A stretch of DNA of 45,598 nucleotides from Fragilaria crotonensis. Taxonomy: Eukaryota; Bacillariophyta; Fragilariophyceae; Fragilariales; Fragilariaceae. The notes under the pieces are model-generated. The model was not told the DNA's origin and did no database searches. It saw nothing but the letters and a program-made list of their open reading frames with translations. The stretch spans positions 1-45,598 of the forward strand of contig JAKSYS010000514.1 in assembly GCA_022925895.1 (NCBI GenBank). Reading direction: 5' to 3'. Made by a program: the position numbers and the translations under genes. Below, piece after piece: positions 1 to 45,598 of the stretch; the first letter of the stretch is position 1, and the number at the start of each line of letters is the position of its first letter.

Positions 1-233
1 GAAATCACAGTTGGATTGCCCAAGGAAAATGTGGACAAATTGTTGTTGTAGAAAAGGAGGTTATGAGGCGGAAAGCAGTCCGGGACAACTGTAGTTTTCG
101 TACTGGCGAATCGCCGTATACAGTTGGCGTGAAAACTTCGTATCCAAAGCCGGATGGGACTCAGCTGGCGGGGACGAAAATTCAACGTCAATAACGGCAC
201 AATAACAGCTGTTAGCTGCTGTACCTTGACTCT
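1..233 (-). repeat. Partial 3' LTR of copia element A
   Basis: This stretch matches 7448-7682 over about 233 bases and differs by two small changes. One is a G run that is one base shorter in the left copy (near 78), and the other is a missing G in a purine run near 142. The left end of the LTR lies outside the window. Confidence 0.9.
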
Positions 234-399
234 CCCTCTCATTCAATGAAACAAGAAATAGATTAGTGATGGTGTGGTGAAAATGAAGGACATGAACAAT
301 AAACATATGGGCTTGCAGGATAAGAGGAACACTCTTAAATCCACCCAACACAAGTGCGGCGGTGCAGCGTGTCATAACCTTGAGCAAGCTTTCGAATGC

Positions 400-1914
400 G
401 TTCAAAAACTTCGATTGAGGCCTTGGTAGGTAGTCAGCCAACTGGTCAGTGGTTGCAATCTTGAGCACTTCGACATCTCCGTTGCGGACGTGGTGCCAGA
501 AGAAGTGCCACTTGACCAGGAAGTACTTGGTGCGATTAGTAATGCGTTGCTTGGTAGCAGAAGCAGAGCACCATTGTTGTCTTCAAAGACTCGGCAGCGA
601 ATGGTAGACTTGAAGTCAGGTGGCAGAGTCAATTCCTTGCAGATTTCTCCAAGAAGATCACGAAGTGGCAACAGAGTCCTCATGCTTGCACTGAGCAGAG
701 TACTCAGATTCCAATGTAGACAGGGAGATCTCTGTTTGCAGTTGAGACTTCCAGAGAATGGACAACCTCAAGGGTGATGATGTAGCCGGTGCGGGACTTG
801 GCGCTGGTGTCAGAATGATCAGGGTCCGCGACCATGGAGGCCAGCAAAGTCAGCATCAACATAACAATCAAGAGAGAGGTCTCCAGTGGAGTCACAATAG
901 TTCCTTTGTCAGCAGTGCGGTGCAAGTAGCGGACAATTGTTTTGATTGCCATGGCATGGCTCTTCTTGGGAGAATGATTGAACCTGGCAACTTGACTTAC
1001 TGCAAATGTGATGTCTGGCCTTGTGTTTGTTGACAAGTACAAGAGCATTCCAACAATAGAGCGGTAGTTCCAGAACTCATCCATGGGTTCTCCATCAGGG
1101 TCAATCCCAAGGCATGCTTGCATAGCAGGAGTGTGGTTGGGGTTGCAGTCTTGAAGTCCTGTTGCCTTTATGATCTTCTGAATCAAACCCTTTTGTGTTA
1201 GGGTGACAGTGTTGGAGACTTCATCCTTGACAAACTTGATTCCAGAAAATCAGTGAATGTGCCTTCACGAGTGAACTCCAAACCCAAATCAGTAAGATCC
1301 TGGAACAGTTTGTCAAGATCCTTTTTGTTGGAGTAGGCAATCCCAAGATCATCAACATAGAGTACAATCATGATGGTCTTGTTGTACAAGAGGCATGAGT
1401 CTGTGGCACTCTGCTTCAAACCTTGGAGGAGGAGTGCTTCACGAATGTGTTGATACCAAAGGCGGGGGCAACCGAGAGACCGTAGGGGCTCTTAACAAGT
1501 CGTAGGCAAGTTCTTTGGTCACTTGGCTGATCAGACTTGAAGCCCTTGGCATGTGGATCCAGACTGGGTCAGTTAGGTTGGCTTGGACAAAGGCACTGCT
1601 GAAGTCAATGGAGCAAGTTTGCCATCCCAATGTTAGGGACAAGACAAGGAACAATCGAACTGAACTCCAAGCAACAACTGGGGCATAGGTTTCAGGTTCT
1701 CCTTCTTCAAGGTCGCCTCGAACACAGTAGCGCGCTTTGTACTTGGTGACTTCTCCATCTGGGGATCGCTTGCGCGAAATACCCAAGTCCCTGGGAGAAT
1801 CTTGGTCTTGGCTTCAAGGATACTGACTTCCTTCAAAGTCCCATTCTTCTCAAGGCTTGTCACTTCCTTAGCAGCTGCCTCCATCCACTTGGTCACATGC
1901 TCAATGTCAGCCAT
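400..1914 (-). pseudogene. pol: Reverse transcriptase and RNase H region of copia element A, frameshifted
   Basis: The region opens with the typical copia RT entry (W-x-E-A-A-x-K-E near 1880), continues through the fingers/palm (near 1590-1790) and the catalytic Y-V-D-D (1348-1359), and ends with RNase H. RNase H is recognised by the D-P-D-H-S segment, the S-R-T-G-Y block and the E-D-N-N-G-A motif near 570-590. It is split over at least five frames. Positions 1915-2750 hold a Pro/Ser-rich linker between integrase and RT, as is usual in copia elements. Confidence 0.85.
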
Positions 1915-2749
1915 AGCTTGGTCAAAGCTCAGAGTGTCAGGATCAGATGCAGCTGCCTTGAAGGCAGTTGGGAAAGGATGATTCCATTTTCCTCAAAGAT
2001 CAAGCACTTGGAGAAGCAAAGTATCCATGGCCTTGAGTGTTATCGTATCCAAGGCGTTGTGGTGCTGCGCGAATGCGGTTGGACCGGCGCGGAGACGTTG
2101 GTGGCGGAGGCGACTTGACTGGTTGCTCGTCACGTGGTGAGTCAAGGGCGAATGCATTGTCTGGAACAGGACTCTCCCTCGTTTCAGACATTGGGGTCTG
2201 CTCCCGAACTGGGGAAGATTGGCTGATGAACTGGGGAGATCAGGGTAGCTGGGACCTTGCGTGGCGTCTCTTCCTTGGCTTGTGAGCTGGAGTGTGGACG
2301 GCGTTGCAGAGGTGAAGTTCTGATGTCTGGCGTTGGAGGAGACTGGAGAGACCGAGGATCGATAGACTGCTCCCTCGTTTGAGACATCATGGGAGTTGGA
2401 GGCCTTGGGTGAGCAATGGAGAGCTTGGCAATGGCTGTGGAACAGTTGGTGTCCTGGGTGGAGCCTCAGCCAAGGAGGAACTGGGAGTTGTTCAATTGCA
2501 ACAGCTTCATCCATGGAGCAGCAACTCTTGTTTGGTTCTCATTGATGGCTTCTGTAGCTTGGGAGTCCATTCGCGCTTCCTCTGTAGCATCATTGTCGTC
2601 GTCGTCATCGAATGGGAACTGATATCTTGAGTCGCCAAACAAACGGGCCCAACGCGTTGTATTAAAATCCGGGAGGCATCCACATTAGTAGCCACCGTTG
2701 CAAACCAATCGTCAAACACAATGTGATATTGGGGAGTGATGTACCCTGT

Positions 2750-4287
2750 CTCTGGATTCAAAACCAAGGGGACTGTGCTTGCATGCTTCTTGGAGAGCCC
2801 CATGTTGACGCAGCGGATGGACCGAGGCTTCCAGCGAGGCAGCTTCTTTCCATCTGCAATGGTTTCTCAAGAGCATACACAGGGCATCCCCACATGCAGA
2901 TCATGATACTTCCTTTGCTCCCATCTGGACTTGGTGAAGACATCACTTGGACAGAGACCTGTTGCCAAATCAGGAACATGGTTGTGGAGGAAGATAGCAT
3001 GGGAGACTGCCATTGGCCAAAGTGTTGCATCAGCCACATCTGGCCAATGTACCGCTGAATGGAGCATCATTGTCCGAGCAATCGACATGATCGTTTGGAT
3101 TGCCCTCTCAGCATGGCCATTGTGATGGTGAGCTCCAACTCCAGCAAACTTGACAACTTGCTTCAGAGTTCCAAGGTGCTCAGTGAACTTAGCTGAGGTG
3201 AAGCTCCCACCATTGTCAGAGAGATAGATTGTGGAATGACTCCACTGTCCCTTGCCATCAACTCAAAGTTCTGCTTGGCCTTCAGAGTCTCATGAGTGTT
3301 CAGATGCTTCTGAAACTCAACATGCACAAAGTTGGAAGCATGATCAATGAAGAGGCAGCCACCAGCAAACATGTCTGAGTTCAAGCTCCTTCCAGCTGAA
3401 GAAAGAGCCTTCCCTTTGTTCCACAAATGAAGTGATCAATGGAGACTTGTTGTCCAGGAGCAAGTTGTCTGCCTTGAGAACTCCAGCTCGATCCTTGATA
3501 ACAGTTGTGATCTTGGCAGGAGCTGGTCGCTGATGTTGCTTCCCATATTGGCATGCGGCACACTTGGGAGGGTTGACAATTCGGCAAGCAGCAGTATGGA
3601 GTGATCGATGCGACTCACTCCGACTCAGGACTCCAGTTCGCATGATGAATTGGATCTTGCGAAAGGAAGGTGTCCAAGGCGGTGGTGCCACCTTAATAAC
3701 TCCTTCTCAGCTTCAGTCAAGTTGAGGTTGCTCTCATGAACAGTGTTGAGAGTAATGTTGAGAGCTGCAACTGCCTTGGGAGTATCTGAGCTGCGGTGTG
3801 CATCAGAGGTAGGCAAGTTGTTGTCAGGGTTGACTCTTGCAATGAGTTGCCCTCTGGCTTCATCAGAGGTGCCACTCAAGGTCAGTTGATGAGCTTCAAT
3901 GGTGATGGTCTCTCCAGGGTAAGCTTGGAGCAAGCTTGTGGTGGATAGGAGCCTGACCTTGATGCAAGACACCAAGTATGCTGGGACCTTGAGCATCCTT
4001 AGGTTGCCCAGAGTATCTTGCATTGCCCACAGAACATGACCTTGGCCTTCAATCCTGAGTCCCTTTGCAATGCCCTGCAGTTGAGTGATAGGGCCAGGGG
4101 TGTTGATGGGTCCAACAAAGTCCTTGCGGTCAGGAGTGATCGAGATGCACCAGAGTCCCAAATGACAGGAAACGCGTTGAAGCCTTGGGAAGGATTCGCG
4201 GAAGCGGTCGGTTGACTGGAGAGCCATGCGAAGGATTGTGGAGTAGTTGCCGTTTGGAAACTTAGCCATGTTCACTTGCATTGCCAT
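2750..4287 (-). pseudogene. pol: Protease and integrase region of copia element A, frameshifted
   Basis: The aspartic protease active site D-S-G-A-S is encoded at 4143-4157 but lies out of frame with the segments on both sides, so a compensating pair of breaks brackets it. The gag-pre-integrase zinc-binding motif follows: H-H-R-L-G-H near 3660, with the C-x2-C partner C-A-A-C-Q-Y-G-K near 3560. The integrase catalytic core then runs to about 2750, with the strand around F-I-D-H-A-S and the helix around G-H-A-E-R-A-I-Q read from overlapping frames. Multiple frame breaks stop any single ORF from covering it. Confidence 0.8.
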
Positions 4288-4651
4288 CTTGCGAGCAGCT
4301 TGAAGTTGCTTGGAGGTCCACTGATGGTTCCCTAGGCCTTGGAAGCCAATGGGAGAGACGGGCGATAGACGCCGTTGGACTTGGGAAGCCTGCGGCGGCG
4401 TCGCTGCTGGCGAAGCGGAGCGTCGAGTGAGGCGTCGTTGACATCGCAGTGGTTGATCCTTGGCCCTTCCTCTTGCGTCGACAAATCCGATGGCGAGCGG
4501 GATGTGTTACGGAGCTTGGGGCAAGGTTCAGTTGGCCCATGGACGATTGTATCGTTGCAGTGGCGGCAGGTCCAGTGAGTTGATCGCGGAATGGAGCGCT
4601 TGAGCGAGTCGACACGCTGAAGGAGAGTTGCAACCTTGGAGTGAAGGTCGT

Positions 4652-5374
4652 TCAACTGCACTTGCTGCTGTTGTTCAACCAACGTTGGTGCATTCCTCCG
4701 AATGTAGCGTCCCATGGATCGCAAGTTAATGGGGTACCTGCGATGCAGTCCATGGGAGCGAATACTTCCGGCTTGGGAACATTCGCGCGTCGTGTGACCT
4801 TGCGATTGTGTTGCTTGAGAGCACGGCGATGGCGGCGAGAAGGTAGCTCCTTAGGATCAGGCTCAGGCGATGTTGAGCTGGGCTTAGGAAGCCAGAACAG
4901 TACGACCATGGCCAGTAAGGCCCAAAGCAATGGAGCAATGGCGCCTCCTGGTGAGCCTCCAAAATTGCGAGACGTGCGGGCGAACGACCATGACATGCGC
5001 TCGAAGGATTGCCATGACTTGGCTCCAATCGACGGCGTTAAAATGCGCCATGGCGAGTTGAATAATTTCCAGCGTGGAGGTCCACATAGTTTTGCAAACG
5101 GGACTGAAAATATTGCCATCACGTAGGTGAGCAGTAGAACGAGTACGGGAGGATCCGGGTCACCATGGTGCGCAGGATAAAGCGCGTCAGTCACACTTGG
5201 GACGACCTCAATTTCCGTGGTCCACACCGATGGATCGAAGGCAAGAGACATTGTTGATTGCAGAACCAACACCTTGAGGGCCCTCAGAGCTCTTCTTGAC
5301 TCCAGTGTGCGTTGCCGTTGCGTGGGTAGTAGTCCAACGCTTGCAGCTTGCGCACCAGTTGAAAGCCTTTCCAT
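4652..5374 (-). pseudogene. Hydrophobic two-helix segment between Gag and protease of element A
   Basis: About 240 codons between the zinc knuckle and the protease. Two strongly hydrophobic stretches of 18 to 19 residues (about residues 76-94 and 146-163; roughly 5093-5149 and 4886-4939) look like membrane helices. A basic region follows (R/K-rich, residues 178-200). I do not recognise the family. Downstream, about 4330-4720, is a segment with a Cys-x2-Cys pair and a further Cys that could bind metal, a Gln-rich coiled stretch and an Arg-rich run. Copia polyproteins normally pass from the zinc knuckle to the protease without membrane segments. Confidence 0.5.
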
Positions 5375-5418
5375 TGGCTTGCTTGACTTGGGTGCTCCAG
5401 ATGGAGGAGGAGTAGACT

Positions 5419-6849
5419 TCAGGACTTGACATCCTTTGGTCTTTCATTGCCATTCCCATTCCTGCCCTTGCCCTTGTTGTTCTCTGGGCATTCGCGCGAC
5501 CAGTGTCCAGGCTTGTTGCACTTGTGACAGACTCCTTTCTTGGCAAGTCCAGCACCATTGTTGGAGGCCTTGGACTGGATGAGGTTGAGTACCTCAGCTC
5601 TGGTGATTGGAGTCGCCATGTTTCCGAATGCAGCTGGTGGAGCCTTGGAGTCGCGAGTGTGACGTGCAGGTGGCCACTCCTTCCTGTCAAAGAGCGTCCT
5701 GTAGGCATCCTCTGCGTGAGCGCAGATGTCCTTGTAGGTCAGCTTGTTGACTTGCATGTGAAGGTTGGCAGCTTCCTTGTCCTTGAATCAATGTCCAAAA
5801 GAGCTTGCTCCAAGTTCTGCTTGACAGATCTCAGGGGGAAGCGGAAGTCCTCATTGCCAGAACCACCAGCCAAAAGAAAGATCTTGAGCATGGCCAGAGT
5901 GAGGTTGTGGTCATACTGGCCAGCAGTTGTCAACTCATTTGCATCCTTGCGAAAGTGAGCTGCCAATTGTTCAAGGTTCTCTCCAGAGTACTGACTTGGG
6001 AGCCTGGCCTTGATGATGGCCTTGAGATCTTCAAACCTCTCAATGGAGGTGGACTGGATGGACTTGAGGAACTGGAGCCAAACAACTGGGAAGGAGTCAG
6101 AATCATCCAACTTCTCAGTCACCTTGTTGCTGAGCTCAGTTGAGAGTGAGGATAGCAAGTAGGTCCTGGCTGCCATGTCGTTGGTCCTGTCATACTTGTC
6201 GTAACGTTGAACTTGAGTTTCCGCCAACAACTTTGCCGACTGGACCGTGTACCTGGCGTGAGCCTTGATAACGTTAGTCATCTTGGCGTCGTCAGTTGGG
6301 TCCCTGAGGTAAGCAATGGAGTCCATGCCAGTGTCCTTGAGATGATCCCAGACAACATTCTGGAAGCTGATCAAATCATCACTTGGCTTGAAGGAGATCT
6401 TGTGCCCAGTTCTCCTGAAGTTGTAGCCCTTCTGGGCTGCAGAAACATAGACAGGGCGGAGCTGGTTGGGAGAGGTGTGCTCTAGGAGAGCAATGGAGCC
6501 ATCCAAACCTGTCCAGGTGTGGTTGGGCTTTCCACCTGTCCAAGCAGACCATTCATCCTTGGTCACCAAAGTGATTCCCCAATGAGGGGAACAAGAGGCT
6601 TGGAGCTTGAAGGAGCTGGGAGCTCCACTGGGGCAGTCATTGGGTTGGGAACTCCAAGACAGACTCTTCATCAGTAGCAAGAGTCCTGGCTTGAGCGATT
6701 GCCTCGGTGAGGCGAACGTCGACAGGATCGGAGATCTCGAATCCTTCTGGATTGCCGCGGCCTTCGACAGCAGTCCCAAGGATTCCAACAACAGGTTCGT
6801 CTGGAAGATTCGTCGGGGACGTAGAGCCTTCAGATGGTGGAACCGACAT
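5419..6849 (-). pseudogene. gag: Gag of copia element A, CCHC zinc knuckle, frameshifted
   Basis: Capsid/nucleocapsid region of element A. An ATG at 6849 opens a Ser/Pro-rich N-terminus; after a frame break near 6640 a helical capsid-like region follows. The C-terminal part (about 5489-5530) carries the zinc knuckle C-H-K-C-N-K-P-G-H-W-S-R-E-C, which binds RNA during particle assembly, and then a Lys/Gly/Asn-rich tail. The join near 5786 needs one base restored in a TT run to give a continuous reading frame. The longest open frame upstream of 6849 has no ATG, so 6849 is the preferred start. Confidence 0.8.
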
Positions 6850-7169
6850 GATGATTGGAGTCTTGGCTTGGAAAGCAGATCTTCAACCACTCAACAGATT
6901 GCTGGCTGCGTACTCGAGTTGGCAGAGAGCAATGAATCAGCCTAGTCTTGGGAAGACGTGGGGCTGTCGCAGGATCGCCGGAGGAGACCTGCCTTGACGC
7001 TGAGCGTAGCTTCCTTGGAAAGGAACTTGAAACGAGCTTGCCGGAGAGGAAAGTGCGTTAGAGGGTAAGTCTTATTATTGGGCGAAAATAACCAGTCGAA
7101 GTACACGGCGTGATCAAGGCTGCGTACTAGTTCGTAGAAATCCGGGTTCGGTCAAACTTAGAGTTTTAA

Positions 7170-7682
7170 TTCTAGTGTTGTTTAACTTATGAGCTTATTT
7201 CTAGGTTTCACTTTGAAGGAACCAATTCAATCCAGGTCCGATTGAATCTTGCCGATCTACTTTCGCGAAGTTAGAGGGTTGTGGGAGTGAACATTCAAAG
7301 CCTTCATCCCACTGATAAGGGCATTGAAATGTCAACACCAACTCCACTTCCAAGAGTAAATTGGTGATTGCAACAACTGTTGCAACATGGTTAGACTTAG
7401 ACAACATGATGAGGGACACATGTTGTAAATTAGTTGGCACATGAAGGGAAATCACAGTTGGATTGCCCAAGGAAAATGTGGACAAATTGTTGTTGTAGAA
7501 AAGGAGGTTATGAGGGCGGAAAGCAGTCCGGGACAACTGTAGTTTTCGTACTGGCGAATCGCCGTATACAGTTGGCGTGAGAAACTTCGTATCCAAAGCC
7601 GGATGGGACTCAGCTGGCGGGGACGAAAATTCAACGTCAATAACGGCACAATAACAGCTGTTAGCTGCTGTACCTTGACTCT
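7170..7682 (-). repeat. 5' LTR of copia element A (inner limit approximate)
   Basis: The right-hand LTR. Bases 7448-7682 are confirmed by the match to 1-233. The inner limit near 7170-7200 is a guess, because the matching part of the other LTR lies outside the window. The shared block ends at 7682 and unrelated sequence follows. Confidence 0.7.
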
Positions 7683-7930
7683 TCTAGTATGACTGACTAC
7701 TGCATACTGCAAACAACCCGGTACTGGTAGTCAAAGAACGCAGCAGTAGATTCACGCATACTCCGAAGTCCGGAGTGCTTGTTAAGGTTCGTTTCCAATG
7801 AGCATACAGGGAGTATGTTAAAAGTTAATAGTGACTGCTGGACAGTCGGGTCTCTGCTCTAGCCAGAGTGGAAGGGTAGGTAGAGTGTAGTGGGCACGAT
7901 TTTTGAGGAGTGCATAAAAACGACAGTAGA
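7683..7930. other. Spacer between element A and the DUF1445 gene
   Basis: No ORF, RNA or repeat that I can support. It contains short TACT/GTAC-type words like the other spacers of this window, and would hold the 3' UTR of the DUF1445 gene. Confidence 0.5.
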
Positions 7931-9168
7931 TCAGATTGCGACATCGCTGGGAAGATCGGTCACGAACATGTACCCCGCCGAGTGTGTGATTGCGAACGGG
8001 ACCCTGCTATCCATCAATACTGATTGCGGTGTCACGCCGCAAGCATGAAAGACTGGTATTTCATCCTCACGAACATCAATCGCATCGCCCCAATCTGGGT
8101 TTTCCAAATCGGTTATCCCGATTGATTTGGCATTGCCAACACAGACTGGAGGACCATGGGCATGAGGGTATTGAGAGGTGATTTCTACTTCTTTTGCAAT
8201 ATCGAGTGCCTTGATGGGCTTCATAGATACCACCATGTTGCCAGACAGAGAGCCTGACGATCGACATGGCAGGTTGGTTCGATACATGGGCACATTCTTC
8301 CCCGCTTCCGCAGATCGCAGTGGAATGCCTGCTTTGATAAAAGCGCCGTCGTATGAAAAGCTGCAACCAATCAGGAAAGCAACGGAGTTCTCAGGCCAGT
8401 AACCAGTAACATCGTCAACTTCCCTCTCAAGTACTCCATCCCTGTAAATAGCGTACCTACGTGGGCAATACAGATATGTCTGCGTTAGCAATCGATCAGG
8501 AGATGGTCATCAATTGATCATTACAACTCACTTCGGAAGATCGGTTCTGAGATCGGCATCTCGTGCCACACCTTTCGGATGAGGTGACCCTACATCGCAA
8601 ACCTCAATCAACGGGCAAGCCTTCTTGTTGCGTTGACAAAAGAGCAAAAAGTCAAACGCATGCTGGCCTTGGGGCAAAACAACAAGATTGCATTGTAGAA
8701 ATCCTGGACACTGGCCATTGGTTGGCCTTGCGAATCTGCCATGTCGAACTTCCTGGCGGAATCGTTGCGATTCAAGACCTTTCGAAATTATGGGCGCGCC
8801 GTACCACGTATCTTCGACACCTAGCGTTTCATGTTCAGGACTATCAATATTAACATGATGCAGTTTATCGTCTTGTTCTTGACCAGAATTCTGTACAAGT
8901 TTCGAGTCCGCATCGCCGGAGAGTGGTTGCGCACTCCACTCCTTGGGATTGAAGATATCCATTCTTGGAGCTGATGCCACCATCGCATCAATATCTGGGT
9001 CTCGAGGTCCCAAATAAGAGTCCTTCAAGACAGCACGGAGTTCCTCTAATTCCGACGTTGTGAAAGTATTCGCCGGTGACCCTTCCTGCGGCTGACATGC
9101 CGGAAGCGCCGCAGTAAGAGCTCCATGCGGATGGCTCGTTCTGCGTCCGACAGCGCTTTGGTTGTCAT
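7931..9168 (-). CDS. D-glutamate cyclase / putative hydro-lyase (DUF1445), two exons
   Basis: A DUF1445 protein, the family of mitochondrial D-glutamate cyclase DGLUCY, which converts D-glutamate to 5-oxo-D-proline. Exon 1 ends at 8532 and exon 2 runs 8456 to 7931. The 75-bp intron 8457-8531 has GTGAGT and TAG borders, and its removal joins D-L-R-T-D-L-P-K to Y-A-I-Y-R-D, exactly the family consensus. Other family blocks seen are G-x-F-A-R-P-T, [39 protein letters not shown] and F-H-A-C-G-V-T-P-Q. The start is uncertain. The ATG at 9168 is out of frame with the domain and joins it only if one T is restored near 9128; otherwise the frame has no ATG before the middle of exon 1. An acidic insert lies ahead of the conserved core. 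The C-terminal DUF4392 of the human protein is absent. Confidence 0.88.
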
Positions 9169-9242
9169 GAATTTTCGAAACTCAAAGTCCGTGCGACCGC
9201 GGAAGCTGCGGTCAATGTTGAAATTGAAACCCTGTTACGACA
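9169..9242. promoter_or_regulatory. Probable divergent promoter region
   Basis: Short gap between the start of the DUF1445 gene (minus) and a possible small plus-strand ORF at 9243. No specific element was recognised. It is inferred to hold the DUF1445 promoter from position alone. Confidence 0.3.
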
Positions 9243-9515
9243 ATGCCGAAATATGAGTTGACAATGAAGACACAAGAAGCACTAGACCTCATCAACAAAG
9301 TCATGCCGTATTTCAAGGATCTCTTCGAACAGAACTACGATGACGAGTTTGACATACACTTACAATTCAACCTCAGGACGAGTTGTGAGTTGAGACGTGA
9401 GACCATCTGTTGCGTCAATCGCGAAGCGATCAAATTCGTGAGCGCGGAATACCGACCTCTTGTCCTCGACCTGGTTATGTTGATGTTGTGCTTCTCGCTT
9501 GAACCAGGCACATAG
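9243..9515 (+). CDS. Possible small protein, 90 residues, unknown
   Basis: An ATG-started ORF with a helical, acidic first half (K-T-Q-E-A-L-D-L-I-N-K, F-E-Q-N-Y-D-D-E-F-D) and a hydrophobic C-terminus. I do not recognise it. It starts 74 bp from the DUF1445 start on the opposite strand. Composition is compatible with coding, but no domain or intron supports it, so it may be chance or a broken remnant. Confidence 0.25.
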   Translation: MPKYELTMKTQEALDLINKVMPYFKDLFEQNYDDEFDIHLQFNLRTSCELRRETICCVNREAIKFVSAEYRPLVLDLVMLMLCFSLEPGT

Positions 9516-9781
9516 GCCAAGTACTTGTAGTGAGTGAGTACTACGAAGTGTATGAATATGTACTTGGGCGTACGGAATAAATGACATACCACTCGTCGAG
9601 TACTAGCCGTACTCCAGTACTGTGCCAGGTACTACTACTCTAAATATGGACATACTCAGGTTTACGCGGCTACACTAAAGTACCAGTTATTTACATACCC
9701 ATTCCGGAGTTCGGACGCACGTCGGAAGCCTCCAATCCACGTCGCTTTCGGTGTGTCAGAAATGTCATGGACGCTCCTGTA
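9516..9781. other. Spacer rich in GTAC/TACT words
   Basis: No gene seen. It contains many overlapping GTACT, AGTAC and CCAGTAC words, a style of spacer repeated across the window. It ends at the target-site duplication of element B. Confidence 0.45.
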
Positions 9782-9785
9782 GAAG
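9782..9785. repeat. Target-site duplication GAAG, left copy
   Basis: GAAG directly precedes the TG of the left LTR and is repeated at 16415-16418 directly after the CA of the right LTR. Only four bases match; the fifth differs on each side. Confidence 0.6.
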
Positions 9786-9945
9786 TGATTATAAGTAGTC
9801 GAAGTAACATGGGCGAGAGACATAGAAGGACTTAAACGTTATACAAACGAAGAAGTGCGTTCAGTGCTGGTGTGCTGGATGCACCCAGTACTACCGTCGT
9901 TATCGCACTGTATACTGTAGCATGTTGCATGGCCATAATTAATCA
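9786..9945 (-). repeat. 3' LTR of element B
   Basis: 160 bp, TG...CA with TGATTA/TAATCA inverted ends, identical by eye to 16255-16414. The adjacent GTCCCCTCG is the complement of the polypurine tract. Confidence 0.95.
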
Positions 9946-10074
9946 GTCCCCTCGAACTAATGGGACTAAGTCGGACGAGCACATTAGGTCGTCGTAACTC
10001 GCGTTGTATACGATCATAGTGATATTTAGTTGCCGATGATGGCAAACAAGGAAACCCAAAAAAACCTGCGAACC

Positions 10075-12715
10075 TCGGTGAGGGTTATCAACTGTGATCG
10101 GTTATGTCATACAAAATCAGCCCAACTAAGTGATCTCGTTTCTGACCACCGGGGATGATCTTGGTGCAGATATCGGCTGGGTTATCGTGTCGACACGTGC
10201 CCCGTTAAGCATTCGCCCATCGCCACTGCCTCGCGCACCGCATGGTAACATACGGAGTTTGACTTCTTCTTCAAAGTCGATTCTGGTCGCTGTGTATTAT
10301 GAATGACGGACATATTGTCCCCGTAAATATATGAAGGTCCAGATAATGGTACTCCCATCATTCGCAGCTTGTAGCGAAGACCACGGAGTGTTTCCATCCC
10401 TTGTTTCATCGCTACGAATTCGGCACCGAATACACTGGTCTCAATCGTTGATTGCTTCTTCGAGAACCATGTGATGGGGGCCATGTTTAGATACATGACG
10501 AACCCTGTTCGCGATCGTCTTGTGCGCTGGTCGCCCGCATGGTCTGAGTCAACAAACAGTCGCAGATCAACCTCCTTGCCTCGTGCCTCAGGTGCATTTG
10601 GCGGGATTGCCTCATTCACATCCCCATAATATTGTTTCCAATCGCACTCTTTGAACACTGACATGTCGATGACAGGATAAGAAGGATCAAACACAATCCG
10701 GGCGTTGTGTTTCTTTTCGAGATAACCAAAATGTGAAACACTGCATTCAAGTGTCCCTCTCGTGGCTGAGCTAGGTACGAGGCTAACTCCGAGACCGGTG
10801 ATAATGTCGATCCGACCCAATTCGACGCACCACCTGAGGACTCCGATCTGTGTCTGGTAGAACGATCCTTGGGTCGCGTCGAGTATAGGACTCACGTCCG
10901 TCTCGGGAGCGTAGTTGAGGGGAAAAGGCCCTTTTGCCCTCTTTGTCCAATGCCTCGACGGGAAATTGACGTTGTGATATTCCTTCACATTGTGCACAGC
11001 CGCTTGGATATACTTACTGGAGCTCATGGCCCAAGATTGTACGCCATTGGGCAACGTGAACGGGCGAAGCTTCGCACCCAAGTAAAACTCAGGATCACGA
11101 ATCGAGCCTGGCTTTGTTTTGAAGAAATGATCGATTTCTTTTAAAGCACGTACTCCGTCGTGATGAACGACAAGTATGTCGTCCACATACAGTAGACAAT
11201 ACGCATAGTATTTGTAGCCATCCTCAACTCGGACTTCGGGCTTCATCCACATCCGGATCGGCTTTACAGGAGTCCCAACCCAGATGCCGCATACAATCGG
11301 CGAGGTGATTGCGGAATGATGCTCCGGCTGACTTTAATCCGTACAGCGCTCGCACGATCACTGCTTTCTTCCCAGCGTCATTTCCGAACTCCGGGCCGAG
11401 TCGACACCATATCTTCTCTCCTACGGGCGCAGTCAGGTAAGCGTTTTCGATGTCTGCCGTTTTGACTTCCAGGTCATTGAGGGCAGCCAACGTTAACGCG
11501 ATGCGCACCGACTCCCTTGAGACAACGCTCGCATACGTTACATACGCCGGTGGCGATTCGGTCATGTGACCACCTGCCACTAGCCGTGCCTTTCTTTGAA
11601 AGTCTTCCATTTTATGTCATACACGAGATGACAACGGATTTCCTGGTACGTTGGTGGTGGCTCCGTGCCATCATTAATTACCTGGAAAGCCACTTGTACT
11701 TTGCCATCTCCTTGCGAATGGCGTCTTGCCATAGAGTATTGCCGTTTTCACGGTCAATACGGATGCAATCTTCATAGGTCTTCGGCACTTCCAGACCGAA
11801 CTTGTGGGTACGCTTGTGGTATCGGCTATTGATAGCCGCGATGATGCGGTTTCGTCGCCCCAAAGTAAAAGGCACCCACCAAGCAAAAGCGGGCTCGTTC
11901 TCTATCCCGTGGGCAACCGCATAATCTGCGACTTGTACAGGGTTTGATTCCTTCAGGTCGGCGAGACGCTCCCACGACGTACTGCCGTCTTTCCATTCCA
12001 CGCAAAGCTGCCACCCCTTCGTGGTTTTCCGGAAGTGTCGATTTGAGCCACGCTGGACATACATATCCGCGCGTTCGATTGCAGAACCATCTTTCCGATG
12101 GTCAACAATCCCCTCTAACAAGAGGTATTGGTTACCTTCCGTATCGCACATCGAGTACATGCTCTGCGCGATCACGTTGGCAGCCAATTCTGCTGTCTGT
12201 CCGTCAGAAAACTCAACGTTGTATGTTCGAGTGTCAAGTATCGGGTTCTGATTAGCCTTTCCCAGAAGGCTACCATCAGCTCCACGTTTCCTGCTTCGAA
12301 CCTTAGCACTCAGCATCTTGTCACCGATGGGCAACGTCACCTCCGCCCCAACATACTGGTCGTGTGTGTCTGCGTCCGGCTCTTCATCGGCATCAGGCTG
12401 TTGTGGCATCTCACCATCATCGTCGTCGCCGTAGCTTGGGAAAGTCGGGGTATCAAGGTCTTCTAATTCTGGGTCGGACGCAAAGTCTTCATACTTGAAT
12501 CCGTCCCCTAGAGCAGAATTTATCCTCGACGTGAATTCCTCCCGCTTTCGCTTCATTGTTTCATCTGCCATCTCGTCCAGAGTTAGCGATCGGACTGTCG
12601 ACCGGTAGACGACTTGACCATTCATCTTGAGAACCTTTCTGGTCATCGCCGGTCCAATATCAATCGCCGGTCCCAAGTCACGCCCAAGTACCATGGAGTC
12701 ATCAGGATATGTCAC
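10075..12715 (-). pseudogene. pol: Reverse transcriptase and RNase H of CoDi element B
   Basis: An acidic linker (about 12200-12700) leads into RT: K-A-R-L-V-A-G-G-H near 11580, the palm block K-T-A-D-I-E-N-A-Y-L near 11450, and catalytic Y-V-D-D at 11178-11189. RNase H follows with V-D-S-D-H-A-G-D, E-T-S-V-F-G-A-E-F and Y-G-D-N-M-S-V. The tail after the long ORF reads N-P-A-D-I-C-T-K, the usual copia ending. Breaks at 11700-11702 and 11610-11613 are each repaired by one A; a further break near 11240 needs a different change. Confidence 0.88.
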
Positions 12716-14190
12716 CGACGTGTCCCTAAACAGTACCCACTCGTACCACTTGAAAAGTGCAAAGGTGATATGTCAGCGGTTTCACCGCTGACGACTGTCT
12801 CAGGTACTTGGCCGTTCAACCGATAAATATCGTGGGCCGTGTGAGATCGTATATATGCCTCACGCTCAAGGCAATCGTCCCACAAGCGTTTTGGTGCGCC
12901 AGATTTAACCATCTGCCTGCCGACACCTTTCTTGAGTTCGCGGATGGCCGCCTCCGCTGCATTTGACCACGGCGTATGTGGCTCCGTCTGCTTCACTCGA
13001 GTTCCAACCTCCCGACACTTCTTTCGAAACAGCCCCATCGTCTGTTCCCTTGCACCGTCCATGATAATCGTGTTCGGCACGCCTTCGCGTTGGAACAACA
13101 AGGAAAGGCCCTCATGGGCGAGCGACTTCTTATTCATAGGGTACGCCCTACACCATCCCTCGGGTGTTGCAAAGATTTGGGCGTACTTGTTGTTGCGTCG
13201 CGAGGCTGTATTCGATATCAGCGTGTCGGTGAAGCAGTCAATGGGTAAACGCCTGTACCGTAGCTGCCGATCGTTTGTACGAAAGCGACGCGACAGCGTC
13301 GGGTGCAGTACGGTGCGAATACCACGCTGTGTTGTCACGTTAAATGTGCGTTTCGCAGTTTGTAAGTCGATTCCCCAATTCCTTGCCAGGAGCTGAGGGT
13401 CAAACTGCTTACCGGGAGGGGATGACCGGAGCGCTGAAATCGAGCGATGGAACGAGTCAATCGCAAGAGTGGGCGATGTCATCTGTAACGACAAACTCGG
13501 CACATCCAGTTCACGTTGGACATGACTCGCGAACGAAGTCATTTCGGAAACTGAACATAGTCGCCTCGTCCTCGGCGGCGATGCTCCGATTCGGTCCCCT
13601 GTTTCCGATAGGTACTTCGTGAGCGCCAACTCTTCAGCGGCAAACGATTGGTCGTAAGGATCATATGGCGGATCCTCGCTGGTGAGAGTCAAGTGAGGTA
13701 AGGATTCGTACTCCGCGAGTGTGGGCTTGCGCGTGGGAAACGTTGATGTCACGCCATGAATCGATAAGGGTATCACGTAAGGGACATCAGGGTCATCCGT
13801 CGGTACCACTATCGAATGTGTTAAGTCAGTGACCCGTTCAGTCAGAAAACGAGGTGTCTCGTTTATCACGACGTCATTCAGTCTGACTTGCATCGTTGAT
13901 AGTAGATTGTGAGCGAGATCGGGGATGAAGATCGCCTGATGGACCATTAGAATAACCGTTTCGCCCGTGACTGGGTCGTCGTAAGCGAGCGCAGCCGAAA
14001 GTTTTTAGATCTTGGGCAATCGGCCCCGATGGGTTGTAGCCCGACACATTTATTGGGCGATCGTAGTCGTGGACTACTAAGCAATTACTTCCTACGGCAC
14101 ATTGATCCGCATGGGAGTCTAAGTCCGTGCGCCCTTCTTGCGTTACGGATACATCCAGGGATCCCAGTGCCCGAAGTACTAATAAGGAGC
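12712..14190 (-). pseudogene. pol: Protease and integrase of CoDi element B
   Basis: The protease region (about 13980-14130) has the active-site motif D-S-H-A-D-x-C at 14105-14119 in place of the usual D-S/T-G-A. After a break near 13990 the sequence reads V-T-G-E-T-V-I-L and then A-H-N-L-L-S, the end of the protease/pre-integrase region. The integrase core then gives three acidic positions, in I-D-C-F-T-D, I-M-D-G-A-R-E-Q and N-A-A-E-A-A-I-R-E-L, the D-D-E triad. The C-terminal join to RT (near 12753-12756) needs one T restored to read H-F-F-K-W-Y-E-W. Confidence 0.87.
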
Positions 14191-14197
14191 GCGCGTG

Positions 14198-15699
14198 TCA
14201 CTTGCAGGTATCTGCCGCAGACTCCTTCTTCTGACGCGTTAGGGCAGTATTAGTTCGATTCGTGCCAGTCTTGGATTTCTTGGTTGCCCTCTCCGGCTGA
14301 GTTGAATAGGACTGATCTGAGCCGACGGTGCTCTCCTCTTCAACGGTGGTCTTGCTCATCTGCTTAGCCAGTTGCGACACCTGGCGATTGACCGCTCGGA
14401 GGTTCTTGATCACGTCCTTAGGCTTGTTACCACCCTTGATCTTGCTGTCTTTCGCACCAGGCTTGTGGCCACGCTTGGTGCGCTTAGAAGCGAGTTCCTT
14501 CTTCTGTTCGGGTGTGAGTTTGGCGTACTCCTCCCTCGTGTAATATCGGTCTTCGATTGCATCGGCCTTACGCTTGCCGGTCTTTAGCTCGGAGATGTTG
14601 ACTGTTGCATTCGTCGTCTTCTTAGACGTCTGGCGAATGTAGTCCTGATAAAGCGTGACGCATGCATCGAAGTCGTTCCGCAAGCGCTCATCGGACATGA
14701 TTCGTGTCTTGACGGCGTCAAATTTGTCCGTTTGATGCCATCAAGCAGGTAACGGACTTTAGACCTCAGGTCAATTCCTGTGTAGCCGTGCTCGACCAAG
14801 CCCTCCATCACGGAGTGCTGCTGTTTGTGCACGTTAACATACTTCTCAAAGTCCCAACGGCGCTGCTCGCCATTGTAGACCGTATCCTTGAGCTTCTGTT
14901 CGGCCATTGTAGCCATGTTATCGACGTTATTAGGCCCCAAGTAATGGAGATAAAGACCGTTGTAGGCCATGCGCCCGTCTCTCGTCTTCTGAGCGGGTTT
15001 GACATAAGTCCAGCACGGGTGCTCACGAGTGATCTTGGAGATGATGTCCCATACTTTGCCACGGTTGACGAGGTAAATCGCATCAGGGATTTTCGCATTG
15101 TTGGCAGCGAGCGTGTAGTGTGGCGCCCTGGCAATCATCTCGTCCTGGATAGTAGGGTAAATCACGTCGTCGTCATCATCTGGGATACTGTCGTTCTTAC
15201 GAACGACATAAGCGAGTGGGATTTTACGCTCCCCGAGTACTGAGCGGAGGTACTCGTCGATTGCTTCCATCGTCTTGGGCCAATCCTTGGCATTGATGGT
15301 CGGCAAATCATCTGGATTCTTATAGGTCGATTCGAACTCACGGAGCTCACGGACAGTACGGATCGCTTCGAGCGTGACTTGAGCAACTGTTACTGTCCTA
15401 CTGATGCGCGCCTGATGGCGTAGGTAGAAGGCGAGTAGTTTGAGGTGTCCCTCAGCTCGTTGGTTGACAGGAACTCCGGGATTTGGGATGTTAGCGGCTC
15501 CACCCGCCGCCCCTCCTGGTGGGGCGGGGATCATCCCTCCCGGGCGCCTGATCACCTTGCATAGACTCTCAATCTCGTCGTCCGTGAGGAGTTTGATCTC
15601 CTCCAGGGAATCCATTCCCTGTTCGTCGACGAGAGCTTGTGCAGCCATTTCGGTAAAACCGATTCGGACCATCGCCGCGCGCATAACAGCATTGTTCAT
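14198..15699 (-). pseudogene. gag: Gag of CoDi element B, one frame break
   Basis: The ATG at 15699 opens a protein with an N-terminal helical block (A-A-Q-A-L-V-D-E-Q-G, L-C-K-V-I-R-R-P-G-G, then a Pro/Gly/Ala linker) typical of diatom copia Gag. It continues through a helical capsid-like core to a highly basic tail (E-Q-K-K-E-L-x-S-K-R, R-G-H-K-P-G). The frame breaks near 14732-14734; adding one A to the AAA run joins D-G-I-K-T-D-K-F-D-A-V-K smoothly. There is no CCHC zinc knuckle; the basic tail probably does the nucleic-acid binding. Confidence 0.85.
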
Positions 15700-16254
15700 G
15701 ATGTTTCGAAAACCAAGAAAAACCAAAGAGAAAACGAAAGCGAAAAAGAGTGTCAATCAGGATGCGTAGATCGAAATCAGTTGAATCCCGGTTCACCCGA
15801 TCCGTTCAACGCTGACCACTCGTAGGTACATTGCCAGTACAAGCCTTGTAACCGGTAGGTGAGTTAGTACCAAAAATACTCTCATCGTTACTATATATAA
15901 TAGTTAGCTCCAAACGGACGGTAACTATGCCTTTTATCCGCGATGGTACGGATAGGAACCGAGGCGCCCCTCAGATCCGTCGAGTGGCCGCTGGAAACGA
16001 TCCAACGATTGAATGGGGATGGTATTCACCTCATTCGTTTATTACAGGCCACATGCTCCACCGTGCATGTTATGGTTCACTGATTTACTAGGGGAGTAGG
16101 TAGTTCGATGCATACCTAGGCAGAATGATCGAATATTCTGGTCAAATCCCGAGCCGACAACCGGTGCATCGTAAGACAATTCCAGGTTGTTGCTATCGCT
16201 GCACATGGTATGGCGTCGAATACCATCTACCAGAGCGTTCTGGGTCTGATAAAC

Positions 16255-16414
16255 TGATTATAAGTAGTCGAAGTAACATGGGCGAGAGACATAGAAGGAC
16301 TTAAACGTTATACAAACGAAGAAGTGCGTTCAGTGCTGGTGTGCTGGATGCACCCAGTACTACCGTCGTTATCGCACTGTATACTGTAGCATGTTGCATG
16401 GCCATAATTAATCA
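16255..16414 (-). repeat. 5' LTR of element B
   Basis: 160 bp, identical to 9786-9945. It is followed by the GAAG duplication at 16415-16418. The primer binding site should lie just below 16255, but I could not match it confidently to a tRNA. Confidence 0.95.
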
Positions 16415-16418
16415 GAAG

Positions 16419-16769
16419 TCCTCGATTGCCTCGTCGTTTGTCCAGTCAACACTACTACGGTAGCTGGTACAGTACCGGTAGGAGAGTCGCTTGTCGCTAG
16501 TCGCTAGTCAGGAATCACGAATCACGAATCACGAATCAAGAACTGGCGCTTGACGCTGTTGAATGTTGACAGTGGACAAGCATAGTATCGTCTTGATATA
16601 CATTATCCATTTTCCATCGCTGTCTCTCGTCCCGTTTCTTTCAATATTGTTTTCATCAACCTGGAATCATTTCTCCTCGGATTCATCCCTGTTTTATCAC
16701 ACCGCATTGCGCCACACTCCTTTCAAGAAGCATAGTGCAATATTTTCCATCTCATCACGTTTTAGAATC
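16419..16769. other. Spacer upstream of the GOT1 gene, with short tandem repeats
   Basis: No gene seen. It holds GTCGCTA repeated twice near 16490-16508 and a short array of AATCACG (three copies, about 16513-16537). A pyrimidine-rich stretch at 16600-16760 just upstream of the GOT1 start is probably its 5' UTR and promoter. Confidence 0.5.
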
Positions 16770-17334
16770 ATGGTCAGCTTCAGCGATAACACAAAGATAG
16801 GCACAGGTCTGCTCCTTCTGGTGAGTGTCAAAGTCTTCAGGTTAGCATCATCTCTGCCAGAGGTGACATGTTGTTTCCTTTCGCTACCTCTATCCTTCGC
16901 TTGTGTACGTCCGCGCGTTTACGCTGTTTCTAACGATCTAAAAATAGGGAGTCGTCTTTCTCTTTTTGGGAGTCATGTTCTTCTTTGACTCCGCCCTTCT
17001 CGCCTTGGGAGATTTGCTCTTTCTGATTGGGTTGACGTTGACGATTGGGTTTTCAAGGACGGTCCGTTTCTTTTCACGAAAAGATCGAATTCGTGGTATT
17101 GTCGCCTTCTTCGGGGGAATCGCTCTCGTCATGGTACGATGGCCCATTTTGGGAATGATCCTGCAAGTTTACGGTATCATCTATTTATTCGGTCAGTTCT
17201 TCCCGATCGCTGCACAATCAATGAAGGATACACCCGTCATTGGAAACATTTTAAGTTTGCCGGCCGTCGAACAATTCTTTGCCAGTTTCGGCGGCGGCGG
17301 TGGTGGTGGCGGAGGCAGGCGAGCTCCAGTGTAA
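16770..17334 (+). CDS. GOT1-family vesicle transport protein, two exons
   Basis: A four-helix membrane protein of the GOT1/SFT2 type, which acts in ER-to-Golgi and intra-Golgi vesicle traffic. Exon 1 is 16770-16820 ([13 protein letters not shown], matching the family's D-x-x-K-I-G-x-G start). A 127-bp intron (16821-16947, GTGAGT...TAG) separates it from exon 2, 16948-17334. The predicted protein is 145 residues, against about 140 in animals and yeast. Family features seen are [15 protein letters not shown]-x-x-R-T-x-R-F-F, the W-P-I-L-G-M-I block and F-P-I/V. The C-terminus ends in a run of nine glycines and R-R-A-P-V, longer than usual. The exon sum is a multiple of three and no break is present. 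Confidence 0.93.
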
Positions 17335-17663
17335 CAATCAATCGTTTATTTGGTAATCGTGAAAGCCACGTGTCAGAGACTGAGGCAGCAGTAACTCATT
17401 GAATCTCTATTTATATGTAGCAATTCCTTCATATCGTTATCTACTAAAGTCTCCAGGCGCCTCTCCACTCGTTCGAGATCCGTCATCCGTAGGACAAGGA
17501 ATACGGAGTAGCGGATATCGTGTCAAGTATGCCGAGAGAGTGGGCGGGAGTTGGGCAGGACATGTGACCCGGCGATTCTATATGCAATGTTACGATGATT
17601 GGTGAGGCGCTGTTGTGGCAATGGTCGTGTGATCTGCATAGTAATCTTGCTTTGATTGACATC
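17335..17663. other. Convergent intergenic region
   Basis: Lies between the 3' ends of the GOT1 gene (+) and the ABC-class ATPase gene (-). Nothing recognisable beyond presumed 3' UTRs. Confidence 0.4.
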
Positions 17664-19856
17664 CTATATCTGCTTAATTGCCCCTTCCTTCCTGAACCTG
17701 TTCATAGCAGCTGCAAGATCGATGCTCCTTGTTCGGGATAGTCCTCCGTTGTAAAGACCAGGTGCCAGGCCATCGATACCTTGCTCGTCAAGCAGTTGAT
17801 CAAGCCGATGCAAGCATTCCTGCAAAGAAGGCCCAGAGCGAAAAGATGATATGGTTTGAAAAGCTTGTGCGATTGCCGAAGTTTGCGCCTTGGACACCAG
17901 TTGCTCCAAGCCAGAAGTGTCTAATTCAATGTCACCATATGATACGCTTTTCATGGAGCGTACTGCCACTTTTCCCTCCGCCTTGAACATTGAACAGTTG
18001 GGATGCCGTGGCTCCACACGTCCAAAAGGAAGCGACAATGGTTGATCAGGGCCAGCTATCTCCTTAGCGCGAGCTGTGACATCGAAGCATTTATAAGTAT
18101 CCATCATGACGACAGTGTCTGCGACGGAAAAATAGTCGCCTGAGCCACCGATAACAAGGATCGAGGAGACACTGTGATCCTCAAACAAGGATCTGACTTT
18201 GTGAACAAACGGTGTTATCGGTTCCTTATCTGCCGAAACGAGTTGCATCATCTTCTTATCTCGGATCATAAAGTTAGTCGCACAGGTATCTTCGTCGAAT
18301 AGTAAGAGATTCGTGCCCATCTCAATGGCCTGTGGAAAAGAGGGTACCGATAGATGAGTATCACATGTTCGGCGGGGAATTCGAGTTACGCACGTAGTTT
18401 GTGGTGCCCATCTCGAAATCATCACGACTCGATTAATGTTGGCGTCAATTTGCACTGCCGTGGATATGGAAAATCATAGGCAGCAAATATACGATTGCGC
18501 CATAACGAATGCACTGACCTCTATAATGCTACTTGCTTGGCTGGTACTCCCACTGGCATCGAGCGAGTGGAAGCAGGTTGTATCTTTGCCAAATGGTAAA
18601 TTTGATATGAAGGGCGATATATCGACTGCGTTGACACTTCTTCCGTCTTCAGCTCGAATTTTAGTTGCTGATAGACTTGTCACGCAAAACTCCCTACCGT
18701 CCCCAGGAAGTTTGGGGTACACGCCGAACTGAAGTGCCTCAAGAAGAGTTGATTTACCATGAAACCCACCTCCAGATATCAGTGATATCCCTTTTTAAAG
18801 CCCATGCCGGTTACGGTATCACCGGTAGAAGGCAGTTGAAATTTGAGTCGCATCGAGGAGGGATTCAAAGGAAATACCGCCTAGCAAAGGGCGATCGTCT
18901 ACTCCTGAGGCACGAGGGAGTATCGCGCCGTCTCGTACAAAGGCGACTAGACCAAGACGATCCAACTGGCGCTGCAACCAAACTTGGTCCTCCACCGAAT
19001 TGACGTGCGACTCTATATGGGAAGGGCTGAGCAACTCGTACTTCAGAGTCGTTTGAAGCAGCGTTGACAAAGTTTGCCCGAAGATTTCCCTAGCTGCTCT
19101 TCCGAGAATCGTTCTACCGCGAGCTGGAAGATTAATCGTGAGTTGTACCACAATGGTACCGTTCTTCACAACCACTGCAGACTGTTCCAGGACATGTTGA
19201 CAGGGCTCTAAGATTTGGATGTCTCCACCTTTGGGTCCTCCCCACCCTTTGCCAGCCAATGCTGCATCCGCCCCTATTTCAAGGGCCTTTTTGTGCAGCG
19301 TCCGATGCATGTAATCCGCCAAAGCCACGCTTCGCACCTTATTGGCATACAGCGCTGGTGGGAATTGCGCAAACGCGGCATTAACTTCTATTTGACATTG
19401 CGTCGGCGAAGCGAAAGGATCTGACTGAGCTCGCTTTATGCGAAGTATAAAATTGTCGTGAACCCACCCTTGTGTCGTTTCAATGCTATGATAGGCACCG
19501 TACTGCTTTCCGTCCAGGCTGTCGAGGAGATCGAGGAAAGTGGAAAACGTACCACCAATGACATTGGAATTTGATGGACCGTCTGCAGGTGCCTCCCCTC
19601 GACCAGCTCTCCCATAACGGTTCTTGTAGTATTCACCTCTACCACCTCCCTTGGCGCCTCCGCGACCGCCCCCTGAGCTACTTCTTCCACTGTAAGGTGT
19701 GTTGCTAAGAAATGCACTGCTCTTTGCCATTCCAATACTTTTTGAATACAGCTGAAGGAGGGGTGGCTTTCCCGATCCTCTCTTTACCCCAGCGAGTGAA
19801 CTACTGCGAGAACAGAGACGATGAATACAGAACTGTCTATGCGCAGCATTCCACAT
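17664..19856 (-). CDS. Predicted ATPase of the ABC class (ABC_ATPase, COG3044-like), two exons, two frame breaks
   Basis: A soluble P-loop ATPase of the family named ABC_ATPase (Pfam) / COG3044, known mainly from bacteria; its cellular role is not established. Exon 1 runs from ATG 19856 to 18519 and exon 2 from 18329 to 17664. The 189-bp intron 18330-18518 has GTCAGT and CACAG borders and splits the S-S-I-I-E / A-I-E-M-G junction cleanly. Family blocks are D-G-K-Q-Y-G-A-Y-H, D-P-F-A-S-P, V-T-G-M-G, the Walker A S-G-G-G-F-H-G-K-S-T, P-G-D-G-R-E, a G-S-T-S-Q-A signature and the Walker B L-L-L-F-D-E-D-T. Two compensating frame breaks lie at about 18860 and 18790, bracketing V-T-G-M-G; the net frame is kept and the exons sum to 668 codons. 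An N-terminal extension of about 100 residues has a basic leader and RGG-type repeats (G-G-G-R-G-G-A-K-G-G-G-R-G). Targeting is unclear, possibly mitochondrial. Confidence 0.88.
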
Positions 19857-20397
19857 CAATTTCAGGGTGACACATGTGAATACCAGTAGACTCCAGAGTC
19901 AGAGTCCTGAGTCCCAGCCAGCAGCTTGCTACTACCGTTAATAGCCAGGCTACTAGTAGTACTACTAGCTACAGCACCATCTTGATAATTGCATGTAGGA
20001 GCAATGTTTTGCAAGCCACATAAATCTAGGTGTGTTGTATTCCAGATTCCAAAGGATACAAAGTACTCTAGTACATCAATTTGCATCGGAAGTAATGTCA
20101 GTACCACAGTACAGTACTCGGAGAGGAATTCTGTGATTGCATATATAATTGCATGCAAGCTGTCTGTATTATTTGGAGGACTGGAGTCTGGAGGACTGGA
20201 GTCTGGAGTCCGGAGTAAAAACAATTTCATGAAAATTCGCCCAGATCCTTTTTGTCACAACCCTTTTCACTATGTCATAGCTCTGATTGCTTCGACGCGT
20301 TTCTCTGCTGAAGTTGATCCTGCGCACCCCCACCTTGTCGGACGTCTTCAACTCTCGCCACAATCGCCCCTCCCATTGCAACCCCACTATTTGTCTT
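19857..20397. promoter_or_regulatory. Divergent intergenic region
   Basis: 541 bp between two divergent gene starts (ABC-class ATPase at 19856 and the small gene at 20398), so it should hold both promoters. It contains a short direct repeat GGAGGACTGGAGTCT (two copies, about 20176-20208) and several AGTACT/GTACT words. No conserved element was recognised. Confidence 0.45.
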
Positions 20398-20676
20398 ATG
20401 TGGCCATCATCTGCCGTTTGTCAATACTCAGCCGCAGACTTGAACTCCGATCGATCTCGATTGGAACGGCTAGGTTCAACGAGAAACGAGTTGAAGGAGG
20501 TGTTGGTGTCTAACTTGAAAGGTAGTTGGATCGAGACGCGAGGAGGGTCTTTCGTATTCTTTGATAAAGACCAAGCTGAAGAACTACTCACTGCAAAACT
20601 TGAATCCATCGAGAAAGACATCTTGGAGGTTTGCCAAAGAGTCAAAGAAGCCGTGGACTCGTTGCCACTGCCGTAG
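20398..20676 (+). CDS. Small conserved-looking protein, 92 residues, unknown
   Basis: The ATG at 20398 is the first in this frame; the open frame extends upstream without an ATG. The protein has a basic, Ser-rich N-terminus. A compact alpha/beta segment follows (R-N-E-L-K-E-V-L, then S-W-I-E-T-R-G-G-S-F-V-F-F, then a helix rich in Glu/Lys/Leu, E-E-L-L-T-A-K-L-E-S-I-E-K-D-I), and it ends in L-P-L-P. The hairpin-plus-helix arrangement vaguely recalls prefoldin-type subunits, but I cannot assign a family. It is encoded divergently from the ABC-class ATPase. Confidence 0.6.
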   Translation: MWPSSAVCQYSAADLNSDRSRLERLGSTRNELKEVLVSNLKGSWIETRGGSFVFFDKDQAEELLTAKLESIEKDILEVCQRVKEAVDSLPLP

Positions 20677-21173
20677 TAATACTCATTGTTCGGGGTTTGA
20701 CCCTACGCTGCGTTAATTCTTTGTTTGTGCTGCCATTAATCTCTAATTGGATACTTCAAAGAGGAACCAAAGTTAAGATCTGTCATCGTTTGTGTCTCAG
20801 TTTGTATCACCGTCGGACTGTATGCATACTATGTGACTAAGTGATGTTGTTGCACGTGTTTGGTATCGTATTACGTTGTGTCTACTTGGATTACGATTGT
20901 ACTGCCGCTTGGGTACTCGTCCTTGTACTCTGCTGGCTTTGGACTACTCCAGTAGAGTACCAGTACCGGGTACAGTTGTCCTTTTAGTGTCTGATGCTCA
21001 ATTGTCGCGCTTCTTGAGCTGAATACTGTACATCCACCGGAGACCGGAGACCGGAGTATAGGACGATGCGCACACTACAACTACTAGTACCTGGTACCAG
21101 AACTCAGAACTACAGTACGAAATCAGATGTCACATTTTTCTGTCTCACCCAAACGCGGTGATCGCCATTGACA
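20677..21173. other. Intergenic region upstream of the GGCT-STAND-TPR gene
   Basis: About 500 bp without a gene. Rich in GTAC/CCAGTAC words around 20930-20975 and 21085-21120, with a small CCGGAGA repeat near 21036-21055. Presumed to hold the promoter of the large gene that follows; no specific element identified. Confidence 0.4.
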
Positions 21174-24100
21174 ATGGAGGACGATAATGCCTACGACTAT
21201 CTGTTTGGATTCGGCAGCATCATCAATACCAACACACATGCGTCATGGATGGCCGACAGAAGCCAGGCACTACCGGGGCAGAGGGCAAATATTCGAGCTT
21301 GTTTCGGCTACCGTCGAGGTTGGAATTTTCGATCGAACACTGGGTTCACCGCACTTGGCATTGCGAAGGACAACGCGGGCGATGGAACTGTGATAAATGG
21401 CGTACTGTTCCGTATCCCGCATTCTATGCTTTCGTCCTTTGACAGACGGGAGGTGGGGTATGATAGAGTGGAGATGAACCTCGAACATCTTGAACTGTTG
21501 CCAGGTCCAGATTCGGCTGGTGGGTTAGAAGTCGACACCCTCAAAATAGCTGATGGTGCAAAGCTCTGGGTGTATGTCCCAAAGCAGTCGTTTTGTGCCG
21601 AGGCAAATGAGGATCATCCTATACTTCAATCTTATGTGGATACGGTAATACAAGGGTGCTTGCAGTGGGGCGGCGAAGAAATGGCTGAACAGTTTGTTGT
21701 AACCACGTATTGCTGGAGTCCTTATTTTCTCAATGATACTCCTTCTTCCAGACGACCGTGGTTGTTTCGCAAGGAATACAACACAATTGACTCGATATTA
21801 AGTAAACACCCAGCGACCCATTACGAAGATAGACGCCACCCTGAGGAGTTTGCGAGTGCCTTCCTAATCAACATGATGAGAGGAACCTGGTCGATCCCGC
21901 AACGCAACCAACCTTCACTGGCCGCGACTTGGAACTATCACAGATTCATGCGCGACTGATAGCACAAAAGCTGGCCAGAACCATCACACTGGGGTAGCTA
22001 AAGTTGAAATCACGGGCATGGGTGGTGTAGGTACGTTGTGTTCCATTACCGTAGATGCCTAATGCCGCATCGACTAACGGTTGAGATCTCAAGGCAAGAC
22101 GCAACTTTGTACGGAATACTGCTATCGAAACTTCCCTTCGTACTATGGTTTGGTAATCTGGTTGAGCGCGCAAGGAGCCGAACGTATCGTTGCTTGCTAC
22201 CGACAGCTGTTGGCGGACACAACTGGTGTGGATGCTCGCGACAAAGACACCGAGGAGGTCATTTCAGAGGTGAAAGCAAGACTTTTCCGCAGTAAGGTAC
22301 CGTGGCTTCTTGTTTTTGACAATCTCGAGGACCGCTCCCTTCTTCAAAAATTCGTTCCGCACGGAGGCTCATGCGGTCATCTCCTAGTTACTACGCGGTC
22401 ACTTGGAGCTGACGATAATGATCAATCTACCATGATCCTCGGCTGTTTCAGTCCGTCGGAATCAATACAATTGCTCTGCCGCTCTGCGAACATTTCCGGA
22501 GAGATTCATGTGAAAGCAGCACACCACTTAGCGGGCCAGCTAGGTCACCTTCCACTCGCCTTGAGCATGGCTGCGGCATACATGCTACGATGCGACGTTG
22601 ATTGCTCGGAATATTTGGCCCGCTATGCCGACTCCGAGCGAAATGGAGCGCTCCTTGGTCACCAGGTTGTAGAATCCAGTCTAGCGCTAAGTTTGAATGC
22701 AATCAAACGAGAAAGTCAGTTAGCTTGGGAGGTGTTGCGCCTCCTTTGCTGGCTGGGTCCTGATCAAATCACGAAAGCTTTGGTACGCACTCTACTGCGG
22801 GCCAAGCATGCTCACTCGATAGAAGAGGCCAATACTATGTCGCAAGCGAAGGCATCATCGGAGGCCGAAGCACTGGCGCGAAAGGCAGCTGCGGACGCCA
22901 TACGGGGTATTTCCCGGACTGTCTTGATAGGAGGGCTGGCCATGTTGACAACGTTTGTACTGGAAAGGCGCACGAAGGGCTCAAATCGGCTAGCGGCGGC
23001 GCGCATCGCTGCCAAATCGATGGTCACTGTATGCATGGCTGCAACGTATCTTCTTACGTGCCGGGCCAAAAGTCTGGACAATGCTCTTCCATTGGCGCCC
23101 AAGGTATCACAGATAGTGCTCACTGCTGATTCGGCGAAGGTGCCTTTTGATGAGTTTGAGCAAACAGATTCAATCTGGAAAATTGTGAAGTCATTCTCCT
23201 TACTTGTCGTAAAGGAATCCAAGGGGTCGATGCATAGATTGCTGGCACAAGCTCTGAGAAAGTCACAAACCGAAGCGGAAGGTCGAGTCAGTTTGAAGAT
23301 CTGCGTCCATGCGATCAAACAGGCCTGGAGATTCAAGCCCGACCAAATCGAAAGCTGGCAAGAGTCGGCGTACATTTTGGAACACTTAAAAGCAGTTGTC
23401 GCTTATTCGTGTCTGCATCCCGATGGTTTGCAGCTAGATTGTGCAATTCTATCAAGGGAAGCAGGAGTTTTCTCAGCGATGGCATTAAACAGATTCGACG
23501 ATGCAAAAGACTCCCTGGACCAGTCGTTAGAGATCCTAAATAGGATAGACAATGGGTCACAGTCTCATAGCCGTGCTCGTGCGGCGGTTCTCTACGAGCT
23601 TGGGCGTGTCCTTCGATATCAGGGAAGCTTTCGAAATTCTGAAGAGGCGCTCTCAAAGGCGCTTCTCATTCGTAGTGCGCTGGTCAGTACAGACTTCGAC
23701 GAGCGCCATGGTGTGGCGGCGATTCTCCACGAACTTGGGGTGCTTGAGGTGAAGAAACACAATTTGCAGGCTGCTGCCGACTTCCTTGAACCAGCCCTTG
23801 ACTTACGCCGCATCTTGGACGTCGGATCAGCCGGTGAAGTCGTCGAAGCCGATTGTGCCGCAACATTGCACCAGCTCGCGGCTGTTCACCTTGCAAGAAA
23901 ACCGCCATCTCTAGCCGAAGCTGAAGCTCTTCTGCAAGAAGCCTTGGGGCTGAGGATGCAAATCGGCCAGAGAGCTGCAACGCTCAAGCAACTTGCACGA
24001 GTCGCTATCCGACGAGGTGAGTTCGATTCCGCTGACCGCAGCTTATCGCAGGCTCTCGAGTTGTATGTTGAACTTTACGGGGAGGCCGCCCTTCATGTCA

Positions 24101-24792
24101 ATGTTGCCGCAGTCAAATTCCAGCAAGGTGTCCTCGCTTTTCAGAGGGAACAGTTCGGGCAAGCTTGGGATCTGTATTCGGAATGCCTTCGAGCCAGAAG
24201 ATACGTATATTCATACATCCAGGGTGTCCATATTGACGTGTCGTCCGTGCTACATGAACTTGGTCGTGTTGCCTTCGCTGAACAGGATATAATCAAGGCG
24301 CAAGAAATGTTGCTCTCAGAAAAGGAGGTTCTGGATCAGCTATGTGAAAGCCATACTCATGATCAACGAATGCTGCAAGCACGCCTCACGAATTTGACAT
24401 GGTTGTGCAAATGTGCGAAAGAGCTCGGGGATGATAAGGAGGCTCGACGACTAGCAGCAGAACGAAACAGTTTAAAGCGGCACGATAAACCAGTACAAGC
24501 ATCAGACTTGCAATTGAGTCAAGAGCCTCGAACTCTTAATTTGCAGCACGAAGCGTTGCTCTGTCGGTCAGTAGCACGACAAGATGCGCTTTCCGGCATG
24601 GGAAGTATCGATGCGGATAGAACACAACTCAGGACTGCCTTGGATCGCCTTTCTCGACAGATTCAGCATTCTGAACCGCATTTGCTAAGGACCGCAGCGA
24701 TCAAGTTCCACACGCTTGTCACGGACTCTCTAAACCAGTCGACCACTGTGGCTAGGGGCTCAATTCTACAAGCATGTGACATGTTGAGGTGA
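21174..24792 (+). CDS. GGCT-like / STAND (NB-ARC) NTPase / TPR fusion protein, two exons, two apparent 1-base losses
   Basis: Reads as one protein of about 1,185 residues. Domain 1 (about residues 8-225) is gamma-glutamylcyclotransferase-like: the Y-L-F-G-F-G-S substrate loop and F-D-R-R-E-V-G-Y-D-R-V with the candidate catalytic Glu. The R-N-Q-x-F-T-G-R-D-L-E-L motif that normally precedes STAND modules comes next, then the P-loop G-M-G-G-V-G-K-T-Q, Walker B W-L-L-V-F-D-N-L-E-D, the sensor L-L-V-T-T-R-S and G-H-L-P-L-A-L. TPR units fill the C-terminal 400 residues. The 63-bp intron 22031-22093 (GTACGT...CAAG) lies inside the P-loop codons. GGCT and STAND reading frames differ, but adding one C near 21912-21913 and one A to 21966-21969 makes a single frame through all family motifs, and total length then becomes a multiple of three. 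An Ala-rich insert with two hydrophobic stretches sits between the NTPase and the TPRs (about 22800-23070). If the breaks are real, the locus is two ORFs. The stop overlaps a GTGAGT, so another C-terminal exon is possible. Confidence 0.85.
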
Positions 24793-24995
24793 GTTCGGTC
24801 TACTTCCCTGGATACTCAGAATAGAAAATCCACGATGTCTCACCATCATCGCCATGAACCACGAACAGGGATGTATTGCGAGAGCATGGTGTGCAAGTAC
24901 ACGATTGCACACGCGCTGAAACAGATCATTAATATATTGGTGAATTGGCTGCAAATTGTACGCAGGATCGGCCACGAACAGCTAAACTTAACATC
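24793..24995. other. Convergent intergenic region
   Basis: 203 bp between the 3' ends of the STAND gene (+) and the SAP-domain ORF (-). The plus strand stays open past a potential GTGAGT donor at 24789, but I see no convincing extra exon. Confidence 0.35.
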
Positions 24996-26000
24996 CTATT
25001 GCAAGAGCCTTGCAATCAATTCAGACTTACTCCCAGAAACTTTCAAACCACGCTCTCTTAGCATTTCTTTCAAAACAGGAACTGTGCTCTTCGCCAGGGA
25101 TTCGCTGTCGAGACCCCCCGACACTGGTGATACTTTGGGGCTTTTCGCTTTAGATGTAGGTGCAAGATCACCATTCCAATCCTTGCTTTCTCGTGCTTTT
25201 GGAGCTACAGCCTCTGTCTCTAATTGCGCCGACAAATCGTCTCCTGGAGCCACGGGTTCAGCGAAGCTGCTCGTCCTGTCGAACCCTTGCCCTGACAGTT
25301 CCTTTTCAAGATTTGCAAAGAAGTCGTCACCATCGTCGTCGGCAGCAGTCGCCTTCACGACAGGTCGAGGCTTGCGATCTGTGACAGCAGTCTGGATATC
25401 TGTCACGAATCTATCGCCATTCGCATTAAATGGAGAAGAACCACCCAATTCTGCTTCAAGAGCCGCAAAGAAGTCAATATCATCAGGACTCGAGACTGCT
25501 TCGGTCTGCTGGCGTGGCTTCGTTTCTCTTTTACCGTTTTCTTTTCCATTGTCCAACTCTGATATCAGTGAGGAAAAGAAGTCATCATCACTGCCGAAAG
25601 AAACGGCAGACTCTGGACCTGTGCTTTGTTGACCGTTCAATTCGGACATGAGAGACCTGAAGAACGCATCGTCCTCTTGGTCAGGCGATTTAGTTGGCGA
25701 AGGCGATGGCGAGACGAAGGCATTCCAGTCACCACCATCCAATGCGCTCCGCACTCGCTGAAGCTCGCCATCATTGCGAGGATTGCGAGCTTTGTCGCTG
25801 TTACTGGGTCGTCTTTCGTCGCCTTGACCACGCCTTCTATCATCACTGGGACCGCGGTCACGACGATCTTCACGCTGGGAGTAACGACCCCACTGACTGT
25901 CCACGTCCGCCATCGGGAGGTCTCGTTGACCTCCGTCGTTGACACCCGCTGCATCTCTTGGTCCAGCTCTTGAACCCTGTTGGTCTTGATCCGTGACCAT
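24996..26000 (-). CDS. SAP-domain protein with four acidic FF repeats; probable C-terminal half of the NusG-like protein
   Basis: A 334-residue ORF with ATG at 26000. The N-terminal 100 residues are Arg/Asp/Gly-rich and probably disordered. Four repeats of the form D-D-x-F-F-x-x-L-x-x-E-L lie near residues 110-122, 138-150, 174-186 and 225-237, spaced 28 to 51 residues apart. A SAP domain closes the protein (about 301-334: L-x-x-L-K-E-M-L-R-E-R-G-L-K-V-S-G-S-K-S-E-L), a helix-turn-helix fold that binds DNA. It begins nine bases after the UGA of the upstream NusG-like ORF and in the same frame. A separate nuclear gene with a 9-bp spacer is unlikely, so I read the two ORFs as one gene interrupted by, or reading through, a UGA. 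Confidence 0.8.
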   Translation of the reverse strand: MVTDQDQQGSRAGPRDAAGVNDGGQRDLPMADVDSQWGRYSQREDRRDRGPSDDRRRGQGDERRPSNSDKARNPRNDGELQRVRSALDGGDWNAFVSPSPSPTKSPDQEDDAFFRSLMSELNGQQSTGPESAVSFGSDDDFFSSLISELDNGKENGKRETKPRQQTEAVSSPDDIDFFAALEAELGGSSPFNANGDRFVTDIQTAVTDRKPRPVVKATAADDDGDDFFANLEKELSGQGFDRTSSFAEPVAPGDDLSAQLETEAVAPKARESKDWNGDLAPTSKAKSPKVSPVSGGLDSESLAKSTVPVLKEMLRERGLKVSGSKSELIARLLQ

Positions 26001-26009
26001 TTCTTTTCT

Positions 26010-27161
26010 TCATTTTGCGCTCAGCATCAGACCGTCAAAGACGTCGCGCTTGTACCTGTCGCCGCGCTGTATGGTTTCAAATCGAGTATTCCGCGGTCCT
26101 CGGTTCCCGCTAACATTGCTCATTAGCGCCCGTCGAAGCCCACCAGACCCATTTTGGTCGGACCTTTGATCTCGCATATCATCACTACCTTCAAGGTCAT
26201 GCTGCGTGACCGGCATGCTAGGTCCAGAAAGACCACGTAGGGCTTCTTCAGCCGAAAGTTTTCGAACGTCTTTGGGGTCCAACCATTCTTCGTAGGTGCT
26301 TCCGTACGTGAAAAAGCGTATCATGAGCTTTCCATTCTTGAGGCGCTTAACAATGCCATCCTCCCCCTTGAATTTTCCGTCGCCGATTACTTTAACCATG
26401 TCGTCTGGTCGAAGGTCCATGTACGCCTGAAGTTGCTCTTTGTCAATCTTGGCTCCCTTTGCCTTAGCCTTTTTTTCGTTCTCTGCTGTGTCAACAATCA
26501 CACCCTCCTCGTTCATCAACTCCTGAACAAGGTCTTCCGAAAAATCAACTTCCTCCCCTAATTCCTCCAATCCAAACTTCTCAATCTCCATTTCGTTGAG
26601 AGCTAACGGTGATGGAGGTAGTTTTTTGTATCCCTTCTTGTTGACAGTTCCCATCCAAGAACGGCAGAGATCCAGGTCTTGAATCGCCTCATACACTTCT
26701 TCGCAGAGTCGAAGCTTGGCAAAGACATAGCCTGGATATCCCACCTTTGTGTCGGTCACGATGCGATTCGGACCATGAGATCGAGTAGACCGTTCAATGG
26801 GTACCACAAACTTGACCACGTCTTCCATATGTCCGCATCTGGCACGGCACTGGCGCAATAGGTCGAGTTCCTGAGTGACGATACAATTGAGCAAGTACCA
26901 CATTGGCTCGGAGTCTTCTTCTATTTCCAAGCGCTGCCAGAGTTTGCCGTACCGAGCGGTGCCTGTCCTTGAAGGTGCGAGTCGGCGCGTATTAATGACA
27001 AGGGGCCTGCCATCCTGGGAATCGTGAGGGTTGTGGTGTGCATTGTATTTCAGGGAGGGTTGAAGCAGGAATGCAGTGTAGCTTTGAATACAAAGAAGGA
27101 GAACCAAATGTAAAAAACCACTGTTGCAGCCACGACACTGCGGTTGCGGGGAGCGCTTCAT
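26010..27161 (-). CDS. Plastid-targeted NusG-like transcription factor (NGN and KOW domains)
   Basis: 383 residues from ATG 27161. The N-terminus has a hydrophobic signal peptide (about 15-30) ending in S-Y-T-A followed by F-L-L, the Phe-at-+1 signature of diatom plastid leaders. The NGN domain covers about 87-172 (M-W-Y-L-L-N-C at its start, G-Y-P-G-Y-V-F-A-K-L in the middle, C-R-S-W-M-G at its end). An acidic linker follows and then a KOW domain at about 250-301 (V-K-V-I-G-D-G-K-F-K-G-E-D-G-I-V-K). NusG binds the clamp of bacterial-type RNA polymerase and increases processivity or couples to ribosomes; here the target would be the plastid-encoded polymerase. The ORF ends at UGA (26010-26012) in frame with the SAP ORF. 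The Arg-rich C-terminal region continues in the same style across the stop. Confidence 0.9.
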   Translation of the reverse strand: MKRSPQPQCRGCNSGFLHLVLLLCIQSYTAFLLQPSLKYNAHHNPHDSQDGRPLVINTRRLAPSRTGTARYGKLWQRLEIEEDSEPMWYLLNCIVTQELDLLRQCRARCGHMEDVVKFVVPIERSTRSHGPNRIVTDTKVGYPGYVFAKLRLCEEVYEAIQDLDLCRSWMGTVNKKGYKKLPPSPLALNEMEIEKFGLEELGEEVDFSEDLVQELMNEEGVIVDTAENEKKAKAKGAKIDKEQLQAYMDLRPDDMVKVIGDGKFKGEDGIVKRLKNGKLMIRFFTYGSTYEEWLDPKDVRKLSAEEALRGLSGPSMPVTQHDLEGSDDMRDQRSDQNGSGGLRRALMSNVSGNRGPRNTRFETIQRGDRYKRDVFDGLMLSAK

Positions 27162-27703
27162 GGCAGAACGCCGAACATGAAACTTAATGTGATTTTCTGT
27201 GGTGAGACAGATCCATCAGTTGAAAGCTAAAAGCCAAGCAGAGGGATAAATCAACCGGTGATGGACAGAGCATCACTACCAGCGTATCAGCACATCAGCA
27301 GATCGCCAATATCGTACCGTATGTACCAGGTACTAGTACCAGTAACCAGAACTCAACTCGTGCCAGACTACAAGTACTGGTACTGGATTTACCGGTAACC
27401 GGTACTACCATTAGACAATTGTCGTACACCTCCAACGAAAGAGAGACGGGTATGGCATACAATACAACACCACAAACCATAGAACACCCGATTATATTCG
27501 TAGGCAGTAGACCTCCAATGTACCGGGCTTTCCTTTGGAGGCATGGCACGTCCTAGATTCCAAGATAAATACATCGTTTCTTCCTAAAGATCATAAATAG
27601 TTTATGGTAAGCCGTGACAAACGCACGCGTTGTTCCAGACAATTTTCGTCGGAATGTTTGGAGCCTAAATGAAAGCGTGCGTTCCATGTTCCATTGAGCG
27701 TGT
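27162..27703. other. Intergenic region with dense GTAC words
   Basis: Lies between the NusG-like start and the 3' end of the next minus-strand gene. Positions 27315-27415 are packed with GTACCAGGTACTAGTACC-like and ACCGGTAACCGGTAC words. No ORF with support. Presumed to carry the NusG-like promoter near 27160-27300. Confidence 0.45.
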
Positions 27704-29529
27704 TCAGTAGTATCCTGCGCGGCTACCGTAATAACCTTGACCGTGTACGATACCAAAGCCTTGAGGCTGCAAAGGTGGAGGCCCGTCACCTCGAATCACG
27801 AGAGCACCCGCCATGGCAGCATCCTGATGAAAGACGGAGGGCTTCATGACTTTTGAAGGATCCTTTGGCGGCACAACCTTCGAATTTTAAAGAGAGCATG
27901 AGAAAACAACTCGACATCGAGTACAAACGTCACAGTAGAACACGTACCTGCTTGACTTGAGAGATCTGAGCCAGTGTAGCTCCGGACCCAACCATATTGT
28001 TGGCGGCGGGCGGAAGGGCCTTGCTTTTGTTACTCTTACGCGTTTGCTCTTCCTGCTTCTTTCTCATTGCCTCCTGGATATCCTTGTCAGCTGGAGCACT
28101 AATGTCATCAAAATTGACAAGACTACTTAGAGCCTTATCAAACGCAGTCTTCGGGGCATCCTCCTCTTCGTTTGTAATGGTAAGTGGTGCATTCATGGTC
28201 AGATTAACCTGACCATTCGTAGTGGAAAGGGGAGTCTGCGGCGACTGGAAGTTGGGCTGCGGTGGTGCACCAGGAGTACTAGGGGAAGTTGGTTGATTTC
28301 CGTAGAGACCTAGGACAGATGTGAGCAATTCATTTTGGGTTGGTGGCTTCGGAGCAAACGGATCATCCTCAGAATACATTGGTTGTTGCACTGGAAAACC
28401 ATACGACGGTGGGGCGGAAGCGGTAGAAGTCACACCTGGAGAAAGCAGTTGACCACTTGGAAACTGCTGGTACTGTGGAGCAGCAGCAACGGTGTGTGGA
28501 GTAGATGGCGCAGCGTACACCGGCGCCTGGGTGTACGCTGGTGCCGCTGGGGCGTACACAGGAGCGGGCTCGTAGGTGAGAGCAGGTGGAGGGGCAGGTG
28601 AATATCCATACGCAGGGGCTGGTGGTTGGCCGTATGCGGGAGCAGGTGCTGCATACTGCGGAGCGACAGGTACTAGAGCAGTAGGCTCCTGGGACGTCGG
28701 CGAACCAAAACCCAACAAGTCCATTCGGGGAGCGGGTTCCTGTGGGCTCGGAGCGTGGGCTAAATAGTCAGGTCCGGCGCTTGTCCCAGAAGCAGAGTAG
28801 CTGTCGTCAGATCGCTTGACGTGTTGCAAGTGCCTACGAGACTCGGCAAGAGACTCTTGAATGGCCCTTTGCAAATCAGCGTCCTCGTTGGACTGAGGAG
28901 CACGGCGAGCAGTATCTCCATAGGAGAACGAATTCCCAGGAACTCTCGACTGAGCCTGAGGGGCGCCTCTAAGCCCTAACTCATAGACTTTTGGCATGTC
29001 AAAGAAAGACTGTCCGTCAACAAAGAAGTCATACTGACGAAAACTTGGCGTAGCGCTCAATGGGGGATTGGCATGGGCAACGACCTTGAGGATGTGATTG
29101 CCGCGCATAGTCCAAGAAAAGTCGACAATCCCCGCGCGGCTTGACGCATAGTGGACCTCTTGGCCGTCCATTGTGATCTGGCGCTTACCAGAAGTAAGCG
29201 ACCACACCATAGTAACATCGTGCTCCTCTCCACGGCAAGCGATTCCTGTTTGACCCTGTGACAAGGCCTCGTTGTTGGCAAAACCCCACCTCCTGTTGAA
29301 AATTGAGTTTTAACAATCGAGCAAGCACGACAATTTAGTATTGAATGCTGCATTCAACTGCGATCGAATAGTTCGCGACGGAATGACTGCCGACTTACCA
29401 TCGGATGCGACGTTTGGTCGTGGCAATTCGTTTGCCTGCGGCTTGCGAACCAAAATCAACCGAATAGACTATGGACCTGACTACAGGGGCTCCAGATCTG
29501 GAAGGGGGGGAGGATCCACCGTACGACAT
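27704..29529 (-). CDS. FAIM-like N-terminal module with UIM and clathrin/AP2-type motifs, three exons
   Basis: Three exons: 29529-29399, 29292-27948 and 27877-27704, with GT-AG introns of 106 and 70 bp. Total 1,650 bases, 549 residues. The N-terminal module (about 17-150) runs from I-V-Y-S-V-D-F through K-R-R-I-R-W, S-G-K-R-Q-I-T-M-D-G-Q-E-V and V-V-A-H-A-N-P to Q-Y-D-F-F-V-D-G-Q-S; the S-G-K-R / D-G / Y-x-F-x-D-G pattern resembles FAIM-type beta-sandwich repeats. A ubiquitin-interacting motif follows (about 179-195, D-L-Q-R-A-I-Q-E-S-L-A-E-S). D-L-L-G-F (about 235) resembles a clathrin-box motif and D-P-F (354) an AP2-ear motif, in a Pro/Ala/Tyr-rich disordered region. The C-terminus is acidic, then charged, and ends G-Y-Y. 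Inference: an endocytic or ubiquitin-linked adaptor. The domain is shared with the gene at 38288-40600. Confidence 0.85.
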
Positions 29530-30232
29530 GATGGGTTGATAGAAAAGGATTAAGCAAGTTAAGGTCACAACAACAGGGAACTGCAACAAATATAATGGCA
29601 CTCGAAACTGACGCCAATGCCTGTTGCTCGGTCCCAATTCCCAGCCTCCAGTGCACACAACACGGACACGCTCTTGGAGATTTGGAGGCACAGGCACGAC
29701 CACGACCACGGCGAGCCGCCAGTGAAAAGATTTGATTCCAAACGGATCTGTGTTCTCCTGTCTTGGCGGCGCTTGCTGGCAATTCCCTTTTTAGAGTTCC
29801 TGGACGACTCAACACAACTCGCGGGAATCGCAATCATTTTTTGACCGCGCCGTTCGCGTTTTAAACATACTTCATGTGTGTATATGATCAATTCGGTATG
29901 ATGGGAAATGATTGTGATTCAATTTTGCGAGACGCCGGACGCCGTGCCGTGCTGGAATTTCGTGACCCTCGGAAACTGTAGACTGTATGGAAGTATGGAT
30001 TGTGAACCCTGTGGTACTGAATCAGTGAATCACGTTTATGTATAAATAATATTGCTACATGTATGATGGAATACTTATCCATGACGAGTCAAGTGGCCAC
30101 GCAAACTAAAGACGATCCAACGTCCAACGAGCAGACACGACTACATGTACTCTACCGTCCTATGCAAACCAGTTCCCAGTAGGACTCCGACTCTCCGACT
30201 AACAGATACTCAGAGTACTGTAGTACCACTCT
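29530..30232. other. Upstream intergenic region
   Basis: About 700 bp upstream of the UIM-protein gene. No ORF with domain support; the open frames on both strands here have no family resemblance. Presumed promoter near 29530-29700. The distal part is AT-rich. Confidence 0.45.
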
Positions 30233-30252
30233 AAAAATGGCTTTGAACCAAT
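30233..30252 (+). repeat. Outer inverted repeat, left copy
   Basis: AAAAATGGCTTTGAACCAAT matches, in inverted orientation, 35338-35356. The right copy is followed by a diverged second copy (35357-35377). The pair brackets the Harbinger element with about 540 bp on the left and 120 bp on the right. It may mark an older element into which Harbinger inserted. Confidence 0.55.
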
Positions 30253-30772
30253 ATTTTCACAAGAGTTTCAACTTACCAAATCTCGGCAGAAACACATATA
30301 TGTTTTGCAAACAGTTCGTATCATAGATCCTTCATTACCCTGTCAACAGCAATGAAGAATGATCAAAGTACTGGAGCAACATCTGAATGAGCTGTCGATG
30401 ATAAACAAGTCTGCGTTTTTGATTTACTGGTTCAAAGTTGTGTATAAATTTGTATACATATATGGATAATATTCTTATATTCTGTTGTTGATTTATTTCA
30501 CAAGTGTTCGGTGAATCGAAATTCATATTGGTACAGGGTTTTGAACGAGCTGTTTGTACCACAACGTGTGGTACAAACGCCAAGTGGATTTCTCCTCGCA
30601 GACGTATGAAAATATTCAGAACTGTAATTTATAAAGATTTGGAGGGCATCCTCGACGTGTGAAAAAGGGTCGTGCAGCAATGTTTTGACGTCTCATCTAT
30701 GGTGCACTTTTTTGTGAGAACTGAGCAATCATATTGCTTTTCTATGTGCAGAACATACCTCTATATGTTCAC
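30253..30772. other. Gene-free region left of the Harbinger element
   Basis: AT-rich, no ORF with support. It contains a near-perfect palindrome at 30552-30578 (12-bp arms GTTTGTACCACA and its complement, 3-bp loop). It probably belongs to the older element marked by the outer inverted repeats. Confidence 0.4.
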
Positions 30773-30775
30773 TCA

Positions 30776-30833
30776 GGCCGATGCTTACAGAAAATAGAAA
30801 AAGACATGCCTAAAAAAAGACGTCATTTTTGTG
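30776..30833 (+). repeat. Harbinger left terminal inverted repeat
   Basis: Starts GGCCGATGC directly after TSD TCA and includes GACGTCATTTTT near its inner end. It pairs with the inverted sequence ending at 35253, with a single extra base in the right copy. Confidence 0.9.
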
Positions 30834-30884
30834 GAAACTCAATGCTTACGTCCTCAAAAGTCGACATAAATCGAAACAAAAACG

Positions 30885-30976
30885 GTGTCGCTTTTTTTGG
30901 AACCGGGATCTTTTCGCCAGGCAAAGAAAAAGCGACACTGTTTTTGACTCGACCCGGCTGGAAACAAAAGCGACAC
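30885..30976 (+). repeat. Subterminal GTGTCGCTTTT repeats inside Harbinger
   Basis: Three copies of an 11- to 13-base word: GTGTCGCTTTTTTT at 30885-30898 on the plus strand, and its inverse AAAAAGCGACAC at 30927-30938 and AAAAGCGACAC at 30966-30976. The first two can form a hairpin. Subterminal repeats of this sort are often transposase binding sites; that role is inferred. Confidence 0.6.
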
Positions 30977-31037
30977 TGGAGTACTCGCTACTAGCCTCAT
31001 ACGCATCCGATTGGCGCCGATTGCCAAGTTTTGCACA

Positions 31038-32903
31038 ATGTTCGTCAAAGCTAATTCTACCACCTTGCGCACCGTTTCTGAAGCAACCATGGGACTAAAA
31101 GCTTCGCGACTTCTCGCGATCGACATGGTAAAGGGTCTGTGTGGTGATGGTGGCGAAGATCCGCTCACCGAAAATGATTGTTTCAACAAAGATGGCGAGA
31201 TTGATGACGAGAGACTCGAAAGTTATCTCATGCAAGATGACGACGACGACGAACGGAAGACAAAGGCGCGGATTGCTTTGGCGTACATGGTTGGACAGAG
31301 AATTAAACGGAAAAGAGAAGTCTTGCTTGAGTCCGAGAGAGAGCGAAACCGCCCGCCCAAGAAAACGCGGATTTCACGCCCGAGGTGGTATACTGATCCG
31401 GTCACAGGAGCGCGGCGCAAGAAGACGCCAAAAATGAGTGCATGGTGGGAGGATTACATTGATGATCCGCAACCCGGCAATCAGCATTGGGCAAAGGAGT
31501 TTAGACAGAATTTTCGCTTACCATATGCATCGTATGTGATGCTTCTTGATATGATATCATCGGAAGCAAGCGACGGGTTGTTTGACAGATGGATCAAGGC
31601 ATATGAAAGGACCAACAACATAAAAAACAAAAAGGTTTCGCCAATCGAATTGCTTCTCTTGGGTTCGCTTCGTTATCTGGGAAGAGGATGGACGTTTGAC
31701 GACATGAAGGATGTAACATACATCAGTCGCGACGTCCATCGTAAGTTTTTTCACCAATTTGTCAAGTTCAGAGCAAAGGTACTGTATCCAATGTATGTGT
31801 CGGCGCCGCGTTCGGTTGAGGAACTGAGGGATTGTGAGCAGGAATACAATATTGCAGGCTTTCCAGGTTGCATTGGTAGCACCGATGCAACCCATATTCC
31901 TCTTGAAAAGGTTTGTTTTTCTTTGCGCCAAGCGCACCTTGGGGCGAAGTCGAAAAGTACGATGCGGACTTATAATCTGACTTGCAATCATCGCCGCCAA
32001 ATTTTGCACACAACATCTGGTCACCCTGGTAGATGGAACGACAAAACATTGATTCGTTTTGATACTTTTATGTCAGAGCTTCGCGACGGAGGCTTGGATG
32101 ACAAGATGGATTTCGAGTTGCGGACGCGACAAGGAATGACGAGTGACGAGGAAGGTGACGACAGGATACTTAGACTCAAGGGCGCTTACGTCATAGTGGA
32201 TAACGGCTACCTTGAGTGGTCGACGACAGTGCCACCCGTGAAAGATTCGTGCAACCGGTTGGAGCTGAGGTTTTCTCAGTGGCTAGAGTCTATGAGAAAG
32301 GATGTTGAGTGCACCTTTGGGATCTTGAAAGGTCGCTGGCGAATTCTGAAGAGTGGAATTTGAGTTCACAACACGGAAGTAGTTGATAATATCTGGCTCA
32401 CCTGTTGTGCTTTGCACAATATGCTATTGGATGTTGACGGCCTGAGCAAGGCCTGGAAAAATGGTGTTCGTTCCCGTTGGGAGACGGAATTTGGCGAGTT
32501 TCGAGACGAAGAGATTCCTTTTGCTGTTCGGAGATTGGTTGATCCTACGGGCACAGAGGACTTCCGTCTACGGCATTACGATGGGTCGCGATTTGGATAT
32601 CGACGCCCGCCAATTGTAGTAAGTGATAATGAGGAGGAGGACGACGACGGCAATGAAAGTGATGGCAATTGCAGTCGCCACCGCAATCGCAATCGCAACG
32701 GGAGTGGCCACCGGCGCAATAGTACGACCGGAGCAGGAGGTCGAATCCAATCGGGTACCGCAGTCAACAAACTGAACTTCTTTCAGTTTCGTTCGCTGCT
32801 TGTCGAAAATTTCAATATTCGTTTTCACGAAAACAATCTGCAGTGGCCAAAGAGACTTTCTCGTTCGAGACCAAGAAATGTTCCTGTCATGACGATTGTA
32901 TGA
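31038..32903 (+). pseudogene. Harbinger transposase (DDE_Tnp_4), interrupted by one in-frame UGA
   Basis: ATG at 31038. A basic, acidic-patched N-terminus precedes the nuclease domain. The DDE blocks are C-I-G-S-T-D-A-T-H-I-P (first Asp, near 31870), A-Y-V-I-V-D-N-G-Y-L (second Asp, near 32195) and M-R-K-D-V-E-C-T-F-G-I-L-K-G-R-W (Glu, near 32310). The frame meets UGA at 32361-32363. The same frame then continues V-H-N-T-E-V-V-D-N-I-W-L-T-C-C-A-L-H-N-M-L, the family's conserved C-terminal segment, to 32903. The expected residue at the stop is Arg, so CGA to TGA (one transition) explains it. The C-terminal tail has D/E-rich and N-R-rich low-complexity runs. Confidence 0.88.
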
Positions 32904-33191
32904 ATCTGCAATCAAGAGGTGGGCCACCTGCCGCTGTCACGCGTCGTGCGATATTGTCGTTCTGGCATTGCGTTGCATGTGAAAATGCTGGCTGAGACTG
33001 CCGAGACTGTGGGGTGAGTCATGCATCGGCATCAGACATCAAAAAAGTTGTCATTGACGTCGTTGTGATAGCAGTGCGAAAGTGTACGATAATTTATTTC
33101 TAGTCATTGTATTACTAGCTAGCTACTAGTAGTAGTAGACTATTTCTTCCCTGCCCATGTATTTCCCCGGCCCCTTCCCATTGTTACTTTA
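32904..33191. other. Gap between the convergent Harbinger ORFs
   Basis: No ORF with support. Contains a short TAG/AGT simple repeat near 33115-33140 and serves as the shared 3' flank of the two convergent genes. Confidence 0.4.
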
Positions 33192-35046
33192 TTACCCGCC
33201 TCGTCTTCCGACAAAGTCTCTAGTCCGTGTAGTTGTTGTAGTCTCCGTTGCGAATGCAAAGCACGTCTTGCACCAAGTAATGTTGTGCAATCCCCGATTC
33301 ACATCGCAACAACAAGAGCAGACACAAACTTTCTTGCATTTCAAGCAAGTGTGGTTTGTTGGAATCAAGTTACACTCCATGCAAGTCGTGATGTTTGGAG
33401 TGCTGGCTGGCATACTATCGTTTCCGCCACCAGCATTTTCGACGACAACAATATCACGGTTTCTCTCACTCTCCTTTCCGTTCTTGTTGTTGCTGTTGTT
33501 GCTTTCCGCCACTGTCGTCGTTTCCGCCGCTGTCGTTTCCGCTGCTGCTCTCGATTCCGCTGGTGCTCTCAAAACTTCCACTTGTTCCAATCATTGGGGT
33601 TGCAATCCCAATCATCGCGACACCTCCTGACATCGCGCGTCGTTTTTTCTCTACAATCATATTGCTATGGCGTCGACGCTCTTCTTCTTGCACCGTCACA
33701 AGAGCAGCTTCCAGTCTCTCGATTTCTTCTTCATTTGCCTCCAACTTCTCAAGCAAAGTTGCGTCAGGCTTCTTCTTCTTCGACGAAAGATTCAGCCTTT
33801 GAAGAAAAACTTCACTGCGTCTTTTACATGCAACAAGCTTATCACGAACGAGACGAACACGCAGACTATGTTGCGCCTTCTCTTCCTTTTCGATAGCCTC
33901 CTCAGAAAGGTGCTCAAGCGTCTTGGTCAAGAGAGCCAATTCAGCCGCATCGCCAGCAGCATTAGCAGGCTGCACATTTGTATCAAGCATGTTGTTGTCA
34001 CGTTTTTTCCCACGTCCACGTCGGTTGTCAACAGGAGCTGCACTGGCTGCAATCACTGCATTTCGCATCGCGCTCCGAGTCGACGTGCCACGTCCGTACG
34101 ACGTATTGGCTTTTGCGTTGCTAAAAAGTTTCGACACCATCTGCGCCCCATCATTAAGGAGGGGGATGTGCCCCCAAAGGGCCCATGCAAGGAAACCCAC
34201 CCCAACTTTGAAAAAAGAAGCATCAGCGGATGGTGAAAGAGGATCTTGTGGCTCCGCTGCCATTCCTTCAACTTGTGTCATCGTTGCTGCAGGAGCAATT
34301 CCTATCGCAGCAGTTTCTGTCGTTGTTGTTACTGTAGTAGCAGCAGTACTTGTAGCAGGAGCTTCCGTTGTTGCAGGGGGCTTGCAGAGTCCTTTCTCTT
34401 TAGCCTCTCGGTCATATTCGTTTTGCATGGCAACAAGACACCATTTGATGTAGTCATCCCAGTTAGTACCGGATGGAAAAGATCCATCGCGATACGGTGA
34501 ACCCGAAGCTGTCACAAGTGCCATCATCTTCTTGCAGGTCTTCACGACAGTTTTTCCCTTACCCAGTAATGTACTACCGGGAATCCTGTCACAGTTCTTG
34601 AAGTTTTTCTGGGACAAGAGCTCCTTGGTGATCGACTTCTGTCCAACAAAAACATTTAGCCCGCCATGCCTATGCAACTTTTGTGGCATAGTAAGGACAA
34701 TTTGTCCAAATTCGTTTGGTTCCTCGGAACTGGTGAACATACCCTTGAACCTGTGTAGCCCATAGATGAACTGGTCGAGGTAACTGATGGTTTCTGGGTC
34801 ATTGCCGCCAAAGTACAGATCAGTCATTGTCTTGGCCTGCTCGGCATCATTCATTGAATCTCCCCCCTGGGCAATAGAAGGCGAATCGTAACATGCGAAA
34901 GCAATAAGGGCCTGCATCTCCATCAAGAGCTTCTTCGAAACGCTCGTTCCGACTCGCTTGCCCGCTCTCGACATGGTGCGCGCCGAATTCTTTTTGTTTG
35001 ATGGATATTGTGTTGGATCCAAGAAGTTTGATTGACCAATACACAT
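33192..35046 (-). CDS. Harbinger second protein with coiled coil and Cys-rich C-terminus, two exons
   Basis: The ORF begins at ATG 35046 (a later ATG near 34974 is an alternative). A 67-bp intron (33403-33469, GTGAGA...CCAG) joins it to a second exon (33402-33192). The spliced length, 1,788 bases, is a multiple of three and gives 595 residues. The N-terminal 200 residues form an unrecognised globular region. A Thr/Ala-rich linker, a short hydrophobic stretch, a Lys/Glu coiled coil and a Gly/Ser/Gln low-complexity tail follow. Exon 2 encodes a dense Cys cluster (C-x2-C, C-x2-C and C-V-C-S-C-C-C near the end) likely to bind zinc. Harbinger elements usually carry a Myb/SANT protein as second gene; I see no Myb repeat, so this is a different accessory protein or a very diverged one. 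Confidence 0.72.
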
Positions 35047-35194
35047 ACACAAATTGGTATTGTTTCTACGCTGTGTGATTCAACGGCTCGTCGGCAGCAC
35101 TTCTATACATTGCTAAAGAACTAATATAAACTTGTAGATTGTTTGAAGGGCCTTCAAGAAATGAACACTGTAACCATTGGATTTCGTCAGACCA

Positions 35195-35253
35195 AATAAA
35201 AATGACGTCGTTTTTTTAGGCATGTCTTTTTCTATTTTCTGTAAGCATCGGCC
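35195..35253 (-). repeat. Harbinger right terminal inverted repeat
   Basis: Inverted match of 30776-30833, ending GCATCGGCC before TSD TCA (35254-35256). It contains the same GACGTC box near the inner end. Confidence 0.9.
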
Positions 35254-35337
35254 TCAGGAGAGCTTTACAATAGGTCATGGAGTGAAATTATGAAAATTGG
35301 AGTGTTTTCGTGTAGAGGTCCTTGAATTTCACACGAG

Positions 35338-35377
35338 ATTGGTTCAAAGCCATTTTATTGGGTCGAAGCCATTTTTA
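35338..35377 (-). repeat. Outer inverted repeat, right copy, tandemly doubled
   Basis: ATTGGTTCAAAGCCATTTT (35338-35356) is the inverse of 30233-30252. A diverged second unit (ATTGGGTCGAAGCCATTTTTA, 35357-35377) follows directly. Confidence 0.55.
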
Positions 35378-35388
35378 TGTGGTATGAA

Positions 35389-36385
35389 TAGGCCTCGGCA
35401 GGGTAAGAAAATTACCCTTTACCCCTAGGTTAAAAGGTAAAAGGTAAGGGTAAAGGTAACGATTTTCCTTAAAGGGTAATTTCCTAAAGGGTAAAATTAA
35501 AACATTTCCTTAAAGGGTAAAGGTAAAGGTAATGATTTTCCTTAAAGGGTAATTTCCTAAAGGGTAAAGGTAACGCTTTGGATTACCCGTTAATTACCCT
35601 TTACCTTTTACCCTTTAAGGGAGATCCATATATCGATGAAGTTCAAGATAATTGATGCATAGGACGTAGGACTCTGTACATTCTACATCATACACTAGTA
35701 GCATGTAGTATGAGCAAGCATCTGTTACTGGATTATTCTGCGATTCGCTTTTCACTTTACACTCTACTCAAAGCTGCAAGCAACTCAGCCGCCTAGCGAA
35801 TCAATTGATGCAGTGGTCAACATGATAGAGATGGGACAAGATGAGTGGGTGGAGGAAGTCCTGGATGATAGTGCCGTTGGCATGCTGAATGATGTCCAGT
35901 TTGATAATTTGTTTGCCGATGACTCCGAGTGCGCCTAAGAAGCAGAGTACTAATCATTATAGTCAATTAATTTCATAGCATGAAACACAATGGTGTTTAT
36001 TCTACGATTAGCATGGTGTTCTTAATCGGCAGCTTTGATGTACTCAATGCGTCCAGGTGTCGAGTGTCAATGTGTGCACAAAGGTGTTGTTGTTGTACTC
36101 AACTCCATACTCACGAATTTGTAATCGTATAATTACCCGGAAATTACCTTTTACCTTTTAACTTTTAACAGTTAAGGGGTTAAAGGTAAAGGATTTCCTT
36201 AAAGGGTAAAGGGTAAAGGTAACGATTTCCCTTAAAGGGTAATTTCCTAAAGCGTAAAGGTAACACATTTCCTTAAAGGGTAAAGGTAAAGGTAATGCGT
36301 TTCCTTATGGGGTAATTTCTTAAAGGGTAAAGGTAAAGGCCGTTAGCTTTACCCTTTACCTTTTACCTTACCCTGCCGAGGCCTA
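35389..36385. mobile_element. Non-autonomous hAT element, 997 bp
   Basis: Terminal inverted repeats TAGGCCTCGGCAGGGTAAG are flanked by a perfect 8-bp duplication GGTATGAA (35381-35388 and 36386-36393), the hAT hallmark. Both ends are filled with variants of AAAGGGTAAAGGTAA in both orientations (about 35400-35620 and 36130-36370), probably subterminal transposase binding sites. The middle (35640-36110) is unrelated, with a short acidic ORF of about 37 codons at 35824-35937. No transposase is present, so movement would need one from elsewhere. Confidence 0.93.
35824..35937 (+). pseudogene. Short acidic ORF inside the hAT element
   Basis: About 37 codons from an ATG to TAA, very acidic (D-E-W-V-E-E-V-L-D-D and L-F-A-D-D-S-E). 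It may be the last exon of a lost hAT transposase kept by internal deletion. That origin is inference; no family motif is present. Confidence 0.3.
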
Positions 36386-36393
36386 GGTATGAA

Positions 36394-36951
36394 TCATACT
36401 TGTCCCTTGTACTGTGGACATGAGAACGGATGAAAGGGGAAAGTCAGTTTTCTGAATGATAGGCGAGGTATGATGTATGATATACGGTATGTACCAGGTA
36501 CCGTACGAAATACAAGTACCGGTCCTTTGGAGTCTGGAATTGAGGTTACTACAGCCTGGTACTAGCTAGTACCGCCGGTAGGCTGTGTGAGCAGCGAGCA
36601 GTGTGCATACATTATACATTCAAGTCCGTCAGTTCGACACTGAGATACTACTAGTACCTGACACTAATCACTGCTCACTGGTCACTGTTCACTGATCAAG
36701 TGACAGAACAGCAAAGAAATGTGAGCTGTGAACTACGGTAGCAGGCATAGTACAACAAGCATGATCTTCTTGTACCAGTTCCCTTTGTCGTTCTGGAGTA
36801 TGCAAAATCCTCTTGTCGTAACAACGCCTTGTTCAACGTTCATCGACCATGCACCTCTCAAAAGTCCACATTAGGAATTAAGAATACAAGCGAACTTGCT
36901 AGCATATCGTCAGTGATAATCACCACATCGATTGTTCTAGACCTGTGAAAA
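36394..36951. other. Intergenic region upstream of the membrane-protein gene
   Basis: About 560 bp without a gene. GTAC-rich words at 36480-36590, and a CACTGATCACTGCTCACTGGTCACTGTTCACTG-like short repeat around 36665-36700. Presumed promoter close to 36900. Confidence 0.4.
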
Positions 36952-38190
36952 ATGTTTTCAGAAGTCTCAATGAAAGAAGAACGAAAGAACACCAACGTCA
37001 ACCTACTGGAGCACCACAAGATGGAAACACTGTTATCGCGCCTGCGAGGTCCGCTGCTCTTGAGCGCGGTCCTCCTTCCTCTGTTTGCTCGATATCTTCT
37101 GCTCATGCGACTCGAAACCATTTTCAGTATGGTCTTATTGACATTGGGATTGGCCTTGACCTGTCATGATTTCTTTCAATTGCTGGAAAGTAAGACACGA
37201 GATTTCATCCACAGGTCAATCAATGCTGTGGTCCTGGACGACGTCATGAAGAGTCTCTTGGATCCTGCTTCAGGGATGCTGCCGTGTCTTCTGGGGGTAA
37301 TACTCGGAAATGCCACAATGTACTCGCTGCCTTTGTCGACATCGCAACGTGTGAGATTGCTGCAATCCTGTCTCGCTGTGCCAGACGAGGAAGTTGCGAC
37401 ACACATTCTCATGGAGCCTGGTGGAATTCAGCAACTCTTGCCCCGATCCGTACGACGATGGCTAAAATCATCCAATCTCTGTGGTGATGACCAGTCAGCG
37501 CAGTCCCCCGATCGCTTGGAATCGACAACAGGCACGTGCGAGGACCACGATGAAGATTTTTCATCGAGCAGTACTAATAGTTGTCGAGATACGGATATAG
37601 AAATGGAGCGTTCCGATGCGACACAAGCTCGTGTAGGAGACACTGGAAGAACCTATGCCAAGCAAGAAAGGGAACAAACGCCAATATCAGCCGATGGTAT
37701 CCGATCTCCAGTGTCCGTGGATCCTCCACCGGATCCGTTGGTCGTTATGGGAACGATCTTGAAAGAATTGAGTTTCGATGGCGTGTCTCGACTTACACAA
37801 GGCATTCCAGATGCTTGGCTCCAGCGCGCATCCGTGGCGGGCGCCGTTGCATTCTATCTGCAACTTCGATCCAGTCCGCGAACGCGGCGAATGGTATTGG
37901 GAGTTTTGGAAGGTAGCACAGCAATCGGGTTTGTCAGTGTGGCGTTGGGAGCTCTCATAGCTCTTGTGGCGAAGAATTCTATAATTCGGGCAAACCCTTC
38001 ACCTACGGCAGGGGTGAGGCTCTCGACAAACTTGATGCCGACAAGCCTGGTCTACTTGCTTTTGAAGCGCATAAAGGACAGGGTGTCAACGCATGTCAGC
38101 TCAACACAAATTAAAGCTGCCATCGCACTGCTCGTAGTGTACTACCTTCGTAGGAGTCGACCCAGCCGCGCGATTCCAAGACGTATATAA
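36952..38190 (+). CDS. Predicted multi-helix membrane protein, unknown
   Basis: 412 residues, single exon, ATG at 36952 (an ATG at codon 7 is possible). Hydrophobic helices lie near residues 33-51, 57-75, 108-125 and 333-352, with a weaker one near 388-400. A long hydrophilic, Ser/Asp-rich segment (about 175-265) separates the N- and C-terminal membrane parts. The C-terminus is strongly basic (R-R-S-R-P-S-R). I do not recognise the family. Codon-level continuity over 1.2 kb with no break supports a real gene. Confidence 0.72.
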   Translation: MFSEVSMKEERKNTNVNLLEHHKMETLLSRLRGPLLLSAVLLPLFARYLLLMRLETIFSMVLLTLGLALTCHDFFQLLESKTRDFIHRSINAVVLDDVMKSLLDPASGMLPCLLGVILGNATMYSLPLSTSQRVRLLQSCLAVPDEEVATHILMEPGGIQQLLPRSVRRWLKSSNLCGDDQSAQSPDRLESTTGTCEDHDEDFSSSSTNSCRDTDIEMERSDATQARVGDTGRTYAKQEREQTPISADGIRSPVSVDPPPDPLVVMGTILKELSFDGVSRLTQGIPDAWLQRASVAGAVAFYLQLRSSPRTRRMVLGVLEGSTAIGFVSVALGALIALVAKNSIIRANPSPTAGVRLSTNLMPTSLVYLLLKRIKDRVSTHVSSTQIKAAIALLVVYYLRRSRPSRAIPRRI

Positions 38191-38287
38191 TTGAGACAAA
38201 ACAAAGAAACAATCTATATCGGGTGTATGTTTAGCTGTAGGGTGGATGGGTGTATTTTCACAGAACACAAATAGGTCACACGTATAT

Positions 38288-40600
38288 TTAGTCATGCACA
38301 GTCATAGCAACACAATCTGCGCCGGATGGGAAATCATGCACGTCGATAGTGGGCACAACATGGGGGGTCGCACTTGATGAATACTTGAATGATGGTGGGT
38401 GATAGATGTAGCTTGAAGTCGATGATCCAAAACTGCTTCTCAGGCTTGATGCATTCAGCGACCGGCGAAAACTCGAGTTATAGGTCAATTCAATACCATC
38501 GTCACTGGGATCAATGCAATCGCGTTGGTAGTCCATGTCGTCGTAGCAATCATAGTCGTCTTCACGGTCACGTGGGTCAAGTATTCCTTGATCGCGTTCA
38601 ATGCTGTAGGGCGAATTGAAGAGCTCAAAAATTTCTGGCTTGCGACCATTGATTTCAATCTCTTTGTTTTCAGCGGATTCGCAGACAGTTTGGACCGTAT
38701 CGCACACAGCGAAGCGACAAAAACCTGGTAAACAATTACATGAGCGCATTTTCACGGGGCGTGACACCTCCAACAAGGCAATCGTAAAAACTCACCAAAA
38801 CCCTCGTGATCCTTCGAAACTGCCGCGTACACAACTTCGCCAAACGGGCGCATCGCATCGAGAAGATCTCGAGTCGTGGTCAAACTATTCAAATTTCCAA
38901 ACATGACAGTATCTGCCATCGGCTGTCTCGTGACTTCAAGCTTGAGTATGGCGGCCACGCGGTGCATCATTTGCGAGGCAACAGAAACTTTCAACCGATC
39001 GTGCCGTACGTGCGAAACCATCAAGTCAACGTGCTTCTGCATGTACTCAAGCTTCCGAGCATACAAATCGAAAAAATGGATAAAATCTCGGCTCCATTTC
39101 AGCCATTCGAACGTTTCTCCGAGCACGTCAGCTTCAACTTCTGCAGGCTTCAAGTACCCATCGCATTGAAGTGCAAACGAATCGTTGCTAGTATCGGAAT
39201 CATGGTCCTCTGAAAATGCGTTGATAATAGCTCTCGATACCATTTCTTCCGCTACGGGCACGCACGATGAAACTTCATCACGAAGGAAGTCAAGCGTCGA
39301 CGAATACAGATCGGATCTCAGTTCGTCTTTCATATCATATTTACACGCGAAACCGGCGGCAACGAGTCGACTTCGTTGTTCGTGTTCATTCACCCCATTA
39401 CCGGACATCTCACCGCAACTTCCAGCAAAGTCTAAGGAAATTGCGCGGTCTATTCTGGTCGGAATATCATCCTCTATTGGAATTGCATCATTGAACAATG
39501 GCGATGCTTCTAGTTTCGCTTGCTTGATTCGTCTTCGAAAAGATTCGTCACGCGATGCCATTGTAGAAAGGGAGGCTCCGTCAATGAAAAACTCATACTG
39601 ATTCTTCACCCCGTTTGGATTGGCATGGACAATTGCTCTAAAGGTTGAACCTCTCCCTGATCGCCATGCAAACTCAAGTGTCGACATGGGGCGCCGTTGC
39701 TGCGAATTCACTGGAAACAACCTCGAGACATCCTGTCCATTCCAAAGCAATCTTGCCTTCCCACTTTTCACAGACCAGACCAAGACAACCTCGTGCTCTT
39801 CGTATTCATCGCAACCTGGTTCAACTTGAATTATGGATCCAAACTTCCTGCGACAACAAGACGGTGAATCAGATAAACGATTGGTGATCTGAGAAAATGC
39901 GAGAACTGCCGTCTCTTGGAGAACCGTACACACAATTCCTGGATTTAACAACAAATATTGAATCCCAAGTGTTCTACAGCGGCAACAGAAAGTGCACGAG
40001 CACGATTAAATCAGACCGTCTGTACTTCATCCGTAACCGCTCCATGCCCGCTTCCCAACGGTTGGATCAGTGAGCATAACAAGTAAACGTCGCCGAAGAA
40101 ACAAGAAAAATTATATCATCAAAAGTCACGAATATTCTAGCAAGCGTGCCAGTTGAAATCGTCGGAGTTGGGCGGGAATGTGGAAAATCGCAACTCCGAC
40201 TGAATCACGAGCGACGACGAGACGACGACCAATGGTGATCGTCGTTTCGTGCATCGCAACGAATCAGCAACGTCCACACCAACAATTTAGAACAACACTA
40301 ATGGAGTGAAAACGAAGCTTACCACATGATTCTTCTTTTCGAGCTTGCCACGTATCGTCCGGTGTGGGTGCATGAAAAAGTGATAGGGTACCAAATACAT
40401 TTTTCTGTGTTTTTCCCCTGAGGTGCAGAGTCCATTTTCCCTTTCGAGCTTGGTACATGCGGCTTTGAGGACTTCCCTATCAGCTTCGAGGCCTTCCCAA
40501 CCGGCTTCGAGGCCTCGTCCATCATCGTTTCATCGACGAAAGATGACGACTTGATGCTCAAAATGAATTCGAAGTGTTTTGAGTTTTGAGCATGTGTCAT
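38288..40600 (-). CDS. FAIM-like N-terminal module with RNA recognition motif, three exons
   Basis: Exons 40600-40323, 39847-38796 and 38724-38288. The introns are 475 bp (GTAAGC...CGCAG) and 71 bp (GTGAGT...CCAG). Total 1,767 bases, 588 residues. The N-terminal module (about 68-180) has K-R-R-I-M-W-K-F-G across the first junction, then H-E-V-V-L-V-W-S, S-G-K-A-R-L-L-W-N-G-Q-D-V, I-V-H-A-N-P and Q-Y-E-F-F-I-D-G-A-S. This mirrors the gene at 27704-29529, including the intron in the same codon (TG|G). A long helical middle region follows, then an RRM (about 402-480) with RNP2 V-M-F-G-N-L and RNP1 G-F-G-F-C-R-F, whose first Gly codon is split by intron 2. The tail is acidic and Ser/Tyr-rich. Exon 1 has S-K-P/G-K repeats, and its start is uncertain (ATGs at 40600 or further in). 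An RNA-binding role is inferred from the RRM. Confidence 0.83.
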
Positions 40601-41075
40601 ACACACTCACATACATCGACCATGTTTTTTCAGAATGGAAAACACGTCAAAATCTACAGCTCGCCGTACACACAAAATAGTGAACACGTAAGTACATGGA
40701 GTTCCCAGTGGAGTTTCACCTGAAAAAAGGATCATCATCACTAATTCATAATAGAGAACTTGAACACATGTACGGATTTGCCATGAACACGGATCTGAAT
40801 ACCCATTGTAATTTTCAATGAACTGGAATACAAATTATTCATAAGCAGATACTAACGTAATACAGGCTTGCGCTCATGCAACAGCGCAACAGCCGCGTTC
40901 GTTGAAATCCCAGATTTTTACTCAACGAAAACCTTTACCTCCCTATGCATACAATACCAGGTACTCTACTAGTACTCCATACATGAACGCCTCTACACGC
41001 TACACAACTACTCGGCGTACTTTGTAGAATGTACAGTAGAATGTATCTTTTCATATGCATCATATTCATGCCTAC
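40601..41075. other. Upstream region of the RRM-protein gene
   Basis: No ORF with support. AT-rich with GTACT words near 40955-40980. Contains the presumed core promoter of the minus-strand gene starting near 40600. Confidence 0.4.
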
Positions 41076-41390
41076 GGTTTCGATTAGAATGCAAGGAAAT
41101 GACGTCAAGATGATGTCACAGTACTGACCCTTGCACGTGTGAGCTACGTGTATACAGTACTCCAGTAAGACAGTAACATAGGGAGGGTTTCGATTGGAAT
41201 ACAAGGAAATGACGTCAAGGATGACGTCACAGTGCTCACCTTGCACGTGTGAGTACTCCAGTAACACAGTAACATAGGGAGAGCATGCTGATTGGTACGG
41301 CTTGACGTCATTTCCTTGCATTCTAATCGGATCCCTGATTGGTATGTCATACGGCTTGACGTCATTTCCTTGCATTCTAATCGGATCCTT
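41076..41390. promoter_or_regulatory. Direct and inverted repeat cluster with five TGACGTCA palindromes
   Basis: Two direct copies of an approximately 110-bp unit (starting at 41076 and 41186), each with TGACGTCA and CACGTG, are followed by two shorter inverted copies (about 41289-41335 and 41337-41388). Perfect TGACGTCA sites are at 41100, 41210, 41222, 41303 and 41357; TGATGTCA is at 41111. CACGTG is at 41134 and 41244. TGACGTCA is the CRE-type bZIP target, and TGACGT/ACGTCA boxes are the CO2/cAMP-response elements described in diatom carbonic anhydrase promoters. The cluster lies 0.5 to 0.8 kb upstream of the RRM gene. Regulatory function is inferred. Confidence 0.65.
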
Positions 41391-41467
41391 TACACCGTAC
41401 TCAGTTGAGCGATCCTACTACATGTACTTGACTCTAGAGCCACTACATTATACTACTAGAGAGGGCG

Positions 41468-41725
41468 TCGACAGTGGACAGTGGACAGTGGACAGTGGAC
41501 AGTGGACAGTGGACAGTGGACAGTGGACAGTGGACAGTGGACAGTGGACAGTGGATTGTGGATTGTGGATTGTGGATTGTGGATTGTGGATTGTGGATTG
41601 TGGATTGTGGATTGTGGATTGTGGATTGTGGATTGTGGATTGTGGATTGTGGATTGTGGATTGTGGATTGTGGATTGTGGATTGTGGATTGTGGATTGTG
41701 GATTGTGGATTGTGGATTGTGGACA
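41468..41725. repeat. 7-bp minisatellite, GTGGACA then GTGGATT
   Basis: About 12 copies of GTGGACA (to roughly 41552) change abruptly to about 24 copies of GTGGATT (to roughly 41722), ending with one GTGGACA. Every frame is open because 7 is prime to 3, so the ORFs here on both strands are artefacts of the repeat. Confidence 0.97.
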
Positions 41726-42103
41726 GACATGCAACACCCACCTTCCGAGCGAGGTACCCTACATCCTACATGGATGATTGAATAGCCTAATTCATTCATC
41801 TTTACGATAACTTCTTTTCCCTTCGCTATGGAATCTTATATCTTCCAGTACATGACATCTCCATTCCATGCGCGATGGAACCAAGGCCCAAAAAAAATAC
41901 AAGGTATGGTTTAGCATTTCGTTAAGTAAGGCAAACAAAGCGTAACTCTTCCCAATGTTTTTGGAGAAGTCACAAGCAAATATGCAGATGGAAGAATCTG
42001 GAATCCTGAAATCATTCTGAGTTTGGCTAGGCGAACGCGACTATGCTGCGAACGGAACCACGGGAAGCCAAACTACTTCAATTTAGCAACCACTACTCAA
42101 TGA
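41726..42103. other. Spacer downstream of the TrmB-like gene
   Basis: No gene seen. Would contain the 3' UTR of the minus-strand methyltransferase gene. Confidence 0.4.
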
Positions 42104-43011
42104 CTAATCACTTGCAGCCTCATGAAGAAAATCACGAAATTCCAACGGTGTCCGTCGAAAAAGGGCTCGGTAAACCGGTAGTCCATTCTCAATAACACTT
42201 GTTTCGCGCTCAGTGGGAATTCCGATATAGTTTTCTGGCAGGTACTCCTGTTCATCGTTTATTGTATCCTCGAAATAAACGCCATTGTCACGAAATTTTG
42301 ATCTCATATCGTCCAGCACTTCTTGAATGTCAGACTGCAGAAAGACAACAGCGTCGGACGGCATGAACTTGGCCAAGGTCTGGACTAGTAGCGTCGTAAC
42401 GACCCTCCTCTTGACGTGGTGACTTTTAAAGTGGGGATCAGGAAACTGAATTGTCACGACGTCAAGTGTTCCTCCACCAGCGGTTTGATATCGTGTCAAT
42501 AGCCGATCCAGGTCAACATTGGCATTGCAACCAACAAAATTGAGAGTGCCGATCAAACCTCGTTTGCAACTCGAGATTGTGCAAATTCAACAACACTTGG
42601 TCGAATTTCCACGCCAAGATAGTTTTTTCCAGGTTGTTTCGCGGCAAGCTCCAACAAGAAACCTCCCTTACTACAACCAATATCAAGATGAAGAGATCGA
42701 GATATATCATGAAAAACATCTCTCGGCCATGCATCCGAGAGTGGCGTTTGCATTTGGAACTGATTGGCCAAGGGATTCACATGCTGACGAAACCTTCGCT
42801 TATTGTTGCTTCTCTGAGAAGGATCAGGCTTATTTGGTCGATTCCAAGGAGTGTATGCCGGCGTTGCGGGCCCGGATGATTCGTCAGCGTCTGCTGCGAA
42901 GAAGCGGGATGAGGTTAATGTCAAACACCTGGAAACGGGTCGAAAAGCTCGCGCAGGACGTTGCGCAAACAACAGAGTCCACATGGCTACCAAGATAATC
43001 CCATTGGGCAT
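42104..43011 (-). CDS. Plastid-targeted tRNA (guanine-N7)-methyltransferase, TrmB-like, one apparent 1-base loss
   Basis: TrmB methylates G46 in the variable loop of tRNA using S-adenosylmethionine. The ATG at 43011 starts a hydrophobic leader (I-I-L-V-A-M-W-T-L-L-F-A) ending A-R-A followed by F-R-P, a diatom plastid-type signal/transit junction. The catalytic domain has the SAM loop D-I-G-C-S-K-G-G-F-L-L, then L-G-V-E-I-R, and the TrmB signature F-P-D-P-H-F-K-x-H-H-V-K-R-R. The frame breaks at 42555-42557: adding one T to the GTTTG run joins A-N-E-V to L-I-G-T-L-N-F in the family consensus. Total length is then about 303 residues. The substrate would be plastid tRNA. Confidence 0.88.
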
Positions 43012-43520
43012 GTCACAGTGTGCACTCTGTTCTTGAATGTGGAACAATCTGTACCGGTTAGGTTAATCGAGGAGCACCTATGAGAGAGGACTCTGTCGAG
43101 GAACATTAGAGCAGTCGGCGGTGAAAATCGCGTGTGTCTATCCCACAGACTCCGTGGAAAAAAAACCTCTACGACTGGTATACCGGTATAAGAGCACTGA
43201 GTACAGGTGTACTAGTAGTAATACACTACCGGTAGCATTGTATCTGCAATCTGAGTATCTGGGAGCTGCGGGAAAGTAGCGTAAGATACGATTTTTGCAA
43301 TACCGTAATAACGTATTGACGCGGAAGCTCTCCATTGAAGGTAACACGAAGTCCCCTCCATCGTAAGTGATACAAGGATTTCGTACCATTGTACTGGGTA
43401 CCACGGGCCACGGGTAGTGCTGCTGGTGCTGTATCTTTATGGCAAAACTTGCATAAAGCTTATACAGAACGTAGACCGACATGTGATATGTATGTGTAGC
43501 AAGAACTCCGAGTTGCAATG
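43012..43520. other. Upstream region of the TrmB-like gene
   Basis: No ORF with support. GTAC/ACCGGTA words around 43175-43240 and 43390-43410. Holds the presumed promoter next to 43011. Confidence 0.4.
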
Positions 43521-43920
43521 TCTACATATGACATATACATTTTGTTTACTACTAATGTAGAAAGAAGTGTGCGTTCAGTCAAATGCGAATCTACATATGA
43601 CATATACATTTTGATTACTACTAATGTAGAAGGAAGTCAAATGCCAATCTACATATGACATATACATTTTGTTTACTACTAATGTAGATAGAAGTGTGCG
43701 TTCAGTCAAATGCGAATCTACATATGACATATACATTTTGATTACTACTAATGTAGAAAGAAGCGTGCGTTCAGTCAATACGAATCTACATATGACATAT
43801 ACATTTTGATTACTACTAATGTAGAAAGAAGCGTGCGTTCAGTCAATGCGAATCTACATATGACATATACATTTTGTTTACTACTAATGTAGAAACAAGT
43901 GTGCGTTCAGTCATATGCGC
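43521..43920. repeat. 69-bp minisatellite with internal hairpin arms, six copies
   Basis: Units start at 43521, 43590, 43648, 43717, 43785 and 43853. Periods are 69, 58, 69, 68 and 68 bp; the second unit has an 11-bp deletion. Each unit contains TCTACAT and, about 30 bases later, its inverse ATGTAGA, followed by a GTGTGCGTTCAGTCAA tail. Units differ by only a few substitutions. Confidence 0.95.
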
Positions 43921-44035
43921 AGCTGAGGTCGTTTGAAACTTCGTTCGGCCATTCTCATACAAATGCTCAGAGTACCTATGTATTTTCTTACCACATGTTA
44001 CTAAAAACCGTCAAACCTGTAAAATAGTGACTTCT

Positions 44036-44690
44036 TCTTGAGTCACGTCACTACTTGACACTGTCGTCGTTCACTAAGTTCACTGCGTCGTTCACTAAGT
44101 TCACTAATTTTTTTGTTGTACGAGGAGCGTCGTAGACGCATGCGCGTTTTTTCGTGCATTGGACTCAAAACGAGTTTTCGAGGAGCATGTGTCGCACGTT
44201 CACTAACGTTTGTGTCGAGTTAGTGACGACGTTCAATGACGTTAGTGTCGTCCGTCAATGATTTTACGAAACTTTGAGAGCCCATAACATGGCGAATAAA
44301 GGTACTACATTCAAATACCGGAATGATTTGGAAAGCCCTTGATCTCTTCTATTTGAATCCGTTTTACTTTTATATTTTAGAGTTATATTCGTTACGTTAT
44401 AAGCATGCACACTTGTCTCGTTTCACCCAAAATGCGATTTTCAATCGACGAACGTTCATCGATAAAGCAAGATACCACCAATCGGAGCACGGATTTGGAA
44501 AGCTCGTACTCACAGCTTTTCAAATCAGTCTCATTTTTTGATGTAGCACCTTTATTGCTCAAGTTATGGGCACTTAAAGTTCGACTTTTGGGAAGTTTCG
44601 GTGTTTTTCGACCGTCTTGCCAGGTTCATTGACGACACTGAACGACGTTCAGAGACGACACTGAACGATTTAGTGTTCGTGACTGAGCCG
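44036..44690. mobile_element. Foldback-like element with long imperfect inverted arms
   Basis: The block at 44270-44302 (ACTTTGAGAGCCCATAAC...) and the inverse of 44548-44580 (ACTTTAAGTGCCCATAAC...) match over 33 bases with about six differences, and similarity continues inward (GGTACTACAT / GGTGCTACAT). The outer parts are rich in GTCGTTCACT/AGTGAACGAC-type words on both sides, including a tandem GTCGTTCACTAAGTTCACT near 44066-44106. No coding capacity. The outer limits and any target duplication are uncertain. Confidence 0.55.
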
Positions 44691-45598
44691 ATTAACTTTC
44701 GCACACTATCACGATCCTTATATAGCTGTGTGTTCAAGGCAGGAAACGGTTTTTACCTTATCAAGAATTTACTTAGCTCAATGTACATTGTACATCACAT
44801 TCGTACGTTCAATGTGGAGCTCAATGTGGAGCTTAATGTGGATACTTGGTCTAACAAAAGAAGCACACGTTGCGAGGCAACCAGAATTATGCACGTACAA
44901 TTGTACGGAGTTTAGGTATGACACTTTCTACTTCAGGATCGAATTGGCACGTCGAAAAATATCACCTACAATTTCGCAGTCATGTATCCGCCGCCGATTA
45001 CAATTCTTTAAACCATTCCCAACTTGCAACTCAAGCGTTCATCGTTCATCTCCCTCAAATTGACGGAAGGCAACATTTCAGACACCAGTATCCTCCGTCA
45101 AAAGTAAGGCACCATCATGATTGTAGCAACTTCTTCTGCTTCTGCAGGTAAGAACACCAGCAGGGGAAAGTGGAACCATGATGGACAAGAGGGAAAGGAG
45201 CTGCGCAAATTATCATGGAGGGAATGAACGACGGCACGTTGAATCCCTTGGCGCCTGATTGCATGGCCTTGTACAACTACCGGTAGTGTCTACCGGCAGT
45301 AAAATGCTGCTAAAGAATTAGTAATTGAAAAGGTAGTGTACTATATCATTCTATTATAGGGAGTACTCCAGTACCTGGTACATAGATTGTAAAGTGGTGG
45401 GTGGTGGCCATGCAAATGTTGCTTCGGTCGACCATCGACTCCTCGACGAAGTGTGAGCGTATCGTCCATTCGACAAAACACTTTCAAAACGCGTGTATAC
45501 CGTATACCAGTACGAGTAGCACCGTTTAGCGGCACTGAACACTTAAATACTATTCCAACCAAACATCGTAGATTTCAGTACTTTCCGCACCTCCCTGT
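44691..45598. other. Gene-free right end of the window
   Basis: About 900 bp in which I can support no gene. An AATGTGGAGCTT-like short repeat is near 44812-44842. An ATG-started open stretch at 45117 runs into a GTAAGA at 45149 and could be a first exon, but there is no homology to support it. GTAC words at 45270-45300 and 45360-45385. Confidence 0.4.

Follow-up and report, generated by a model that had tools for sequence, protein, structure and literature searches.

A predicted gamma-glutamyl enzyme joined to a candidate membrane-held STAND switch in a conserved, apparently undescribed family of diatoms and other eukaryotes

In a 45,598-nt contig of the diatom Fragilaria crotonensis (JAKSYS010000514.1, positions 1 to 45,598; hereafter the window), an open reading frame with a GGCT-like domain is followed, in a different frame, by one with an NB-ARC/STAND module and TPRs. 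We were particularly interested in whether the two are parts of a single protein and, if so, what a gamma-glutamyl enzyme might do when tied to a switch of this kind.

The locus as a whole spans 21174-24792 on the + strand, which also carries all features described below, and comprises a GGCT-like domain, an NB-ARC/STAND module and TPRs, with a 63-nt intron through the P-loop. Exon 1 (21174..22030) begins with the ATG of the GGCT-like ORF at 21174 and contains the GGCT-like domain, its C-terminal extension, the opening of the STAND module and the first part of the P-loop. The GT-AG intron (22031..22093) splits the P-loop and shows, by eye, a CTAAC branch-like site, while exon 2 (22094..24792) supplies the remaining NB-ARC, the winged helix, a hydrophobic hairpin, the TPRs and the stop. 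In this assembly, exon 1 is interrupted by two frame breaks, one within the R-N-x-x-F-T-G-R-D opening of the STAND module (21903..21930) and the other at 21958..21975. The first-pass annotation had reported both breaks, which are indeed in the window sequence, and had noted that joining the frames brings the spliced length to a multiple of three; once the intron is removed and the breaks are bridged, the coding sequence measures 3558 nt, a multiple of three, and specifies 1185 aa. Rfam gave no match in the window at gathering score.

Several lines of evidence indicate that the breaks are most likely assembly errors. The same genome contains a second copy of the gene on another contig (C66), matching at 99.1% over 9.57 kb, which is open from the GGCT end via the R-N-x-x-F-T-G-R-D opening into the P-loop, that is, across both breaks. 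Nearly all differences between the two contigs are short changes in length: there are 4 substitutions, too few for C66 to be a paralogue, and 53 length differences, 45 of them in a repeat or homopolymer context, with the window one base short at 11 sites and C66 short at 42. Both frame breaks are among the 11. Note that C66 is also shorter at 17 places inside the gene and is thus no better overall than the window. Homologues cross the junction unbroken and keep the same motif order, and the long second exon can be considered sound because P0002, a separately assembled database protein (source 'lgn'), agrees with its ORF at 898/903 residues without gaps. We therefore read the locus as very likely one gene for one protein, GGCT-like plus NB-ARC/STAND plus TPR, which bears out the original proposal of a fusion whose breaks are most likely not real. 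The window sequence is itself broken twice, as it would be if the GGCT enzyme and the STAND protein were encoded by neighboring genes and the breaks were real, or if a fusion had decayed. The open reading in C66, the nature of the differences between the contigs, the unbroken homologues and the independent match to exon 2 make this alternative extremely improbable, and we rejected separate genes or a pseudogene on the strength of the second copy and the homologues.

The same architecture was found in dozens of unnamed database proteins from many diatoms, some other eukaryotes and deeper eukaryote lineages. The homologue search returned 638 matches, of which the best 120 were listed; six diagnostic motifs were detected in 86 of 145 retrieved homologues, some of them transcript-derived, and followed the same order in all 86. 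Three loop-bearing proteins without a pattern-detected Glu motif nevertheless keep the Glu, and eight without a pattern-detected P-loop have a variant P-loop with its Lys. A profile search for distant members yielded 27 matches, 26 of which cover ≤22% of the query and are left outside the family counts. In a quick tree with several long branches, P0105, P0148 and P0169 fall outside the diatom group; the named relative with the highest identity to the window protein is from Corethron (70% over 480 columns). Titles and abstracts of the open-licence literature described no protein of GGCT-STAND-TPR architecture. The first-pass remark that no described protein of this kind was known fits that search, but with so many database proteins of the same build, this is a family and not a new protein of one alga. 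From these comparisons, the family appears to be conserved, known outside diatoms too and apparently undescribed, and probably represents a conserved stress switch, not a peculiarity of one genome. Across 18 diatom-group proteins, median identity was 0.74 in the extension, 0.62 in the NTPase core, 0.56 in the TPRs, 0.50 in the GGCT core and 0.15 in the hairpin, where hydropathy is nevertheless kept.

For residue counts, we used an alignment of 86 proteins (A2) chosen from a set of 120, mainly for near-complete length, such that counts of 86/86 describe near-complete members. The GGCT-like core (21174..21610, end approximate) contains the F-G-F-G-S loop, R-x-W-x-F ... G-F-T-A-L-G and D-R-R-E-V-G-Y. 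The candidate catalytic Glu (codon 21450..21452), pointed out in the first-pass annotation together with the GGCT-like domain, is kept in 85/85 ungapped of the 86 rows; Gly and Ser of the Y-G-S-L-type loop, in which the window protein has Phe for Tyr, are kept in 75/75 ungapped rows. Conservation along the protein peaks in the GGCT subfamily's C-terminal extension (21611..21860, ends approximate), with the motifs Q-S-Y-V-D-T-V ... F-L-N-D-T-P-S-S-R-R-P-W-L ... R-H-P-E-E-F, where both Arg and the Trp of R-R-P-W are found in 86/86 rows. An extra domain between GGCT and STAND was considered and ruled out, as this stretch is the subfamily extension and is present in bacterial relatives.

As for the kind of GGCT enzyme, the ChaC-named NCBIfam model NF049903 matches the window (E 2.5e-11) and the domains of 12/12 diverse members, yet its 43.6 bits for the window compare with a cut-off of 480; Pfam ChaC reached 1/12 members, at 0.13. 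By the cut-offs of the curated models, the domain does not qualify as ChaC proper. Pfam GGACT scores 16.3 bits in the window, below its cut-off of 22.8, and finds 4/12 members at E up to 1 (best 0.00066). The previously suggested kinship with plant AIG2 is accordingly weak, the ChaC-named model being the better fit, and we dropped it. In a PDB sequence search, no chain matched the GGCT part. According to PMC7022552, glutathione is the substrate of ChaC enzymes, and the substrate-loop residues of human ChaC2 are His39 and Arg40. By eye, neither can be clearly matched to a residue of the conserved T-G-F-T-A-L-G stretch, and we therefore treat glutathione as only one candidate.

Downstream of the GGCT-like ORF, the P-loop, Walker B, TTR and GxP motifs and the TPRs are all present as first described. 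On a joined piece, Pfam NB-ARC scores 39.2 bits (cut-off 23.5). The Walker A Lys occurs in 86/86 rows, as do the Asp of Walker B (W-L-L-V-F-D-N-L-E-D, 22303..22332), the Pro of the GxP motif L-G-H-L-P-L-A-L (22540..22563), and the His and Arg of M-H-R-L-L at the MHD position, where the winged helix ends (23230..23256); the Arg of the sensor-1-like L-L-V-T-T-R (22381..22398) is kept in 85/86. Over approximately residues 250-515, the family profile matches chains of AfsR, Roq1, Apaf-1, NRC and RPP13-like protein 4 (ZAR1). The module is predicted to bind ATP and to assemble in an ATP-driven manner. The TPR region (23560..24430, ends approximate) is kinesin-light-chain/NPHP3-like (TPR_12, 1.3e-13), and the family profile also matches kinesin light chain chains (best 1.4e-18).

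The oddest part of the protein, absent from the first-pass annotation, is a hydrophobic hairpin inside the winged-helix domain. In the window protein, it consists of segment 1 (22906..22962, aa 558-576, Kyte-Doolittle mean 1.61), a turn with net charge +4 (22963..23004) and segment 2 (23005..23061, aa 591-609, mean 1.49). Most scorable members likewise have two hydrophobic segments of ∼19 residues around a short cationic turn. Scoring covered 106 of 146 proteins, the 40 left unscored including some truncated gene models; both thresholds were reached by 84/106, compared with 1/1615 control stretches from the same proteins, while 22/106 fell below one or both. The best hydropathy peak exceeded the rest of the protein in 102/106 and the second in 87/106, with median peaks of 1.94 and 1.62 against 1.33 elsewhere. 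The turn was ≤30 aa in 104/106 (median length 9, median charge +3) and net positive in 100 of these 104, whereas 349/949 such turns in control stretches were positive. On a looser two-peak score, however, the level of 107/118 family members was also reached by 4/12 unrelated P-loop proteins, and P0169, P0114 and P0055 scored low, so hydropathy alone is neither specific nor universal. The pattern suggests that the hydrophobic pair is probably a built-in membrane anchor, its insertion being predicted from sequence. By the positive-inside rule, a cationic turn would face the cytosol. The arrangement here runs opposite to a simple reading of that rule and is difficult to reconcile with a simple hairpin spanning the membrane in an NTPase whose body is cytosolic. 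We know of no other STAND protein with a putative membrane element built into its winged helix.

Intact motifs, domain order, conservation and the hydrophobic hairpin are observed in the sequences themselves. Our preferred reading of the ∼1185-aa protein, on which our confidence is evenly balanced, is a membrane-held STAND switch gating predicted gamma-glutamyl, perhaps glutathione, breakdown. The GGCT-like enzyme would be tied through its conserved C-terminal extension to the NB-ARC switch, which at rest would sit ADP-bound on the membrane, held by the hairpin, its TPRs in a folded-back position. Binding of a ligand or partner to these repeats would permit exchange of ADP for ATP, upon which the winged helix would swing and protomers assemble; the GGCT domains, brought together or uncovered, would then cleave their gamma-glutamyl substrate. 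Cleavage, most likely of glutathione or a related peptide, would shift the local thiol pool. We infer both that the switch turns the enzyme on and that the protein has a role in stress or cell fate. A more far-reaching version, which we consider improbable, is a two-output death or commitment switch in unicellular algae: the activated STAND wheel would push its cationic-tipped hydrophobic hairpins into a membrane or through it, perhaps in an organelle, and an adjoining GGCT ring would destroy glutathione, causing simultaneous failure of membrane and redox balance. If true, this version would place the membrane-acting element of a STAND protein in the moving switch domain, not in the N-terminal domain.

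How do other explanations compare? The hydrophobic pair might be a helical hairpin buried within a soluble, cytosolic protein, or a small-residue spacer in it, either of which would still be compatible with a switch. The cationic turn, the many Ala, Gly and Ser residues and the few low-scoring members fit this idea, but peaks held above the rest of the protein at 15% identity are usual for membrane segments, and we regard it as doubtful while deserving attention. A different division of labor would make the GGCT domain the sensor, binding or slowly turning over a gamma-glutamyl metabolite and reporting the thiol state to the STAND switch, with output through either the membrane hairpin or a partner of the TPRs. 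Coupling of this sort would be expected to show in the extension adjoining the STAND module, which is indeed the best conserved region, and the hairpin offers a second candidate output; against this, invariance of the catalytic Glu in all ungapped rows is more than binding alone needs, and STAND proteins usually sense with their C-terminal repeats. We think such a sensor unlikely.

The family might also be read as a classical NLR-type receptor for diatom viruses, bacteria or parasites, with GGCT as a death or defense effector, given that its NB-ARC is of the class of Roq1, ZAR1, NRC and Apaf-1 and that plant immunity employs ATP-driven switches of this type. In addition, PMC5599023 discusses an NB-ARC/TPR protein of Thalassiosira pseudonana in connection with cell death, although we do not assume its orthology to the diatom family. 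In this genome, however, the family is represented by one locus, read twice, as a lower bound, and the TPRs, at 0.56, are about as conserved as the NTPase and GGCT cores, neither of which describes an expanded, fast-changing family. When the genome was searched with Pfam NB-ARC, one further gene scored over cut-off; as the search missed the window's own gene, whose intron splits the P-loop, it can miss others, so that it speaks only weakly for a small NB-ARC set and the NB-ARC gene count is uncertain. The PADLOC search yielded no more than a marginal match to AbiEi (0.0053), on which basis a bacterial defense system was also discarded. The single locus and conserved TPRs disfavor an arms-race immune receptor, weaken the immune link first proposed for this locus and led us to lower this reading from first choice to one we find quite improbable.

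The proposed membrane-held switch is of interest since a single conserved protein, present in many diatoms and in deeper eukaryotes, combines a candidate gamma-glutamyl enzyme with a STAND switch. In a diatom, PMC6682412 links the redox state of chloroplast glutathione to whether the cell survives or dies, and among the literature matches listed, no switch acting on it was named. The family thus offers a candidate for phytoplankton stress sensing and cell fate that can be tested by knock-out.

Comparison with known systems places the protein between several groups. Its four best bacterial relatives (L016-L019) share the loop, D-x-R-E-x-G-Y and the R-R-P-W extension at 34-37% identity over almost the whole GGCT-like domain; three of them have, by eye, a signal-like N-terminus and look exported. 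Unlike the diatom protein, bacterial GGCT relatives are unfused, none of 70 loci having an ORF that also encodes a P-loop. Likeness to the ChaC-named bacterial gamma-glutamylcyclotransferases of NF049903 (FTN_0599 family) was judged by the model alone. Plant AIG2-like GGCT-fold proteins belong to the same GGCT-like superfamily, and we know of no AIG2 fused to a STAND module. The NB-ARC-TPR proteins of brown algae, fungi and bacteria show the same order of NB-ARC then TPR, but form expanded families, whereas the present family occupies one locus in this genome; to our knowledge, they have neither a GGCT domain nor the hairpin. Finally, the NB-ARC/AP-ATPase STAND proteins AfsR, Roq1, ZAR1, NRC and Apaf-1 have the NTPase motifs in common with the diatom protein. 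Most of them carry LRR or WD40 repeats where the diatom protein has TPRs, and it further differs from them in its N-terminal GGCT enzyme and in the hydrophobic hairpin within its winged helix.

The GGCT-like ORF starts at 21174 on the plus strand, and its frame is broken twice, at about 21905 and 21966; a second plus-strand ORF of 904 codons carries the NB-ARC and TPR parts, and a 63-nt GT-AG intron (22031-22093, plus strand) falls within the P-loop. Read as one across the breaks, the protein has 1185 residues. That the breaks could be joined in this way had been proposed in the first-pass annotation, and is borne out by a second contig of the same 62.1-Mb genome (881 contigs, window included): the minus strand of C66 holds the same locus at 99.1% identity and is open across the junction, from the end of the GGCT domain through R-N-x-x-F-T-G-R-D to the P-loop. 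Exon 2, moreover, is supported by a database protein that was assembled separately and shares 898 of 903 residues with it. Since 9574 aligned columns contain only four substitutions, and the length shortfalls (window, one base short at 11 places; C66, short at 42) lie mostly in repeat or homopolymer context (9/11 and 36/42, respectively), window and C66 look like two noisy assemblies of one locus. Within the gene there are also 17 places at which C66 is the shorter of the two. It begins inside the window (∼32475) and extends leftwards along it; the C464/C66 case is one of a redundant or haplotype contig, the differences over the 9.57 kb compared being almost all short length changes.

Elsewhere in the window, inspection by eye revealed a NusG/KOW-like protein with a plastid-type presequence (24996-27215, minus strand), adjoined by an ORF with a SAP-like motif at its end. 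Because, relative to C66, the window lacks one base at each of three places from 25991 to 26036, these two ORFs are probably one gene. Further along, a multi-copy element (30772-35258; ∼4.5 kb, flanked by terminal inverted repeats of ∼59 bp) lies within another repeat; whole or partial copies, 96-98% identical, occur on contigs C659, C761, and C527.

The GGCT-STAND fusion is real and conserved. A search with the 1185-residue protein returned 638 matches, and among the best 120 of these, dozens are ∼1150-1380 aa long and 43-61% identical over 97-100% of the query. Named genera among the same 120 are Corethron, Mayamaea, Attheya, Seminavis, Fistulifera, Thalassiosira, Cylindrotheca, Skeletonema, Nitzschia, and Cyclotella, and several members (e.g., P0006, P0032, P0044, P0067) are transcriptome derived. 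A region search from a distant member gave 48 matches, including eukaryotes without a species label; the dinoflagellate Prorocentrum was matched in both searches, its gene model lacking the start of the GGCT domain. All six motifs occur together in 87 of the 146 proteins compared (the window's own and 145 retrieved ones, some of them truncated gene models), in identical order in 87/87. Individual patterns were found in 109 (loop), 124 (Glu motif), 128 (extension), 123 (P-loop), 131 (Walker B), and 120 (M-H-R) proteins, some counts being low because of sequence variants: the Glu itself is present in three loop-bearing proteins that its pattern missed, and eight proteins missed by the P-loop pattern have a variant P-loop with Lys. 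A quick 55-row tree, some of whose long branches are unsure, places all named diatoms in a single group of 33 rows (support, 100) and several deep lineages outside it. Among the titles and abstracts retrieved from open-licence papers, none describes such a fusion, in line with the earlier statement that no described protein of this architecture was known; as far as searched, it is undescribed.

The NCBIfam GGCT model matches the window domain at 2.5e-11, with a score well under the model's strict cut-off, and matches 12/12 diverse family members. None of 70 bacterial loci encoding relatives has a P-loop in the same ORF. As the four best bacterial relatives also have the R-R-P-W extension, the highly conserved enzyme-to-switch stretch is part of this GGCT subfamily. 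GGCT-fold enzymes have a YGSL loop and a catalytic Glu in common, and glutathione is a substrate of ChaC enzymes (PMC7022552). The genome of the window also encodes a standalone GGCT relative, 33% identical (L015 2355-3182, on G000:C669), which retains the loop and D-R-R-E-x-G-Y. ChaC matches lie on C194 and C56; a ChaC-like match on the latter (L087, G000:C56:104863-105435) has seven internal stop codons, which may lie in introns or mark a decayed copy.

Within the winged-helix domain, most members have a pair of hydrophobic stretches linked through a short cationic turn, placed after the first helix (I-T-K-x-L-L) and before the closing part (W-x-I-L-K-S-F-S-L-L ... M-H-R-L). In the 106 of 146 proteins that could be scored, the hydrophobic peak exceeds the rest of the same protein for the best stretch in 102 and for the second in 87, and the turn is ≤30 aa in 104, with a net charge that is positive in 100 of these and zero in 4 (control turns net positive, 349/949). 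Both hydropathy thresholds are met by 84/106 members versus 1/1615 control stretches; a looser score is reached by 107/118 members, three members being low on it, and also by 4/12 unrelated P-loop proteins. Identity within the diatom group is 0.15 for the hairpin versus 0.50 and 0.74 for the GGCT parts and 0.62 for the NTPase core. Membrane insertion is likely, and no more than that, because the charge pattern is at odds with a plain positive-inside hairpin.

The NTPase part matches AfsR, Roq1, Apaf-1, RPP13-like 4 (ZAR1), and NRC chains; for the TPRs, the match is to kinesin light chain. Tested catalytic and switch residues are kept in the 86-row alignment of near-complete members, the sensor Arg in 85/86. 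A Pfam NB-ARC search of the genome gave a single further gene above the cut-off, a 1090-aa ORF on C394 with TPR-like repeats by eye (L089 2514-5786, G000:C394:36013-39285), where the GGCT search gave no match. The Pfam search did not pick up the intron-split gene of the window itself, which leaves the number of NB-ARC genes in the genome uncertain.

The first-pass annotation had proposed a stress or immune switch. Against a pathogen receptor speak the one GGCT-STAND locus found in the genome, a lower bound, and the conservation of the TPRs, whose identity within the diatom group (0.56) lies between those of the GGCT core and the NTPase core. On balance, we favor a putative stress or cell-fate switch. 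Oxidation of chloroplast glutathione redox precedes and correlates with later death in one diatom (PMC6682412); an NB-ARC/TPR protein of Thalassiosira pseudonana, which may or may not be the orthologue of the window gene, was slightly reduced under nitrate limitation and raised under phosphate limitation (PMC5599023). The window protein is a variant of the STAND kind that is new as far as searched.
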